64,000 nucleotides of DNA from Marinomonas profundi (GTDB lineage Bacteria > Pseudomonadota > Gammaproteobacteria > Pseudomonadales > Marinomonadaceae): positions 1,808,578-1,872,577 of the forward strand of contig NZ_CP073013.1 in NCBI RefSeq assembly GCF_020694005.1. The letters are read 5' to 3'. The notes under the pieces are model-generated. The model saw nothing but the letters and a program-made list of their open reading frames with translations, did no database searches and had not been told where the DNA came from. A program made the translations under genes and the position numbers. Below, one piece after another: positions 1-64,000 of the stretch. The stretch's first letter is position 1, and each line of letters starts with the position of its first letter.

Positions 1-228
1 AGAGGCGTCTACAAGTTGAAGATCGTAAGTTGAAAAATCAAATCTCATAACAACACACCAATGCATTAATTGTTTTTATAAGCCAGCAAGTTTAGGTAAT
101 GCCTAAATTGCTATTAACGTGCCTAGTGAGTGTAGTGCGTGAGGCTTTTAATTAGTCATCCATTTTTTAGGTCAACACATCAATTATTGGTATAGTAAAC
201 AGTCATAAAAGCCGTCCATAAAAAAACG
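1..228. other. Intergenic flank, no gene seen
   Basis: No open frame with a ribosome site and recognisable protein was found here. The stretch is AT-rich and precedes the terminator of the peptide-transporter operon. It may carry the promoter of a gene to the left of the window, but no clear -10/-35 pair stands out. Confidence 0.4.
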
Positions 229-256
229 CCATAAAAAAAACGCCCTTGCGGGCGTT
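229..256 (-). terminator. Rho-independent terminator of the dpp-type operon
   Basis: A 7-bp perfect stem (arms AACGCCC 239-245 and GGGCGTT 250-256, loop TTGC) is followed, read on the minus strand, by a run of eight to nine U residues (A-run 231-240 on the plus strand). It lies about 58 bases after the stop of the last operon gene, which fits termination of the whole transporter transcript. Confidence 0.85.
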
Positions 257-313
257 CAAAAGCTCACTTTTCAGTGAGTCGGGTATGATCTGTTTGCTAG
301 GCAGCGCGACGGG

Positions 314-1378
314 TTACGCGGCGTCGATGCTGATGGCGTCGATGCGCTTTTCTTCCACCGCGTGACAGGCGATCATGTGGCCTTGTTCTTGCGCTGCCTG
401 ATCGTCTAATCTCAGCAATGGCGTTTCGCTTTTGCAGCGCTCGTTGGCGTAGCTGCAACGTCCGTGGAAAGCGCAACCAGAAGGCGGATTCAGCGGTGAA
501 GGCAATTCGCCTTGCAGCTTAATACGCACCCGACGTTTATCGGGCGAAAGCTGCGGCGTACTAGACAGCAAAGCCAAGGTGTAAGGGTGTTTAGGGTTCT
601 CGAATAGTTGCTCACGCGTGCCTTGTTCCACCACTTTGCCCAAGTACATCACCATCACGTCGTCGGCGATGTGTTCTACCACAGACAAATCGTGCGAGAT
701 AAACACATAGCTCAAGCCAAACTCTTGCTGCAAATCCATCATCAGGTTCAATACTTGTGCCTGAACCGAGACATCTAGTGCCGATACAGGTTCGTCAGCA
801 ACAATGACGTTAGGGTCGAGCATCAAGCCGCGAGCGATGGCAATACGCTGGCGCTGACCACCGGAAAACATGTGCGGGTAACGCTCGTAATGTTCGGTTT
901 TCAAGCCAACTTTCGCCATGATAGCGAGGGCCTTTGCTTTGCGTTCGGCTTTGGAAAGCTTGGTGTTAATCACCAAAGGCTCTTCCAAAATGGCACCGAT
1001 TTTCTTGCGCGGATTCAGCGAGCCATAAGGGTTTTGGAAGATGATTTGGATCTTCTGACGTAGCTTTGCTTGCGCGTCAGAACTTAAGGTGAGTAAGTCT
1101 TCCCCTAGGTGCGACAAGCTACCCTCAGTGGGCGTTTCAATCATGGTGAGCATGCGACCAAGGGTGGATTTACCGCAACCTGATTCACCTACCACCGCAA
1201 GGGTTTTGCCCTTTTCTAGATTGAAGCTAATGCCATCGACGGCTTTCACCACCACGTCCGGTTTAAAGAAACCTTGTCTGACGTGGTAATGCTGCTTTAG
1301 ATTTTCAGCCTTTAAAATTAATTGGCTATCTAATGTATTGTCGGATGTATTGTCGGATGAATTATTAAATTGATTCAT
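314..1378 (-). CDS. dppF: Peptide ABC transporter ATPase, DppF/OppF type
   Basis: This is one of the two ATPases that power a cytoplasmic-membrane di/oligopeptide importer. Walker A GESGCGKS lies near residues 64-71, a Q-loop FQNP near 113, the ABC signature FSGGQRQR near 171 and Walker B VIVADEP near 191. The C-terminal oligopeptide-transporter extension carries the CAFHGRC...C cysteine cluster; comparable cysteines bind an iron-sulfur cluster in some structurally studied Dpp/Opp ATPases, but binding here is inference. I start the gene at ATG 1378 because it overlaps the dppD stop in an ATGA tetranucleotide (1375-1378), a typical translational coupling. A longer reading from 1417 would add 13 residues of dppD antisense-frame sequence with no support. 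It gives 354 aa, normal for the family. Last gene of dppABCDF. Confidence 0.93.
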
Positions 1379-2343
1379 GCGGCGGGTCTCCCTTCGCTGT
1401 CCAATGGCGTATGGCATTTTACTTGGCGGTCAAGATCGCCTTGGTTGGCAGGTTCCACCTTACGACAATGATCGGTCGCATAAGGGCAGCGCGGGCTGAG
1501 CAAACAACCCAAAGGTCGATCATATTGACCCGGAACCACGCCCGGCAAGGCTTCTAGTCGTGCTTTACCGGCGGCGGACTCTGGCAAAGAAGCCAGCAAT
1601 GCCTGCGTATACGGATGTCTTGGTGTACTGAAGACTTCCGCTGCGGGGCCAGATTCGACGATTTGACCGGCGTACATCACAATAACGCGATGGGCGACTT
1701 CGGCGACTAAGGCCAAGTCATGGGTGATCAACACCAAGCCCATTTGTTTTTTGCGCTGCAGTTCGATCAATAGATCAATGATCTGCGCTTGAATGGTCAC
1801 GTCTAGCGCCGTGGTTGGCTCGTCGGCGATCAATAAACGCGGATCACAAGCAATCGACATGGCGATCATCACCCGCTGGCTCATACCGCCTGAGAGCTGA
1901 TGAGGGTAATTGTCCAAACGCGATTCCGGCGCCGGAATGCCCACTTGCTTTAACAGTTCAAGGGCGCGCGCTTTGAGCTCTTTTTTGCTGCCGCCTTGGT
2001 GCGTTTTTAACGCTTCAATGATCTGATAACCGACGGTAAAGCATGGATTCAGGCTGGTCATCGGATCTTGGAAGATCATCGCAATGTCGGAACCTGTTAG
2101 CTTACGACGTTGCTTTTCTGGCATGGCTTGCAGATCCTGACCGTCGAAGGTCAACTGGTCTGCACTGACTTTGCCGGGAAAATCGATCAAGCCCATAATA
2201 GACAATGAACTGACACTTTTGCCTGAGCCAGATTCCCCCACGATGCCGAGAACTTCCCCTTCTTCGACCTTGTAACTGATGTTATCCACGGCGCGAAAAT
2301 TGCCGAAGGTAACGCTTAAATTTTCCAACTGTAACAGTGACAT
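1375..2343 (-). CDS. dppD: Peptide ABC transporter ATPase, DppD/OppD type
   Basis: Second ATPase of the peptide importer, 322 aa, expected to form a heterodimer with the DppF-type subunit on the inner face of the membrane. Walker A GESGSGKS is at residues 36-43, the Q-loop at FQDP near 91, the signature LSGGMSQR at 150-157 and Walker B LLIADEP at 170-176. The C-terminal OppD/F extension ends in a CLLSPRC...C cysteine motif. It follows dppC by 11 bases and overlaps dppF by four bases, so the genes are co-transcribed and probably translationally coupled. The substrate cannot be read from the ATPase. The dpp name rests on gene order and the binding protein; an Opp-type or haem/peptide role is possible. 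Confidence 0.93.
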
Positions 2344-2354
2344 AACAACCTCTC

Positions 2355-3269
2355 TTACTGTTTCAACTTGGGATCAAGGGCATCACGTAAGCCATCGCCC
2401 ATGAGGTTAAACGCCAGTACTGTGATCAAAATCATCAAACCGGGGAAAGTCACCACCCACCAAGCGCGCTGCACAAATTGCAAGGCATCGGCCAACATAG
2501 AGCCCCATTCTGGGGTCGGTGGTTGCGCGCCAAGGCCCAAAAAGCCAAGGGCCGCCATGTCGAGAATGGCGCTAGAAAAGCCTAATGTGGCCTGTACGAT
2601 TAACGGCGCCAAGCAGTTTGGCAAAATGCACACAAACATCAAACGCAGTGGACTCGCGCCAAGCACCTTGGACGAGGTGACGTAATCGCGGGACATTTCC
2701 GCCATGGTCGCGGCACGGGTTAAGCGCACATAATGCGGCAGCGAGACAATGGAAATCGCCAACGCGGCGTTGACAATGCTTGGCCCCAAGATTGCCACAA
2801 TCGCAATCGCCAACAACAAGCTTGGCATTGCCAACATAATGTCGACAATGCGCATGATGGCGGTGTCTATCATGCCTTTAAAATAACCGGCCACTAGGCC
2901 AAGTAAAATGCCCATGATCAAAGACGCGGTCACCGCGACGATGCCAACGGCAATCGACAGGCGTGAGCCATAGATCAAACGTGACAAAATATCGCGGCCT
3001 ACATCGTCTGTGCCTAAGACAAATGACCAGTTACCGCCTTCTAACCAAGCCGGAGGCAATAACAGCGCATCACGGTATTGATCCGATGGCGAATGTGGCG
3101 CGACAAAGTTAGCAAACACCGCCATAAAGCAAATAATTAAAATAACAATCAGACCCGCTACCGCGCCTTTGTTGCTGCTGAAATAGTGCCAAAATTCTTG
3201 CAATGGCGTCATTGGCGCGGGGGCGGTCAATGGCATGCTCGTCGTGGACGTTTTAGTAGATGTCGTCAT
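2355..3269 (-). CDS. dppC: Peptide ABC transporter permease, DppC/OppC type
   Basis: Inner-membrane permease subunit, 304 aa. It has an N-terminal OppC-type first helix (about residues 34-56), a periplasmic loop and then the BPD-transport core with about five further helices. The cytoplasmic EAA-type loop that contacts the ATPases is near residues 195-215 ([14 protein letters not shown]). The length and the C-terminal [14 protein letters not shown] signature are typical of DppC. It lies 11 bases upstream of dppD and 10 bases downstream of dppB, within the five-gene transporter operon. The first residues, rich in Thr and Ser ([11 protein letters not shown]), are a little longer than in E. coli but have a normal start. 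Confidence 0.93.
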
Positions 3270-3279
3270 AAACGCCTCC

Positions 3280-4290
3280 TTAGCGGCTGTGTCGAATACG
3301 TGGGTTAACGATGCCGTAAGTGATATCTACCAAGAGATTCACCACAATGATGATACAAGCGACAATCAAAATACCGCCTTGTACAACGGGATAATCACGG
3401 CGTCCGATGGATTCGATCAGCCATTTACCAATGCCCGGCCAAGCAAATACTGTCTCGGTCAAAATCGCCCCAGAAAGCAAAATACCCACTTGCAAGCCGA
3501 TCACGGTAATCACCGGAATCAAGGCGTTACGCAACGCATGAATCACGATAACGCGCCAAGGAGCGATGCCTTTGGCGCGGGCGGTACGAATGTAATCTTC
3601 GCTTAATACTTCCAGCATAGAAGAGCGCGTCATACGGGCGATCACCGCCATAGGAATGGTACCAAGCACAATACTGGGCAACACCAGATGCGAAACCGCA
3701 GACGTAAACGCACCCGCCTCGTCAGATAAGAGCGAGTCTATTAGCATGAAGCCGGTCACATCCTCAATCCAGTAGACGACGTCGATCCGCCCCGAGACAG
3801 GCGTCCAACCCAGATTAACGGAAAACACCAACATCAATAACAGCGCCCACCAGAAGATGGGCATCGAATAGCCGGTGAGAGAGAAGGTCATTACCGAGTG
3901 ATCAATAAAGGTGCCGCGCTTTACCGCGGCAAAAATACCCGCGGGTAAACCAATAAAAATGGCAAAAATAGCCGCACATACCGCCAGCTCTATTGTGGCG
4001 GGAAAGAGCGTGAGAAATTCTTTCATCACCGGTTCGCGGGTGATCAAGGAGTTACCCAAGTCGCCTTGCAATACACCAGTGACATAATGGAAATACTGCT
4101 CATACAAGGGCTTATCAAAGCCCAGTTGCGCACTTAATTCGGCGTGGCGTTCTGCGCTCACACCGCGTTCGCCGGCCATCACTTCAATAGGGTCACCGGG
4201 AATTAAGCGAATAAGGGTAAAAGTCAGCAAGGTGATTCCGATAAAAGTCGGAATGACGAGGCTTAAGCGACGGAAAATAAACTGGAACAT
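3280..4290 (-). CDS. dppB: Peptide ABC transporter permease, DppB/OppB type
   Basis: Inner-membrane permease of 336 aa. Helix 1 lies near residues 9-29, the typical LIPGDP segment follows at about 31, and the core ends in the NLLVDITYGIVNPRIR signature of DppB/OppB. The EAA loop is around the DYIRTARAKG motif. I start at ATG 4290 (MFQFIFRRL), which matches the family N-terminus. An upstream TTG at 4329 would add 13 unrelated residues and has no ribosome site. The 170-base space between dppA and this gene holds a large hairpin and tandem repeats, so dppB-F expression is probably lower than that of dppA. Confidence 0.92.
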   Translation of the reverse strand: MFQFIFRRLSLVIPTFIGITLLTFTLIRLIPGDPIEVMAGERGVSAERHAELSAQLGFDKPLYEQYFHYVTGVLQGDLGNSLITREPVMKEFLTLFPATIELAVCAAIFAIFIGLPAGIFAAVKRGTFIDHSVMTFSLTGYSMPIFWWALLLMLVFSVNLGWTPVSGRIDVVYWIEDVTGFMLIDSLLSDEAGAFTSAVSHLVLPSIVLGTIPMAVIARMTRSSMLEVLSEDYIRTARAKGIAPWRVIVIHALRNALIPVITVIGLQVGILLSGAILTETVFAWPGIGKWLIESIGRRDYPVVQGGILIVACIIIVVNLLVDITYGIVNPRIRHSR

Positions 4291-4342
4291 AAAGGACAGG
4301 CTCTCTTGAGATATTATGTGATCGAGCAAGTTGCTCGGTCAG

Positions 4343-4380
4343 CAAGACATCTGCTCGCGTCCCAGCGAGCAGATGTCTTG
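4343..4380 (-). terminator. Perfect 16-bp hairpin between dppA and dppB
   Basis: The arms 4343-4358 and 4365-4380 are exact reverse complements (16 bp) around the 6-base loop GTCCCA. Read on the minus strand it lies just after dppA and its trailing repeats and just before dppB. It lacks a U-run, so complete termination is unlikely. By analogy with other binding-protein-first transporter operons it probably stabilises the 3' end of dppA mRNA or attenuates read-through into dppBCDF. That role is inference. Confidence 0.7.
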
Positions 4381-4432
4381 TAGTCCGAAGACTTTTGTTA
4401 GTCCGAAGACTTTTGTTAGTCCGAAGACTTTT
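4381..4432. repeat. Triple 18-bp direct repeat in the dppA-dppB spacer
   Basis: TAGTCCGAAGACTTTTGT occurs at 4381-4398 and 4399-4416, followed by a third copy (4417-4432) that diverges after 16 bases. The copies sit between the dppA stop and the large intercistronic hairpin. Three uninterrupted copies suggest slippage, so copy number may vary among strains. No function is evident. Confidence 0.9.
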
Positions 4433-4462
4433 TAGCCCTAAGGGCTTACTTCGAAACGTCGA

Positions 4463-6055
4463 TTATTTGCTGACGTTATAGAAGTAGTGACCACCCAATG
4501 GGTCAATTTTGTAGCCTTTTACTTCTTTACGGATCGGCTCGTAAACCACTGAGTGGGCGAGGGTGATCCAAGGTGCTTCACGTTTGAAGACTTCCTGAGC
4601 TTTTTCGTAGTCTTTGGTACGTTCGGCTTTGTCAGACGTTTGTTTGGCTTTTAGAAGCAAGTTATTGAACTCTTCGTTACACCACTGGGCACGGTTCGCG
4701 CCACCAACAGCGTCACAGCCTAACAAAACATATAGGAAGTTATCTGGGTCACCGTTATCACCGGTCCAACCTAGCAATACGGTATCGTGTTCACCATTTT
4801 TAGAACGGTTTAGGTATTCACCCCATTCGTAAGAAACGATTTCTGCTTTCACACCGATTTTAGACCAGTCTTCTTGCATGATTTCGGCCATACGGCGGGC
4901 ATTTGGGTTGTATGGACGTTGTACTGGCATAGCCCAGATATTGGTAGAGAAACCATCAGGATAACCCGCTTCAGCCAGCAATTTTTTCGCTTTTACAGGA
5001 TCGTATGGATAATCAACAATGTTCTTGTTGTACGACCACATAGTGGGTGGAATAGGGTTTTTAGCGTCTTTGCCTGCGCCTTGGAACACGGCGTCAATGA
5101 TGGCGCTCTTGTCGGTGGCTAAGCTTAGGGCTTGGCGAACACGAACATCAGTGAAAGGGGCTTTTTGTGTGTTAAACGCCAAATAACCTACGTTCAAGCC
5201 TTCTTGGCTCATTAGGTTGATATTTGGATCCGCTTCCATCTGCTTAAGATCCGCAGGATTCGGATAAGGCATGATGTCGCACTCACCCGCTTTTAGCTTT
5301 GCGTAACGCACTGAAGCGTCTGGTGTGATAGAGAAAACCAGACGATCGATTTTTGCTTTGCCTTTCCAGTAGTCTTGGAAAGCGGTGTAGCGGATCAAAG
5401 AGTCTTTCTGGTACTGAACTTTTTGGAAAGGACCGGTGCCCACTGGATCAAGGTCTAACTTCTCTGGCGTGCCGGCTTTCATATAAGCATCGGCTTGTTC
5501 TTTGGAAAAGATCGACGCAAAGTCCATCGCAAGGTTGGCGATGAAAGGCGCTTCAGGCTTGCTTAAAATGAATTTGACCGTGTAGTCGTCGACTTTCACC
5601 ATCTCTTTAATCAAGGTGTCCATGCCCATGCCGGTGAAGTACTCGTAAGAGCCGCCAGACACAGTGTGGTAAGGGTTGTTTTTGTTACCCTGACGGTCAA
5701 AGGTAAAAATCACATCGTCAGCGTTAAAATCACGGGTCGGTTTGAAATCTTTTGCCGAATGAAACTTCACGCCTTTGCGTAAATGGAAAGTGTATTCAAG
5801 GCCATCGCTGGATACGTCATAGCTTTCTGCTAATCCTGGCTCTGTTTCAGTGGTACCCAGTTTGAACTCGATTAAACGGTTGAACATGTTTTTCGAGGTT
5901 GCATCAAAAGTGGTACCCGCGGTGTAAAACGCTGGGTTAAAGCCTTCTGGGCTGCCTTCTGAGCAATAAACCAGTGTGGTTGCAGCGTGAGCAGAGGTAC
6001 TGATTGCTCCGGCGGCCATAAGTGCAAGCGTTATTTTTGCTAGCCCTGTTTTCAT
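4463..6055 (-). CDS. dppA: Periplasmic peptide-binding protein, DppA type
   Basis: Extracytoplasmic solute-binding protein family 5, 530 aa, which delivers peptides to the DppBC permease. The N-terminus is a clear signal peptide (MKTGLAKITL, hydrophobic core, cleavage probably after STSAHA). The mature part shows the family blocks YCSEGSPEGFNP, LAESYDVSSDGLEYTFHLRKGVKFH and LDPVGTGPF. I choose ATG 6055 because GGAGAG (6061-6066) is spaced five bases from it; a GTG at 6061 overlaps that ribosome site and cannot be the start. It is the first gene of the dppABCDF unit, and a strong hairpin precedes it at 6189-6221. The closest role is dipeptide uptake, but family members also bind delta-aminolevulinate, haem or other peptides. 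Confidence 0.92.
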   Translation of the reverse strand: MKTGLAKITLALMAAGAISTSAHAATTLVYCSEGSPEGFNPAFYTAGTTFDATSKNMFNRLIEFKLGTTETEPGLAESYDVSSDGLEYTFHLRKGVKFHSAKDFKPTRDFNADDVIFTFDRQGNKNNPYHTVSGGSYEYFTGMGMDTLIKEMVKVDDYTVKFILSKPEAPFIANLAMDFASIFSKEQADAYMKAGTPEKLDLDPVGTGPFQKVQYQKDSLIRYTAFQDYWKGKAKIDRLVFSITPDASVRYAKLKAGECDIMPYPNPADLKQMEADPNINLMSQEGLNVGYLAFNTQKAPFTDVRVRQALSLATDKSAIIDAVFQGAGKDAKNPIPPTMWSYNKNIVDYPYDPVKAKKLLAEAGYPDGFSTNIWAMPVQRPYNPNARRMAEIMQEDWSKIGVKAEIVSYEWGEYLNRSKNGEHDTVLLGWTGDNGDPDNFLYVLLGCDAVGGANRAQWCNEEFNNLLLKAKQTSDKAERTKDYEKAQEVFKREAPWITLAHSVVYEPIRKEVKGYKIDPLGGHYFYNVSK

Positions 6056-6177
6056 TGTCACTCTCCATTAACATAATTATTGTCGTGCTAAGCACGTGGG
6101 AAGTCGAATCAAGGTGTTCGTTACTTTTGTGTTTTTTTGAGGGTGAAAAGCGGCTTTTAGCGTTGCTGTCATGACCG

Positions 6178-6221
6178 TTAATAAAACAAACCCCATCCAA
6201 ACTCCTAGTTCGAATGGGGTT
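6178..6221 (-). terminator. Strong hairpin with U-rich tail upstream of dppA
   Basis: Arms 6189-6196 (AACCCCAT) and 6214-6221 (ATGGGGTT) extend inward through wobble pairs to AACT/AGTT, giving about 15 pairs with a 3-base loop. Read on the minus strand the stem is followed by TTGTTTTATT. It lies about 120 bases before the dppA start and about 420 bases after the dehydrogenase gene. It can terminate that upstream transcript or act as an attenuator in the dppA leader; the sequence alone does not decide. Confidence 0.75.
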
Positions 6222-6485
6222 GTTCTGCCTCGTCCCTGAGCCCCCTTTAGCTATAAAAGATGCACCTGAATACACAGAAGCATCAAGAACAGCGTCTCTG
6301 AAGATTACTCAAGCCTATTTAAATAACCAATCGAAATAACGATATGGCCTATACGTGGAATGAATACAGAATGGCTATAAAGGGTGGGAGGCCTTGAAAA
6401 CAAAGGCATTGAAGGGAAATGCCTGGCGTAATAAAAGTGAAAAAAAAGAGACGACATTGTCATAAAAAGTTGAGAAAAAGAAAAT

Positions 6486-6622
6486 AACCCCTCCCTAGCC
6501 CTTTTCTTGAAAGACATAAGGGATGGCAAGGATTTCGCACCTCCCCCTATTTAGATAAGGGGGACAGTGACAATTCGGGTCTGCTCCTCCCCCTTGTGTC
6601 TTGAAGGGGGAGGCTGGGATGG
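6486..6622. repeat. GC-rich palindromic dispersed element, copy 1
   Basis: This is a chain of three CCTCCCC/GGGGAGG-type palindromes, the clearest being CCTCCCCCTT (6585-6594) paired with AAGGGGGAGG (6604-6613), ending in GGCTGGGATGGGG. The same architecture and much of the sequence recur at 25752-25845. The element fills the space after the minus-strand dehydrogenase gene. A short reading frame across it (6305-6529) shows no protein-like features. Confidence 0.75.
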
Positions 6623-6640
6623 GGTCACTTTAGGAGGAGG

Positions 6641-7507
6641 TTATTTCTTATCCAATGCCTTAATTAAGACCGATGTGTCTTGGCGGCCACGGCCTTCTGC
6701 GATTAAATCTTGATAGTCTTGGTCGACGGTTTGGGTGAGTGGCAGTGTTAAGCCCATTTTTTCCGCTTGAGCAAGGCATAAGCCTAAGTCTTTATGCATC
6801 CATTCAATAGCGAAGCCGAAATCAAATTCGTCTTTTGCCATGCTGGGGCCGCGGTTCTCTAATTGCCAAGATCCCGCCGCGCCATGTTTGAGCGTATCGA
6901 CTAATGTGGCAATGTGTAGATTCGCTTTTTGGGCAAAACGAATGCCTTCGGATAAGCCAGAGAGTACGCCTGCGATCAGGATTTGATTGACCATTTTTGC
7001 CATTTGGCCGTTGCCGACAGGCCCCATTAGGCTGGTGGCTTTGGCATAGCAATCCAACACGGCTTGCGCTTTGTCTAGATCACGTTGAGAACCGCCTATC
7101 ATCACGGTTAAGACGCCGTTAATCGCGCCAGCTTGACCGCCAGATACCGGTGCATCCATGAACAAGAACCCACGCTCTCGCGCGGCTTGATGAAGCTCTT
7201 TTGCCACTTCGGCAGACGCGGTGGTGTGGTCAATAAACAGTGTACCGGCCTTGGCATGTTGAAACGCGCCTGCTGGGCCCAAATACACCGAGCGCAAGTC
7301 GTCGTCATTGCCAACACAGGTCAAAACGATGTCGGCATCTTGTGCCGCAAGGGCCGGCGTGGTGGCAAACGTGCCGCGGTATTCCTCACACCATTTTTGG
7401 GCTTTTGCTGTGGATCGGTTATAGACCACAAGGCTGTGGCCCGCTTTGCTGACATGTCCTGCCATTGGGTAACCCATTGTACCCAGTCCGATGAAGCTTA
7501 CTTTCAT
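6641..7507 (-). CDS. Beta-hydroxyacid dehydrogenase (3-hydroxyisobutyrate / tartronate semialdehyde reductase family)
   Basis: 288-aa NAD(P)-dependent oxidoreductase. The N-terminal Rossmann fold has the family fingerprint FIGLGTMGYPMA at residues 5-16, the substrate-binding block DAPVSGGQAGA lies near 119-129, and the catalytic lysine sits in GNGQMAKMVNQ near 168-178. The helical C-terminal domain contains KDLGLCLAQAEKMG. These are the signatures shared by MmsB (3-hydroxyisobutyrate dehydrogenase) and GarR/GlxR (2-hydroxy-3-oxopropionate reductase). The sequence does not separate them by eye, and no valine- or glycerate-pathway genes lie next to it. It has its own minus-strand context, with a GC-rich repeat downstream. 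Confidence 0.88.
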   Translation of the reverse strand: MKVSFIGLGTMGYPMAGHVSKAGHSLVVYNRSTAKAQKWCEEYRGTFATTPALAAQDADIVLTCVGNDDDLRSVYLGPAGAFQHAKAGTLFIDHTTASAEVAKELHQAARERGFLFMDAPVSGGQAGAINGVLTVMIGGSQRDLDKAQAVLDCYAKATSLMGPVGNGQMAKMVNQILIAGVLSGLSEGIRFAQKANLHIATLVDTLKHGAAGSWQLENRGPSMAKDEFDFGFAIEWMHKDLGLCLAQAEKMGLTLPLTQTVDQDYQDLIAEGRGRQDTSVLIKALDKK

Positions 7508-7938
7508 TGCTTTTTCCTTTACTGCCTAGGTTCGAGATGGCTTAAATAATACGGATTTGCTGATGAATTACGAGGCACAAAAAGCCATAAAATCAGGCAT
7601 ACAGAAGTAAATACGGGTGTTCACTAGCAAATATTGTGACCTGGGTGTGGGCGCGATACCCTGTGGATAACTTTGTGCAAGAAAATATTAATGAGCGATT
7701 ATTTCGTGAAAATGCGACGACGTTCAAATAATCGTGCATATTTCATACAATTTTCATGCTTTCCTTTTGGGCTGCTAGATCTTCCTTCCTTTGTCAATAG
7801 CTGAAAGCGCTTGTTCGTTAACATGGTTGAATTTTATCGCATTTTTTATGGCTCTAAGCGGGTTTCTCGGCGGTTTGCTTTGGTCGTTTTGACTCTTCCA
7901 ATAAAAACAAAAAATCTATTTAAAACATATTGTTATGA
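7508..7938. other. AT-rich intergenic region, no gene supported
   Basis: This 431-base gap separates two minus-strand genes. It should contain the promoter of the dehydrogenase gene. A plus-strand frame at 7811-8071 has no ribosome site and its 3' part is antisense to the esterase gene, so it is not called. No RNA structure stands out. Confidence 0.4.
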
Positions 7939-8562
7939 TCAAACCTTGCCTTTTAGAAGAGAAAACACTGCCTCAGCCAGTTGCTCGTTTGCTTGGGCAT
8001 CCAGATGCACACCATCAATCTCACTGGGTTGTAGGATGCCTGCAGAATTGAGGAAGAGGCATTTATTGTGAACCGCAACATCTTGGTAGTATTGATGAAA
8101 ATGTTGAGACTTTTCAACGGCTCCATCAAAACTTTCGGCCACCGCCCCGTTTGGGGATAAAATATTTGGCGGTGCAATGATCAGCAAGATTGGGCTAGGA
8201 AAGCCATGAGTGTTTGGCATTTTTGACTTTTCGATCAGTTTTTCTATTCCTTTTGCTGCCTCGTAAGCCCCCACATTAAAATGCCGCTTCAAATCATTGG
8301 TGCCTAACATGATGATTAAAATATCAACTGGGCCAAAGGTTTCCAGCGCCGCTTGCAGATACGCAAGGCCATTTCGACCTTCTAAAAAAGGATCGTTCCA
8401 TAACGTCGTGCGACCAGGCAAGCCCAAATTAATGACCTGATGGTGCTTACCTAATCGCTCATTGAGTTGGCTTGGCCAGCGTAGATGTTTTGGGTAACGT
8501 CCGCCATTCGGTACGCTGCCCCAAGTGAGTGAATCGCCATAACAAAGAATTGTCGTCATCAT
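7939..8562 (-). CDS. SGNH-family esterase / arylesterase
   Basis: 207-aa cytosolic GDSL hydrolase. Block I is CYGDSLTWG (residues 6-14) with the catalytic serine. The oxyanion Gly sits in the segment around LGLPGRTT, block III is GTNDLKRHF near residue 88, and block V DGVHLDAQ near 183 supplies the Asp-His pair. The GDSLTWG form and overall length resemble the acyl-esterase/acyltransferase group that includes Mycobacterium smegmatis arylesterase, and no signal peptide is present. Start at 8562 (or the adjacent ATG at 8559), preceded by AAGGGGA. Natural substrate unknown. It is transcribed alone. Confidence 0.88.
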   Translation of the reverse strand: MMTTILCYGDSLTWGSVPNGGRYPKHLRWPSQLNERLGKHHQVINLGLPGRTTLWNDPFLEGRNGLAYLQAALETFGPVDILIIMLGTNDLKRHFNVGAYEAAKGIEKLIEKSKMPNTHGFPSPILLIIAPPNILSPNGAVAESFDGAVEKSQHFHQYYQDVAVHNKCLFLNSAGILQPSEIDGVHLDAQANEQLAEAVFSLLKGKV

Positions 8563-8725
8563 GTTCCCCTTGCCGGTTGCTTGCAGCTATTTGCTTGCTA
8601 CTACTTGCTTACTACTAAATAGTGCTTTGCTCATTAAATAGTGTAGCTACTTTGGCGATGCTTAGAGCAAAATATCCTGTTAATCCTTGCTGGTGAAATA
8701 AGCTGACAGGGCCTAATAAAACGAA

Positions 8726-8760
8726 AAAAAGCCATGATGATCGAGTCATCATGGCTTTTT
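8726..8760 (-). terminator. Bidirectional terminator after the Cache chemoreceptor
   Basis: A perfect 15-bp stem (8726-8740 with 8746-8760, loop TCGAG) starts with an A5 run and ends with a T5 run, so it can terminate in either direction. It lies 30 bases beyond the stop of the minus-strand chemoreceptor gene. Confidence 0.88.
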
Positions 8761-8789
8761 AGTCGTTAAAGAAAATGCTGGTTTAGGGG

Positions 8790-10775
8790 TTATTTCAGCG
8801 CGTTTAGACGTTTTGCGATGGCGTCTATTTCTTGGCTCATACGGCTCAGTTGGTTTGAGTCACTGGCATTACTGCCGGTGAGTTCCTGTAGCCGAGACAC
8901 AAACATGCTCAAGTCCTGCGACACTTTCTGTTGTTCGCCAGCGGCAACAGAGATTTGCGTGGCTTGATCGGTGATTTGTGAAAACGCGTCAACCACGTGT
9001 TGCAAATGGGCGGCGGTGGATTCCGCTGTGGTCACGGCCCGTTGGGTTTCACTGTGTCCCAGCTCCATGGAGCTCACCGACTCTTTAGACGCTACCTGTA
9101 AGCGCCCTAGCACTTGTTCTATCTCCACCGCAGAGCTTTCGCTCTTCGCGGCTAGGTTACGCACTTCGTCGGCCACCACCGCAAAGCCGCGGCCTGTTTC
9201 TCCGGCTCTTGCGGCCTCAATAGCGGCGTTTAATGCCAGTAGGTTCGTTTGCTCGGCAATGTCTCTAATCACTCCCAACATGCCGTTTGCGCGGCGGCTG
9301 TCTTCGTCCAATTGCAGAATGTTGGTTTGTGCCTGCGTCATGGCATGGGTTAAAGAACGCATGGTTTCAATCACCGTGTTCATTTCTTTGCCGCTATTAC
9401 GCACGTCTTGGTGAATACGCTCTACGGTTTCTTTGGTTTCGTTCGCATACATGGCGACATCGTGAGAGGTCGCGCCAAGCTCTTCTGTGGCGGCGGCCAG
9501 CGTGGTGTTCTCGTCACTTAGGCTATTCGCCTTGCTTAAAAAATCGTTACTAAAGGTGCTAAGACGACCAGCGTCTTTTACCAAGTTGGCTGATTCTATG
9601 TGAATGTGTTCCAGTAGTTTTTTCAATTTATCGCCATAGGCATTGACCGCCTGACGCAAGTCGCCCAGCTCATTTAATTTGCCCACGTCAAGCTCTTGGC
9701 TGCTGCCGCCATCGGCAAGTTCTTGGATTTGTTGTGTGGTTTGATTGACCTTATTCAACAAGCTACGGAAGAAGGTGGCGGCGATAATACCGACAATAAT
9801 CAGCAAGGCCCCAATGGTTAATACTAGAAACAAACCCATACTTTGGGCTATTTCTGTCATCCGTGCTTTGGAGACGACTAAGCCAATGGTCCAGCCTGTT
9901 TGGGGATGTTCAAACAGATTAACGTAGGCTTCACCGCCCAGAATGTTGTCATGATCCAGAGAAACGATTTGCCCTGATCGCCCGGCCTTGACCAAGGCGG
10001 GTTTTAGCCAAGGCAGTTGGTTGCCCAGCTCTGTTGATGTCAGCATGCTGCCATCGTTTTTAACAAGGTCTGCCTTATCTTTTGGGAAGCTTAACACTTG
10101 GCCTGTCTGGTCAATGGCAAACACATAGCCTTGATTCTCTTTGCCGTATTGTTCCAATGTTGCTGTGATGCCATCGAGCATCATGTCGACGGTGGTGACA
10201 CCGGTAAATGTATTGCTCTCTTTCATGGGGATAGTACAGGTCACCATAGGAATATTGGTGATAGGGTCAATGTAGGCCTCTGACCAAGAACAAAGCTTGG
10301 TGGTGCCTGTTTTGCCAACTGTGTACCAGCTTTCGTTATGATAACCCGAGCTTGATGGGTCATTGTAATCGTCCAGATAGCTCATATTGGCGCCATCACG
10401 TCCCCAGAAAAAGCTGCGCCGCTCGGTGCCTTTGGTGAAGACAGAAGGTTCTGGCCAAATCCCTCCGCCGGCAATGCTTTTGTCGCCATGGTTATTGATA
10501 ATACTGGGAAAGACCTTTTTAAATAAGGCTTCCTCTTTTGGAAGCTGAGATCCTGCTAGAGCCAATGTACTGGTTAATAACTGAATTTTCTCCAGCTTGG
10601 CACTGAGTAAATCACTTAAATCGTTTTGATTGACCGTAATTTGTCTTTGTCGCTCAGCGGTTAGATCGGGTTTTACTTTGAGTTCGACAACGAGAAAAAT
10701 ACTGGCAAGCGCGAGCAGAAAAATGACCACTAAGCCAATGTTAATCTGCTGACGAATTCGAATTGGAGACTTCAT
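8790..10775 (-). CDS. Methyl-accepting chemotaxis protein with periplasmic Cache sensor
   Basis: 661-aa membrane chemoreceptor. It has TM1 at about residues 13-32, a large periplasmic Cache-type sensor at 35-305 (block [11 protein letters not shown]...WSEAYIDP near 150-171), TM2 at 313-335, a divergent HAMP-like linker to about 390, and a long coiled-coil signalling domain. The conserved kinase-contact tip [19 protein letters not shown] is at 508-526. There is no C-terminal CheR-docking pentapeptide. The ligand is unknown; Cache domains of this kind often bind amino or organic acids. It is a single gene with its own terminator. Confidence 0.92.
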
Positions 10776-10952
10776 AATAACCTCACTCTATCAATGCAAC
10801 ATGGGGGATATTTAAAACAATAGTCGTATATAAAGACTGAGATCAAGCGCATTTTTTACACAATTTGTAACAAGCTCGTATTCAGAGGGATTGCCAGTAG
10901 CCATCAACCAGTGAGCGCGCTAGCATAGGGGGATTTTTTGGGAGTCTAACGT

Positions 10953-12122
10953 ATGTTTCAACTTGTTCTTCTTAGTCATCAACAACAGATTGATGTGGGT
11001 AATTTATCGCTGTCTGCTGAGTTAATGGGGTTGCCGAAAGCCATTCCGATCAGTGTACAGCAGACTTGCCTGATGGGCGGCAAGCAAGCGGGTTCGCGTT
11101 TGATCACCTTAACCGTGGGTGATTCTGTGGTGCGTGTTGTGCCGACTCGTGGCATGGCGGTGCTGGATGTCGTTAGGAAAGATGCAGCGAGAAAAGACGT
11201 GCGCTTTGGTTGGGACTCGCCCGTTAAAGACGTTGTGCATCCCAGCTTTATTAACCAAGAAGCCTCTGGTGGTTTGGGCTGGTTAGATGGTTTTAACGAG
11301 ATGGTCGTGCGCTGTGGTTACCAGTGGGCGGGGCATCCCGGTCAAGATGGCGATGAGTTTTTAACGCTGCATGGTCGTATTCAAAATACGCCCGCCGACG
11401 AGGTGGTTTTAGAGGTTGAGCAAGTGCCGCCTTATCGTGTGACCTTGCGTGGCCGAGTCGATGAAAAACGTTTCAAATCCACTAACTTTGAGTTGCAAAC
11501 CGCCTTGTCATTAACGCCCGATGAGCCGTATTTGCTGCTGGAAGACACCTTGACCAATAAAGGCAGTTATCCGCGTGAATATCAGGCGATTTATCACAAT
11601 AACTTTGCTCAGCCAATTCTGGAAAGCGGCGCGCAACTGCATGTTCCCATGGCGGAGTTATCGCCCTTCAATGATTATGCGGCGGGTGGTTTGAGCGATT
11701 GGAATCAGATGCCAGCGCCAACCAAAGCGTTTGACGAAATGGTGTTTAACATTCGCCCTATTAGTGACGAAAACGGCTTTTCTCATGCCTTATTGCACAA
11801 TGCCAACGCCAGCTGTGGCATAGAGGTGAGTTATCACACCGATACCTTGCCCGTGCTGACCGTATGGAAAAATACCGACACACTGGAGCAAGGTTATGTG
11901 GTGGGCATCGAACCGGGCACCAGCTTCGCTTATAACCGTGCTTATCAGCGAGATTTAGGCTTGGTGCCGACCATTGCGGCGGGTGAGTCGAAACACTTTG
12001 TGGTGCGTTTTGGCTTGTTAACGCAAGCAGAGCAAGTCAACGCCAGTGTGGCGAATATTGCCCAATTACAAAACAGTCAAACCGCGCAAGTCTTGTCTAC
12101 GCCGATTGTGCGTCTTGGTTAG
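10953..12122 (+). CDS. Aldose-1-epimerase-like protein (DUF4432 family)
   Basis: 389-aa cytosolic protein of the galactose-mutarotase superfamily. It shows the DUF4432-type blocks RVVPTRGMAVLDV (about 56-68), FNEMVVRCG, LHGRIQNTPA near 144, the HNNFAQP segment near 211 and GIEPGTSFAYNR near 319. In this fold a conserved His and Glu act in sugar mutarotation; which sugar is used here is not known. GGGAG precedes the ATG by nine bases. The 3' end overlaps the convergent gene at 12097 by 26 bases, where two 15-bp direct repeats follow the stop. Confidence 0.85.
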   Translation: MFQLVLLSHQQQIDVGNLSLSAELMGLPKAIPISVQQTCLMGGKQAGSRLITLTVGDSVVRVVPTRGMAVLDVVRKDAARKDVRFGWDSPVKDVVHPSFINQEASGGLGWLDGFNEMVVRCGYQWAGHPGQDGDEFLTLHGRIQNTPADEVVLEVEQVPPYRVTLRGRVDEKRFKSTNFELQTALSLTPDEPYLLLEDTLTNKGSYPREYQAIYHNNFAQPILESGAQLHVPMAELSPFNDYAAGGLSDWNQMPAPTKAFDEMVFNIRPISDENGFSHALLHNANASCGIEVSYHTDTLPVLTVWKNTDTLEQGYVVGIEPGTSFAYNRAYQRDLGLVPTIAAGESKHFVVRFGLLTQAEQVNASVANIAQLQNSQTAQVLSTPIVRLG

Positions 12123-12552
12123 ACATACTTTGGCTAGACATACTTTGGCGAGTTATGTCTTGGCGAGGCATAACGGTTCGGGAGTATCGCTCCCAATCGC
12201 CTGCTTCCATGTACGGCGCGTGGTCTAGGGATTTGTTGTACACGTAAATCCAGCCTCGTCCATAGGGCGAGAAAACGCGCTTTCTAATGTACAAAGAGCT
12301 TTCTGGTGTCTTTGGGTCGTAACCTTCGAGTTGATCCAAAGACGCGAGTATTTCGTCTGATACGTCATACCATTCGACGCGTATCCGACCGCCGTTTTCA
12401 TGGGTTGATACAATCCCTGGGAAGTCTCCTAGATTGTGCATGCGAAAGCCTGTTAACCAGCCGAGGCCGATGCGCTTGCATTCGGCTAGAAGTTGGTGAT
12501 TATTAAGTCCTTCACGAAGCGTTCCATATACAGCAACAATGTTTGTCGGCAT
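12097..12552 (-). CDS. Gamma-glutamylcyclotransferase (AIG2-like) family protein
   Basis: 151-aa cytosolic protein starting with the diagnostic NIVAVYGTLREG substrate-binding motif at residues 4-15. It continues with the LLAECKRIGLGWLTGFRMHNLGDFPGI beta-barrel segment and a conserved acidic residue in LDQLEGYD (about 88). Members cleave gamma-glutamyl peptides to 5-oxoproline, or gamma-glutamylamines; the exact substrate here is unknown. I start at ATG 12552 (MPTNIVAVYG); in-frame upstream codons lack similarity. The C-terminus (TRQSMSSQSMSNQ) is low-complexity because the gene reads into two 15-bp repeats and 26 bases of the convergent neighbour, which suggests a recently extended 3' end. 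Confidence 0.8.
   Translation of the reverse strand: MPTNIVAVYGTLREGLNNHQLLAECKRIGLGWLTGFRMHNLGDFPGIVSTHENGGRIRVEWYDVSDEILASLDQLEGYDPKTPESSLYIRKRVFSPYGRGWIYVYNKSLDHAPYMEAGDWERYSRTVMPRQDITRQSMSSQSMSNQDAQSA
12120..12149. repeat. Two tandem 15-bp repeats at a convergent gene end
   Basis: TAGACATACTTTGGC occurs twice in succession (12120-12134, 12135-12149), starting at the stop codon of the DUF4432 gene. A looser third echo follows, and the copies are read as the last codons of the opposing gene. The repeat unit therefore explains its repetitive Ser/Gln-rich tail. Confidence 0.85.
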
Positions 12553-12711
12553 GTTAAATTCCATCCAGTCACGATCAAAGTGCACAAGATGGACTGACCC
12601 AGCAGGCATTTCAAGAGGGCTATCGGGAAATTACATTGCCATGACACAACCTTGATGTATTCATGAGGTTAGCGTCACAGGGCGATGAATTTTTGCGGTC
12701 TTTTAGGTTTT

Positions 12712-13764
12712 TTAGCGGTGTGTCTTTTCATGATCCAATAACCAGCGTTTGCGTTCTAGTCCTCCAGAATAGCCGGTTAAGCTGCCATCTTTGCCTATCA
12801 CTCGATGGCAAGGAATAACAATGGCAATGCGGTTCATACCATTGGCGCGGGCGACGGCTCTGACGGCGTTGGGGTTGTTCAAGCGAATGGCTTGTTCTTG
12901 ATAGCTGGCGGTGTCACCAAAAGGAATGGAACCCAAGGCTTGCCAGACGGCGTTTTGAAAATCGGTGCCCGGCGTGTGGAGCGGTACCGAGAAGGTTTTC
13001 CGTTGGCCTGCAAAATATTCCTCCAGCTCTGTTTTAAGCTGTGTCATATGGGCGTTTTCCCCCGTTATGATCGGTGCTTTTAAACGCCGTTGTAAGTCTT
13101 CAAATTCGGTTTCTAACATGCGTCGATCAACGAATTCTAGTAGACAAATGCCGTCATCCGTCGCGCAAACAAACATCGGCCCAATCGGCGTGGTTAACCT
13201 ATCGATTAGAATCACAGTATTCTCCAAATTCAAGGTTGGCGCATGGCCAAGTAATTTTTTAAAAGTGTAACCGAAACCACTTAACGAGTCGTAGCCCGAA
13301 TCCAACGCAGTATGAGTGGCGGTTTTGCCGGTCTTTAATTCTTGAAAGGCATAATTGATACGGTACATGCGCTGAAACGTTTGAAACGTCATGCCGTAAT
13401 GTTGATTAAACCAACGACGGACAAAAATGGGCCGGATGCCGGATTCTCTTAACTGCTGGTCGGTGATTTTGGCCTTAGTGCAATCGCGCACTAGGTTCAT
13501 CGCGGCTTGCACTTCATCGGGTGCTTCGTGGGCGTTTTCAGTGGGTCGACAGACTTTACAAGGACGAAAACCCGCGTCCATAGCGTCTTTAAAATGCGTG
13601 TAAAACACCACGTTTTCGCGCTTTGGCTTGCGCGCCCGACAGCTCGCAATGCAAAAAATAGCCGTGGTTTTCACGCCAACAAAAAACACCCCAACATAGC
13701 TTGGTTCACGGTTGAGTAAGGCTTGATAATAACCATCGGCTTGTTTTTCATCTGTTATTAACAT
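12712..13764 (-). CDS. ada: Bifunctional Ada: DNA methylation repair / transcription activator
   Basis: 350-aa Ada homologue. The N-terminal domain has the four zinc cysteines in TTAIFCIASCRAR (about 33-45) and FRPCKVC (about 67-73). The first of these cysteines is the one that accepts methyl groups from DNA phosphotriesters and switches Ada into an activator. An AraC-type helix-turn-helix region spans about 95-175. The C-terminal O6-methylguanine-DNA methyltransferase contains the active site VIPCHRVIGKDGSLTGY near 315-331. The length matches the E. coli protein. It stands alone, without alkB in the window. A tag glycosylase lies about 10 kb away, so alkylation repair is represented twice. 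Confidence 0.95.
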   Translation of the reverse strand: MLITDEKQADGYYQALLNREPSYVGVFFVGVKTTAIFCIASCRARKPKRENVVFYTHFKDAMDAGFRPCKVCRPTENAHEAPDEVQAAMNLVRDCTKAKITDQQLRESGIRPIFVRRWFNQHYGMTFQTFQRMYRINYAFQELKTGKTATHTALDSGYDSLSGFGYTFKKLLGHAPTLNLENTVILIDRLTTPIGPMFVCATDDGICLLEFVDRRMLETEFEDLQRRLKAPIITGENAHMTQLKTELEEYFAGQRKTFSVPLHTPGTDFQNAVWQALGSIPFGDTASYQEQAIRLNNPNAVRAVARANGMNRIAIVIPCHRVIGKDGSLTGYSGGLERKRWLLDHEKTHR

Positions 13765-14023
13765 GCGCTTGTCCGTTGTTTGAATAATGGATGAAGTCGT
13801 GTGTAGTTGAGTTGTGTGTAGTTGAGTCGAGTTTACTGAGTTAGGTTAGCTTGCTTAGCAATCAAGCCACAACCGAAAACTGGACGAGCATTTTTTTATT
13901 TTTTAATGGGGCGATAGATTATTTCTAAATACGAAATAGAAACTTAATAAATAGCCTATATATCTTAATTTTGTAAAAGAATAGAGTGTTTATCATTCGA
14001 GTGACTCTTTATAAGGATTCTGC

Positions 14024-14638
14024 ATGTCTACTACTCTTTTGATACAAGCGCCGCATTCGCCCACGCATTTGTTTTTATTATTTCATGGTGTTGGTGCTAC
14101 GCCACAGAGCCTGGCTTTTTTGGGAGGTGTTTTGGCGACGTCTTTCCCCAGCGCCACTATTGTGTCGGTACAAGCACCAGATGCTTCCGATTTTGGACAA
14201 GGTTACCAATGGTTTTCGGTACAAGGTGTGACGGAAGAAAATCGCATTGAACGTATCGAAGCGGCGATGCCAGCTTTTGTCGATAGCGTAAAATATTGGC
14301 AACAAAAAACCGCTTTAAGCGCGGCTAAAACAACCTTGCTCGGTTTTTCTCAAGGGGCAATTATGGCCTTGTCTTCGACACAAATGGTCGATGAAAAGCT
14401 AGCCGAAAAAATAGTGTCTTTGTCTGGGCGATTTGCTTTATTGCCAAAGAGAGAGCCCGTGAATACGCAAATACATTTTATCCATGGTGATCAGGACAAG
14501 GTGATTGACTATCGTCTGTCTAAATCAGCGTATGACGCTTTGATAGGTTATGGTGCAAAGGCGACTTATGATCTTATTCCAGGTCTGGCTCATACGGTGA
14601 ATCAGGCTGTTTTGGATCGTTTGTTAGGGCATTTATAG
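14024..14638 (+). CDS. ypfH: Alpha/beta-hydrolase esterase, YpfH-like
   Basis: 204-aa cytosolic carboxylesterase of the phospholipase/carboxylesterase (YpfH) family. The oxyanion block LLFHGVGATPQS is at residues 18-29. The nucleophile elbow LLGFSQGAIM near 107 carries the catalytic serine, the acid is in IHGDQDKVID near 155, and the catalytic histidine is in GLAHTVN near 190. AAGGA lies nine bases before the ATG. It is a single gene; the hairpin downstream mostly serves the opposing chemoreceptor gene. The physiological substrate is unknown. Confidence 0.88.
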   Translation: MSTTLLIQAPHSPTHLFLLFHGVGATPQSLAFLGGVLATSFPSATIVSVQAPDASDFGQGYQWFSVQGVTEENRIERIEAAMPAFVDSVKYWQQKTALSAAKTTLLGFSQGAIMALSSTQMVDEKLAEKIVSLSGRFALLPKREPVNTQIHFIHGDQDKVIDYRLSKSAYDALIGYGAKATYDLIPGLAHTVNQAVLDRLLGHL

Positions 14639-14655
14639 AGCATTTATGGACAATG

Positions 14656-14690
14656 AAAAAGCCCTAACGCCAGTGTTCTGGTGTTAGGGC
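14656..14690 (-). terminator. Terminator of the split chemoreceptor gene
   Basis: Arms 14661-14672 (GCCCTAACGCCA) and 14679-14690 pair with one wobble around a 6-base loop. On the minus strand the stem is followed by a U5 run (A-run 14656-14660). It lies between the convergent esterase and chemoreceptor genes. Confidence 0.82.
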
Positions 14691-14726
14691 TAGGGGAGAG
14701 ATTTTGAAGCGCTTTAACGATGCAGA

Positions 14727-16635
14727 CTAACTAGACTTGAAGCGCGCCACCATGCTTTGCAGTTCCGCCGACAGCGTATTGAGTGCGGTGGCTGTTTGTG
14801 AAACTTGCTGAGAAAGATCGCTGGTTTTTATCGTGCCATCATGAATCACGATCACATTGGTGTTAATTTCTTCCGCCACCAAATGTTGCTCCTCGGCGGA
14901 GGCGCTGATTTGAATCATCATGTCCTTAATCTCCAAAACGGAATGAAGGATTTTTTCAAAAACTTGGTACGTTTGAGACGCCAATACAACCGACTCTTTT
15001 GTCACCGTAACGCTGTTATTCATCTTATTCGCCACAGCGCCTGTTTGTTGTTTTAACTTAGTGAGCATGTTGTCAATTTCGGTCGTTGATTCTGCCGTTC
15101 TGCCTGCTAGTGTGCGCACCTCATCGGCAACAACCGCAAATCCACGCCCTTGCTCACCAGCACTAGCCGCTTCAATTGCCGCGTTCAACGCGAGCAAGTT
15201 GGTTTGTTCAGCGATGGCTTTAATGGTGTCTAGAATACTAACGATACTCTCAGAATCTTTTGTTAACTCGATCATGCTTTCATTTGAGCTGAAAATTTCT
15301 TTTTCTAGATTATTCAAAGAACTCATCGTTTGCTGGATAAGTTTATTGCCTTCTTGTACCTGTGCTTCACTGTTTTCCGCTGCTGCCGCGGCGCTACTGC
15401 AGTTTGACGCCACTTCATTCGCGGTAGCGACCATTTCATTAAAGGCGGTTGAGACATGATCAACAGAGTTCACTTGATGTGACGCAATGTTGCTGAGCTC
15501 TGATGATAGCCCTTCCGACTTGTTAGCAACTTGGCTGATCTGCTCACAAGACGATTTTGCATGGCCGACGATACTGTCTATCGATGTGACAAACTGATTA
15601 AACGCTGACGCCATTTGGCCTGATTCGTCTTTGTCTTTTACTTCTAAGCGCTGTGTTAAATCCCCTTCGCCTTGACTAATATCGGTCAAGCGATCGGCCA
15701 TAACTTTGACGGGGCGAATCACAATGCCAGACAAAATGGCGCCAATTGTCATAAATATTGCGATCATGACGAGCGCAATAATAACGGTGGTGGTGATCAG
15801 ACTGTTTGCTTGTGCGTAAATAACCTTGCTTGGAACCAGCCCGATAAACTTCCAGCCAAGAGCGGGTGATGTATAAACCATCGCGAACCATGTTTCTCCA
15901 TCAATGGTTAGCTCTTGAAGGGCATCGCTATCCTTGAGTGTAGAATAAGGCCGCGAGGCATCTTTAATCGGTTTGAAGTTGTTCTCTGGATCAACAGGGT
16001 CGGCTAAGATGGTATTGGTATCTTCCACCATGACCACATAGCCTTCACCACCAAACTTTACTTTGGCCAATAATTCCGTCAGCTTTTTCAAGGTTACATC
16101 AACACCAACGGTTCCATACAGACCGTTTTGGCCTTCAAAGCGTTGTAAGTAATCGACTAAAGGCGCTCCGGTAAAAGAGTCTTTATAGGATGGAATGCGG
16201 ATAGGTGTTTTGCTATCAATCGATTGCTTGTACCAATTATGAGTTGTAGCGTCATAGTTGATGCCATTTTTACCTTTTGGCCACTGCAGGTAACCTGAAT
16301 CGTTGGTTCCAAGCCAAATATACGCTAGATCTGGGTGTGATTTACCAAAATCATCCATAAGCGCGAACGCTTTTTGCTCTTGAGGAGAGTTTTGCTCTGG
16401 GGTCATCATTTCTTGGGTGGTTTTGTTTGCGTAACTCGTGATGCTGTTAGGCGTCAGTTCGTTTAGTGCACCAGATCTTGCGAAAAACGCGACATTTTCG
16501 GCAAGGTTATTTAAATACATTGAGAAAATACTATCGACGTGCCCAATCTCTGTCTGACTTTGGGATTCAAAATTCTTTATCGCATTTTTACGCACTTCGC
16601 TAATGATGACAGCAGATACAATAAAAACAGGCAAG
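14727..16635 (-). pseudogene. Methyl-accepting chemotaxis protein, 3' part, separated from its start by an IS
   Basis: This is a Cache-type chemoreceptor from codon 17 onwards. It contains most of TM1, a dCache periplasmic sensor (about 45-290 of the intact numbering), TM2, HAMP, and a signalling domain with the tip [19 protein letters not shown]. The first 16 codons lie on the other side of an IS5-group element (17813-17860). Removing the IS and one CAAG copy rejoins the reading frame exactly as ...GVIL-PVFIV..., giving a 651-aa protein. The TTG at 16634, which could look like a start, is the duplicated target codon Leu17; no ribosome site precedes it. The remaining 635 codons have no stop, so the insertion is probably recent. 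Expression from the IS end cannot be excluded. Confidence 0.93.
16632..16635. repeat. IS target-site duplication CAAG, left copy
   Basis: CAAG directly precedes the IS end that begins GGAAC. The same four bases follow the other IS end at 17810-17813. A 4-bp duplication of the form C(A/T)A(A/G) is what IS5-group elements produce. Confidence 0.9.
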
Positions 16636-17809
16636 GGAACATACGAACAAGTAAGACAATTTTTAGCTGACTTTCAGCTTGTGACAGTATTTCCTCAGAA
16701 GCGACATTTAATCACCACTTAACCCACTTGTAAGGTACTTCAAGCACCTTACAACCGTTATTTGGACGGATTAACCCCGTGCAGAACGTATCATCTGATC
16801 TACTCGTAACAAATTTCCAAGTGCAAACAGCACGGCGAGTTTGTTGTCATTTTTAGACAGGCCTTTGTAGACGACTTTGCGGAACCCAAACTGGCATTTC
16901 AGTATTCTAAACGGGTGCTCGACTTTCGCTCGGATACTCGCCTTTAAGTATTCCGTTCGGATCAGCTGCTTGTTGAGGCGGGGGTGCTTTTTCCAAGCAC
17001 GTATCTTGCTGGGCATCTCAGCTACTAACCAATCGACATTCTTATCTTTTGTTTCTGTGCGCTTTTCTACGCCACGGTAGCCAGAGTCCGCCGATACAAA
17101 TGACTCATTGCCATGAAGAAGTTCCGTCAACTGGTTTAAATCGTGATCATTGGCAGGCGTCGTGGTGAAGCTGTGAACTAACCCACGCTTTGCATCAACA
17201 CCGATGTGAGCTTTCATGCCAAAGAACCATTGTTTTCCCTTTTGCGTTTGGTGCATTTCGGGATCGCGTGCATTAGATTTATTTTTGGTGGAACTTGCTG
17301 CCTCAATAATCGTCGCATCAACGATTGTCCCTTCTTTAAAGTAGGTGCCAGAATCAGACAGCCATTTGTTTACTTCTTTGAAGAGTTTACGACCCAGCTT
17401 ATGCTTCTCAAGCAGGTGACGGAAATTCATGATGGTCGTGTGGTCTGGGATCGCACCTTCTAATGATAGGCCAGCAAACAGCCGCATAGAGGTGATCTCG
17501 TAAAGGGCATCTTCCATCGCTGGATCACTCATGTTGTACCAGTTCTGCATAAAGTGAATGCGCAGCATGGTAGCGAGAGGGTATGGACGCCGACCATTGC
17601 CAGCTTTTGGGTAAAACGGCTCAATCTGAGCTTCGAGCTGTAGCCATGGAATCAGCTCATTCATCCGACCAAGGAAGAGCTCTTTGCGAGTCTTGCGGCG
17701 TTTGCTGGTAAATTCGGTATCGGCGAAGGAAAGCTGATTCATGTCATTCGGTCTTGAGGTAATGGTCAGATCGGCATTGTCTCATATTGGGGACTTAATC
17801 GCAGTTTCC
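16636..17809 (-). mobile_element. IS5-family insertion sequence (IS5 group), 1,174 bp
   Basis: The element is bounded by imperfect inverted repeats: GGAACATACGAACAAGT (16636-16652) and GGAAACTGCGATTAAGT read inward from 17809 (17793-17809), 12 of 17 positions matching. It is flanked by CAAG duplications and has one transposase gene on the minus strand. Its length is close to the 1,195 bp of E. coli IS5. It has inserted into codon 17 of a chemoreceptor gene, in the same orientation as that gene. No other copy occurs in this window. Confidence 0.95.
16771..17742 (-). CDS. IS5-group transposase (DDE)
   Basis: 323-aa DDE transposase, very similar in layout to InsH of E. coli IS5. The N-terminal [19 protein letters not shown] block is followed by [21 protein letters not shown]. 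The catalytic acids sit in VDATIIEA (about 143), SADSGYRG (about 219) and KVEHPFR (about 278). The frame is intact from ATG 17742 to the TAA at 16771, so the element may still be mobile. It belongs to the IS at 16636-17809. Confidence 0.96.
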
Positions 17810-17860
17810 CAAGATGACGCCTGCGGCCATTAGAGCAATGATTTTAGATCTAACTGTCAT
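17810..17860 (-). pseudogene. Methyl-accepting chemotaxis protein, first 17 codons
   Basis: ATG 17860, preceded by TGAGG at a good distance, encodes MTVRSKIIALMAAGVIL, the cytoplasmic start and first half of TM1, and then runs into the IS. It is the missing 5' end of the chemoreceptor at 14727-16635; the CAAG at 17810-17813 is the second target-site copy. The native promoter and start codon are therefore now 1.2 kb from the rest of the gene. Confidence 0.92.
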
Positions 17861-18138
17861 GAATACCTCACTTAAGTACCGAATAGAATATAAGACCTAT
17901 AACGAATTAAAAAAGGGCGCTGGGTGGCAGGGTTCTCTAATGCAATTTTCATTGTCACTTTTATGGTCACTGCAATGAATCTAGGCCATTTTTAGCCATC
18001 TGTCAGTATTAATTCGTCTCTGTTCAGTTGATAAAAGAAAGCAAAAAATCTTTTGTTCATCCTACATTTTATCCTTATCATTCGTCCCTTCTTTTTATTC
18101 TTTTCCGATTCGCTCAAGAGTCATGTAAGGACGATTTT

Positions 18139-18900
18139 ATGGATTACAGTTTATTCACCGTGTCGCTTTTGATCGGGACGGGTTTTCTTGCTGGCATTAT
18201 TAATACTTTAGCGGGTGGTGGCTCTAATCTTACCTTGCCCGCCTTGATGGTGATGGGCATGCCAGCGGACATTGCCAATGCGACCAATCGAGTGGGGGTG
18301 TTTTTGCAAAATGTGGCGGCGACTTTTGGCTTTCGTAAAGCGAAAAAGCTCGATAATGCCGATATTTTACCGGTGATGATACCGTCTCTACTGGGCGGCG
18401 TAGTAGGGGCTTTTGCCGCCAGCTACGCACCAGAAACTTGGCTCAAGCCGCTATTGCTTAGTGCGATGATCGGCATGACCATCATCATGATTGTTCGCCC
18501 TACCATGATAGCGCCACCCGAAGGCACGGTGCCTTTTAAAGTCTCAGAAAAGCCCAGTGCGTGGATTGCCTTGTTTATTGCTGGCGTGTACGGTGGTTTT
18601 GTGCAAGCAGGTGTGGGCTTTATTCTTATTGCGGCGTTGGCGGGCACCTTGCGTTACGACTTGGTACGCACAAATGCGCTGAAAATGGTCTGTACGCTGG
18701 GCTTTACCGCCTTGGCGCTAGGGGTGTTTATTTGGAATGATCAGATCCTGTGGATTCCTGGATTAATCCTTGCCTCTGGCACCATACTTGGCTCTTTCCT
18801 CGCGGTAAAAATGGCCATCAAAGCCAACCCCGGCCAGCTTAAATGGTTCCTTTTTGTGATGACGGTATGTGGCAGTGCCGCCGCGCTGTTGAGTGATTAA
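18139..18900 (+). CDS. TauE/SafE-family membrane permease
   Basis: 253-aa inner-membrane protein of the TauE/SafE (former DUF81) family, about eight helices in two repeats. The family motif at the end of helix 1, FLAGIINTLAGGGSNLTLPAL, is at residues 13-33, and its second-half counterpart AGVYGGFVQAGVGFILIAAL starts near 152. Members move sulfur-containing or other small anions; the substrate here is unknown. ATG 18139 is preceded by TAAGGA. An in-frame start at 18028 would add 37 unsupported residues. A GC-rich hairpin follows the stop. Confidence 0.85.
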   Translation: MDYSLFTVSLLIGTGFLAGIINTLAGGGSNLTLPALMVMGMPADIANATNRVGVFLQNVAATFGFRKAKKLDNADILPVMIPSLLGGVVGAFAASYAPETWLKPLLLSAMIGMTIIMIVRPTMIAPPEGTVPFKVSEKPSAWIALFIAGVYGGFVQAGVGFILIAALAGTLRYDLVRTNALKMVCTLGFTALALGVFIWNDQILWIPGLILASGTILGSFLAVKMAIKANPGQLKWFLFVMTVCGSAAALLSD

Positions 18901-18910
18901 ACTGATATCT

Positions 18911-18950
18911 CGCCCCTTGGGGCGGGGTTATTCATTTTCAGAGAAAAGGT
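18911..18950 (+). terminator. Possible weak terminator after the TauE-like gene
   Basis: CGCCC/GGGCG pair around a short loop at 18911-18924, followed after GGG by TTATTCATTTT. The stem is short and the U-tract broken, so termination is plausible but uncertain. It sits between convergent genes. Confidence 0.4.
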
Positions 18951-18964
18951 TACGTAATTCGCTG

Positions 18965-20995
18965 TTACTCGACCAGTTTTTTCCCCGGAGCCGCAAAACG
19001 GTTCAATACTTCTTGCAGACGTTTCTTTGCCTTATGGCGCTGGCGAACATCACTGAGGATTTTTTCCCACCGTGGCAGCGTGTTTTGTTGTTGGCAAATT
19101 AAATGGATCTGCTTGAGGTGTTCCCCAGCGGTTGGGTAGTTCTTAGGGTTCACCTTGCCAATTTCAGCCTCAGCTTTATTAAGCCATATGGTGATAGCAA
19201 GATCGGGATGGGTAGCGGCGACTTTTCTCGCCAACATTTTCGCTGTGCTTGATTGATACTTATAGGCGTTGGCTGGCAATTGCTCAAATAACTCTGCGGC
19301 CGCTGCAAAGCGCTTTTCATGTAGCGCAATGTCAATCTTAAGCAAATCATAGGAAGAAGACTTGGGTAAACTGCTTGGGGAAGATTGTCGATTTGCGTTG
19401 TAGTTAAACCGCGTTAGTAAAGGCGCAGGCAAAGGCCACACCGTTTCATCCCAATCCGGTTCTGGCAGGGTGCCGTCATCTAAATAATCGATGAGTTTGT
19501 TGCGTACTGGCTGCCAAATAGACAGAGACTGACAAAGCTCTTCTTGTTGTTTAAACCGGTCAAGATCTGGGCGAGTAAAGTAATCATCGGCCAATAATGC
19601 CGCCACCTCGTGGTTTTTGCCTTCTTTTTGCAATTGTTCTACTAACAGTTTTTTCAGTGATGAGGCTGCGCCAGATGACGTGTTTTTAAAGCCTATAGTG
19701 ATCCATTTTTTGGCTTTCTCCGCGTCATTGATGGTTAAATACTTTGTTACTAATTCACGATAGTCTTCCGTGATGTCTATATTGTTTTCCATTATCGTTA
19801 ATATCGCCGCTTGGTCATGCAATTTTTCCAATGCGGACAGCAGGTGTTGTAAGACATTTTTGTACTGGTATCGCTCACTAAAAGATAACGCTCTATTAGT
19901 TAGTGCTTTTCTCTGATTGTCCAACCGTTCACCCAGTATCCTGGCGACAGAGCGCCATTCAGTCTCTTGATAACTGGCATGCTCATAGGGCAGGTCAATG
20001 TTATACAAAATACAATACTCGTCTGATAATTCATGATCGATTAGCCAAAGTAGCTGATCAACCGGCGACAGTGAACTATTGGCAAGTGCTGTGTATACGG
20101 GTTGCATGGCAGAGCACAGCTGTTCGGCGGTTTCGCCTTCGTCACCCGAGTTTCCAACTTGTATTATGCCCATTGTCCAAAGTTCTTTTCCTAGGGCGAT
20201 TACCTCATCAAACTGCCCCTGTTCCAGTAACGCTGTTAAGCCTCTTTCAATGGGGCCATAGCTTGGTGTAAAACCTGTGCCATCCCAATGGTTTTGCCAA
20301 CTTTCTTGCGCGGTGATTTTCTTGATTTGGTGGCGTAGATTCGCAATTTGTTTTTTAGGATCCAGCGTCGATAACGCGTCAGCGCGCTCCCTTATATCAA
20401 ACAGAATATCATCAGGATCATCCTCTGCCATTTCCATTAGTAACTGAATAAGTTTGCCTTTAGTCAGAGCGTTCAGAGTACGACGAAGCTGCATATGAAA
20501 GTCTATGTCTTCGTCTGCTTCATCCTCGTCTAGGTCTTGATGACGGTAGAGTTGGCTTGGTAACGCCAATACTGACTCAGTATTTAGGCCCGAGTTGGTG
20601 AGTTTTTCCCTAATCGACTTGATTCTGGCGTCTTTATCTAGTCTTTCTTGATCCATTTCGGTAGGCATGAGAGTGTTTTCTTCTGGCGCTTGTGTGGGAA
20701 TATTCTGACCCGATGTTAGCACTTTTGCCGCTGCCAAAATCAGGGCCACCGCATGTTTGCAATGCCCCCAGCTATAAGGACAAGAACAATCGGATTCCAG
20801 AGAACCCTCTAGAAAGACTCGGCAATCGTACAGCTCACTACCTTGAACCCGTGCATTGAGTTGGTCGTCATTCCCTAAATGAAGTTGCATGACCTTGTGG
20901 GTAAGCCCCTTACCCCGCTCAAAAATAGTGCTACCAGCCCATGTTTCTAAATCATCATAGGTTAGGGCTTGTAAATATCGAATCAGATCAGTCAC
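18965..20995 (-). CDS. SWIM zinc-finger domain protein, function unknown
   Basis: 676-aa soluble protein. Near residues 70-83 it has the SWIM motif CSCPYSWGHCKHAV (CxCx6CxH), a zinc site used for DNA or protein contact. The N-terminal 60 residues (YDDLETWAGSTIFERGKGL) match the usual lead into SWIM domains. The rest is acidic and helical. It looks like a helical-repeat scaffold, with an acidic stretch near 155-165 (DLDEDEADEDIDF), and ends in a basic DVRQRHKAKKRLQEVLNRF segment. No Walker, nuclease or helicase motif was seen. In many bacteria SWIM proteins sit next to SNF2 helicases or MoxR/VWA genes; none is nearby here. Function not assigned. Confidence 0.75.
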   Translation of the reverse strand: MTDLIRYLQALTYDDLETWAGSTIFERGKGLTHKVMQLHLGNDDQLNARVQGSELYDCRVFLEGSLESDCSCPYSWGHCKHAVALILAAAKVLTSGQNIPTQAPEENTLMPTEMDQERLDKDARIKSIREKLTNSGLNTESVLALPSQLYRHQDLDEDEADEDIDFHMQLRRTLNALTKGKLIQLLMEMAEDDPDDILFDIRERADALSTLDPKKQIANLRHQIKKITAQESWQNHWDGTGFTPSYGPIERGLTALLEQGQFDEVIALGKELWTMGIIQVGNSGDEGETAEQLCSAMQPVYTALANSSLSPVDQLLWLIDHELSDEYCILYNIDLPYEHASYQETEWRSVARILGERLDNQRKALTNRALSFSERYQYKNVLQHLLSALEKLHDQAAILTIMENNIDITEDYRELVTKYLTINDAEKAKKWITIGFKNTSSGAASSLKKLLVEQLQKEGKNHEVAALLADDYFTRPDLDRFKQQEELCQSLSIWQPVRNKLIDYLDDGTLPEPDWDETVWPLPAPLLTRFNYNANRQSSPSSLPKSSSYDLLKIDIALHEKRFAAAAELFEQLPANAYKYQSSTAKMLARKVAATHPDLAITIWLNKAEAEIGKVNPKNYPTAGEHLKQIHLICQQQNTLPRWEKILSDVRQRHKAKKRLQEVLNRFAAPGKKLVE

Positions 20996-21178
20996 GTTCT
21001 TCCCTCAGTTTTCTCATTTTTTGTGCTACGTCTCATCTACTATGATCATGGGCATGGCATTTGTGGATAATTGCCCAAAAGCCGTAAATATATCGTTTAT
21101 TTTTATGACTGCCAATTTTTGACTCGGTTTGTCTAAAAGGCAATCATGATTTAGCGCATTGGTACTGGCAGCAAGCCA

Positions 21179-21206
21179 GAAAGTCTTTTAGTATCAATGG
21201 ATAAGA
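21179..21206. repeat. Dispersed repeat, copy 1 (beside the cassette cluster)
   Basis: AGAAAGTCTTTTAGTATCAAT followed by GG..AGAAT nearly matches 32547-32576, about 26 of 29 positions by eye. It lies in the 383-base gap between the SWIM gene and the first cassette core. The second copy lies just upstream of the dead relE gene, so both are beside toxin-antitoxin remnants. Confidence 0.6.
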
Positions 21207-21375
21207 ATTTACAGAACCGAAATAACAGGCTGTGAATAAAGGTGCAAACGCGCATGCTCGTTTTCCCGGTTTTGGTTTTTGTTAATATCCATAGGAAATC
21301 ATTATTATTCATCTGGTTATAATGGGATTTTGAGGGATTTTAAATTGTTTAAACACGCATGCGCATTAATAAAAC

Positions 21376-21382
21376 GTTATGC
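21376..21382 (+). other. Possible cassette recombination core (GTTATGC)
   Basis: GTTATGC immediately before the first cassette gene looks like an R' core. An inverted pair GCGCATGC (21250) / GCATGCGC (21358) lies upstream, but the arms needed for a full attC are not convincing. It may be the left boundary of the cluster, an eroded attC or an attI remnant. Confidence 0.35.
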
Positions 21383-21399
21383 CCAATGGAGTTCCGCAG

Positions 21400-21810
21400 A
21401 TGAGCGAGTATGGGTTGAAAGAAGCAATTGATGAGCATATGCCATTTATTGACGAGCATCTGCAAAAATTGAACGTACCGATATTTGATCGATTTATGCG
21501 TGCTGCATGTTTGTTTGTGGATTTTGCCATAATTGATTCAAATTATGAAAGCAAAGAGGAGCTTTTAAAGAGTGCAGCGTTTATTGAAGGAATAGTCCCC
21601 TTAGTCAATGACTGGTATTGGGATAAATATGGAGAGTTGGCTAAAAGCCCAGTCAATAGAACTTACTCGGGAATTATTACTCCTTATGGGCATCCTGTTT
21701 TAGTCAAGATTCCAGCAACTACAAGTAGAGTAGAAGTGCCAAATGAAACAGCATGGCTTACTTTCCCTGACTGCTTGACCGAGAATGAATCCATAGGAGA
21801 TATGGCTTAG
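21400..21810 (+). CDS. Cassette protein, N-terminal part (followed by an in-frame amber codon)
   Basis: 136-aa hypothetical protein starting at ATG 21400 after TGGAG. It is helical and acidic, with the segment FDRFMRAACLFVDFAIID near 30-47 and a small beta-like stretch around GIITPYGHPVLVKIPA. It ends at a TAG (21808-21810). The frame after that TAG stays open without any shift for another 183 codons and encodes the HEPN-like protein. The two look like parts of one 319-aa protein interrupted by a single nonsense mutation. No similarity to a named family was recognised. The start could also be 21379, inside the GTTATGC core, but that has no ribosome site. Confidence 0.55.
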   Translation: MSEYGLKEAIDEHMPFIDEHLQKLNVPIFDRFMRAACLFVDFAIIDSNYESKEELLKSAAFIEGIVPLVNDWYWDKYGELAKSPVNRTYSGIITPYGHPVLVKIPATTSRVEVPNETAWLTFPDCLTENESIGDMA

Positions 21811-21846
21811 ACTACGATTGATTTAGGCAAGCTCCCTGCAGAAGAG

Positions 21847-22362
21847 ATGGATAGGTTGTCAACCGAGTTTAGCGAAGTGGTTTCTATGACTCGGAAAATT
21901 AATCTTAATGTAGGTTCGGTGGGTGGTGTTGACAAAGAAGCTGCCAACATGGCAGACGGTATATGGGGGCATATAGAAAAATCTATTGCTGATATCTTGT
22001 CATTTCAAGATACTCAAGCATCAATTGGTTGCTGGGAACTACATTTGGCAATCGAAAAAACATTAAAGGTGTATTTAAAACAAATTTGCGGCTTTTGGGT
22101 ATTTGGTCATGACCTAAACAAATTGAGCAGCAAGATTAATAATCATGATGCGAGCTTAGATTTTTCTGTGATTCAGTCGCTTCCAAGTGACAAAGACGCT
22201 ATTAAATTGAGGTATGCCGAGCTTGTAACAAATGTAAGTGATGCGGTGGATTATTATAAAAAAGCGTTGCGATTAATTGAGAAAGTGACAAGTAAGTACG
22301 AAAGAAAGTACTCTATCAATAATGCATCTTTTTTGCTGAAGATGGCGCCGTGGGCAAAATGA
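21847..22362 (+). CDS. HEPN-like domain cassette protein (C-terminal part of an amber-split gene)
   Basis: 171-aa protein, in frame with the preceding one across TAG 21808-21810 and 12 sense codons. The region CWELHLAIEKTLKVYL...GFWVFGHDLNKLSSKI (about residues 60-100) has the two-helix pattern with an xxEKxLKxxL helix and a GHDLxxL segment seen in HEPN-superfamily proteins. The RNase-type RxxxxH motif was not seen, so a non-catalytic or binding HEPN is more likely. A GAAGAG site lies just before ATG 21847, so independent translation is possible. It ends eight bases before a well-formed attC. Confidence 0.6.
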   Translation: MDRLSTEFSEVVSMTRKINLNVGSVGGVDKEAANMADGIWGHIEKSIADILSFQDTQASIGCWELHLAIEKTLKVYLKQICGFWVFGHDLNKLSSKINNHDASLDFSVIQSLPSDKDAIKLRYAELVTNVSDAVDYYKKALRLIEKVTSKYERKYSINNASFLLKMAPWAK

Positions 22363-22363
22363 G

Positions 22364-22435
22364 GCTTAACAAGTTGCTGCACGCGGAAAAATTACTCGCT
22401 ACGCTCCCAATTTTCCGGTGAGCAAAGCGTTAAGT
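22364..22435 (+). other. attC recombination site (72 bp)
   Basis: R'' GCTTAAC (22364-22370, fits RYYYAAC) and R' GTTAAGT (22429-22435, fits GTTRRRY) bound an imperfect palindrome. Inside, TTGCT pairs with AGCAA, and GGAAAA.TT with AATTTTCC, leaving extrahelical bases and a terminal segment ACTCGCTACGCTCCC. This is the best-formed attC of the cluster. Confidence 0.85.
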
Positions 22436-22449
22436 TTTTGGGAGGTAGC

Positions 22450-22770
22450 TTGAGTACAGTCGTTGGACGGTGGCGCATTAAATGGATGGAAATGTGGGAT
22501 CAAGATTTTGTTGATCTTGTCGAGCCTGGATACTTCCAGTTTGATAAAGGTGGCCTTGGTTTTTTTGTATTCGGTGCAGTTGAGGGGAAAATTGATTACC
22601 GTGTTTCTGCTGATGGAGAACGAGTCGAGTTTTCATGGGCTGGAAATGATGATGGCAGCGAGAACTCCGGGCGTGGGTGGTTTCAGATTCAATCTTCACG
22701 TTTAGCAAAAGGGATATTTTTCATTCATTGTGGAGATGAGTCGGCAGTGGAGATCGAGCATCAAACATAA
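22450..22770 (+). CDS. Conserved hypothetical cassette protein
   Basis: 106-aa soluble protein with the pattern GRWRIKWMEMWDQDFVDLVEPGYF...GNDDGSENSGRGW...IFFIHCGDESAVEI. I recognise this type from many bacteria and from integron cassettes. It has no assigned function and no catalytic motif that I can name. I start at TTG 22450, close behind GGAGGT, because relatives begin just before the GRWRI block. ATG 22483 would cut that block. It fills one cassette between attC sites; its TAA lies inside the R'' of the following site. Confidence 0.65.
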   Translation: MSTVVGRWRIKWMEMWDQDFVDLVEPGYFQFDKGGLGFFVFGAVEGKIDYRVSADGERVEFSWAGNDDGSENSGRGWFQIQSSRLAKGIFFIHCGDESAVEIEHQT

Positions 22771-22803
22771 CCATGCCAGCCACGCGTGTTGGCGGCGTTA
22801 TGT
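22765..22803 (+). other. Compact attC-like site (39 bp)
   Basis: ACATAAC (22765-22771) and GTTATGT (22797-22803) are exact complements bounding GCCAGCC/GTTGGC arms and a CGCG loop. The layout is that of an attC, but 39 bp is shorter than usual functional sites, so it may be eroded. Confidence 0.5.
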
Positions 22804-22885
22804 GCCTCCCGTATTGTCTGTGATTGCATGCTAAATCCTCGAAAAGTACAATAAAACGTACTTCTATTTGTACGGTGTATTTGCC

Positions 22886-22945
22886 ATGTCAAAGTTCAGA
22901 GCTGATAAAGATATTCGCCCTTTATCAGATTTCGGGCTGGAATAG
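22886..22945 (+). pseudogene. Phd/YefM antitoxin N-terminal remnant
   Basis: ATG 22886 opens a 19-codon frame, MSKFRADKDIRPLSDF..., which matches the conserved start of Phd/YefM antitoxins (the IRPLSEF block) and then stops at TAG 22943. The rest of the antitoxin, any toxin, and the left half of the next attC are absent. Upstream at 22840-22878, repeated GTAC half-sites (GTACAATAAAACGTAC, TTGTAC) look like the original autoregulatory operator. Read as a deletion scar inside a cassette. Confidence 0.65.
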
Positions 22946-22960
22946 CGTCGTTTGTAAAGC

Positions 22961-22988
22961 ACGCACTACGCTGTTTGTGGCGTTATGG
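22961..22988 (+). other. Right half of an attC site
   Basis: ACGCACTACGCT resembles the terminal loops of the neighbouring attC sites, and GTTTGTGGC followed by the core GTTATGG (22982-22988) is a typical L'-R' half. The matching left half with a CCATAAC-type R'' is missing, replaced by the Phd remnant. It marks the start of the parDE cassette. Confidence 0.5.
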
Positions 22989-23282
22989 CTTTTCAAGCTG
23001 TGATTCAGTATCCATGCTTTTATGAAGAACACGAACAATGAAAATTGAGTTATCTTTATTTTCGTAAAAGATGGTATGACTTTCATGTCGGTGTTTTTTT
23101 AAACCAGAGATTATGTAGTCACAAGGCGTGCCTGACATTGGATTTTCTGCTAAAAAAAGGAAGGTTCGATCTAGTTCTTTTATGTAGGATCTGCGTTGCT
23201 CAGTCCCCCATGTCTTTTGGGTATATGCCGCTATATTTTTCAAGTCTCCACGAGCAGCTCTTGAAATTAAAAATAAGCTCAT
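22983..23282 (-). CDS. parE: ParE-type toxin (RelE/ParE superfamily)
   Basis: 99-aa toxin. The N-terminus FLISRAARGDLKNIAAYTQKTWG is the standard ParE start (residues 4-26), followed by LDRTFLFLAENPMSG and the core strands HTIFYENKDNSIFIVRVLHKSMD near 70-92. ParE toxins inhibit DNA gyrase; that target is family knowledge, not shown here. It overlaps parD by four bases (ATGA, 23279-23282), the usual antitoxin-first arrangement. The pair is encoded on the minus strand, opposite to the cassette orientation, and has its own promoter. The frame is intact. Confidence 0.9.
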   Translation of the reverse strand: MSLFLISRAARGDLKNIAAYTQKTWGTEQRRSYIKELDRTFLFLAENPMSGTPCDYIISGLKKHRHESHTIFYENKDNSIFIVRVLHKSMDTESQLEKP

Positions 23283-23521
23283 TTGCCAAGCTCGTCATCA
23301 AGCTCTGCCATCAAACCGTCATAACTGTATTCGGCAGTACCGCTGGCTACACCTTCCTGTATAAGCGCGCGCAGTGTTTCAAGCTTTTGGGTATCGTCCT
23401 CAAGCTTACGCAGCCCAGCACGAATCACTTCACTAGCAGAACCATAGCGCCCATCAGCTACCTGTCGTGCAATAAATTGATCAAAATGATTACCCAAGCT
23501 AATACTTGTGTTTTTAGCCAT
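23279..23521 (-). CDS. parD: ParD-type antitoxin (ribbon-helix-helix)
   Basis: 80-aa antitoxin. The N-terminal ribbon-helix-helix DNA-binding part ISLGNHFDQFIARQVADGRYGSASEVIRAGLRKLE spans residues 7-41, and the C-terminal helix binds and neutralises ParE. GAGGTG precedes ATG 23521. An inverted repeat (23536-23562) overlaps the promoter and is the likely operator for autorepression. It is the only intact toxin-antitoxin pair in the window, and its cassette location suggests it stabilises the cluster. Confidence 0.9.
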   Translation of the reverse strand: MAKNTSISLGNHFDQFIARQVADGRYGSASEVIRAGLRKLEDDTQKLETLRALIQEGVASGTAEYSYDGLMAELDDELGK

Positions 23522-23535
23522 ACATCACCTCTAAA

Positions 23536-23576
23536 GTACCAATATTTATTGTATTTTGGTACAAATGCCATAACAA
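23536..23576 (-). promoter_or_regulatory. parDE promoter and operator
   Basis: On the minus strand TTGTTA (complement of 23571-23576) and TACAAT (complement of 23548-23553) are separated by exactly 17 bases. GTACCAA (23536-23542) and TTGGTAC (23556-23562) form an inverted repeat that spans the -10, a likely ParD operator. The -35 lies in the R'' of the neighbouring attC. Confidence 0.75.
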
Positions 23577-23625
23577 GTCAAAGCGCTCGGACGCAGCTAC
23601 GCTCGCCGATGTTCGAACGTTATAA
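23568..23625 (+). other. attC site after the parDE cassette (58 bp)
   Basis: CCATAAC (23568-23574) and GTTATAA (23619-23625) bound a region with CTCGG/CCGA pairing and the terminal segment ACGCAGCTACGCT, like the loops of the other sites. Arm pairing is imperfect near the cores. Size and layout fit attC. Confidence 0.65.
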
Positions 23626-23859
23626 AAGGTCTTTGTGAACGCTTTTCCATTTAACTTGGTTTTTACCCTTGTGCTTTGCAAGGTATAAGGCTTCATCCGC
23701 TGTAGCGAATAAAGATTCAAAATTAGAATCTTCTTTAGGAATCATAGAGGCGACCCCCGCGCTTATAGTCACGACTCTTTTGTCGTTTCGATTGCACACA
23801 ATGGCCATTGCCTGAACCTCGTCAATACATTTATTAAGGCGCTGCAATGCTTCTTCTTT
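23620..23859 (-). pseudogene. Diguanylate cyclase (GGDEF) C-terminal fragment
   Basis: The minus-strand frame encodes the last third of a GGDEF domain: EEALQRLNKCIDE..., then VTISAGVAS and LFATADEALYLAKHKGKNQV, the standard C-terminal signature. The GGDEF active-site loop itself is absent. Upstream of about 23860 the frame becomes the antisense of the HigA-type fragment, so two unrelated gene pieces are joined there. The stop codon lies in the core of the attC at 23619. It cannot make an active cyclase. Confidence 0.72.
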
Positions 23860-23862
23860 TCT

Positions 23863-24081
23863 ATGGTGCTTGAGGATGGTGATACCGATGAACTTATTCA
23901 TGCGCTTGGTCACATTGCCAAAGCGCGAGGCATGACACAAATAGCCAAAGACAGCGGGCTTGGGCGTGAAAGCCTTTATAAAGCGCTTAGATCCGGCTCT
24001 CGGCCACAATTTGACACTATAGTAAAGGTGCTTAAATCCCTTAACTTTGACTTGAAAGCCGTGATTCATACGCAAAAATAA
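23863..24081 (+). pseudogene. HigA-type antidote protein, N-terminally truncated
   Basis: 72-codon frame LEDGDTDELIHALGHIAKARGMTQIAKDSGLGRESLYKALRSG...FDTIVKVLKSLNFDLKA, which is the helix-turn-helix two-thirds of the addiction-module antidote family (usually about 95-100 aa). The family's first 25-30 residues are missing; the sequence before VLEDGD belongs to the opposing GGDEF fragment. An ATG at the junction could still allow translation, but no ribosome site precedes it. No toxin partner is adjacent. Confidence 0.7.
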
Positions 24082-24109
24082 GCGTATCGACATTCAATTG
24101 GATGTGCTT

Positions 24110-24700
24110 TTACGGCCTCATAAACTCTCTTCGCGCCTGATCAATTTCCTTTCGCATAAAACAGTCTTTTGCGTGGTCGTTGATCAGTCCCATGGATTGC
24201 ATGAAGGCGTAGATGGTGGTTGGGCCGACAAACTGCCAGCCGCGTTTTTTCAGTGCTTTGGCGAGGGCGATAGATTCCTCGCTAGTGGTTTGCGTTTCGG
24301 GCGGTGGCAGGCTGTTTTCGTCGGGTTCGTAGCGCCAGATGAAGGCGGCTAACGAACCTTCTTGTTCGACCATTTCTTGAGCGCGTTTGGCGTTGTTGAT
24401 CACCGCGAGGATTTTGCGTTTATTACGCACGATGCCGCCATTATTGAGCAAGTCTGCGACTTCTTTTTCGCCAAACTGCGCGACTTTATTGAAATCAAAC
24501 TGCTGAAAGGCGAGACGAAAGTTCTCTCGCTTGCTCAAAATCGTTCGCCAACTCAAGCCAGACTGAAAGGTCTCTAAACAGAGTTTTTCAAACAAACGCT
24601 GGTCGTTATCGACCGGAAAGCCCCATTCTGTATCGTGGTAATGAGGAAAGTCTGGCGCGGAATCGGCCCACGCGCAGCGGGGTTTATCGTCGTGACGCAT
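24110..24700 (-). CDS. tag: DNA-3-methyladenine glycosylase I
   Basis: 196-aa base-excision repair enzyme that removes 3-methyladenine. Conserved blocks are RCAWADSAPDFPHYHDTEWG at the N-terminus, ETFQSGLSWRTILSKRENFR near 42-61, the helix-hairpin-helix-like region, WQFVGPTTIYAFMQSMGLINDH near 160-181 and a C-terminal cysteine (KDC). The early Cys and His with the late His/Cys form the structural zinc site of Tag. I start at ATG 24700, preceded by GGACGC, because the protein family begins there. The start overlaps the end of the LysR gene by 17 bases, so the two may be co-transcribed. Confidence 0.95.
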   Translation of the reverse strand: MRHDDKPRCAWADSAPDFPHYHDTEWGFPVDNDQRLFEKLCLETFQSGLSWRTILSKRENFRLAFQQFDFNKVAQFGEKEVADLLNNGGIVRNKRKILAVINNAKRAQEMVEQEGSLAAFIWRYEPDENSLPPPETQTTSEESIALAKALKKRGWQFVGPTTIYAFMQSMGLINDHAKDCFMRKEIDQARREFMRP

Positions 24701-25622
24701 GGTTTGCGTCCGATGGTAGTTGTGTCTGTCTCTCCAATTTTGCAATCAATGCGTCGTAAAAGTCTTTGGCGAGGCCGGACAGTGGGCTTAAGTTGGAGGT
24801 CAGTACTTCTAATGGTTCAACAATGTTGGGGGCGAAGGGTTTGATGACGACATTAGGCAGTTGGAAGACTTTGTCAAAGTAGCGGAAGTTGAGGATGTCG
24901 ACCAAGGTGGCGCCCATGCCCAAGTTGACAAAGGAGAGTCCGTGAATCGTGGTGTGGACTTCTAGGCTTCGATTAAAGGGCAAGCCGTTTTCTACGTAAA
25001 GGCGTTTCAATGCTTTGGTGGTGGCGTTTTCGGAATCGAGCGTAATCCAGTTTATGCCGTGTAAATCATGGGGATGAATAATATCTAGTTGGGCCGCTGG
25101 GTGGTCTTTTGGCACCGCGCAATAACAGGCCAGGTCAAAGGCAACGGAATCGTGTTTCGAAGAGCTTTGGGCTTTATCAACCAAACCAATTTGATATTGC
25201 CCTGAAGCGATGCCTTGTCGAATCGCTGAGCAACCAGAAAGGTGTAAGCTCACGTCTACACCGGGGTGTGTTTTCATGTATTCGGCTATCAGTTCGGGTA
25301 AAAATTGATAGGATGGGCCAAAAATGGTGGCGATGCGCAAGCGGCCGGTTTTGCTGTTTTTCGCGCTTTTGATACTGTCTTCTAGGTGGTTCACGCCCTG
25401 TAATAAACCATACACTTCTTCGTGCAAATAGAGCGCTTCGTCAGTTGGGATAAGCTTGCCGTTATTGCGCACAAAGAGTTTGTAGCCAATTTCGTCCTCA
25501 AAATTCGTCAGCATTTTACTGGCGGCAGGCTGGCTAACATAGCTTCGTTCTGCCGCACGAGTGATGCTGCCAGTAACAAAGACCTCGTGAAAAATACGCA
25601 ATTTATTGATGTTCATTGGCAT
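24684..25622 (-). CDS. LysR-type transcriptional regulator
   Basis: 312-aa LysR regulator. The N-terminal winged helix (MNINKLRIFHEVFVTGSITRAAERSYVSQPAASKMLTNFE split across residues 3-42) is standard, and the periplasmic-binding-type effector domain begins near residue 95. It is divergent from the aapJQMP-oxidase unit, 275 bases away, so control of that uptake operon in response to its substrate is the simplest inference. The two possible starts, 25622 and 25616, differ by two residues. It overlaps tag by 17 bases. Confidence 0.9.
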   Translation of the reverse strand: MPMNINKLRIFHEVFVTGSITRAAERSYVSQPAASKMLTNFEDEIGYKLFVRNNGKLIPTDEALYLHEEVYGLLQGVNHLEDSIKSAKNSKTGRLRIATIFGPSYQFLPELIAEYMKTHPGVDVSLHLSGCSAIRQGIASGQYQIGLVDKAQSSSKHDSVAFDLACYCAVPKDHPAAQLDIIHPHDLHGINWITLDSENATTKALKRLYVENGLPFNRSLEVHTTIHGLSFVNLGMGATLVDILNFRYFDKVFQLPNVVIKPFAPNIVEPLEVLTSNLSPLSGLAKDFYDALIAKLERQTQLPSDANHASRR

Positions 25623-25751
25623 AACCTAAAGTTATCAGACTATTAAAAATATTCAGTGTGATTATAGAAAGTCTTCACATAAGATCCTAAAGGTTAGTTG
25701 TTTGATCTGCATTAAAAAATTTCATAAAAGAATGCAATCTAGGTATCACAA

Positions 25752-25845
25752 CCCCACCCTAGCCCTCCCCTTTAAAGACACAAGGGGAGGGGACAAGAGC
25801 TCTAGCTCCTCCCCCTGCCAAGGGGGAGGTTGGGAGGGGGGCGGG
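25752..25845. repeat. GC-rich palindromic dispersed element, copy 2
   Basis: CCCTCCCC...GGGGAGGG (25763-25792) and CCTCCCCCTGCCAAGGGGGAGG (25808-25829, split here only by its loop TGCC) followed by TTGGGAGG repeat the pattern of 6486-6622. The element occupies the promoter/leader side of aapJ, ending about 50 bases before its start codon, so it may be part of the aap 5' untranslated region. Confidence 0.75.
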
Positions 25846-25897
25846 GCACTAAATAAAAAGAAACCATAAAATCAACAGCACATAAAAGGAACGAACA

Positions 25898-26929
25898 ATG
25901 AATAAATTTACTATGGCGTTAGCGGCAACCACAACGCTGCTGGCGGCAAACACTTATGCCGATGACAATGTTTCAACTTTGAGCGCGGTAAAAGATCGCG
26001 GTTATGTGAGTTGTGTGATCGGTAACTCTTTCCCAGGTTTTTATAGCTTAAACAAAGCAGGCGAATGGCAAGGCATGGACATTGATATGTGCCGAGGCGT
26101 GGCTTCTGCGGTGTTTGGTGATGCGTCTAAGGTGAAATTTTTACCGGTACAGTGGGCACAAAGTTTTACTTCTATTAAGAGTGGTAAAGGTGACATTTTA
26201 TCAAAAGGCATGACCTGGACTTTGTCCCGTGATACGCAACAAGGCTTGGATTTCTTGGATACTTATTTTTATGACGGCCAAGGTTTTATGGTGCGTAAAG
26301 ACTTGGGCGTGAAGTCGGTGAAAGAATTAAAAGGCGCAACGGTATGTGTTCTCACCGGTACGTCCAGTGAATTGAATATTGCCGATTACAGCCGTGCCAA
26401 TAATTTGGACATCAGGACCGTAGTGTTTGATGACTCTTCTGTGCGTAACACTGCCTTCTTCAATAACAACTGCGATGCGTTAACCAATGATAAATCCGGC
26501 TTGGCGGCTCAACGTTCTGCTGCACCGAACCCAAGTGATTACGTGATTCTGCCTGAAACCATTTCCAAAGAAGCCTTGTCGTTCGCGGTAAAACAAAACG
26601 ACAGTGAATGGGCGAACGTAGTGAAGTGGACCTTTGCCGCTATGATTGCGGCGGAAGAATTTGGGGTGAATTCTCAGAACGTGGAAAAAATGCGTGCCGA
26701 CAGCCAAAGCCCAGTGATTCGCCGTTTGCTAGGGGTTGAAGGTGATTTGAATAATGGGCTAGGACTGCCACAGGATTGGGCTTATCAAGTAATTAAAAAC
26801 GTCGGTAACTACGGTGAAGTGTACGAGCGTAACGTCGGGCCAAACAGCGTGTTGGGCTTGGATCGTGAAGGCACATTAAACGCCTTGTGGACCCATGGCG
26901 GCTTGATGTACGCGAAGTCTTTCCGCTAA
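25898..26929 (+). CDS. aapJ: Periplasmic amino-acid-binding protein, AapJ type
   Basis: 343-aa solute-binding protein of the general L-amino-acid (AapJ/BztA) class. Signal peptide MNKFTMALAATTTLLAANTYA with likely cleavage after TYA. The mature protein has the family start LSAVKDRGYVSCVIGNSFPGF, GEWQGMDIDMCRGVASAVFGD and the hallmark segment FTSIKSGKGDILSKGMTWTLSRDT. AAGGAA precedes the ATG. It is the first gene of aapJQMP. A hairpin in the 97-base gap before aapQ probably makes the binding protein more abundant than the membrane parts. Substrate specificity (broad L-amino acids or a narrower one) is not decided by sequence. Confidence 0.92.
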   Translation: MNKFTMALAATTTLLAANTYADDNVSTLSAVKDRGYVSCVIGNSFPGFYSLNKAGEWQGMDIDMCRGVASAVFGDASKVKFLPVQWAQSFTSIKSGKGDILSKGMTWTLSRDTQQGLDFLDTYFYDGQGFMVRKDLGVKSVKELKGATVCVLTGTSSELNIADYSRANNLDIRTVVFDDSSVRNTAFFNNNCDALTNDKSGLAAQRSAAPNPSDYVILPETISKEALSFAVKQNDSEWANVVKWTFAAMIAAEEFGVNSQNVEKMRADSQSPVIRRLLGVEGDLNNGLGLPQDWAYQVIKNVGNYGEVYERNVGPNSVLGLDREGTLNALWTHGGLMYAKSFR

Positions 26930-26952
26930 TACACGACTTTTTACCAATGCTT

Positions 26953-27004
26953 GCTAATAAATAGCCCTGTGGTTCTCGGCCTATTTATTAGCATTTTGGT
27001 TTTT
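26953..27004 (+). terminator. Leaky terminator or attenuator between aapJ and aapQ
   Basis: GCTAATAAATAG (26953-26964) pairs with CTATTTATTAGC (26981-26992). The stem extends inward as CC/GG with one bulge and is followed by ATTTTGGTTTTTC. It sits in the spacer after the binding-protein gene, parallel to the hairpin after dppA, and fits partial termination. Confidence 0.75.
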
Positions 27005-27026
27005 CTCCTTCGTTTGGTGTATCGAT

Positions 27027-28214
27027 ATGATTCAGTCCTCTACGAGCAAGTCGTCTAATCGAACGGGCTTGTTAAATAATGATGCAAGCAGGGCGGTGAT
27101 ATTACAGGCCGTTGTGTTGCTGCTTGCCTTGTTTGGCTTGTGGTTTTTATTCGCCAATGCCAGCGAAAATTTAAACCGTTTGGGTATGACCTTTGGTTTT
27201 GATTTTTTGCAGGTGACAGCGGGGTTCAATATCAGTTGGAGCCTGATCCCTTACGATCCGAGCATGAGTTATTGGCGTGTGTTTTTTGTTGGTATCGTCA
27301 ATACGCTGGTGTTGTCTTTCTGCGTGATTGTTGTTGGCACCATCATTGGTACAGTGGTGGGGATTTTAAGATTATCCGATAACCCTTTGGTGTCTCAACT
27401 GGCCCGTTGGTATGTGGAAATCGTGCGTAACGTGCCCTTGTTAATCCAGATTATCTTTTGGTTCACCGTGGTGTTTTCGACCTTGCCTGCGCCGCGTCAA
27501 AGTTATCATCTTGGCGAATGGCTGTTTTTGAATAACCGTGGCTTGTATGTGACGACCTTGCAAAGTGCCGTGTCATGGGGCTGGGTTCTCTTGCTGGTCG
27601 CGGCATTAATCATCGCGCTTTATGGGCTGTTTCGCTGGTCTAAATCTTACTACACCTTGTCGGGTTCCCGCTCCACAGGATTCTATATTGGCTTACTCTT
27701 CTGGGCGCTATTTGCTTGTTGGGCGCTGTGGTTTTTGGTCAACGCCATGACGTTGTCGGTGCCGAGTTTACAAGGTTTTAATTTCAGCGGCGGGGCTTTT
27801 TTGCCAGCGTCATTTGGGGCGGCGTTTGTCGCCATGACGGTGTATCGATCCGCTGCCATTGCAGAAACGGTTCGCGCGGGCATGCAGTCGATTGATCGCG
27901 GCCAGCACGAAGCGGCCTTTACCATTGGCTTTTCGCGTGTTCAGTCATTGCGCTTGATTTTAATTCCACAGGCGATTCGCGCCATTATTCCGCCTATGAC
28001 CAACTCTTGGTTGACCAGTGTAAAAGATTCTTCTCTCGCCGTGGCGATTGGCTTTCCTGAACTGGTGTCGGTGTTTATGCAAACCTCGATGAACCAAACC
28101 GGACGTGCTATCGAAATCATCTTTATGGTGATGGGCTTCTATATCTTCATCAGTTTGCTGATCTCTTACTTGCTCAACAAGTACAACGACAGCGTGCAGT
28201 ATAAGGTGCGATAA
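27027..28214 (+). CDS. aapQ: Amino-acid ABC permease, AapQ type
   Basis: 395-aa inner-membrane permease of the polar amino-acid (HisM) family in its long AapQ/BztB form. TM1 is near 27-47, and the NISWSLIPYDPSMSYWRVFFVGIVNTL segment leads into the permease core. A long insertion (about 150-250) carries extra helices, which is characteristic of AapQ. The ATPase-contact loop is ...GQHEAAFTIGFSRVQSLRLILIPQAIR near 292-318. Its TAA is immediately followed by the ATG of aapM. The ribosome site is weak. Confidence 0.92.
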   Translation: MIQSSTSKSSNRTGLLNNDASRAVILQAVVLLLALFGLWFLFANASENLNRLGMTFGFDFLQVTAGFNISWSLIPYDPSMSYWRVFFVGIVNTLVLSFCVIVVGTIIGTVVGILRLSDNPLVSQLARWYVEIVRNVPLLIQIIFWFTVVFSTLPAPRQSYHLGEWLFLNNRGLYVTTLQSAVSWGWVLLLVAALIIALYGLFRWSKSYYTLSGSRSTGFYIGLLFWALFACWALWFLVNAMTLSVPSLQGFNFSGGAFLPASFGAAFVAMTVYRSAAIAETVRAGMQSIDRGQHEAAFTIGFSRVQSLRLILIPQAIRAIIPPMTNSWLTSVKDSSLAVAIGFPELVSVFMQTSMNQTGRAIEIIFMVMGFYIFISLLISYLLNKYNDSVQYKVR

Positions 28215-29573
28215 ATGGACGATTTAAACGTGAAAAACCAATCTGCTGTAAAGCAATTTGTGCCGACACCACCGCGCCCGCCACGTAAAACTGAACGAGG
28301 TTTTTTGGGTACGATTCGCCATCGTTGTTTTAACAGTGTAGGTAATGGCTTACTGACCCTGTGTGTGGCGACTGTGCTGTTTTATCTGGTTAAACATGTG
28401 TTGGATTGGGCGGTGTTTAATGCGGTGTTTAGCGCTGATAATCGTCGCCAATGTATGGACGTCAGCCCAGAAGGCGCGTGCTGGGCTGGGGTGATTAGTT
28501 GGTTTAATGGCTTGATTTACGGCCGTTTTCCGCTCGAAGAGCAATGGCGTGTCAATGTGGGAGTGTTGCTGGGCTTGGTGTGGTTATTGCCGCTGATCTC
28601 GAAGCGCTTACCCTTGCGCAATTTCATCCTGTTGTCTTGGATTGGCTTATACCCTTTTGTCGGCGCGTATCTTTTTTTAGGTGGCCGCTTTGGCGCTGAG
28701 CTGGGCTTGATTCATGGCGCGATGGCTTCTCTTGCCTTGGCATTTCTGGGCATCCTCTATGCCAACTGGGTCTTGTCGGCGCTGGGTAAAAAAGGTTTAA
28801 ACGAGCTGTTTGTGCCCTTGCTGTCTCGCTTTGTTCAACGTCGTCTTCAGTTGCTGAGCCTTGTTGCCGTATGGCTGCTTGTTGCGCTGGTGATGGTGTT
28901 TGGGCTGAGTCAAATGTCGTTAACGCCTGTGCCGATTGATCGTTGGGGCGGCTTGTTCTTAACCTTTATTATCGCGGGCTTTGCCATCACCATGGCGATT
29001 CCCATTGGCGTGGTACTGGCGCTGGGTCGTCGTTCTAAATTGCCGGTGATTCATTGGCTGTCGATGGCGGTGATTGAGCTGGTGCGCTCGGTGCCTTTGA
29101 TTACGGTTTTGTTTATGGCGGTGACCCTGTTGCCGATCTTTTTGCCAGCCGACATGGAGTTTAACAAGCTCACGCAAGTGCTGGTGGCGGTGTGCCTATT
29201 TGCCGGAGCTTACATGGCAGAGAATATTCGCGGTGGCTTGCAAGCGATTCCAAAAGGTCAATATGAAGCGGCCGCAACACTGGGCTTGGGTTATCTGCAT
29301 ACCATGGTGCTGGTGATTTTGCCGCAGGCGTTAAGAATGATGATTCCAAACATCATGACGTCATTTATCAGCTTACTTAAAGACACCACCTTGGTGTCCA
29401 TCATTGGCTTGTTCGACATCATGTTGATGGCGCGTAACATCGCCAATGACAAGGATTGGGTCGGTATGCACACCGAGCCTTTGGTGATGATTTCCGTGCT
29501 CTTCTTCGTATTGTGCTACGGCATGTCTCAGTACAGCTTGAATCTTGAAAAACGTTTAAAGGTGGATCGCTAA
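28215..29573 (+). CDS. aapM: Amino-acid ABC permease, AapM type
   Basis: 452-aa inner-membrane permease, partner of AapQ, starting one base after the aapQ stop. It has a proline-rich cytoplasmic N-terminus ([16 protein letters not shown], residues 12-27), a helix near 40-60, several extra helices up to about 240, and then the conserved core with the EAA-type loop [31 protein letters not shown] near 345-375. It is somewhat longer than the usual roughly 380-430 aa. The stop overlaps the aapP start by one base (TAATG). Confidence 0.9.
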
Positions 29574-30343
29574 TGACGATATCCTCTGGAAATAGCGCGA
29601 AAAAAGTCGCCGTAAACACAGCGATAGACATTCAAAAACTGAATAAATGGTATGGCGATCATCATGTGTTGAAAGACATTTCGCTCGATATTTGTGAAGG
29701 CGAAATCATGGTGGTGTGTGGGCCGTCTGGCTCAGGTAAATCCACCTTGATTCGTTGTTTGAACCATTTAGAAGAATACCAAGAAGGCGTGGTGTCGGTG
29801 TTTGGTCAGCCACTGTCACGGGATCGCCAAAGCCATAAAATTATTCACCAAACCATGGGCATGGTGTTCCAGAATTTTAATCTCTTTCCGCATCTGACGG
29901 TGTTGCAAAACTGCACCTTGGGACTGACTTGGCTGCGCAAAATGTCAGAACGCGATGCCGATAAAATGGCGATGCGCTTGTTGGACCGTGTGGGCATTGC
30001 TCAGTTAGCAACTCGTTATCCGGGGCAATTGTCCGGTGGTCAACAACAGCGAGTGGCGATTTCTCGATCCCTCGCGATGGAACCCAAAATCCTGTTGTTC
30101 GACGAGCCAACCTCTGCCCTAGACCCAGAAATGGTGAAGGAAGTCTTGGACGTGATGATCGATCTGGCCAAAACCGGCATGACCATGGTGTGCGTCACCC
30201 ATGAAATGCAGTTTGCTCGCCAAGTGGCAGATCGAGTGGTGTTCATGGCTGATGGTGAAATCGTCGAAGTCGGGCCACCAGAACAGGTGTTAGTGACTCC
30301 CCAGTGGGATAGGACGAGAGAGTTTTTACAACACGTACTTTAA
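29573..30343 (+). CDS. aapP: Amino-acid ABC transporter ATPase, AapP type
   Basis: 256-aa ATPase of the polar amino-acid uptake family. Walker [10 protein letters not shown] near 49-57, Q-loop FQNFNLFPH near 99, signature [11 protein letters not shown] near 151, Walker [13 protein letters not shown] near 174 and the H-loop histidine in CVTHEM. Its ATG overlaps the aapM stop, so translation is coupled. It completes the aapJQMP importer. A FAD oxidase gene starts 50 bases downstream on the same strand. Confidence 0.94.
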
Positions 30344-30393
30344 GACTTTATTCGAAGTACAAATTTACCCTTATTTTATGGAATGAAATCGAT

Positions 30394-31704
30394 ATGTTGG
30401 CAAAAAATCTATCGACGTATACCAACATGCCTTTTTGGCTGGCAGATACGTCTTTGGCGAGCAAAATACACGCAAACGCACGTTTTGAAATCCCACAAAA
30501 AGCCGACGTTGTGATTGTCGGTGGTGGCTTTACCGGTGTTTCTGCGGCCATTACTTTGGCGCGGGCGGGACTAAAAGTGGTTCTGCTGGAAGCGGGGCAT
30601 TTAGGCGAAGGGGCAAGTTGTCGAAATGGCGGACTGCTCGGCCCAAGCTTCAGCAAATTGGGCGTCGATGGGCTGGAGCGTCAATATGGTCGTGATCAGG
30701 TGCATTCGACAATTCGAGAAAGCTTGGTCGCGTTTAATTGGCTGGTGGACTTTATTCAGCAAGAGCAAATCGATTGTGATTTGTCTTTATGTGGCCGTTT
30801 TCGTGGTGCCAGCCACCCTAGTCATTACGCAGGATTAATCGAACAGGCGGAAGAACTGGCGAAAGTCGTGGACTTTCCCGCCATTGCGGTAAGTCGTCAG
30901 GACCAATTCGAAGAGGTGGGCTCTAATGCCTATTACGGCGGCGTTATCTACCCGACCGATGGCACCTTACAGCCTGCCAAATTACACCGTGGATTGTGCC
31001 AAATTGCTCAGCAAGCGGGCGTATTAATACTAGAGCACACCATGGTTCGCGGTATTAGCAAACAAGGACATAGTCATAAAGTGCAATACGATGGCGGCAC
31101 GATAGACGCAGATCAGGTGATTATCGCCACCAATGGCTATACGGGCGGCGAGTTTGGACAATTCAAACGTCGTATCATTCCTATTCGCTCTGCGATGATT
31201 GCCACCGAAGAATTACCTGAATCTGTGATTCGCTCCGTGAGCCCGAAATTGCGCGCCCACGGCGGCACCGAGCGTTTGGTTGCTTATTATCGACCTTCGC
31301 CAGATGGTAAGCGCATCTTATTTGGTGGTCGCGCCTTTGGTCGCGGCGATCAGCCACAGCTGTATTCAAAATACCTACAGGATTTTATGATCCGAACCTT
31401 CCCGCAACTAGAAGACGCCAAGATAGATTACGCTTGGTCAGGTTATGTTGCCTACACCTTTGACCATGTGCCGCACATTGGCAAAATGGACGAGATGCAC
31501 TACGCCATGGGCTACTGTGGCTCGGGTGTTGGTCGCGCCAATTATTTTGGCCGCAAAATCGCCCAACAAGTGCTTAACCAAGCGGAAGGCAAAACGTCTT
31601 TTGACCAGTTTCCGTTCAATACTCGTCCGTTTTACACCGGAAAACCTTGGTTCCTACCGATGATCATGAAATGGCACGACTTTGCCGATCGTCGTGGCTG
31701 GTAA
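30394..31704 (+). CDS. FAD-dependent amine / amino-acid oxidoreductase (DAO family)
   Basis: 436-aa flavoprotein of the DAO superfamily, closest in layout to PuuB/OrdL-type gamma-glutamylputrescine or glycine/D-amino-acid oxidoreductases. The FAD dinucleotide fold ADVVIVGGGFTGVSAAITLARAG is at residues 37-59, with the ribose/flavin block GASCRNGGLLGPS near 74-86 and the C-terminal FAD-binding segment YAMGYCGSGVGRAN near 370-383. No signal peptide. Its position right behind aapJQMP suggests that it oxidises the compound the importer brings in. That link and the substrate are inference. Confidence 0.86.
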   Translation: MLAKNLSTYTNMPFWLADTSLASKIHANARFEIPQKADVVIVGGGFTGVSAAITLARAGLKVVLLEAGHLGEGASCRNGGLLGPSFSKLGVDGLERQYGRDQVHSTIRESLVAFNWLVDFIQQEQIDCDLSLCGRFRGASHPSHYAGLIEQAEELAKVVDFPAIAVSRQDQFEEVGSNAYYGGVIYPTDGTLQPAKLHRGLCQIAQQAGVLILEHTMVRGISKQGHSHKVQYDGGTIDADQVIIATNGYTGGEFGQFKRRIIPIRSAMIATEELPESVIRSVSPKLRAHGGTERLVAYYRPSPDGKRILFGGRAFGRGDQPQLYSKYLQDFMIRTFPQLEDAKIDYAWSGYVAYTFDHVPHIGKMDEMHYAMGYCGSGVGRANYFGRKIAQQVLNQAEGKTSFDQFPFNTRPFYTGKPWFLPMIMKWHDFADRRGW

Positions 31705-31784
31705 CGGCGGCGGTCAGAAAAGCCTGTGATATCTATGGAAATTGGCGGTTTTGTTAATAACAAAGCCCTAATGCAGGCTATTTT

Positions 31785-31841
31785 TTAGAAGTTACTTTCT
31801 AAAAGCTATTTTCTAGAAACTACTTTGCTAAAGGTTATTTT
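31785..31841. repeat. Imperfect 18-19 bp tandem repeats after the oxidase gene
   Basis: Three loosely similar units of the form (G)AAGTTACTTTCTAAA / GCTATTTTCTAGAAA / CTACTTTGCTAAAGG, ending in a T6 run, fill the short gap between the convergent oxidase and nucleotidase genes. The preceding AGCC...GGCT plus T6 (31764-31786) could act as a weak terminator. Confidence 0.35.
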
Positions 31842-31847
31842 TTCGCG

Positions 31848-32381
31848 TTAGTCCAATCCTAGTTTTTCTAGGATGTCTTGCCAGCTATGCACACGTTGAT
31901 AACCTTGGGCATGGATGTTGTGCAAGGCGTTAAATAGTATCCCTTCACCAACAAAGGTATCTAGGTGTTTTGGTGTGTCATCGATCAGGTAGTCGGCGTG
32001 GATGATGCTTTTGTCACCGCAAAAAACAAAATTGAGTTCGTTAATGAAAGGGAAATGAGTTTTTAACCAATCGTATTTGGCGGCAAAAGACGCGGGGTAT
32101 TCCATGGCGGCAGTGACAAAAAAGATGTCATATTGCGTCGACAATATTTTGATGGCGTCAATTGCGCCGTCAAATGCCGCTAGGTCACGGAAAAAATCGG
32201 GATGATTGGGGTGTTGCCTCACCCGATCCACATGTTCCTGCGGAATCACATGGTAAATACGCGTTCCTGTGGTGTCTTCTTTGGTTAACCTAGCGTCAAA
32301 TTCGTGGTTATACCATTCAATATGACGCTGCAGGCTGTCACAGATGGTTTCGTCCATATCAATTGCGATGCGTTTTCTCAC
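31848..32381 (-). CDS. 5'-nucleotidase, NT5C-type HAD phosphatase
   Basis: 177-aa HAD-superfamily hydrolase of the 5'(3')-deoxyribonucleotidase group. Motif I is IDMDETICD at residues 7-15 (nucleophile and acid/base Asp), motif II threonine lies in FFVTAAM near 90, a lysine (KYDW) lies near 103, and motif IV is LIDDTPKHLD near 132. It dephosphorylates (deoxy)nucleoside monophosphates, as known for the family. Single gene on the minus strand; preferred substrate unknown. Confidence 0.88.
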   Translation of the reverse strand: MRKRIAIDMDETICDSLQRHIEWYNHEFDARLTKEDTTGTRIYHVIPQEHVDRVRQHPNHPDFFRDLAAFDGAIDAIKILSTQYDIFFVTAAMEYPASFAAKYDWLKTHFPFINELNFVFCGDKSIIHADYLIDDTPKHLDTFVGEGILFNALHNIHAQGYQRVHSWQDILEKLGLD

Positions 32382-32546
32382 ATATTTCCCCTCAATGAAA
32401 AATGATATTTTGCGGTTTGTTTGTTATATGCAATCTTGCTGAATGCTTGAAAAATAGCAAATTGACATGACAAATCAGTGACTTAAACACAAGGCTTTGA
32501 CTCAGTCGTGGGTATTGCTACTTATGAAGCGTGACGCTTTTCTCTT

Positions 32547-32576
32547 AGAAAGCCTTTTAGTATCAATAGGTCAGAA
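32547..32576. repeat. Dispersed repeat, copy 2 (beside the dead relE gene)
   Basis: AGAAAGCCTTTTAGTATCAAT followed by AGG..AGAAT nearly matches 21179-21206. It begins about 70 bases before the relE pseudogene. Confidence 0.6.
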
Positions 32577-32617
32577 TATCCGCAGCAGGTCTACGGCAAT
32601 GCTGTATCATGATTCGC

Positions 32618-32931
32618 ATGAGATTCATCGAAACCAGCGCTTTCACAACGCTCCTTCCAGATTACCTTTCCGATGAAGATATGCCTGCCTTGTAGGCATA
32701 TCTTATGCAAAAGCCTGATGCAGGTGATATCGTCAGAGGCTCAGGAGGCGTCAGGAAGGTTTGCTGGGCTCCCGATGGAAGGGGAAAGAGTGCGGTGTTC
32801 GAGCTATCTATTATTGGAAGAAATCTGACCACGAAATCTGGATGCTCACTATTTATAGCAAATCGGAGCGATCTACGATTTCTGGTTATATGCTGAAGCA
32901 AAGTTTTCGGGCAGCTCCACTAAATATGTAA
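32618..32931 (+). pseudogene. RelE/HigB-type toxin pseudogene
   Basis: Read from ATG 32618 the frame encodes MRFIETSAF...DYLSDEDMPAL, then an in-frame TAG (32693-32695), then AYLMQKPDAGDIVRGSGGVRKVCWAPDGRGK. After a frameshift near 32785-32790 it continues as GVRAIYYWKKSDHEIWMLTIYSKSER...YMLKQ. Together these are the complete conserved blocks of the RelE/HigB toxin family (GSGGVRK, GVRVIYY, LLTIYSKSE). One nonsense codon and one frameshift inactivate it. No antitoxin gene follows. Short frames on either strand across this stretch are by-products. Confidence 0.85.
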
Positions 32932-33005
32932 CAAGCGTAGGTTGTTGGGCTAATTACCCGCTTACGTCAGGTACGGATGTTGGTGAATTTCACTCAGTTG
33001 TGTGT

Positions 33006-34313
33006 TTAATCTTTCATTTTGTCGATCATTTGCACGAATCTGGTGACGCCGGATGATATTTCGGTAAGGCCGCGTGAGACTTCTCCGATGCTTTCTTGGC
33101 CGTGTAGTGCGATGCCATTCACGGCGTGTAGCATGTCGTCCATTTGATTGATGAGGTCATGGTTTGTTTCAACGACTTGGCTAATTTCCGCAGTGGCTTC
33201 TGCGGTGTTGCTGGCCAGCTTACGAACTTCGTCGGCAACGACAGAAAAACCTCGCCCAGCGTCGCCAGCTCGGGCGGCTTCTATGGCAGCATTTAGCGCG
33301 AGCAGGTTGGTTTGGTCGGCAATGGCGCGGATGGTGACGACAATGTCGGAGATGCTTTTCGATTGTGCTTTTAACTGTTCGCCGGTGTCGGTCGCTTGTT
33401 GTATTTTATCGGTTATCTCTTTTGATGTTTGCACTGAGGCATTAAGAACATTGACTGCGTTAGACGAGACTTGGCTAGTTTGTTCTGAGGTGGCGGCGGC
33501 AAGTTCAACGGCGATGAGGGTATTGTTTACCCGTTCGGTGATGTCGGCCGCAAATTTAATGACTTTATAAACCTGGCCTTTTTCGTTCACTATTGGGTTG
33601 TAGGTGGCTTCTAGCCAGATAACATTACCTTCACCGTCAATACGTTGGAAGCGCCCAGAAAAGTGTTTGCCATGGGCAAGCTCAGCCCAAAAATGTGGAT
33701 TTTGTTGATAAAAACTATCATCACAAAACATTTTGTGGTGTTTGCCTTTAATCTCTTCCAGAGTGTATTTCGTCGCGTCTAAAAAGTTGTCATTAGCATT
33801 GAGGACATTGCCTTTGGGGTCAAATTCGATCATGGCTAATGATAGCTCTAAGGCGGTTAAGATGGCGTTTTTGTCTTTCAGGGCAACTTGATTATGGGTA
33901 ACGTCATTGGCGATTTTGAGGATTTTTGTGACCTCGCCGTTTTCGTCGGTCACGGGGAAATAGCTGGCTTCTAGGTAAATGGGTTGTTGGTCGTTTTTGA
34001 AGCGTAAAAATGTGCCACTGGAGGGTTTTCCCGCCGCCAGATCAGACCAAAAACGTTTGTATTCTGTGGTTTTTACATAGTCTTCATCACAAAATATGCG
34101 GTGGTGCTTACCGATAATTTGATCCAGCGAGTAGCCCGTTGTTTGCAGGAACGGTTCATTCGCATCGAGAATAATGCCTTCTTGAGTAAAGCTAATGCAG
34201 GTGGTGTTTCTCTTGATGGCTCTTAGCTCATTTTCACCGTCCATTAGGTTACTTGTTTGCTCTGATGGCTGTGGCTGACTTTTGCTCTTGCGTCCTTCTC
34301 TGGAAAAAAACAT
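33006..34313 (-). CDS. Soluble PAS-PAS chemoreceptor, BdlA/aerotaxis-like
   Basis: 435-aa cytoplasmic chemoreceptor without membrane segments. PAS 1 spans about 36-140 ([28 protein letters not shown]), PAS 2 about 155-265 ([28 protein letters not shown]), and the signalling domain 265-435 with the tip [19 protein letters not shown]. The tandem PAS plus MCP layout and length match Pseudomonas BdlA, which links redox or c-di-GMP signals to biofilm dispersal. Other members sense oxygen via haem or FAD. Both PAS domains end a helix in KHH..FC, which may be the cofactor contact. Single gene; role is inference. Confidence 0.88.
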
Positions 34314-34634
34314 GTGTGATCCTTAAAAGAGTTCCGTTGTGATGGGGCTATTGAGCATTAAATATGGCAGAAATGTTTACTTTTGTAATGCTCAAAAGTA
34401 AAAAAGTGGATTGCGTGATGTTGGCCTTGTCACATAACGGGCATTTTGCTGTTACTTTGTTGTCGTGTATTCGTCCTCGTCGTGATTATGTTCAGACCTT
34501 GCGAGAGAAGATGGGTATTGAGACGATACACTTGCTGGGGCGAGGCAAGGCCAGCCGTTTGAGGTCAAGGTGCGCTGGGAAAAGCATCCTAAGCGGTTGA
34601 GTAAAACCGCTCCGAACATTTTATAAGTATTTGT
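34314..34634. other. Intergenic region between convergent-side genes, no gene supported
   Basis: The plus-strand frame 34364-34600 has no ribosome site, unusual composition and no recognisable protein features, so it is not called. The start-proximal part should hold the promoter of the PAS chemoreceptor gene. Nothing else stands out. Confidence 0.4.
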
Positions 34635-35456
34635 TTATGACGCGAGTGGCTCAAACTCACTGGGTTGATCGATCAAATGAGCGATGGACAGCAAATGTTG
34701 CTCATTCAAATAATTGAGCAATTCTGTATTCACTTCTTGCTGAATATTTTGGATGCCTTGATTGCCAAAAATTCTATTGATTTCAATCACGTAAGGTGTT
34801 GAGCCTACCATGGCGATATCAAACCCTGCGTGGTTGATGTCTAAGGATTGCGCCAAATAGGTCACCAAGTCTTGGGCTTCTTTAGGGAGCAACGCTTCTT
34901 CGACTTGGCCGCCTTGGCTGATGTTGTTGTGAAAACCATTGTCTGATTGTAAGCGCCAATAGCCACTGACAATTTTATTACCCACCCAGATAATGCGCAT
35001 GTCTCGGTCAATGGGTAAATATTCCTGAGCGTACAAAATATCGGTTTGTGCGACATAATCGCGCCATTGGCCGACGGTTTCTATTAAAAATACGCCATTG
35101 CCCATGCTACTACGAGGGATTTTTGCCACAAAAGGAGATGGCATTTCGTCCCAAATTTTCTCCGCTTCATAAGGCGTATTGGCAGAAATAATCGTATAAG
35201 GGTGTTGATGAGGGGCAACGGTGCGAAAGGTACGCGTCATCTCGACTTTGTCGTGTCCTATCATGTAGGAAGCAAGACTGGGAAAAATACGCTTTTTTAA
35301 GCCATGAACCAAGGCCGTAAGTTGCCAGTATTGTGGAAAAAGTAGCCAGTCAGCCTCTTTGATCTCGTCTAAATGTTCGTACATAGACTCGGGTTTGATG
35401 TATCGCACATGAGGTAAATGCAGCGTTCTTAGCGCGTCAAAAGAGATGATCTTCAT
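34635..35456 (-). CDS. ATP-grasp family protein (RimK-like), unknown substrate
   Basis: 273-aa soluble protein. The middle and C-terminal parts fit an ATP-grasp fold: the nucleotide-binding lysine in PFVAKIPRSSMGNGVFLI (about 128-145), YAQEYLPIDRDMRIIWVGNKIVSGYWR near 160-190, and the metal-binding end AGFDIAMVGSTPYVIEINRIFGNQG near 225-250 with acidic and Asn residues in position. The N-terminal domain is short. ATP-grasp enzymes couple ATP to ligation of a carboxylate with an amine or thiol. Neither the acceptor nor the donor can be inferred, as no pathway genes lie alongside. Confidence 0.75.
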   Translation of the reverse strand: MKIISFDALRTLHLPHVRYIKPESMYEHLDEIKEADWLLFPQYWQLTALVHGLKKRIFPSLASYMIGHDKVEMTRTFRTVAPHQHPYTIISANTPYEAEKIWDEMPSPFVAKIPRSSMGNGVFLIETVGQWRDYVAQTDILYAQEYLPIDRDMRIIWVGNKIVSGYWRLQSDNGFHNNISQGGQVEEALLPKEAQDLVTYLAQSLDINHAGFDIAMVGSTPYVIEINRIFGNQGIQNIQQEVNTELLNYLNEQHLLSIAHLIDQPSEFEPLAS

Positions 35457-35661
35457 TAGGTATAATCAGTAGCCAAAGATGCCGCGATTGTGGGGCTTAG
35501 CGTGGCAAAAAGAAACTAAGAAAAGCGCCTTTAATATACTTAAAGAAGATTAAAAGCACTTCATATAGACCTAAAGACTATAAAACGTCCAATATACCAC
35601 CAATGCTCTTACCGAGTGGCGTTGTCGCCAATGGCACAGCATCACAGCTTCTCGCGGCAAA

Positions 35662-36558
35662 CTAGTGGGTTAGTGGCTTCTTTGTGTTCCGCAAGCGGCG
35701 GATAGAGTCAAAAATCAGTATGGCAAGCGCGGACCAAATCAGTACAAAGGTCGTGAGTTTTTCTGGGCTGAGGGGCTCGTCGTATAAAAACACCGCCAGA
35801 AAAAACATACCGGTTGGGCCGATATATTGGAAGAACCCCAGAGTCACCATACTGACTCGGTTGGCCGCCGCCGCGAAGCACATTAGCGGGATCATGGTGA
35901 CCGGCCCTGCGGCAAACAGTAACCAATTGACACTGGCACTGTTTTCAAACATGTTGGCACTGGGCGAGTCGACCAGCATTAAATAAACCAAGGCGAAAGG
36001 CAGCAAAATAGCCGTTTCAATGGCCATTCCTGTAAAACTATCGACCGCGGCTTTTTTGCGAACTAAACCATAAAAACCAAATGTCACCGCCAGCACCAGC
36101 GCGATCCAAGGCAGAGAGCCAAACTGAATCACTTCAAACGCCACCGCACAAAAGCATAAAACCACAGCGGCTTTGCGCACTCTATCCAGCTTATCTTGAA
36201 AGAAAATCATCCCTAATAAAATACTAATCAGCGGGTTAATGTAATAACCCAGGCTGGCGCTGAGCATTTTATTGTTTTGAATCGCCCAAATAAACGTCCC
36301 CCAATTGATGGCAATCAGTACCGTCGACACCACCATCGCCAATAAGGTCTTAGGCGATTGCAGAACCGTCTTTAGCGCGTCGGTATAGCGCAGTATAAGA
36401 ATCAAGACAAGCACGATCACGCAAGACCAAATGACGCGATGAGCAAGAATCTCCGTCGCCGGAACAAACGACATTTCTTTAAAGTAAATAGGGGCAATGG
36501 CCCAAAGAGTAAACGCGGTTAACGCGTAAAAAATGCCGCTTTTGGAAGAAGTTTGCAT
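35662..36558 (-). CDS. rarD: RarD / EamA-family transporter
   Basis: 298-aa inner-membrane protein with ten predicted helices in two EamA repeats. It starts GIFYALTAFTLWAIAPIYFKEM, and contains HRVIWSCVIVL near 40 and the RarD-typical SLGYYINPLISILLGMIFFQDKL near 100-122 and FQYIGPTGMFFLAVFLYDEP near 240-260. The TIGR-type RarD family is a drug/metabolite transporter of unknown substrate. Start chosen at ATG 36558, eight bases after AGGA; an upstream in-frame TTG at 36576 overlaps that ribosome site. Confidence 0.88.
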   Translation of the reverse strand: MQTSSKSGIFYALTAFTLWAIAPIYFKEMSFVPATEILAHRVIWSCVIVLVLILILRYTDALKTVLQSPKTLLAMVVSTVLIAINWGTFIWAIQNNKMLSASLGYYINPLISILLGMIFFQDKLDRVRKAAVVLCFCAVAFEVIQFGSLPWIALVLAVTFGFYGLVRKKAAVDSFTGMAIETAILLPFALVYLMLVDSPSANMFENSASVNWLLFAAGPVTMIPLMCFAAAANRVSMVTLGFFQYIGPTGMFFLAVFLYDEPLSPEKLTTFVLIWSALAILIFDSIRRLRNTKKPLTH

Positions 36559-36783
36559 TGAAGTGATCCTATTCAATGAGAGTGATTTTTAGGGAGAGAG
36601 TGTATCTTAATACTGGATAAACGGTCAGCATTTTTGTTTTTCCTCTTTTGTTTCTGCAACTACCTGCTCATTTTTAGGGCTTTTTGTTTTACAATGGCGG
36701 CCATAATTTGTCCGCAAGGTCAGTTTTAAGTCCATCTGTTTGTTCTGTGATGGGCTTAATTTTTATTCTAATAAGGAAGCCAG

Positions 36784-37992
36784 ATGTCACGTTCTTCGTT
36801 TAAGTCCCCCGTTATTGAGCCTAAAACCCAGTGGCTGGAAGTGATTTTGCTGTGGGTGGCGGGTATTTCCGCGGCGATGCAGTTTGCCAAGTTTTCAGTG
36901 TCGTTTGATGATTTGTTGGTGCATTACCAAGCGGGTGCGACATCTACGGGGGCGGCGCTGTCGGCGGTTGGTTTGGTCGGTTTGGTATTTGGTGTGTCGG
37001 CGGGCATGATTGCGAGTCGCGTTGGCTATTTGAAGGTCTTGGTGGGTGCCTTGTTATTAGGCGGCGTGCTGTCTTTTATTCAGTCTACTTTGCCGTCTTT
37101 TCAGCTGTTGTTTGTGACGCGAATGTTGGAAGGTTTTTCTCAATTAGGGGTGGTGGTTGCGGCGCCGACCTTGATTGCCAAGTTAAGCGCGCCGCAGCAT
37201 AAGTCCTTGACCATGGGGATTTGGGGCACATTTTTTGGGATTGCCTTTGCGGTTTGTGGCTGGGCGGGTAAAAGTATTTTAGATCAATACGGCTTGCAGG
37301 CGTTGTTTTTAAACCATGGGGTTTTTATCACGACTATCGGTGTGGTGTTGTTTTTTATCTTAAGAAAAAACCCAGTGTTGGATTTGGTGCCAGTCACGGA
37401 AATGCAAGGCGGCTTTTTCGCCCAAATGATGAAGATTTACCGTAATCCTCGGGCTTTGTTGCCCAGCTGTGTGTTTGTATTTTATACCTGTACGTTGGTG
37501 TCTGTGTTGACCTATGTGCCGGGTTTAATTGACGATGCGGCGTTACAAAAGTGGATGCTAATCTTGCTGCCTTTGGTCACTACCTGCGGGACTTTTTTGG
37601 CGGGTGCGATTGCGCAGTATCTGATGCGGCCACAACGGGTGGCATTAATGGCCTATTTGGGGGTGGCGGTCAGTGCGCTTGTGTTGTCTTTTGTTGGTGA
37701 CTCTGCTGTGGTGTTCTGTTTTGTCGTGGGTGTGCTGGTGTTGTTTTTGGGGATGGTGCCCGGTTCGGCGTTGGCGATGATTCCCACCCTTGCTCGCAAC
37801 CCAAGTGAGCAGGCGCAAGGTTATGGCTTGCTGGCGCAGTTTGGTAATTTGGGTGCAACGGTGGGGCCGCCAACCTTTGCCACGGCGATTGCGGTTTATG
37901 GTCTGTCTGGTTTGGTGGTGTTGGTATTGTGTGTGTGTGCTTTTGGTGTGCTGTTTAGCCTTTTGGCTGGGCGTATTAAAGCGGTCGTTTAG
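36784..37992 (+). CDS. Major facilitator superfamily transporter
   Basis: 402-aa inner-membrane carrier with about 12 helices. The loop 2-3 MFS motif is GMIASRVGYLKVLVGALLLGG near 78-98, and R118 sits in TRMLEGFSQLGVVVAAPTLIAK. The conserved proline-glycine stretch is near PGSALAMIPTLARNPSE. It resembles the CynX/NimT-like group of MFS carriers, but substrate and direction are not clear. AAGGA precedes the ATG. It is followed 174 bases later by the VTT-reductase gene on the same strand. Confidence 0.85.
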   Translation: MSRSSFKSPVIEPKTQWLEVILLWVAGISAAMQFAKFSVSFDDLLVHYQAGATSTGAALSAVGLVGLVFGVSAGMIASRVGYLKVLVGALLLGGVLSFIQSTLPSFQLLFVTRMLEGFSQLGVVVAAPTLIAKLSAPQHKSLTMGIWGTFFGIAFAVCGWAGKSILDQYGLQALFLNHGVFITTIGVVLFFILRKNPVLDLVPVTEMQGGFFAQMMKIYRNPRALLPSCVFVFYTCTLVSVLTYVPGLIDDAALQKWMLILLPLVTTCGTFLAGAIAQYLMRPQRVALMAYLGVAVSALVLSFVGDSAVVFCFVVGVLVLFLGMVPGSALAMIPTLARNPSEQAQGYGLLAQFGNLGATVGPPTFATAIAVYGLSGLVVLVLCVCAFGVLFSLLAGRIKAVV

Positions 37993-38166
37993 TTTTTTTC
38001 TGGTCTTTTTGGGTTGTGCTCGTTAGCGGGTGCAGCCTCTATTCTCGCGTTCTGTTCAAAAAAAGCTGCCAAGTATTGTCATAATATGGGACTGTGTGGC
38101 GTCTAATGATTCTGTTTGTTTTGACACATTTCTGTCGGGCCGAAAGGCTTTTTTGGGGTTCTACTC

Positions 38167-40317
38167 ATGAAAAAAATCGGATTGCTGGTTTTGATCGTCG
38201 CATTGGCGGTGGGCTTTTTCTATTTTGATTTGCATCAATTGCTGACGTTGGAAGGATTAAAATCCGGTTTGCTCGAGTTCGAGACGTGGCGCAGTGACAG
38301 TCCTTTGTTGGTTGGCGGTGCGTTTTTACTTTTATACGTCATCGTGACGGCTTTGTCTTTGCCCGGTGCGGTGATCATGACGTTAGCCGCTGGGGCGTTA
38401 TTTGGCTTGCTGTGGGGCACGGTGATTGTGTCTTTTGCCAGTAGCATTGGCGCAACCTTGGCATTTTTGGTGTCGCGCTATTTATTGCAAAACACGGTGC
38501 AATCGCGTTTTGGTCATCGCTTAAAAGCCTTTAACGAAGGCATTGCGAGGGACGGCGCGTTTTATTTATTTACCCTGCGTTTGGTGCCGATTTTCCCTTT
38601 CTTCTTAATTAATTTGCTGATGGGCTTAACCACGCTTCGCGCTTTGACTTTTTATTGGGTCAGCCAAGTGGGCATGTTTGTCGGTACTTTGGTTTACGTG
38701 AATGCTGGCACGCAATTGGGTCAGTTAGAGAGTTTGTCGGGCATTTTGTCGCCTTCGTTATTATTGTCTTTTGTGTTGTTGGGAGTGTTTCCTCTTATCG
38801 CGAAAAAAATAGTTGATGTAGTGAAAGCGCGTCGCGTTTATGCTGGATTTACCAAGCCAAAATCCTTTGATCGAAATTTGATTGTTATTGGTGCTGGGGC
38901 TGGTGGCTTAGTGAGTGCTTACATTGCAGCCACAGTGAAAGCCAAAGTCACCTTGATTGAAGCCCATAAAATGGGCGGTGATTGCTTAAATTACGGCTGT
39001 ATTCCGAGTAAAGCATTAATCAAAAGCGCGAAAGTGGCTCATCAAATGCGCCATGCTGAAAACTATGGTTTGAACAGCAGCGAGCCGAGTTTTTCTTTCA
39101 AAAAAGTCATGCAACGTATTCACGATGTGATCGCAAAAATCGAACCTCACGACAGTGTTGAGCGTTACAGCAAAATGGGCGTCGATGTGGTGCAAGGCTA
39201 TGCCAAATTGATCGACCCTTGGACGGTGGAAATTCAATTAAATGAGGGCGGCACGAAACGCTTAACGGCGCGCAGTATTGTATTAGCAACTGGCGCTCGT
39301 CCTTTTGTGCCAGATCTACTCGGTTTAGACGAGGTGGGTTATGTCACCAGCGATACTCTGTGGGACGCTTTTGCTACATTGGATGAGCCACCGAAGCGTC
39401 TGGTGGTATTGGGCGGCGGCCCGATTGGTTGTGAATTGGCGCAGAGTTTTGCGCGCTTGGGGTCGAAGGTAACGCAAGTGGAGCGCTCGGCTCGCATTAT
39501 GAGTCGAGAAGACGAAGAAGTGTCTGCGCTGGTACAAGAAAGTTTAACGCAAGATGGCGTAATCATGCTGACTTCGCATAAGGCGGTACGCTGTGAAAAG
39601 GAAGGTGAAACCAAGCGTTTGATTGTGGAGCTCGATGGTCAAGAGTCGGTGATTGAATTTGATGTGCTGATTTGTGCGGTTGGCCGCGAAGCGCGTCTTG
39701 AAGGTTACGGTTTGGAAAATTTGGGCATCGAAACCAAAGGTACGATTGTCACCAACGATTATCTCGAAACCCTGTATCCGAATATTTTTGCGGCAGGCGA
39801 CGTGGCGGGCCCTTATCAATTTACTCACGTGGCGGCTCATCAAGCTTGGTATGCGGCGGTGAATGCTTTATTTGGCTCGTTGAAGAAGTTTCGTGTCGAT
39901 TATCGGGTGATTCCTTGGACCACTTTTGTTGACCCAGAAGTAGCGCGCGTCGGCTTGAGCGAGCAAGATGCCAAAGATCAAGGTATTGCTTATGAAATGG
40001 TGCGTTACGGACTAGATGATTTGGATCGCGCCATTGCTGACAGCGCCGCAAAAGGCTTTGTCAAAGTGCTGACGGTGCCGGGCAAAGACAAGATATTAGG
40101 CGTGATCATAGTAGGCGAGCACGCTGGGGATTTGTTGGCCGAATTCGTGTTGGCGATGAAACATGGTCTGGGTCTGAATAAGGTGCTTGGTACCATTCAT
40201 ACGTACCCAACCTGGGCGGAAGCCAACAAATACGCCGCCGGTGAATGGAAACGCGCTCATGCACCGCAGCGGGTTTTGAGCTGGTTAGAAAAATACCATA
40301 CTTGGCGTCGAGGTTAA
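38167..40317 (+). CDS. VTT (TVP38/TMEM64) membrane domain fused to a FAD/NAD disulfide reductase
   Basis: 716-aa two-part protein. Residues 1-220 are a DedA-like VTT domain: TM1 at 5-20, the GAVIMTLAAGALFGLLWGTVI block near 67-87, the conserved FLFTLRLVPIFPF-type arginine-proline segment near 134-145, and later helices. From 235 on it is a class I pyridine nucleotide-disulfide oxidoreductase like mercuric or dihydrolipoamide reductase: FAD fold VIGAGAGGLVSAY (240-252), redox pair GGDCLNYGCIPSK (Cys273, Cys278), NAD fold VVLGGGPIGCELAQ, AAGDVAGPYQFTH, and the dimerisation His in HTYPTWAEA near 678. There is no N-terminal MerA-type metal-binding domain. The fusion is known, but the substrate is not. 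Confidence 0.9.
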   Translation: MKKIGLLVLIVALAVGFFYFDLHQLLTLEGLKSGLLEFETWRSDSPLLVGGAFLLLYVIVTALSLPGAVIMTLAAGALFGLLWGTVIVSFASSIGATLAFLVSRYLLQNTVQSRFGHRLKAFNEGIARDGAFYLFTLRLVPIFPFFLINLLMGLTTLRALTFYWVSQVGMFVGTLVYVNAGTQLGQLESLSGILSPSLLLSFVLLGVFPLIAKKIVDVVKARRVYAGFTKPKSFDRNLIVIGAGAGGLVSAYIAATVKAKVTLIEAHKMGGDCLNYGCIPSKALIKSAKVAHQMRHAENYGLNSSEPSFSFKKVMQRIHDVIAKIEPHDSVERYSKMGVDVVQGYAKLIDPWTVEIQLNEGGTKRLTARSIVLATGARPFVPDLLGLDEVGYVTSDTLWDAFATLDEPPKRLVVLGGGPIGCELAQSFARLGSKVTQVERSARIMSREDEEVSALVQESLTQDGVIMLTSHKAVRCEKEGETKRLIVELDGQESVIEFDVLICAVGREARLEGYGLENLGIETKGTIVTNDYLETLYPNIFAAGDVAGPYQFTHVAAHQAWYAAVNALFGSLKKFRVDYRVIPWTTFVDPEVARVGLSEQDAKDQGIAYEMVRYGLDDLDRAIADSAAKGFVKVLTVPGKDKILGVIIVGEHAGDLLAEFVLAMKHGLGLNKVLGTIHTYPTWAEANKYAAGEWKRAHAPQRVLSWLEKYHTWRRG

Positions 40318-41228
40318 TCGGAAGAAAAGCCGTCGTTGAGATGGGAAAAGCGTTTCATCTTTTCCCAAAAAAGTTTTGCCTGAACGCTTTGAGTTTGATG
40401 GCGTAAGCGGATCATGAAAATTGGCAGTTGATTTTGTGAGGTGAAGTTTTCCACTTCTATTGGCACTAGGTGGCCATTGTCCAATTCTGCTTCAATGCAA
40501 TGTTTGGGCATTCTCGCCCAGCCAAGTCCGTGCAGTAGCAGAGTCTTTTTGGCTTGAAAGTCATTCACGTACCAGCGCTTTCCTGTTGGCAAAACATACT
40601 GGTGTCCATTTTCCGAGGCGTTGGCGGCGGTGTTGGAGACTAAAATTTGTGGAATTGTATGAAGCGATTGCTGTTTTATTTTAGCGTCATTGGCGTTGAG
40701 TGTGACGAGTAAGGTCGGGCTGATCACTGCCATCATGGTGATTTTATTAAGCTCGATAAAGGCGTGCCGGTCATCAAGCCCGTATCTTGGGCCAATGGCG
40801 ATTTCGCATTTATTTTTTGCCAGTTTTTCTTGCACGCCATGAAGGTGATCTGTGGTGATGTCTAGAGCAATCTCAGGATGGTGAGTTTGAAAGGCTTTGA
40901 TGCGTGACATGCAATCATCGTCTAGCGCCATTTGGCTCAAGCTGATGTGCAACGGCGCGGCTGTGCCTTGAGCGAGATCATGGCCTAAGTTTTCTAACTG
41001 CAGCACCTGAGACATGAGTTTTTTGCTTTGCTGGAAAAATGCATGGCCTTCGGCGGTGAGTGTTGGGCGATAGCTGTTCCGATCAAATAGCAATATGCCA
41101 TATTGTTCTTCCAAGGCTTTCACCGCCGCACTGATTCCGGGCTGCGTTTTATGGATAGAATCCGCCGCCGAGCGAAAACTGCCTGTTTCGACCACCGCAA
41201 TAAAGGCTCTTAGCTGATCCAGTTTCAT
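40314..41228 (-). CDS. LysR-type transcriptional regulator
   Basis: 304-aa LysR regulator with the usual N-terminal helix-turn-helix (LDQLRAFIAVVETGSFRSAADSIHKTQPGISAAVKALEEQYG broken over residues 3-45) and an effector domain from about 92. It is divergent from the TauE-like permease gene at 41358 with a 129-base AT-rich space, and therefore probably controls that gene. Its TAA overlaps the TAA of the convergent VTT-reductase gene inside the palindrome TTAA (40314-40317). Confidence 0.9.
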   Translation of the reverse strand: MKLDQLRAFIAVVETGSFRSAADSIHKTQPGISAAVKALEEQYGILLFDRNSYRPTLTAEGHAFFQQSKKLMSQVLQLENLGHDLAQGTAAPLHISLSQMALDDDCMSRIKAFQTHHPEIALDITTDHLHGVQEKLAKNKCEIAIGPRYGLDDRHAFIELNKITMMAVISPTLLVTLNANDAKIKQQSLHTIPQILVSNTAANASENGHQYVLPTGKRWYVNDFQAKKTLLLHGLGWARMPKHCIEAELDNGHLVPIEVENFTSQNQLPIFMIRLRHQTQSVQAKLFWEKMKRFSHLNDGFSSD

Positions 41229-41357
41229 AGGTTCACCACATGATTATTAATTCTGATCGTTTTAATAACAAAACGAGATTATTTATTGTTCATTATATCT
41301 TTTATCATAACAACCACTAGACGCGCAGTAGCGTTTGTTTCACAAAGGAGAGAGTAG

Positions 41358-42083
41358 GTGGATTCAGCATTCGTCGTGCTATTTTTAGCGGGGTTAATTA
41401 CCGGTTTTTCTAAATTTTCGGTCGGTGGTATGGGCTTGTTGGTGCTGCCTATTGTGATGATTGCCTTTCCGGGTCCTGAGGCGTTGGGGATGATTTTGCC
41501 GCTCTATATTATCACCGATATTTTGGCGGTGTGGAGCTATCGATCTAAAATTGCTTGGGCGGTATTAGCGCGCTTTTTACCCCTGGCTTTTTTGGGAGTG
41601 ATAGTCGGCAGTCAGTTGTTGGCCAACATCGATGCGGACCAGTTTGTGAGCTTTTTAGGTTTGATGATCTTATTAATGATCGCCTTGGGCCTGTATCTGG
41701 ATTTTCGTCCTGCCTCGTTTATGCAAAAGCCGTGGGCGGCCTATTCAATGGGCTTTTTGGGCGGCATAGTGACCATGATGGCTAACGCAGCAGGGCCCAT
41801 TTTTAGTCTATTTTTGTTGGAACAAAAACTGAACAAAGAGACTTACGTCAGCACCCGAGCGTGGGCGTTTTTTATCATTAACGTGGTGAAATTGCCCTTT
41901 TACATCAGCCTAGGTTTACTCTCGCTTGAAAGCACACAAGCCAGTTTATACGCCGTGCCAGGGCTGTTGGTCGGTTCATTTATTGGCTATCATTTTTTGA
42001 AAAAAGTGAACCCCATTCAGTTCAAATGGATGATCCGCATTATGTCGATGATTGCGGCAATTAAGTTGTTTTTGTTTTCGTGA
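41358..42083 (+). CDS. TauE/SafE-family membrane permease
   Basis: 241-aa inner-membrane protein, about eight helices, of the TauE/SafE family, distinct from the one at 18139. The first repeat motif is FLAGLITGFSKFSVGGMGLLVLP near 9-31 and the second GFLGGIVTMMANAAGPIFSLFLL near 131-153. It starts at GTG 41358 after AAAGGAGAGAG. Family members export sulfite, sulfoacetate or related organosulfonates; here the substrate is not known. It is likely controlled by the divergent LysR gene. Confidence 0.86.
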   Translation: MDSAFVVLFLAGLITGFSKFSVGGMGLLVLPIVMIAFPGPEALGMILPLYIITDILAVWSYRSKIAWAVLARFLPLAFLGVIVGSQLLANIDADQFVSFLGLMILLMIALGLYLDFRPASFMQKPWAAYSMGFLGGIVTMMANAAGPIFSLFLLEQKLNKETYVSTRAWAFFIINVVKLPFYISLGLLSLESTQASLYAVPGLLVGSFIGYHFLKKVNPIQFKWMIRIMSMIAAIKLFLFS

Positions 42084-42230
42084 TACTTATCTCGTCACGC
42101 TTGTTTAGGGGCCGTTACGAGAGCATTTTTCTGAGGGTTTTACATGTCTAGTCATCTTGCTGGGTGATCGCATGGCTTCTGGAAACGGTGGTGTTTGGTT
42201 TTAGACAATAAAGAATAGTGATGGGTGAAT

Positions 42231-42746
42231 ATGGGTCAAACGACGAGTGTAAAAAACTATCTTGGTGCTTACAGTGCTCAGGTACAGCAGCAGGCGCAAG
42301 CATTGTTAGAGACGGAAAAATCCGCTCAATGGTTGTTAAATAAGTATCCTGTTGTCCATGGACTGGGCGGTGCCAGTGGTTTGTATGAATACGCTTTAGA
42401 GATAAAAAATACCTTTATGCGCAGTTCGCCGCCCATTAGTAAGGTGATTTACGACGATAAAATACACGTGATTAATAATGCGCTTGGCCTGCATACTTAT
42501 GTGTCGAGAATGCAGGGCAATAAGCTTAAAGCCAAAAATGAAATTCGAATATCCTCTTTGTTTCGTCAAGTCCCTGAGCCCTTACTCAGAATGATACTGG
42601 TGCATGAATTAGCGCACCTTAAAGAAAAAGATCACAGCAAAGCCTTTTACAAGCTCTGCTGTTATATGGAGCCCGATTATCATCAGCTAGAATTTGACCT
42701 GCGCTTGTATCTTAGCCATCGAGACCGCTTTGGTGAGCTTTGGTAA
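42231..42746 (+). CDS. YgjP-like zinc metallopeptidase (M48/DUF45-related)
   Basis: 171-aa soluble protein with the zinc motif LVHELAHLKEKDHSKAFY near residues 123-140. This is HExxH followed five residues later by a further His, and then MEPDYHQLEFDLRLYL near 146-161. That pattern is the C-terminal half of the YgjP/DUF45 (WLM-type) metallopeptidase family. ATG 42231 is preferred; a GTG six bases upstream is possible. It converges with yhhQ, with only two bases between the stop codons. Peptidase activity is inferred from the motif only. Confidence 0.8.
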   Translation: MGQTTSVKNYLGAYSAQVQQQAQALLETEKSAQWLLNKYPVVHGLGGASGLYEYALEIKNTFMRSSPPISKVIYDDKIHVINNALGLHTYVSRMQGNKLKAKNEIRISSLFRQVPEPLLRMILVHELAHLKEKDHSKAFYKLCCYMEPDYHQLEFDLRLYLSHRDRFGELW

Positions 42747-42748
42747 GC

Positions 42749-43420
42749 CTAAACGTTTACGTTTGATAGCTGGAAATCGGGTTTTATGGCGGTGATTTTC
42801 TTGCTTAGGTAAGTCAACAAAACCCCATACATAGGAATAAATAACCCTAAGCTGATGATGAGTTTAAAAGCAAAATCAGCCAGTGCGATTTCTTGCCAAT
42901 GCTGCGCCATAAATGGATCTGGGCTTTGATAGAAGGCAATGCCGAAGAAAGCTAATGTATCCAAACCGTTGCCAAATAGGGTGGAAGCGGCTGGTGCAAT
43001 CCACCAGGCTTTAAGTTGGCGAAGTCGATTAAAGACTTGGATATCCAGTGCTTGACCCAGCAAGTAAGCCATCAGGCTGGCAATCGCAATACGTCCAACA
43101 AAGCTGTTGTACGTGGCCAAGGCGGCAAACCCTTGAAACTCGCCTTGAGCGAATAAAACCGATAAGACATAAGAAACGATTAAAGACGGGATCATCACCA
43201 AAAAGATAATTTTACGCGCCAATGGTGCGCCAAAAATTCGCACCGTAAGGTCAGTGGCTAAGAAAATAAAGGGGAAGGTGAAGGCGCCCCAAGTGGTGTG
43301 AAACCCCACTACGGTAAAAGGAATTTGTACCAAGTAATTGCTAGAGGCAATGATCAGTAAGTGGAACAGGGCGAGGTAGCCCAACGCTTTGCTTTGTTGT
43401 GCCGTGGTAAATGTGCTCAT
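42749..43420 (-). CDS. yhhQ: Queuosine-precursor transporter, YhhQ/QPTR family
   Basis: 223-aa inner-membrane protein with six or seven helices. Family blocks are LIIASSNYLVQIP near 21-33, TWGAFTFPFIFLATDLTVRIFG near 43-64 and LFGNGLDTLAFFGIAFY near 147-163. YhhQ imports the deazaguanine precursors preQ0/preQ1 for queuosine in tRNA. The promoter region upstream has a good -10 and an 80-90-base leader. AAAAAGG precedes the ATG. Confidence 0.9.
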   Translation of the reverse strand: MSTFTTAQQSKALGYLALFHLLIIASSNYLVQIPFTVVGFHTTWGAFTFPFIFLATDLTVRIFGAPLARKIIFLVMIPSLIVSYVLSVLFAQGEFQGFAALATYNSFVGRIAIASLMAYLLGQALDIQVFNRLRQLKAWWIAPAASTLFGNGLDTLAFFGIAFYQSPDPFMAQHWQEIALADFAFKLIISLGLFIPMYGVLLTYLSKKITAIKPDFQLSNVNV

Positions 43421-43514
43421 ATTGTGGCCTTTTTCGTTTGATTGGGGTGAGGGAACCCAAATTTAAAATTTGATGACGCTTCGCACCTGACCTATCGGTC
43501 AAATGCGGAGCGAG

Positions 43515-43520
43515 ATTATA
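43515..43520 (-). promoter_or_regulatory. Likely -10 box of yhhQ
   Basis: TATAAT on the minus strand, about 95 bases before the yhhQ start. The best -35 hexamers are poor (CTTTTT at 17 bases; TTGACG at 23), so strength is uncertain. The leader contains a GGGT...ACCC stem before the ribosome site; I could not match it to a known preQ1 riboswitch. Confidence 0.45.
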
Positions 43521-43657
43521 CATGAAAATACTGGTTAAAAAAGCGTCAATTGCCAAAAAGATAACAGAGATAAGTTGTAGTTGCGGGTAGACAGGTTGGT
43601 CTCGACGATAATGAACAATTCTGTCTACCTTTGTCAATGTGCTTTTCCGACGAAGGA

Positions 43658-43775
43658 GGGTGTCGCTAAAGGTATTCAGCGAAGGTTGGATAGGTTTTGT
43701 AGGCCTGATGAAGGAGGCACGACTGTGATCAGGCGTGTGACACTATTCATCCTACAATTGGTTGATTTATATTGG
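43658..43775. repeat. Roughly 100-bp inverted repeat, copy A
   Basis: The plus strand here aligns with the minus strand of 46681-46780. Shared blocks are TCAGCGAAGGTTGG, TTTTGTAGGCCTGAT, ATCAGGCGTG and CAATTGGTTGATTTATATTGG. Copy A has a roughly 15-base insertion in the GCCTGAT/ATCAGGC palindrome. Its first 20 or so bases resemble the last codons of the rhlE-like gene, which copy B overlaps. A short frame across it is not called. Confidence 0.85.
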
Positions 43776-43780
43776 TTTTT

Positions 43781-44043
43781 GTAGGTCGTGATTTATCGCG
43801 ACAAGAGGCTCATTGTTAACGATGGTTTTTGACGGCCTAAAGGCCGACTTACATTTTTGGTTTACGTAAAACTTGTCCGTCGTGATTGTTTTGTAGGTCG
43901 TAATTTATCGCGACAAGGGATTCATTGTTAACGATGGTTTTTGACGGCATAAATGCCGACTTACATTTTTGGTTTACGTAAAACTTGTCCGTCGTGATGG
44001 TTTTGTAGGTCGTGATTTATCGCGACAAGGGGCTCATTGTTAG
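43781..44043. repeat. 112-bp tandem repeats, about 2.35 copies
   Basis: Units begin with GTAGGTCGT at 43781, 43893 and 44005, an exact 112-base period. Two full copies and about 39 bases of a third are present, over 90 percent identical by eye. Each unit has two small stems, GTCGTG..CGCGAC and CGGCC..GGCCG. The last copy breaks off inside the reading frame of a beheaded tetR, so the repeat expansion or an associated deletion removed that gene's start. Confidence 0.92.
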
Positions 44044-44357
44044 CGCTATTTGATGCGTTAGATGATTGGTTCCACGATAGGGTTGAGGTTCTATTGCCAT
44101 TTAAAGGCTGTTTTTTTGTTAAAGCCAATGGCGAGTTTTCGGATCATGCCATAAACGCTTTGTGTCAGCGTCATAAACACAATATTACGTCTTTTATTCA
44201 AGCGAATCTTGTTGGTTACCAGTCTGAATCGACGGCGGCAGAGTTAGCGCAAAGCATTAGTGTGCTGAAAGAAGGGGCGATTGCACAAGCCTATGTTGCT
44301 GATGATCGCGATGCTGCCAAGAGAGCAAAAGCGATGGCTGTTGCTCTCTTGGGTTGA
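44044..44357 (+). pseudogene. TetR-family regulator, C-terminal fragment
   Basis: About 104 codons encode the ligand-binding half of a TetR regulator: LFDALDDWFHDRV, GCFFVKANGEFSD, then LAQSISVLKEGAIAQAYV and AAKRAKAMAVALL, which is the usual end of this subfamily. The roughly 80-90-residue N-terminus with the helix-turn-helix is missing. In its place the third copy of the 112-bp repeat begins, and no ATG or ribosome site exists. It cannot bind DNA as a regulator. It converges with the RIO kinase gene. Confidence 0.8.
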
Positions 44358-44386
44358 TTGGGAGGATCTGTATCTAAAATATCTGA

Positions 44387-45244
44387 TTAATCGTCGTCAT
44401 TGCTGCTGTTGATGCGTGCGAGCCTGTCTTGCTCTTCTTCAAAGGCTTCTTGTATTTCTTGCAGTACGGAGTCAACGTCAGCGGCGTCTGTTGGTTCTTC
44501 AAATAAGCCGGTCAGCTCCGTGTTGGGTGTTAATTTACCGGCTTCAAATAACGCCCAAATTTCCTTCGCATATTTTGTTTCGAGCAGCTCTGGGGCAAAC
44601 AAGCCGTAATAATTACGCATGTTGTTGACGTCGCGCTCTAACATCCACTCGGCGTTATTATTGGCGGCGGCATCGACCGCTTGTGGTAAGTCGATAACAA
44701 CCGGGCCGTGTGAATCCACTAACACATTGAATTCAGATAAATCCCCGTGTACTAAGCCAGCGCATAACATGCGAACCACATCTTTAATGATGGCGTCATG
44801 GTCATTTTTGGCTTGTTCGGCTGTCAGCACCACATCGCTTAGGCGTGGTGCGACTTCGCCGTTATCGTCGGTGACCAGCTCCATTAATAAGACGCCATCA
44901 ATGCAGCCATAAGGCACAGGCACACGAACACCGGCTTCGGCCAAACGATACAAGGCGTCGACTTCTGCGCTTTGCCAGAGGTTTTCTTGTTCATCGCGAC
45001 CAAATTTAGAGCCTTTCTCCATGGCTCTTGAGCGGCGACTGTTGCGTACTTTTCGGCCTTCTCGGTATTGCACAGCTTGTTTGAAACTGCGTTTGCTGGC
45101 TTCTTTGTAGACTTTTGCGCAACGGATCTCAGATCCGCAACGAACCACGTAAACGGTGGCTTCTTTTCCGCTCATCAATTGTCGAAGAACGTCGTCTATT
45201 AAGCCATCTTCTATTAGGGGTTGTAATCTTTTAGGAATTTTCAT
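44387..45244 (-). CDS. RIO1-family serine kinase
   Basis: 285-aa RIO-type protein kinase/ATPase. The P-loop region is LMSGKEATVYVVRCG near 23-37, followed by the lysine in IRCAKVYKE. The long RIO1 linker FKQAVQYREGRKVRNSRRSRAMEKGSKFG begins near 54, the catalytic loop LVHGDLSEFNVLV is near 173-185 and the metal site VIDLPQAVD near 191-199. The C-terminal tail is very acidic. RIO1 acts in small-subunit ribosome maturation in archaea and eukaryotes; the bacterial members are less studied. ATG 45244 (MKIPKRL) is chosen as the start. Confidence 0.9.
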   Translation of the reverse strand: MKIPKRLQPLIEDGLIDDVLRQLMSGKEATVYVVRCGSEIRCAKVYKEASKRSFKQAVQYREGRKVRNSRRSRAMEKGSKFGRDEQENLWQSAEVDALYRLAEAGVRVPVPYGCIDGVLLMELVTDDNGEVAPRLSDVVLTAEQAKNDHDAIIKDVVRMLCAGLVHGDLSEFNVLVDSHGPVVIDLPQAVDAAANNNAEWMLERDVNNMRNYYGLFAPELLETKYAKEIWALFEAGKLTPNTELTGLFEEPTDAADVDSVLQEIQEAFEEEQDRLARINSSNDDD

Positions 45245-45350
45245 GCGGCTCGTTATACAGTGATTAGAGGACAAATGACACTACCAATCCATCGAAAATA
45301 GGGCTTATTGGTAGGCTGGGCAAATGATTTTTATCTCATGTTGATTTGCA

Positions 45351-46265
45351 TTATTCGCTGATGTCCCGATTTTTATATTCATTGTTGACTAAATACTCAA
45401 TCATATCATTGATCTTCATGCCTTTTTCCTCCGCTAAGGCGTTTAATTTTTGCTTCGTGTTAAGCGTCATGCTGATGCTGTAAGGCTTTTTGCCTGTTGA
45501 TTTCTCACGAAACTTTTTTTGGCTCCACGCTTTTTTCATTTTATCAATAATGAGCGCTTTACGGTCTACGTTATCAGATAAATCTAGAGTAGCAATAACC
45601 GCTGCTTTTTTTTCTGCGGCGTCTGTGGCGAGCCAAACAGGGGGAAGCGGGCGTTGCGTGATGTTTTGTAGATACGAATATGCCCAAGTCCACTGAACAG
45701 AGTCTGACGCTTCCAGCCAGTTGACCACTGCGTCTTGTGAGCGAATAGTTTGCCAGATGTTTTTTAAGCATTCCAGCATCGCTTGTTGCTGCTGCAAATC
45801 GGCTTCGCTGTCGAAGAAGGCGTTAATAATGTCGTTGTGTCTGTCCGCGGTATTGTCTCTTTCTGTGCTGAAGGCTTTTTCAGCAAGGCGTAAGAAGCGC
45901 GTTTCTTGTGGTGGCGTTTGTTCTTCGCCAGAAAGGTTTTTTTGAGTTTGCGAATGTTCTTTTAAATAGCACCAAGCCCAATTACACAAACGTTGGTCTT
46001 TTTTATCGAGCCAGCGGAAGTGGCTAAAGGGTAATTGGGTGGCTTTAAACGCCGTGCGCATTTGACTGGCGAAATTCTGCGGAGCTCGACTTTTTTGGAT
46101 TAAATTATCCAGTTCATCGTTTAGCTTTTTTACACGCTCAACCAGCGTATCGCTACGTAAGTTTTTTAAAGAGGCGGAGCGAATGTGCTTGAGCAAATAC
46201 TCTGCATAAAAAGTGTATTCCCTTTCTGATACTGCCTCCAAAAAATCGCTGTTGCTTTTTATCAT
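45351..46265 (-). CDS. Hypothetical protein with C-terminal ribbon-helix-helix-like segment
   Basis: 304-aa soluble, charged, mostly helical protein not recognised. The body is rich in Trp, Gln and Lys (CNWAWCYLKEHSQ near 93, WTWAYSYLQNITQRP near 190). The last 50 residues, KPYSISMTLNTKQKLNALAEEKGMKINDMIEYLVNNEYK, have the strand-helix-helix spacing of a ribbon-helix-helix DNA-binding domain. An N-terminal effector region with a C-terminal DNA-binding tail is therefore possible. GGGA precedes ATG 46265. It lies between the RIO1 kinase and the rhlE-like helicase, within the zone bounded by the inverted repeats. Confidence 0.65.
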   Translation of the reverse strand: MIKSNSDFLEAVSEREYTFYAEYLLKHIRSASLKNLRSDTLVERVKKLNDELDNLIQKSRAPQNFASQMRTAFKATQLPFSHFRWLDKKDQRLCNWAWCYLKEHSQTQKNLSGEEQTPPQETRFLRLAEKAFSTERDNTADRHNDIINAFFDSEADLQQQQAMLECLKNIWQTIRSQDAVVNWLEASDSVQWTWAYSYLQNITQRPLPPVWLATDAAEKKAAVIATLDLSDNVDRKALIIDKMKKAWSQKKFREKSTGKKPYSISMTLNTKQKLNALAEEKGMKINDMIEYLVNNEYKNRDISE

Positions 46266-46646
46266 TCTTATTATTCCCTTGACGCTTAAAAACCCATAAA
46301 AACTACGCTGTAGATGTTTCGTAAATGTTACGTGTATTTTAATAACCTTACAATAATTTTACAGTATATTTATTGATCTTTAAAATGCACTCGAATGACG
46401 TGCCAGATGCGATTTCGTGCATCAGCAGGCTAAAATTCAGCCGCTAGAGTGAAATGCTGATAAAAAAGCTGATATTGAGATGAGATATAGGTAAGAAGGA
46501 TGAGGCTGGGGTGAAAAGGACGATATTAGGGGGGATGTGAGCGAAGGCTGTGCTAAACAGAGTAGCGCGCTCTTGGTTTCGTGCTGAATAAGTGATTCCG
46601 TGTGAATAGGTGGTTCCGTGTGAATAGGTGGCTTTTAGAACTTGTT
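46266..46646. other. AT-rich gap with short tandem repeats, no gene
   Basis: No frame with protein character is seen. TTCCGTGTGAATAGGTGG is repeated directly at 46596-46613 and 46614-46631, with a looser third echo just before. The start-proximal side should carry the promoter of the 304-aa gene. Confidence 0.5.
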
Positions 46647-46680
46647 AAGCTTTGCCGTTAGTAAACGGCAAAGCTTTTAA
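46647..46680 (-). terminator. 13-bp perfect hairpin after the rhlE-like gene
   Basis: AAGCTTTGCCGTT (46647-46659) and its exact complement (46664-46676) flank a 4-base loop. It lies about 90 bases beyond the helicase stop. There is no strong U-run on the minus strand, so it may be a processing or stability hairpin rather than a full terminator. Confidence 0.55.
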
Positions 46681-46780
46681 CCAATATAAATCAACCAATT
46701 GCAGGTTCAATAGCCTCGCACGCCTGATATCAGGCCTACAAAACTCCCCCAACCTTCGCTGACTACCTTCTGCGATGCCC
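46681..46780. repeat. Roughly 100-bp inverted repeat, copy B
   Basis: It aligns in inverted orientation with 43658-43775, including the palindrome GCCTGATATCAGGC, which resembles repetitive extragenic palindromes. Its last 18 bases are the final codons of the rhlE-like gene (stop at 46763). Confidence 0.85.
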
Positions 46781-48001
46781 TTTTTTAGGTGAAGAAAGCC
46801 CAAGCGCTTTCGCTCTTAATGCCTTTTTTGAGGGTTCGCGCTTTTGCTGTGAAGGAGCGTGATTAATGTTTGGTTCGAAGCCTGGTAGCCACTGAGGTAC
46901 AAATTGCTCACCGACGAGCTTTTCTATCTCCGCTAACAAATATTGCTCTTTTTCCGCCACTAGGCTGACGGCCAGTCCGCTCGTGCCAGCGCGGCCCGTT
47001 CTACCAATGCGGTGAATGTAGTCTTCTGCGTTGTAGGGTAATTCGTGATTTACCACATAGTGCAATTGTTCAATGTCGATGCCTCTTGCGGCAACGTCTG
47101 TGGCGACAAGGGCGCGTACTTTGCCGGCTTTAAAATCGGCTAATACCCTATCACGTGCGCCTTGGGATTTGTCGCCATGGATGGCTTGAGTGGCGATGCC
47201 GTCTTTTGCCATTTCTTTTGCGAGTTCGTCAGCGCCTTGTTTGGTACGAGTGAAAATAAGCACTTGTTGCCAGTTTTTAGAACCAATAAGAAAGGATAAA
47301 AGCGCCCGTTTTTGTTGTTGGTCAACGGCATAGACGATTTGTTCAACCTGTGCGGCGGCGGTGTTGCGGTGGTTAACTTCTATTAATTGCGGGTCTTTTA
47401 GTAGGGCTTTACTGAGAGCAAAGATCTCATCGTTAAAGGTGGCAGAAAAAAATAGCGTTTGTCGCGTTTCGGGGAGTTTTTTTAATATTCTTTGAATATC
47501 AATGATAAAGCCCATGTCGAGCATACGGTCGGCTTCATCCAATACGAGAGTTTGCAGATGGTTTAGATCAATCAGGTTTTTCATCATCAACTCAAGCAAA
47601 CGCCCCGGCGTGGCAACTAAGACATCACAGCCTTGCTTGAGCGCATCCAATTGCACATTGATACTGGCTCCGCCATACGCCACCACAGATTGGATGGGGA
47701 GATTAGCGCTGTATTTTATGAAACTGGCATGAACTTGTTGCGCTAATTCTCGGGTCGGCGTCAGGACCAGAACCTGGATGTTATCGGTGTGGTGCGACGC
47801 TTTGGTTTGTAAAATTCGGTGCAATAGCGGTAACGCGAAGGCGGCGGTTTTTCCGGTGCCTGTCTGCGCGCCAGCCATAATGTCTTGATTGGATAAAACC
47901 GCCGGAATCGCGGCAAGTTGGATCGGTGTAGGGGTTGAGTAATCTAGTTTTTTTACCTGATCAAGAATGTTTTGATCAAGCCCTAATGATGCAAAGCTCA
48001 T
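46763..48001 (-). CDS. rhlE: DEAD-box RNA helicase, RhlE-like
   Basis: 412-aa ATP-dependent RNA helicase. In order: Q motif FASLGLDQNI...STPTPIQ (3-28), motif I AQTGTGKT (44-51), PTRELAQ (about 82), TPGRLLE, motif II DEAD (about 153), SAT (about 184), IFTRTK, VATDVAARGIDIEQ (about 299) and HRIGRTGRAG (about 328). The short basic tail SSPKKGHRRR is typical of RhlE. RhlE proteins remodel RNA in ribosome assembly and decay. GGAG lies close before the ATG. The 3' end lies inside copy B of the inverted repeat, so the last codons are shared with that repeat. Confidence 0.93.
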   Translation of the reverse strand: MSFASLGLDQNILDQVKKLDYSTPTPIQLAAIPAVLSNQDIMAGAQTGTGKTAAFALPLLHRILQTKASHHTDNIQVLVLTPTRELAQQVHASFIKYSANLPIQSVVAYGGASINVQLDALKQGCDVLVATPGRLLELMMKNLIDLNHLQTLVLDEADRMLDMGFIIDIQRILKKLPETRQTLFFSATFNDEIFALSKALLKDPQLIEVNHRNTAAAQVEQIVYAVDQQQKRALLSFLIGSKNWQQVLIFTRTKQGADELAKEMAKDGIATQAIHGDKSQGARDRVLADFKAGKVRALVATDVAARGIDIEQLHYVVNHELPYNAEDYIHRIGRTGRAGTSGLAVSLVAEKEQYLLAEIEKLVGEQFVPQWLPGFEPNINHAPSQQKREPSKKALRAKALGLSSPKKGHRRR

Positions 48002-48206
48002 GGCGCTCCCGCTAAGGTTGAAAGCTATAAATAGAAGGCGCTAGTGTAGCATTATGCCGGTATAACAGGCGGTTTTTGTACCGATCGTGTTGCAATTAAA
48101 GCATAGCGAGCAGCGGCTTGAGAACGAAGTCGCCGAGTAGGTAGCTGAGATAAAACGCGACAGGCGCTTTAACTCGGAAGCCGTTAATGCATCGTGTCAC
48201 TTTCAT

Positions 48207-48232
48207 CACGCCACTATATAGATAGTGGCGTG
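48207..48232. other. 11-bp hairpin without U-run
   Basis: CACGCCACTAT and ATAGTGGCGTG pair perfectly around ATAG, in the gap between the OCD-family gene and rhlE. It follows the OCD-family gene stop by about 55 bases and may be its terminator, but the downstream minus-strand sequence is not U-rich. Confidence 0.5.
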
Positions 48233-48286
48233 TGTACAGACCAAGTTTAGAGGAATGAGATTAAGTGAGTTTAGGTTAAAAGGGGG

Positions 48287-49237
48287 TTATGAATCCTGAT
48301 ACGCCAGCATCGCCGCTGCTAAGTCTTCACGAGAATCGCCGACGGACTTAAACAAGGTAATGGCTTGATCGGGCTGATTAAGCGCTTGTCTGCCTAAGTG
48401 CTTGCCGCTGCAAAGCTCGGTTAATTCGGCTTGAATGTCCTCCGCTACTATCGCCCCTTCTCTTATTGGGATGATTAAATCGCCGGTTTCCGCTAATGCA
48501 CCTGCGCGCGTGTCGACAAAAATCTCTGCTTTTTGCATGGCGAGATTGTCCACTTCGCGCATCATTGGGGTAAAGCTGCCGACTAGGTCCATATGCACGC
48601 CAGGTTTGAGCCATTCGCCTAAAATGATGGGTTCATTGGCGAGTGTGGCGCAGCTAATAATGTCTACCTTGCCTGCTATGTCGGCAAGTTGTTCGGTTTT
48701 GCAGATTCGGGCATCAATGCCTTGCGCTTGTAGTTCTGCGACAAACTCAGACGCAGTGACATGGTTTCTATTCCAGATCCATACGATTTCAATGGGGCGA
48801 ACACTGCAATGTGCTGGAACAAGATGACGGCCCATCCGCCCAGCGCCCAGCATTAACATAGCGCGAGAATCTGGGCGAGATAGGTACGAAGACGCCAAAG
48901 CCGATGCTGCGGCGGTGCGTATCGCTGTGATGACGTTGCCATCCATTTGCGCCAAGGTTTGCCCCGTTTTACCGCAACTTAACGTATAAAGACTGGTTAA
49001 ACCGGGTAAGCCTTGTGCGTTATTGCCCGGAAAAACGCTGACTTGCTTAACGCCTAAATATTGACCTTCGATCCAAGCTGGCATCAGTAATAATGTCGCC
49101 TGAGGAGCGTTCGGCACATCAATAAAATGATGGTGGCGCACGGGTGACTGTACGTCTGTCACGAAAATATCGCGCAGCGCTGCCACAATTTTTGGCCAAG
49201 TTAAGCGAGAACGTAAAGTATCTGCTGATATTTGCAT
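48287..49237 (-). CDS. Ornithine cyclodeaminase / mu-crystallin family enzyme
   Basis: 316-aa NAD(P)-binding enzyme. Family blocks are the substrate-binding PQATLLLMPAWI...YLGVKQVSVFPGN (about 45-72), DGNVITAIRTAAASALAS near 99-116, and the dinucleotide fold AMLMLGAGRMGRHL near 124-137. VGSFTPMMREVD near 222-233 carries the catalytic Asp position seen in ornithine cyclodeaminase. The family includes ornithine cyclodeaminase, delta1-pyrroline-2-carboxylate reductase and alanine dehydrogenase; sequence by eye does not separate them. GGAGGAA precedes the ATG. Confidence 0.85.
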   Translation of the reverse strand: MQISADTLRSRLTWPKIVAALRDIFVTDVQSPVRHHHFIDVPNAPQATLLLMPAWIEGQYLGVKQVSVFPGNNAQGLPGLTSLYTLSCGKTGQTLAQMDGNVITAIRTAAASALASSYLSRPDSRAMLMLGAGRMGRHLVPAHCSVRPIEIVWIWNRNHVTASEFVAELQAQGIDARICKTEQLADIAGKVDIISCATLANEPIILGEWLKPGVHMDLVGSFTPMMREVDNLAMQKAEIFVDTRAGALAETGDLIIPIREGAIVAEDIQAELTELCSGKHLGRQALNQPDQAITLFKSVGDSREDLAAAMLAYQDS

Positions 49238-49626
49238 CTTGGGATTCCTCCATTGGGTGAGTCATCATCCTAGCATTCTTCTCTTCTGCTGCTCTTGCTT
49301 CTCGCTTGATTTTTTCGCGATCACGTTTTTGTTTTTAATTTTCATCATTTGGTAATTAAAGAACGCAAATCTTAATTTATCTTCATTTCTTTCTTATTTC
49401 CTGAAGGTGAGACATTTTATTAGCCTGTCGTATTTCATAAAAAACTATATATTACAATTACTTAAATAATTTATACTTGCTTCTTAAAAAATTAAGTAAA
49501 AAATAAGACCATTCAAGTCTGATTTCTTGTTGTAATAAAGTTACCGAAATGTATTATTAATACCGAAAACATACGTTTTTAAGCATTTAATCACTATAAA
49601 AACAACAAACATTTGGGTTTGAAACT
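49238..49626. other. AT-rich intergenic region upstream of the porin gene
   Basis: This 389-base gap between divergent genes should contain both promoters. It is strongly AT-rich near 49430-49600, with runs such as ATTAAGTAAAAAATAAG, as is usual before highly expressed porin genes. No specific operator was recognised. Confidence 0.45.
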
Positions 49627-50631
49627 ATGAAAAAATCGATTCTTTACACTGCTATTGTCACTGGTCTTTTATCCGCTGGTGCGATTCACGCGGCGCCTTC
49701 ATTCGATGCGAACTTCGAGTTAAATACTGATGCAATTGACAAAGCCGTAGGTGATACGACTTATGACCAAAATGGTCGTGTTGAGCTGAACGCTTACAGC
49801 AAACACACATCAGGTGAGAACTTCTTTGCTGGTAAGGGCTCGGTGCTTTTAACAACAGATGGAACAGCTGTCGTTGATGACGCTTTTATTCAGTTGGGCA
49901 ATAACACTTGGGACCTACAACTAGGTCGCTTTGAAGGCATTAACTTATTTCCGTTAGCAAAAGATACTTTAATTGTTCATGCTATTGATGGCGGTGTTTA
50001 TGAAGCCAATAAAGTGCGTGGTCGTGTGGGCGATAATGGCGGACAGATTGCTTTCCATTACAAAGCCAGCGAAATGCTAAAGTTTGAAGTGGATACGCTT
50101 TACGGTGATGGTCAAGCGGATAAGGGTGACGGCAAATCTTATGGTGATAAAACCACAGCAATTGCTGGCATCCGTCCTTCGGTGACTTTTGTGACGGATG
50201 CCGCGACTATTTCTGCAGGTTTTGAAAGCGTTAAATATGATACAACGGACGGTGCAACACCTACTCCAACTACTGGTAAAGTGGATCTAACAGGTTATGC
50301 TGTTACTGCGAACTTTGATATGGGTGCGGCTAACGTGAACCTTGCTGCAGCGCACAGCAAAGACGATATTTCAGATAAGAAGACCACGTCATTTGTTGCA
50401 AACATGGTGTACGGAAACTTTGGCTTGGGTGTGATTGCTTCTAGTGTTGATAATAAAGCCGGTAGTGATCCATCTTTGTTAACCACTTATGTTGCTTACA
50501 CGGTTCCTGTATTGGATATCGAAAACGCCACAGTAACTTTTGCGGGTTCTTACTCAACAGCGGATGACGTTGCCGCGGGTGATAATGATAAAGTCACAGC
50601 AGCACGAGTTCGTTTTAACTACGGCTTCTAG
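49627..50631 (+). CDS. Outer-membrane porin (carbohydrate porin-like)
   Basis: 334-aa secreted protein. The signal peptide MKKSILYTAIVTGLLSAGAIHA is cleaved probably after IHA. The mature part alternates short polar and aromatic beta-strands, for example WDLQLGRFEGINLFP near 97-111 and VTAARVRFNYGF at the end. The C-terminal Phe is the usual Bam recognition signal of outer-membrane barrels. The GRFEG..LFP strand resembles raffinose-porin-type carbohydrate porins. The substrate is unknown. A clear terminator follows. Confidence 0.82.
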   Translation: MKKSILYTAIVTGLLSAGAIHAAPSFDANFELNTDAIDKAVGDTTYDQNGRVELNAYSKHTSGENFFAGKGSVLLTTDGTAVVDDAFIQLGNNTWDLQLGRFEGINLFPLAKDTLIVHAIDGGVYEANKVRGRVGDNGGQIAFHYKASEMLKFEVDTLYGDGQADKGDGKSYGDKTTAIAGIRPSVTFVTDAATISAGFESVKYDTTDGATPTPTTGKVDLTGYAVTANFDMGAANVNLAAAHSKDDISDKKTTSFVANMVYGNFGLGVIASSVDNKAGSDPSLLTTYVAYTVPVLDIENATVTFAGSYSTADDVAAGDNDKVTAARVRFNYGF

Positions 50632-50651
50632 CAGGTAGTTAAAGAGAAGAG

Positions 50652-50696
50652 CAATATCGCTGGTTACTCCCTTTTCTAGCGATATTGTTCTTTCTG
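50652..50696 (+). terminator. Terminator of the porin gene
   Basis: CAATATCGCT (50652-50661) pairs with AGCGATATTG (50678-50687) around a 16-base loop, followed by TTCTTTCTG. It lies 20 bases after the porin stop. Confidence 0.75.
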
Positions 50697-50785
50697 TGTG
50701 TTTGTAATCCTTTTTATTCTAGTGATCCTCTCTCAATAGTTACCATACGAAAAACCTACCCTCTTTACCGTCATGCATCGTGATG

Positions 50786-52663
50786 TTATTCAATCACTCG
50801 TAAGGTCATTAAGTCGCTGTCTTTGGTAATGACTAAGCTTGGGTCAACACGCAAGCAGCTGCCAGCGTAATGCCCTGCCACGGAGAAGGTGCAAATTTGT
50901 GAGCGATAGCCTTCAATGTCTGGCAGTTTCCACAGCGCTTGGAAGATGTGATCTTGGTGAGAAAAACGCCCAGCGGTTTCTTCCATCAAGGCGTCTTCGC
51001 CATCGTATAGGCTGATGTTAAAACCGCAGCGGCCCGCAATGGGTTTGCTCACATAGCCGTTATTTTTTAAGGAATCGCTTAATTCAAAAGACGATTCTAA
51101 TAAATAGGGATGATCGGGGAAAAGCAGCCATAAAACGGGTAAAATCGCCTTATTGCTGGGAATGAGTGTCCAAAGAGGCTCATACACCATCACGTCTTTG
51201 CGTAATAATACATCCACTAAACGCGGTGCTTCACTGCGTGGTATATCGGTTTGGTAGTCGCGTAAACGCTGCTCATCGTCATCGCATTCGGCGCGGATCT
51301 GATCGAGGGCGGTTTCCCATGCCCATGTTTTCCACACCCAACGGATTTTGACGCCATCCGCGTCCACCACGTCACCGTCTTCGTCCCAACGCAGACTGCC
51401 TACCCCTTTGATGACTTTGCATGCTAGTCCGGCTTTTTCTATGGCGCGTTTCATGAAAAGGGCGTGGTAATTTTCCTCTAGATCTGTGTCTTGCATGATG
51501 TGAATCACGCCTTTAACGGCACTGTTTGTCCAAGCTTCGATCAGTTCATCAACGAGTTCCGTCGCGGAGCCTTCGCCTTCTGTCGCGCCATAATGCTTGG
51601 CCCATTTTTCTTGAATAATGCCCGCTTCCATATAGCAAGACGCAGAATCGCAGTTGTATTCGTAGACCTTAATGCCTTTTGCCGACAGGCTGAAATCAAA
51701 ACGTCCGGTGATCATCTGATTGCGACGATTGTCCCAAGATTGATGGATCTTAGGCCATAAGGCGGGGGGGATATTAAAGCTGGAAAGCAAGTCATCGTTT
51801 TGCAACACATAGTCTGTGGCGTGCATAAACAAAGCATGCAATTCGTTGGTGGCGCGTTTTAACTCCCGTTCGGCTGTTTCAGTGATGACCATGTATTTAT
51901 AATCGTCTTCCGCTCGGCTGGCGAGTTTGTGGCCGCCCATCATGTCGACAAAGGCTTCTTCCGCTGGATTCGCAATGTTTAACCAAGCACGCGAGGCTTG
52001 GCCTTTGTTGGGTACATGGCGTATTTGCAAATCAAATAAGGCGGGATCGTCGGGTGCAATATTTTCGGCGTGTTGGTCATCGTCGGTTTGTATCACCCAG
52101 CCTAAAATAGAGGCATCACCGTAGGAGCAACGTAACCAATAGCCACCGTCAGCACTGATTTTGGCGTCTAGCACACGGGAATAATCTTGCCCTTCTGGCC
52201 AGACCTGATGACCGACGTTTTGTTCAACCAGATACAAGCGATCCGCTAAGACCTTGGTGACAATCGCGACATGTCCGGTGATTTCAAATTCCCCACCTTC
52301 GCTCCAAATAAGCAAGGCACCCACTTCTGGATGACGCAACGAGCCATTGCGAAAGGATTTTAACGGCAAGCGACTTTCGTCGGCGATTAAGCGCGCTGAG
52401 GTGAGACGAAAGATGTCGTAAGCCATGGCGACATCGTCAAAAATGTAGCCTTTATTGAGATACAACCAGCGGCGAGCAAATTCAACGCATTGCCACTTAT
52501 AACCCATGAAAATACCATCCACATAGCTGCGATAGGCATGGCGGTTAGGCAATTCGTCATCATTGGCGGAATCATAGTCAGATGAGTAAACCGGGACATT
52601 GCCCAGCGCTGTGCCTAACAAGGTGCCAAAAGGGGCTATTGGCTTAGTCGAATCGGATGTCAT
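50786..52663 (-). CDS. gss: Bifunctional glutathionylspermidine synthetase/amidase
   Basis: 625-aa two-domain enzyme, close to the 619 aa of E. coli Gss. The N-terminal CHAP/amidase domain has YKWQCVEFARRWL with the nucleophile Cys59 and GHVAIVTK with the catalytic His near 131. The C-terminal ATP-grasp-like synthetase joins glutathione and spermidine (VYEYNCDSASCYMEAGI near 315 and the SKPIAGRCGFNI segment near 555). The amidase reverses the reaction. I start at ATG 52663 (MTSDSTKP), where similarity begins; the frame is open for 80 more upstream codons that cross the promoter of the divergent OYE gene and have no family match. Role: polyamine and thiol balance in the cytosol. Confidence 0.94.
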   Translation of the reverse strand: MTSDSTKPIAPFGTLLGTALGNVPVYSSDYDSANDDELPNRHAYRSYVDGIFMGYKWQCVEFARRWLYLNKGYIFDDVAMAYDIFRLTSARLIADESRLPLKSFRNGSLRHPEVGALLIWSEGGEFEITGHVAIVTKVLADRLYLVEQNVGHQVWPEGQDYSRVLDAKISADGGYWLRCSYGDASILGWVIQTDDDQHAENIAPDDPALFDLQIRHVPNKGQASRAWLNIANPAEEAFVDMMGGHKLASRAEDDYKYMVITETAERELKRATNELHALFMHATDYVLQNDDLLSSFNIPPALWPKIHQSWDNRRNQMITGRFDFSLSAKGIKVYEYNCDSASCYMEAGIIQEKWAKHYGATEGEGSATELVDELIEAWTNSAVKGVIHIMQDTDLEENYHALFMKRAIEKAGLACKVIKGVGSLRWDEDGDVVDADGVKIRWVWKTWAWETALDQIRAECDDDEQRLRDYQTDIPRSEAPRLVDVLLRKDVMVYEPLWTLIPSNKAILPVLWLLFPDHPYLLESSFELSDSLKNNGYVSKPIAGRCGFNISLYDGEDALMEETAGRFSHQDHIFQALWKLPDIEGYRSQICTFSVAGHYAGSCLRVDPSLVITKDSDLMTLRVIE

Positions 52664-52890
52664 GTCGCTGAGTTGCCTTACACAAATGTGCTTTATTAGG
52701 CTTAAAAAAGACGATATGAACATCGTCAGATGCTCGCAATATAGTCCTTGAAAAGGGGAGCTGCAAGCACTCAAAATGCTTATTTTTTGGGCGGTATTTA
52801 GTAAAAAAAGTGCAAGCGATTGTATTTTAAAATTACTGCCGCATGTAGAGACTATCCTGTTACTGAAACAGCCTTTTTTTGGAGTTAACG

Positions 52891-53967
52891 ATGAGCACAA
52901 CACAAAATATTTTATTTAGCCCTGTGGTACTTGGGGACGTAGAGTTGCCAAACCGTTTCGTCATGGCCCCCTTAACGCGAACCCGCGCGCCGGGCCATCA
53001 ACCCAACGCCTTGATGGCAGAATATTATGCGCAACGTGCCAGCACGGGCTTGTTGATCTCAGAATGCACCATGGTAACGGAAGGTACATCGGCCTTTGGT
53101 GATGATCCAGGTATCTATTCTGCTGAGCAGATCGAAGGCTGGACGCTAACGACTAAGGCCGTACATGAAAAAGGCGGTCGTATCTTTATGCAAATTTGGC
53201 ACGCTGGCCGTGCCGCGCATCCATTGTTGAATGACGGCAAAGAGGCGGTATCTGCGAGTGCCATTGCGATTGAAGGTGAAACGCACACCCCAGAAGGCAA
53301 AAAGCCTTACACCGTGCCACGTGCATTGACGGTCAGTGAGATCAAAGACATAGTGAGCGATTTCCGTCAGGCGGCGATCAATGCCAAAGAAGCGGGCTTC
53401 GATGGCGTGGAAATTCACGGCGCTAATGGTTATTTGATTGACCAGTTTTTGCGTGACAGTGCCAATCAACGTACCGATGAATACGGTGGCTCCTTGGAGA
53501 ATCGTTCGCGCTTCTTATTTGAAGTGCTTGATGCGGTGACCGATGTATTTGGCAGCGGTCGAGTTGGCTTACGCCTTTCTCCACTCAACAGCTTCCAAAG
53601 TATGAAAGACAGCGATCCAATCGCGTGGACAGGTTACTTGGCAGAGCGGCTAAACCGTTTTGATTTAGCCTATGTACATTTAATGCGTGCGGATTTCCTT
53701 GGCGTGCAGCAAGCCGATGTCGTCAGTGTGGCGCGCAAAGCGTACAAAGGTCATTTGATGGTTAACATGGGCTACACAGCGGAAGAAGCTAGCCAAGTGA
53801 TTGCCAACGATGACGCTGATAGCGTGGCGTTTGGTACGGGCATTCTGGCCAATCCGGACTTTGTTGAACGTGTTAAAGCGGGCGCTGAGCTGAATGAGCC
53901 AAACCCAAATACTTTCTATACCTCTGGCGCAGAAGGTTATACGGATTATCCGTTTATGACGGCATAA
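52891..53967 (+). CDS. nemA: Old Yellow Enzyme, NemA-type alkene reductase
   Basis: 358-aa FMN-dependent ene-reductase. FMN and active-site blocks are LPNRFVMAPLTRTRAPG (about 20-36), QIWHAGRAAHP near 100 with the substrate-binding His, and FDGVEIHGANGYLIDQFLRDSANQRTDEYGG near 174-204. The C-terminal phosphate-binding FGTGILANPDFVER is near 318. It reduces electrophilic C=C bonds and nitro compounds with NAD(P)H. GGAG sits before ATG 52891; the in-frame TTG at 52879 precedes this ribosome site and is not the start. It is divergent from gss, with its own terminator. Confidence 0.93.
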   Translation: MSTTQNILFSPVVLGDVELPNRFVMAPLTRTRAPGHQPNALMAEYYAQRASTGLLISECTMVTEGTSAFGDDPGIYSAEQIEGWTLTTKAVHEKGGRIFMQIWHAGRAAHPLLNDGKEAVSASAIAIEGETHTPEGKKPYTVPRALTVSEIKDIVSDFRQAAINAKEAGFDGVEIHGANGYLIDQFLRDSANQRTDEYGGSLENRSRFLFEVLDAVTDVFGSGRVGLRLSPLNSFQSMKDSDPIAWTGYLAERLNRFDLAYVHLMRADFLGVQQADVVSVARKAYKGHLMVNMGYTAEEASQVIANDDADSVAFGTGILANPDFVERVKAGAELNEPNPNTFYTSGAEGYTDYPFMTA

Positions 53968-53995
53968 CCCCCAGTAACATCAAGAGCAAACAGAC

Positions 53996-54027
53996 AACGC
54001 CAAGGCACTTGCCTTGGCGTTTTTGTT
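53996..54027 (+). terminator. Terminator of the ene-reductase gene
   Basis: CGCCAAGGC (53998-54006) and GCCTTGGCG (54011-54019) pair perfectly around ACTT, followed by TTTTTGTT; the A residues before the stem extend it. It lies about 30 bases after the stop. Confidence 0.92.
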
Positions 54028-54087
54028 GACGAACTCCCCACCCGTCTTTTACCTTAGCGAATCACTCTTATTTAAGGCAAAATCATC

Positions 54088-55245
54088 GTGGCCATCACTT
54101 CTACTCTCGTGTCAAAACTGCCGTCAGTCGGCACCACTATTTTTACCAAAATGTCGGCGCTAGCGGTTGAAAAAGGCGCGATTAATCTGTCGCAAGGCTT
54201 TCCAGATTTTCCACCCGATGTGCGGTTATTAGAACGCGCCTCGCAGGCGATTTTGACGGGCAATAACCAATATGCGCCGATGACGGGGCTGCCGCTGTTA
54301 AGAGAAGCCATTGCCAGCGTGATTGAGCGCCATTACAGCCGAAGAGTCAGTGCGCTTGATGAGATTACAGTGACCAGCGGCGCGTCGGAAGCCATTTTTG
54401 ATGCCATTGCAGCGTTCGTTCATCAAGGCGATGAAGTGGTGTTGTTCGATCCCGCCTATGATTTATATGAGCCAGCGGTGACCTTAGCGGGCGGTATTTG
54501 TCGTCGAGTCACCTTGTTGGCCCCTGACTTTCGTCCTGATTGGCAGGCGTTTGCGGAATTGTTGAATGATAAAACCCGCTTGGTGTTAATCAATACGCCC
54601 CATAATCCGACTGGAAGCTGTTGGTTGGCAGAAGATGTAGACGCTTTATGGCAAGCGATTGCGAGCCGAGACATTTATGTTTTGTCTGACGAAGTGTATG
54701 AATTTATTCACTTTGGCGAATCCGCAGTGAGTGTTCACCAACATGCAGAACTGGCAAAGCGTAGCTTGGTGGTGTCTTCTTTCGGTAAAAGCTTTCATCT
54801 AACCGGTTGGAAAGTCGGTTACATTGTCGCGCCAACAGCCTTAACTGCGGAGCTGCGTAAGGTGCATCAGTTTGTTTCCTTCTGCACCGCCACGCCTTTG
54901 CAACAAGCTTTGGCGGAACATTTGCTGGCCTTGCCCGGCGCGAGTGCGGGGTTGGCGGCGTTTTATCAGCAAAAACGCGATGTATTAAGAAACGCCCTCG
55001 TTGCTAGTCGATTTACCTTATTGCCCTGTGAAGGCACCTATTTTCAATTATTGGATTACAGCGCGATCAGCGATTTAGATGACGTGGCGTTTTGCGAATG
55101 GTTAATTGATCAAGTTGGCGTGGCGGCCATTCCGGTTAGCGTGTTTTATCAGCAACCGCCAAAAGATCAGCGCCTTATTCGTCTGTGCTTTGCCAAAGAA
55201 GAACGTACCTTGCTTGAGGCTGCTCGACGATTAGCTCAGTTATGA
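54088..55245 (+). CDS. PLP-dependent aminotransferase, YbdL (methionine aminotransferase) type
   Basis: 385-aa fold-type I class I/II aminotransferase. Blocks are INLSQGFPDFPPD (32-44), the NQYAPMTGLPLLREAIA segment near 74-90, TSGASEAIFDAI near 98, NTPHNPTGSCW near 171, LSDEVYEFIHF near 203 and the PLP lysine in SSFGKSFHLTGWKVGYI near 232-248. This combination matches methionine/kynurenine-oxoglutarate aminotransferases such as E. coli YbdL. The start is GTG 54088 after AAGGC. A terminator follows. The amino donor is inferred from the family only. Confidence 0.88.
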   Translation: MAITSTLVSKLPSVGTTIFTKMSALAVEKGAINLSQGFPDFPPDVRLLERASQAILTGNNQYAPMTGLPLLREAIASVIERHYSRRVSALDEITVTSGASEAIFDAIAAFVHQGDEVVLFDPAYDLYEPAVTLAGGICRRVTLLAPDFRPDWQAFAELLNDKTRLVLINTPHNPTGSCWLAEDVDALWQAIASRDIYVLSDEVYEFIHFGESAVSVHQHAELAKRSLVVSSFGKSFHLTGWKVGYIVAPTALTAELRKVHQFVSFCTATPLQQALAEHLLALPGASAGLAAFYQQKRDVLRNALVASRFTLLPCEGTYFQLLDYSAISDLDDVAFCEWLIDQVGVAAIPVSVFYQQPPKDQRLIRLCFAKEERTLLEAARRLAQL

Positions 55246-55253
55246 GTGGTATG

Positions 55254-55286
55254 AAAAAGCCAATATCAATGGATCTTGGCTTTTTT
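55254..55286 (+). terminator. Terminator between convergent genes
   Basis: AAAAAGCCAA (55254-55263) pairs with TTGGCTTTTT (55276-55285) around a 12-base loop. The A-run before and T-run after allow termination of both the aminotransferase gene and the opposing GFA-family gene. Confidence 0.85.
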
Positions 55287-55291
55287 CGGTT

Positions 55292-55699
55292 TTAGTTTGG
55301 CATGGCTTCGAATGCAGGAATATCACCTAAGTGCTGATCCCAATTGCCTTTGCTGTCCATAAAAATATGCGCTTGTGGCGTTATCGTAACGTCTGTGTCT
55401 AAACAGCCCGCAGGCATGACAACCAAGCCTCGACTTTTAGCGTCAGTCGGCATATTTGACCCACAAACAGAGCAAAAAGTGCGGGCGAATTTCGAGCCTT
55501 CTAGACGATAAAAACTGAGCTTATCTTCGCCACTTAACCAGCTAAGCTTGGCGCCAGGAGCGAATAAATTGGCGCAATGGGCGGTGCCAGACGTTTTACG
55601 GCAACGGCTGCAATGGCAAAGGAAGAACGTTTTAAACTCGCCTTCCAACTCAAATTTAACCGCGCCACATAGGCAAGACCCAGTGTGAAGATGGCTCAT
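55292..55699 (-). CDS. GFA-family zinc protein (glutathione-dependent formaldehyde-activating-like)
   Basis: 135-aa beta-rich protein with the GFA zinc cysteines: GSCLCGAVKFE near residues 7-17, FLCHCSRCRKTSGTAHCANLF near 26-46 and TFCSVCGSNMPT near 73-84. These bind two zincs in the family. The original GFA assignment was for S-hydroxymethylglutathione formation, but most members have unknown roles. ATG 55699 is ten bases after GGAG. It lies 30 bases downstream of the Lrp-domain gene and is probably co-transcribed with it. Confidence 0.87.
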   Translation of the reverse strand: MSHLHTGSCLCGAVKFELEGEFKTFFLCHCSRCRKTSGTAHCANLFAPGAKLSWLSGEDKLSFYRLEGSKFARTFCSVCGSNMPTDAKSRGLVVMPAGCLDTDVTITPQAHIFMDSKGNWDQHLGDIPAFEAMPN

Positions 55700-55729
55700 A
55701 ATCGAATACTCCAATAAAAAATGAAAAGC

Positions 55730-56005
55730 TTAAACGCCCACTGAAAACATGCCTTCTAAGTCATGTTTTGAATAGGCTCGAAACGCCAGCATGGTTTCGG
55801 TTTTTAAAATGTAATCGATTTGCGCAAGGTGCTGAGTCACCAGCTCAGATAGCTGATCATTGCTCTGCACACGAGCGATAGCGGCGATATCGTAAGAGCC
55901 ACTGACGGAATAAACCTCAGATAGACCATCGATCGCCGCCAGCTTTTCGGCGACTTGATTAATGTGTTTTTTCTCAATCGATAGCAAAATAATAGCGGTT
56001 ACCAT
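55730..56005 (-). CDS. Stand-alone Lrp/AsnC ligand-binding (RAM) domain protein
   Basis: 91-aa protein equal to the C-terminal effector domain of Lrp/AsnC regulators: VTAIILLSIEKKHINQVAEKL, then GLSEVYSVSGSYDIAAIARVQ, and a final ILKTETMLAFRAYSK strand. There is no DNA-binding helix-turn-helix. Such stand-alone RAM proteins form octamer-like rings and bind amino acids; some modulate full-length Lrp proteins. GAGGAA precedes the ATG. It is upstream of the GFA-family gene on the same strand. Confidence 0.88.
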   Translation of the reverse strand: MVTAIILLSIEKKHINQVAEKLAAIDGLSEVYSVSGSYDIAAIARVQSNDQLSELVTQHLAQIDYILKTETMLAFRAYSKHDLEGMFSVGV

Positions 56006-56353
56006 GAGTGATTCCTCTTAGCGTTTTTAAGGGCGCTGCTGTTCGAGTAAAACCTTGCTCGAACCATTAAGTGTCAGCGCATAGTGCGAGAATTAAAGCA
56101 CCTTAAGCGGTGATTTACAAAGCCATAACGGCGCTATTTAAATAGCCAAACAACCGTGCTGAAACCCTAATGAGTAGACGAGCCTGATGCGGTACAGTCA
56201 AAAAAAGTTTTTATCGACATAAATGACCTGTATTATGCCGCACCTTTATTCGTCTTTTGTATGACGGAATAGTGAGAATGCATTAATTAGACCTGGTTCG
56301 ACGACACTGGTAACAGTGTGCATGGGTCTCACATAAACACTAGAGAGAATGTT
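56006..56353. other. Divergent intergenic region, no gene
   Basis: This 348-base space separates the Lrp-domain gene and the symporter gene. A perfect palindrome GCTATTTAAATAGC is near 56135. It should hold both promoters; no clear operator was identified. Confidence 0.4.
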
Positions 56354-57646
56354 ATGAATACAACGTTTAAGGTTTTGCTGGGCATGGCGCTGGGCATCAT
56401 TGTGGGGTTGATCATCAACCTAACCGGGCTAAACGCAGAAGGAACATGGGCAAACCATTACTTAACCAATGGCGTGTTTTATGTGGTGGGTACCATGTTT
56501 GTTAATGCGCTAAAAATGCTGGTGGTGCCGTTAGTGTTTTTCTCATTGGTGTCCGGCGTATGTGGTATTGGTGACATTAAAATGCTGGGAAGAATCGGGA
56601 CTAAATCTTTCTTCCTGTATCTTGTTACCACCGCCATCGCTATTGCGTCGGCGCTTATTATTGCCTCCGGTCTTGGCATTGGCGAGGGCATGAATGCTGA
56701 ATCCACGGCCAGTTTTGATGGTAAAGCCTCTCCTCCTTTGTCTACGGTTCTGATTAATATCATCCCGTCGAATCCGATCAGTGCCATGGCGCAAGGCGAC
56801 ATGCTGCCAGTGATCTTCTTCTCCATTATGTTTGGGGTAAGTATTTTAATGGTGGGTAAAAAAGCGCTGGTGGTGAGTGATTTTATTGAATCCCTCAATG
56901 AAATCATGATGAAAATGGTCACTGTCATCATGGCGATTGCGCCTTACGCTGTGTTCTGTCTGATCGCAAAAGCCATTGCGGATCTTGGCATGGATTTATT
57001 GGCGCAACTGCTGGGTTATGTGTTGGTGTTGATTGGTGTGTTGCTCTTCCACCTATTTGTTACCTTGCAGCTGGTACTGAAAGTATTATCTGGTTTAAGC
57101 CCGATTATTTTCATGAAGAAAATGCGTAACACTCAGGTGTTTGCGTTTAGTACGTCTAGCTCCAATGCCACGATTCCAGTGACATTGCGGGCCGTGACTA
57201 AACGTTTGGGAGTGAAAAACTCCGTTGCCTCTTTTAGTGTGCCGTTTGGCGCGACCATCAATATGGATGGCACCGCCATCATGCAGGGTGTGGCGACGGT
57301 ATTTATTGCCAATATTTACAACGTAGAGTTGGGCATGGCGGGCTATTTAACCGTGATCTTGATGTCGGTATTGGCGTCTATCGGTACGGCAGGTGTGCCC
57401 GGCGTTGGCCTTATCATGTTGTCTATGGTGTTTGCGCAAGTGGGTTTACCGATTGAAGGCATCGGCTTGATTCTGGGTGTTGACCGCTTGTTAGACATGG
57501 TTCGTACCGCTGTAAACGTCTCCGGCGATGCCGTGGTCTCTGTGGTGGTCGCAAAAAGCGAAGGCCAATTAAACCAAGAGGTTTACAACGACCCTAATGC
57601 AGATGCTTTGTCTGATCTGCATCTAGAGAAGAACCCAACCGCCTAG
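56354..57646 (+). CDS. Dicarboxylate/amino-acid:cation symporter (DAACS family)
   Basis: 430-aa inner-membrane carrier of the glutamate/aspartate/C4-dicarboxylate family. TM1 is near 4-24. The first re-entrant loop serine motif is FAFSTSSSNATIPVTLRAV near 261-279. SFSVPFGATINMDGTAI near 290-306 carries the transport-cation signature NMDGT, and the second hairpin is SIGTAGVPGVGLIM near 338-351. The exact substrate (glutamate, aspartate, succinate or serine) is not certain. ATG 56354 after AGAGAG is the start. A perfect palindrome overlaps the end of the convergent gene. Confidence 0.92.
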   Translation: MNTTFKVLLGMALGIIVGLIINLTGLNAEGTWANHYLTNGVFYVVGTMFVNALKMLVVPLVFFSLVSGVCGIGDIKMLGRIGTKSFFLYLVTTAIAIASALIIASGLGIGEGMNAESTASFDGKASPPLSTVLINIIPSNPISAMAQGDMLPVIFFSIMFGVSILMVGKKALVVSDFIESLNEIMMKMVTVIMAIAPYAVFCLIAKAIADLGMDLLAQLLGYVLVLIGVLLFHLFVTLQLVLKVLSGLSPIIFMKKMRNTQVFAFSTSSSNATIPVTLRAVTKRLGVKNSVASFSVPFGATINMDGTAIMQGVATVFIANIYNVELGMAGYLTVILMSVLASIGTAGVPGVGLIMLSMVFAQVGLPIEGIGLILGVDRLLDMVRTAVNVSGDAVVSVVVAKSEGQLNQEVYNDPNADALSDLHLEKNPTA

Positions 57647-57649
57647 ACA

Positions 57650-57686
57650 CTGTCAGGTAAAGAGATCTGATCTCTTTACCTGACAG
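57650..57686. other. Perfect 17-bp hairpin shared by two convergent gene ends
   Basis: Arms 57650-57666 and 57670-57686 are exact complements with a 3-base loop. The right arm contains the last codons and stop of the minus-strand kinase gene (57676). No U-run follows on either strand, so it is more likely a 3'-end-protecting hairpin than a classical terminator. Confidence 0.75.
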
Positions 57687-59385
57687 ATTCTGGCACGATG
57701 ACGCTCAAGGATTTAGGCTTCACGATGACTTCTATCGTGTCGGCTTCGCGGGTTTCGCCATCGATGACATAGTGGCCAACTTGGCTGATGTCTACGGTAA
57801 CGCGTTGGGCGGAACGATGGAAGATACCATTATTGCCGTCACTTTCTAGGTCGTGATTGCCCTTCGAGTCGATATGGCTGGGTGAATCTGCGTGGTTGTT
57901 TTCGTCTTGGTTATTTTCTGATTCGTCTTGGTTGCGGTCGCCCATGCCGAGCAAGGCTAACTCCGCTAGGTTCAAAATCTGCATGCGCTCAGGGTCCAGC
58001 CAAGTTAAATCCAGTTTGCCATCCATAATATCGGGCACACCTTTTCCTTGAGCCAACAAAGTGGTGACAGGGGCGGCATTAGCAATGGTTAGGCTTGGGG
58101 TTTTGATGGTAAATGACGCGCCGTCGTCCAGCTGCACGGTAAATTCATGGACTTCATTTTGCCCAATGGCTTCCCATAAGCCTTGTAGATAGGCGAGCTG
58201 ACCGCTGCTGTCCTTTTTACTGCGGTCGGCTTTTTCAATCATTTGTTGCTCAAACCCAACGCCTGCCAGTAACAGCATTAATTCGCCATTGCAGGTTGCG
58301 GTGTCGATACGCTGTTCGTAGCCATCAATTAAATTCAAACAGATGGTTTCCAGTGACGCGACTTTAGACATTGTGCCACACAAAACATGATTTAAGGCGT
58401 TCGCGGTGCCAAAGGGAATAATGCCCAGTTTAATATCGCTATCAACAAGTGCCGCAGCCACTTCGGTGACCGTGCCATCGCCACCGCAGGCGATGATCAT
58501 ATCTGGCGATGTCTTGACGGCTTCTTTGGCCAGCGCGGTCCCGTTGAGTTGCGGCGTGGTGGTTCTGACGGTGACATTAAAATACGCCGACAAATAGCTT
58601 AAAATGATGTCTTTTTCTTTTTCCCATTGGTGGGACCCCGAGACTGGGTTTGCGATCAACCAAGCGCTGTTGTGAACCACTAATAGCGTATTGTTAAAGG
58701 CTCGTTTTAGGCGTTTAAACTGGCGTTTGTTAAGGCGTGCGGTTTGACGCGCTGCTCGCACTTTTTTCATAATCTCGTCTGGTGAAGACGTTGGGTGTTG
58801 GCTCAGTAAGTAGGCCGCCATCATAAACACCGAACGACCGCGTCCTAAGGCACAATGAATCACCACCGAACGGCCTGTTTTTCTGTGTGTGTGGATCCAG
58901 TTTAGCGCGCGCTGTATTTGCGTGTCGGAAGGAACTGAGTGGTCAAGGATGGGAATGTTTAAATAATCGATATCGGTTTGGAAAGACACCCAGTTTAATG
59001 AGCTAAACTCCGCTGTTACGTCTAATACCGCACTGATATTGGCATTTTTAATGTCATGAATATCCGAAGGGAATAAGCGCCTAGCCAGGTACAATCCCTC
59101 GTCGATTTTCTGTAATGCTGGCACCGTATCATTGCTTCTGGCCCAGCTGTTATACAGTTGCGTGCTCCACAAAAAAGGCATAAACACCCAGCGAATATAA
59201 ACGGGCACCGTGCCATTAGAGCGTTTGCGAAAAATCGTCGGTTTGTTTAATAGGTAAGCAAGGCTGACGCTGAAAAAGGATAAAGCAAACCACGCCCAAG
59301 CAAGTTGAAAATACACATTGCTGGTGATAATGACGAAGAAAATAAAGACTGCTGAGATCAGTAAATAGTAATTGGGTTTAAACAA
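57676..59385 (-). CDS. Dual-specificity phosphatase fused to a diacylglycerol-kinase-like lipid kinase
   Basis: 569-aa fusion. N-terminal helices at about 7-45 anchor it in the membrane. A dual-specificity/tyrosine-type phosphatase domain follows (about 90-230) with the P-loop HCALGRGRS (Cys178, Arg184). A DAGK-catalytic domain begins near 240 (AWLIANPVSGSH, ACGGDGTVTEVA at 299-310, IPFGTANALNH near 328). A strongly acidic, Asn/Asp/Glu-rich insert lies near 480-520 within the kinase C-terminal half. The TTG start at 59385 is seven bases after AGGAG. The domain pair suggests phospholipid or sphingoid phosphorylation and dephosphorylation at the membrane; actual substrates are unknown. Confidence 0.88.
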   Translation of the reverse strand: MFKPNYYLLISAVFIFFVIITSNVYFQLAWAWFALSFFSVSLAYLLNKPTIFRKRSNGTVPVYIRWVFMPFLWSTQLYNSWARSNDTVPALQKIDEGLYLARRLFPSDIHDIKNANISAVLDVTAEFSSLNWVSFQTDIDYLNIPILDHSVPSDTQIQRALNWIHTHRKTGRSVVIHCALGRGRSVFMMAAYLLSQHPTSSPDEIMKKVRAARQTARLNKRQFKRLKRAFNNTLLVVHNSAWLIANPVSGSHQWEKEKDIILSYLSAYFNVTVRTTTPQLNGTALAKEAVKTSPDMIIACGGDGTVTEVAAALVDSDIKLGIIPFGTANALNHVLCGTMSKVASLETICLNLIDGYEQRIDTATCNGELMLLLAGVGFEQQMIEKADRSKKDSSGQLAYLQGLWEAIGQNEVHEFTVQLDDGASFTIKTPSLTIANAAPVTTLLAQGKGVPDIMDGKLDLTWLDPERMQILNLAELALLGMGDRNQDESENNQDENNHADSPSHIDSKGNHDLESDGNNGIFHRSAQRVTVDISQVGHYVIDGETREADTIEVIVKPKSLSVIVPESVR

Positions 59386-59608
59386 AACGGTGCTCCTAGC
59401 ATCGAGTCATAGACTAAAAGAGTAACACACCTTTTTTTAAATGACAGATTGACTGTTGTTGAAGGCTGGTTTTTTATAGTATCTCGGCCTAGTTTTGTTT
59501 GATTAGGATCGTTCTAGTTTTACGTTATTAGGGAAGTCGGTGTGCAGCTCGGAAAAGCTGCTATTCGTTTAAGGTTTTATCAGGGTATAAAAAAGGAGAT
59601 TCTGCATT

Positions 59609-61606
59609 ATGGCTTATTCAGAGAATGCACAGAAAACGGCATCAGGCGCGGTGCTACTGCCCGTCTTTATACCGGCCGTTGTGGTTATGTTGCTGCTTAT
59701 CGTGGGAACATTGAGTAATCCAGAACTGGCCGGTGAGGCGTTTAAAAACGCGCTGGCATGGGTCACCGAGACCTTTGGTTGGTTCTATATGCTGGCGACA
59801 GCAATTTTCCTCGTGTTTATTATTTGTATCGGGTTTAGCAGCTGGGGGAATATTCGCTTAGGGCCTGATCATGGGGACCCGCAATACAGTTTTCCCGCGT
59901 GGTTTGCGATGCTATTTTCCGCGGGTTACGGTATCGCCTTGCTATTTTTTGGTGTTGCGGAACCAGTGTTACATTTTTCTCAGCCCCCTAACGCGACGCC
60001 TGAAACCGTGGCGGCGGCCCGAGAAGCGATGCAAATTGCCTACTTCCATTGGGGATTACACATTTGGGGTATTTATGGCCTGATGGGGTTGGTGTTGGCC
60101 TATTTCGCATTTCGTCATGGCTTGCCTCTTGCCGTACGCTCGGCGCTTTATCCGCTGATTGGCGATCGGATTTATGGGCCTATCGGTCACACCGTTGATG
60201 TGTTTGCTATTCTCGGGACTATGTTCGGCCTAGCGACCACGCTGGGGTTGTCGGTGACGCAGATTAACGCCGGCTTGCATTACCTCTGGGAAGACATTCC
60301 GATTAATACGACGGTGCAAATTACCGCCATTGCGTTGATCACTCTCGCGGCGATTGGTTCTGTTGTTGCGGGCATGGATAAGGGGGTGAAGAACTTATCG
60401 ATTCTCAATATGGCTCTGGCTGTCGTGATCATGGCGATTGTCTTCATGGTTGGCCCAAGCATTCATATTTTGGATGCCTTTGTGCAAAACACCGGGGCCT
60501 ATCTGAGCAATATAGTAGAGCGAACATTCAATCTGCAGGCTTATACGCAAAGTGATTGGATTGGTAACTGGACGCTGTTTATTTTTGCGTGGACCATTGC
60601 TTGGGCGCCATTTGTTGGTTTGTTTATCGCCAAAATTAGCCGTGGCCGTACCATTCGCCAGTTTATCTTTGGTGTGCTCGCTGTTCCGACCCTATTTACT
60701 TTTTTGTGGTTTGCTATTTTTGGTGATACCGCTTTGTATTTGATTATGGAACAAGGCAAAGACGTGCTGATTGGCGAAGTGCAAGCCGATCATGCCGTGG
60801 CGCTGTTTCAGTTTTATGATTTATTACCTTGGTCGACATTTTTGTCTGTGATCACGGTATTTTTGATCATCACTTTCTTTGTTACCTCATCGGATTCTGG
60901 CTCGTTAGTTGTCGATTCCTTGGCATCTGGTGGTGCACTGGAAACGCCTGTTTGGCAGCGTGTTTTTTGGGCGTCGCTTGAAGGTGTTATTGCCGCTACC
61001 TTGTTACTGGCGGGCGGTTTGGGTGCGTTGCAAGCCATGAGTATTCTGGCGGCGCTGCCTTTTGCCATTATCATGTTGATCGCGGCGCTTGGCTTATGGC
61101 GCGCGCTAGTCATTGAAGGGCATCGTGGCGCTACGTTAGAAGCCGCAGCGGCCCCCGTGCGAGCCTACAGTCAGGAAGGAAACTGGCGTAAGCGCTTAAG
61201 TTCGCTGTTTAAGTTTCCTGGGCAAGCCAAGGTGAATCACTTTATTAAAGAGGTGGTGGTGCCGGCGATGGAGGAAGTGCAAACAGAGCTGGCGATTAAT
61301 GGTTGGAAAGCCAACATCACCGAAGAAGAAAGCGGTGTAACGTTTCAGTTAGAACGTGAAGATAAGTTGGACTTCTTTTACCAAGTCGCTGCGACGGAAC
61401 ACGAAATACCCGAAGCACACAGTGAGAAGTCGAAATACGATACTCATTGGCAGGCGGATGTGTATATTCGCAATGGTGCACTGGGTTATGAACTCTATGG
61501 CTGTAGCCGTGATGAAGTAATACGAGACTTGATTGACCAGCTAGAACAATACTTTAACTTTGTTGAAACAGCGCCTGGGCAATTACCTTGGAATACGGTT
61601 TCTTAA
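59609..61606 (+). CDS. BCCT-family betaine/choline/carnitine transporter, BetT-like
   Basis: 665-aa inner-membrane carrier with 12 helices. It has the family glycine stretch in TM5 near FGLATTLGLSVTQINAG (about 210-226). The TM8 signature with aromatic box lies near WTLFIFAWTIAWAPFVGLFIAKISRGRTIR (about 318-348), followed by FVTSSDSGSLVVDSLASGG near 424. A hydrophilic C-terminal extension of about 135 residues (from 525) is typical of BetT types and takes part in osmotic activation. The protein fits choline or betaine uptake for osmoprotection in seawater. No betAB/betI genes are adjacent. AAGGAGA precedes the ATG. Confidence 0.9.
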   Translation: MAYSENAQKTASGAVLLPVFIPAVVVMLLLIVGTLSNPELAGEAFKNALAWVTETFGWFYMLATAIFLVFIICIGFSSWGNIRLGPDHGDPQYSFPAWFAMLFSAGYGIALLFFGVAEPVLHFSQPPNATPETVAAAREAMQIAYFHWGLHIWGIYGLMGLVLAYFAFRHGLPLAVRSALYPLIGDRIYGPIGHTVDVFAILGTMFGLATTLGLSVTQINAGLHYLWEDIPINTTVQITAIALITLAAIGSVVAGMDKGVKNLSILNMALAVVIMAIVFMVGPSIHILDAFVQNTGAYLSNIVERTFNLQAYTQSDWIGNWTLFIFAWTIAWAPFVGLFIAKISRGRTIRQFIFGVLAVPTLFTFLWFAIFGDTALYLIMEQGKDVLIGEVQADHAVALFQFYDLLPWSTFLSVITVFLIITFFVTSSDSGSLVVDSLASGGALETPVWQRVFWASLEGVIAATLLLAGGLGALQAMSILAALPFAIIMLIAALGLWRALVIEGHRGATLEAAAAPVRAYSQEGNWRKRLSSLFKFPGQAKVNHFIKEVVVPAMEEVQTELAINGWKANITEEESGVTFQLEREDKLDFFYQVAATEHEIPEAHSEKSKYDTHWQADVYIRNGALGYELYGCSRDEVIRDLIDQLEQYFNFVETAPGQLPWNTVS

Positions 61607-61625
61607 CGTGTTATTGATATTGAAA

Positions 61626-61675
61626 AAATAGAGCGAAAAAGCGCATTTAAATAGAGCGAGAAAGCGCTTTAAAAT
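61626..61675. repeat. Two copies of a roughly 24-bp repeat after the BCCT gene
   Basis: AAATAGAGCGAAAAAGCGC (from 61626) recurs as AAATAGAGCGAGAAAGCGC (from 61648). Each holds a small GCG/CGC-type stem. They sit between the gene stop and the terminator. Confidence 0.7.
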
Positions 61676-61683
61676 AGAACAAC

Positions 61684-61720
61684 AGCCAGCATTGATCATT
61701 CCGTCAATGCTGGCTTTTTT
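61684..61720 (+). terminator. Terminator of the BCCT transporter gene
   Basis: AGCCAGCATTGA (61684-61695) and TCAATGCTGGCT (61704-61715) pair perfectly around an 8-base loop and are followed by T6. It also lies downstream of the convergent radical SAM gene. Confidence 0.92.
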
Positions 61721-61753
61721 GTGTGCTTATCAAATAGGCTTTAAAGGCAGATG

Positions 61754-63682
61754 TTAGTGATGGGCAATCACGTCGTTAACGGCTTTGGAAATCAGATCCC
61801 TTTTCACCAAGGTGCGTTTCACCGGTTTATCAAACCAAAAATCCATCGGCTGATCAAAACCGATGCCGTGCATGTAGTTGTAGAGCGCTTTGCGCAACCC
61901 GTCGCCTAGCATGTCATGATCGGTGCCGGTCGGATCGGTGAAATCCACATCGTTTTCCGCGAATAAAATATCAGGGCGCTCCGCGAGGGTGATGCCGTAT
62001 TCAGCGGGGTTGATACCAATGGGGCTGTGCGCTGTGGCGGCGAATCGGTGCCAGAAAGCCGATTGAAAACAGCCTTGCGCCATCATCTGCCGTACCATTT
62101 CTAGCGCATCAATGGTTTCTTGTTCGGTTTGCGTTGGAAAGCCGTACATCAGGTAGGAATGCACTAAAATATCGGCATCGCTGAAGGCTTTGGTGACGCG
62201 CGCTACTTGTTCAACGCTGACGCCTTTTTTCATCAGTTTGAGTAATCGATCCGAGGCGACTTCAAGACCACCACTGACGGCGATACAACCAGAATCTGCC
62301 AATAGCTGACAACGCTCTGGCGTAAAGGTTTTTTCAAAACGAATATTGCCCCACCAGCTGATGACCACGCCGCGCTCGATTAAACGTCGTGCCAGCGCAA
62401 ATAACGCTTTTGGCGGCGCGGCTTCGTCGACAAAGTGGAAACCGGTTTGTCCGGTTTCGGCGATCAACTCTTCAATACGATCCACCAGAATATCGGCACC
62501 AGCGGCATCGTAACGGTCGATGTAATCCAGTGTCACATCGCAAAAACTGCATTTGCGCCAGTAACAACCGTGAGCAATGGTCAGCTTGTTCCAGCGGCCA
62601 TCGCTCCAGATGCGGTGCATAGGATTGAGCATTTCACACAAGGACAAGTATTCTGTTAACGGCAAGCCATCGTAAATGGGCGTACCGACATCGGTTTGGG
62701 GAATATCATGCAGCTCGGCGTTTTCATTGTAGTGAACATAGGGTTCGCCGTTTTCGTCTTCTGCAAGAAAGTAAGTACGCACTAACTCATCAATTTCACG
62801 CTTGCCGTCGAAGAATTCTAGCAAGGTCATAAAAGGCCGTTCGCCATCATCCAAACAAATAAAATCGACAAACTCAAACACGCGCGGGTCTTTTAGTGCG
62901 CGCAGTTCGGTATTGATAAAACCGCCACCCAATACAATCGGCAGATCAGGATTAATGGCTTTACAGGTTTGTGCGATACGCAGTGCGCCCAGCATATTGC
63001 CGGGGAAAGGCACGGTTAACGCCACCACGCTAGGTTGGGTTTCTTCCAAGTATTGCTCGACCAACTGTTCTAGAATTTCCGAACTAAAGCTCGGCTCGCC
63101 CATCAATGTGTTGTAGAGATCGTCAAAACTTGGGTTTGCCGCCGCTAAACGCTCACCATAACGGCTGACTTCAAAATACGGGTCAACGCCCTGAGTAATC
63201 ACTGCAGACAGATCATTGATAAACAAGGTGGCTAAATACTTGGCTTTGTCCTGTACGCCGAGATTCCCAAAGGCGGTTTTTAGAATATCGCCAGACACGG
63301 CTTCCATTTGCGCGATAGCATCGAACGCTGGGCCTTCTGGCAAAAAACGACGAGAGACAATACGCAACGCAAGGCTAGAATCTTTGCCCTGCAAAAAGCG
63401 AATCGCAGGTTCGACACAGAGGCGATAACGGTCAAATTCCGCCAGAAAGGTAAAGATCACATCGGGCAGCTCATCGTCTTCAAAGGATTCGAAGTTGTCT
63501 TCCACATGCTGACGGATAATATCCAGCGCTGGGGCTGTCATCATCTCAAGGAAAAGCTCAATGGCCGGATCTCGCTGCACCGCCTCATAACCCCGAGAGC
63601 GCAAAAAACCAGTCAGATACGCTGTCGCGGGATACGGCGTATTCAGTTGCGTCATGGGTGGGGTCATCAGAAGAACGGTCAT
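61754..63682 (-). CDS. B12-binding-type radical SAM protein, unknown reaction
   Basis: 642-aa protein with the layout of cobalamin-dependent radical SAM enzymes. The start is MTVLLMTPPMTQLNTPYPATAYLTGF, the typical N-terminal lead. A Rossmann-like region spans about 215-280 (PSVVALTVPFPGN...IVLGGGFINTE). The radical SAM core holds HGCYWRKCSFCD (Cys373, Cys378, Cys381), then FHFVDEAAP and a GGLE motif (VSGGLEVASDRL). The cysteine spacing is CX4CX2C rather than the common CX3CX2C. The reaction is unknown. It is a single gene, divergent from a cobalamin riboswitch, which agrees with B12 use but does not prove it. Confidence 0.85.
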   Translation of the reverse strand: MTVLLMTPPMTQLNTPYPATAYLTGFLRSRGYEAVQRDPAIELFLEMMTAPALDIIRQHVEDNFESFEDDELPDVIFTFLAEFDRYRLCVEPAIRFLQGKDSSLALRIVSRRFLPEGPAFDAIAQMEAVSGDILKTAFGNLGVQDKAKYLATLFINDLSAVITQGVDPYFEVSRYGERLAAANPSFDDLYNTLMGEPSFSSEILEQLVEQYLEETQPSVVALTVPFPGNMLGALRIAQTCKAINPDLPIVLGGGFINTELRALKDPRVFEFVDFICLDDGERPFMTLLEFFDGKREIDELVRTYFLAEDENGEPYVHYNENAELHDIPQTDVGTPIYDGLPLTEYLSLCEMLNPMHRIWSDGRWNKLTIAHGCYWRKCSFCDVTLDYIDRYDAAGADILVDRIEELIAETGQTGFHFVDEAAPPKALFALARRLIERGVVISWWGNIRFEKTFTPERCQLLADSGCIAVSGGLEVASDRLLKLMKKGVSVEQVARVTKAFSDADILVHSYLMYGFPTQTEQETIDALEMVRQMMAQGCFQSAFWHRFAATAHSPIGINPAEYGITLAERPDILFAENDVDFTDPTGTDHDMLGDGLRKALYNYMHGIGFDQPMDFWFDKPVKRTLVKRDLISKAVNDVIAHH

Positions 63683-63835
63683 AGCTTGCCTTTAAAATAA
63701 AACCTGAACGGAATAAGGCGGATTCTAGCATTTAACGGTTTAAAGAGGTCAGGTCCCTTAAAAAATAATGTCTAGGTTAGAGACAGTCTTATTAGATGTT
63801 TAAAGGTTCTGGCCCCTTTAAACCTGTGTTAGAGT

Positions 63836-64000
63836 ACGCGCCGTTACAGGTTGCTGACCCAGTGTTAGCAATAATAGGGAAGTCAGTGCAATTCTGACGC
63901 TGCCCCCGCAACGGTAAAAAAAGTCAAACTTTGCCAATACGCCACTGTGGTTCACCATGGGAAGGCGGCAAAGCTAGCATTCGCTACTTTTGAGTCCGGA
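63836..64000 (+). promoter_or_regulatory. Cobalamin riboswitch, cut by the window end
   Basis: This plus-strand leader has the conserved parts in order: ACAGGTTGCTGA (63844 on), GGGAAGTCAGTGCAATTCTGACGCTGCCCCCGCAAC (split here only by name; 63879-63916) and GGTAA. The B12-box region GCCACTG...CACCATGGGAAGGCGG follows near 63941-63969, and TGAGTCCGGA at the very end is the start of the closing helix. It controls a gene beyond 64000, most often a B12 uptake (btuB) or cobalamin-biosynthesis gene, or a B12-independent isozyme. The regulated gene cannot be seen. Confidence 0.93.

Follow-up and report, generated by a model that had tools for sequence, protein, structure and literature searches.

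Does the chemoreceptor gene that begins at a TTG beside a transposase gene in Marinomonas profundi represent a complete gene, or is it the remnant of one that a mobile element has interrupted? The locus lies within a stretch of 64,000 nucleotides, referred to here as the window. An earlier note on this DNA had interpreted it as a recent insertion of an IS5-group element into codon 17 of a Cache chemoreceptor. The parts of the receptor gene are listed below in the order in which they are read, with the basis of each assignment in parentheses.

17866–17869, minus strand: GAGG, resembling a ribosome site, before the native ATG (sequence)
17810–17860, minus strand: receptor 5' fragment, the native first 17 codons (sequence; same start in 15/15 distinct relatives)
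17810–17813, no strand: target-site duplication, copy 1, CAAG on the plus and CTTG on the minus strand (sequence and element-end comparison)
16632–16635, no strand: target-site duplication, copy 2, CAAG on the plus and CTTG on the minus strand (sequence and element-end comparison)
14727–16634, minus strand: receptor remainder, a 635-aa frame from the TTG within the duplicated CTTG (ORF list)
15843–16532, minus strand: dCache_1 sensor domain, protein residues 35–264 (Pfam)
15579–15734, minus strand: HAMP domain, residues 301–352 (Pfam)
14844–15383, minus strand: MCPsignal domain, residues 418–597 (Pfam)

A receptor gene interrupted in its first helix

The native gene opens at an ATG (17860–17858, minus strand) with the GAGG just 5' of it, and its first codons now read on into the insertion sequence to specify a peptide of 21 residues. 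On the far side of the element, the frame that opens with the TTG at 16634 runs without an internal stop to its stop codon, the last base of which is 14727. Joining the flanks at a single CTTG (by script) gives one frame across the junction, and the 17 + 634 residues make up the uninterrupted 651-residue Cache chemoreceptor that had been claimed. The dCache_1 profile scores 64.3 bits against a Pfam cut-off of 45, and the matches to MCPsignal (139.5 bits, cut-off 34.6) and HAMP (43.4 bits, cut-off 25) identify the product as a methyl-accepting chemotaxis protein. The ends of the element, the CAAG duplication and the native start with its ribosome site can all be read directly in the sequence, as the earlier note had stated. 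Its expectation that annotation would start the gene at the TTG was borne out with a mechanical ORF listing. Rfam gave no RNA-element matches in 13500–19000.

Comparison with relatives places the native start beyond the element. The alignment has 18 rows; the entries for M. spartinae CECT 8886 and USM8 correspond to G012 and G005, as judged by matching coordinates, and were counted once, giving a counted set of 15 distinct relatives from 14 genomes. All 15 have a start codon 16 codons ahead of the break. The N terminus reads MTVRSKIIALVAAGVIL in G018 and G001, with close variants in most other relatives and more distant forms in G017, G023 and G030, the last of which starts at GTG. Relatives with these 17 codons missing, or with a different N terminus joined to the same receptor, had been named as evidence that would count against the interpretation; what was found instead is an N terminus of the same length on the same receptor in 15/15. 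In G018, the closest relative by receptor, the orthologue is 93% identical, uninterrupted and flanked, as here, by the esterase and TSUP genes.

Misplacement of the element by repeat joining during assembly might be considered, given that a second identical full copy exists elsewhere in the genome. However, the genome is a single contig, the 4-bp duplication is perfect and lies exactly at the element ends, and the sequences on either side align to a single gene of G018 in a single gene order, so that an artefact of this kind is barely credible.

Not all members of the genus carry the receptor. Among 24 other genomes searched, eight carry a relative of at least about 69% identity and two have one at 51–53%, while in the remaining 14 no match exceeds 35%. 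A second paralogue (77% identical) occurs in G018 between the 170-aa neighbour and Ada, at L067:6365–8269; the corresponding place in the window, 12609–12712, is only about 100 bp long, and the paralogue is absent there. The next best relative of the receptor in this genome is 33% identical, among the matches listed. In the tree, the second paralogue of G018 groups with sequences of M. lutimaris, M. alcarazii and UCMA 3892, and the present gene and its G018 orthologue form a separate pair (100/99); it follows that the second paralogue either disappeared from this lineage or was acquired by G018. MCPsignal matches number 28 in this genome, 41 in G018 and 20 to 56 across 48 genomes of the genus, these counts being lower bounds where only 57 candidates were scored. 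A methyl-accepting chemotaxis protein of the window, with its conserved part from 32997 and a flagged internal stop, was considered as another broken receptor and rejected because the stop is the normal end of the gene. Outside the window, another MCPsignal match, L096 (G000:C1:1878658–1878954), is also flagged with an internal stop.

The inserted element and its copies

16636–17809, minus strand: complete IS5-group insertion sequence, 1174 bp (genome copies, genus copies, NCBIfam)
17793–17809, minus strand: left terminal inverted repeat, GGAAACTGCGATTAAGT (12/17 positions match the other end)
16771–17742, minus strand: IS5-family transposase, 323 aa, uninterrupted (ORF list, Pfam, NCBIfam)
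16728–16754, no strand: hairpin 3' of the transposase gene, without a T-run (sequence)
16636–16652, plus strand: right terminal inverted repeat, GGAACATACGAACAAGT (end comparison)

The transposase matches the IS5-family equivalog profile NF033581 of NCBIfam (IS5_4; 343.6 bits, cut-off 140) as well as DDE_Tnp_1 and DUF772 of Pfam. The element terminates in short inverted repeats like those of IS5, and its left end is similar to the one in an E. coli IS5. Together with the CAAG flanks and the N termini of the relatives, this family assignment bears out an IS5-group insertion at codon 17. Elsewhere in this genome there is another full copy, identical to this one (G000:C1:903240–904413), as well as a partial copy of 593 bp (C1:489352–489944; 99.83% identical by BLAST). 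Two other species of the genus, G024 and G056, carry copies that are 99.9% and 99.7% identical, with the same first and last bases. Because the identical copy and these two share both end bases, the ends of the element are known without recourse to the repeat, and a 4-bp match at ends fixed in this way has a chance of about 1/256. Some match to the element was found in 38/48 genomes of the genus, and full-length copies of at least 99.7% identity in three of the 48 (G000, G024 and G056), among the matches listed. G049 and G057 hold identical pieces; the same search gave no match in G018.

The other full copies are flanked by ATAG/CTAG (3/4 positions) in G024, CTAA/CTAA in G056 and TTAA/CTAT (2/4) at the second copy in this genome. 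Since the last has no matching duplication, the textbook footprint does not accompany every copy. The target of IS5 is CTAR, from which the CTTG used here departs; CTAG and CTAA occur at the other copies. This departure and the missing duplication at the second copy weigh against the insertion reading.

Several features of other copies and relatives were observed in passing. Many relatives of the element in the genus, 77–81% identical, match only to about position 1045–1059 and then continue into a different tail (left flanks in L045–L056), and judging from these alignments it looks as if the tails, positions 1045–1174, have been exchanged among them. In G057, identical pieces of the two ends (1–296 and 878–1174) are separated by about 22 kb and share one orientation (G057:C1:687137–709748). 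At L009:2703–5945 (G000:C1 about 486702–489944) a copy is split at 593/596 by about 2.2 kb containing a 400-aa reverse-transcriptase-like frame, which we take from its motifs to be a group II intron maturase. The 5' half of this copy is 99.8% identical to the element in the window, but identity drops to 77% in the 3' half, a pattern that could reflect the fusion of two distinct copies by intron movement or recombination. The second full copy (L010:3711–7414; G000:C1 about 900710–904413) adjoins a 235-aa frame that runs into the end of the element, and a 416-aa frame lies nearby; we presume these to be transposase-like and reverse-transcriptase-like, respectively.

Age of the insertion and condition of the receptor gene

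Both the element and the gene are fresh, in keeping with the young event that had been proposed. The two full copies differ at 0/1174 bases, which by simple arithmetic limits the changes since insertion to about 0.0013 per site (upper 95% bound), provided that the copies have not been homogenised. Against G018, the receptor has a dN/dS of 0.039, with 59 nonsynonymous and 239 synonymous differences. This value falls within the range of the neighbouring genes (Ada 0.045, TSUP 0.020, esterase 0.101; the 170-aa neighbour, with 14 codons only, is left out of the comparison), and nearly all of the divergence therefore arose while the gene was under selection. The orthologues differ at 43 residues, 16 of which changed on this branch and 10 on that of G018, with 17 unplaceable, and the corresponding branch lengths are 0.046 and 0.028.

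The earlier description of the downstream 635 codons as undamaged stands in so far as the frame is open throughout, but it is too strong, because two conserved functional positions have changed.

16239–16241, minus strand: residue 132, a pocket position aligned with PctA R126, here His (alignment of relatives)
15162–15164, minus strand: residue 491, a tip position aligned with Tsr R388, here Ser (relatives and tips of the same genome)

Residue 491, matched to Tsr R388 through the E-A-A-R motif, is Arg in 15/15 distinct relatives and in 26/26 other tips found in this genome; of the 28 MCPsignal loci, one is this gene and one (L084) gave no tip by the pattern. A figure legend in PMC8144572 describes Tsr R388 and E385 as an ionic lock in the trimer of dimers. 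The position of residue 132 is occupied by Arg in 11 and Lys in four of the 15 distinct relatives, and PMC10104139 assigns binding of the amino-acid carboxyl group to the position of PctA R126. The equivalent Arg of the amino-acid-binding dCache (AA motif) is thus absent from this copy, which has His, whereas the pocket Tyr, Trp-Tyr and Asp are kept. Judged from the domain and these pocket residues, the ligand of the receptor group is probably an amino acid. A general excess of damage was looked for and rejected: changes at otherwise invariant columns number one here against 0–32 in the other 17 rows, or two against 0–13 when the three most distant rows are left out. This is within the range of the other rows and no excess is claimed.

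These substitutions raise the question of whether the gene was already failing, with residues 132 and 491 changing first and the element then entering a gene no longer under selection. Ser491 is unique when set against the 15 distinct relatives, and the absence of differences between the copies of the element caps neutral changes in the receptor since insertion at about 2.4, which leaves little time for several changes to follow it. On the other hand, the overall dN/dS is low, the otherwise invariant columns have no overall excess of changes, and two changes still fit inside the bound, which itself assumes unhomogenised copies. We regard prior failure as possible, at somewhat less than even odds. 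A more elaborate sequence of events would have the lineage shedding an amino-acid receptor group stepwise: the paralogue goes, the other gene loses both its ligand-binding and its trimer-contact arginine before capture by the element, and the end of the element then restores a hydrophobic N terminus, such that a weak hybrid receptor may persist. As a complete scheme this is a long shot.

Consequence for the receptor and comparison with known systems

Our preferred reading, to which we assign a probability of about 0.95, is that transposition placed a complete IS5-group element at a CTTG in codon 17 of a dCache chemoreceptor gene, duplicating 4 bp and splitting the first transmembrane helix, with a null receptor as the predicted outcome. 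The native start would now yield only the short peptide, while the remaining frame would lack most of the first helix and a good ribosome site; the sensor domain would then not be exported. The insertion most likely switches the receptor off, a loss of function deduced from the sequence. As the transposase gene has the same orientation as the receptor, the native promoter may also transcribe the transposase.

The main challenge to a null receptor is that the remnant could still be made and work, from the native promoter or one in the element, starting at the TTG or within the element and carrying a shortened or hybrid helix. For the best 19-residue stretch at the N terminus, hydropathy is 2.71 in the native protein and 1.29 with a start at the TTG; translation of the frame inside the element would give 2.14, the usual cut-off being 1.6. 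The hybrid value exceeds this cut-off and counts against a null receptor, as does the fact that the frame is open into the element for 648 codons; there are also few radical changes in the gene overall. However, the part of that frame within the element has no standard start codon, no sequence resembling a ribosome site precedes the TTG, the TTG form is poorly hydrophobic, and tip and pocket residues have changed. An outward promoter at the end of the element was also sought by a consensus scan; none was found there, and the three promoter-like sites in 14600–18150 compare with 5.5 expected by chance. A working remnant is therefore very improbable, and the null receptor remains the preferred outcome.

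Interruption of a receptor gene by a mobile element is an ordinary kind of event, here very clean. It is a new instance of a textbook insertion and by itself opens no new biology, but it provides a clean, datable example of chemoreceptor loss driven by an insertion sequence in a free-living marine genus, and the insertion could serve as a marker to tell isolates apart. It also illustrates that a normal-looking receptor started at TTG may be what is left of a gene that was interrupted. Relative to the earlier note, the present analysis makes one correction, the two changed conserved residues, and one addition, the missing paralogue. Titles and the opening parts of abstracts in a literature search gave no description of this insertion, and the portions of PMC6053426 and PMC3826837 available to us report no IS5 insertion in a chemoreceptor.

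The locus can be set beside three known systems. With the PctA-type dCache chemoreceptors, the reconstructed protein shares dCache_1, HAMP and MCPsignal, and 6mni_A is the closest solved sequence (E = 1.1e-34); it differs in its interrupted first helix and in the His and Ser at the positions of PctA R126 and Tsr R388. The element resembles E. coli IS5 in its transposase family, in ends of the form GGAA..TGCGA..AAGTC and in its 4-bp duplication. Copies annotated as E. coli IS5 have a DNA identity of 68% to it over 81% of its length. Whereas the E. coli copy in L098 is 1195 bp long and lies between CTAG repeats, the element here measures 1174 bp, has a diverged tail and is inserted at CTTG rather than CTAG. 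The best match in the plasmid collection is an IS5-family element on a plasmid of Marinomonas algicola (NZ_CP061942.1), whose transposase is 89.8% identical; the comparison covers the transposase, and it is not the same element.
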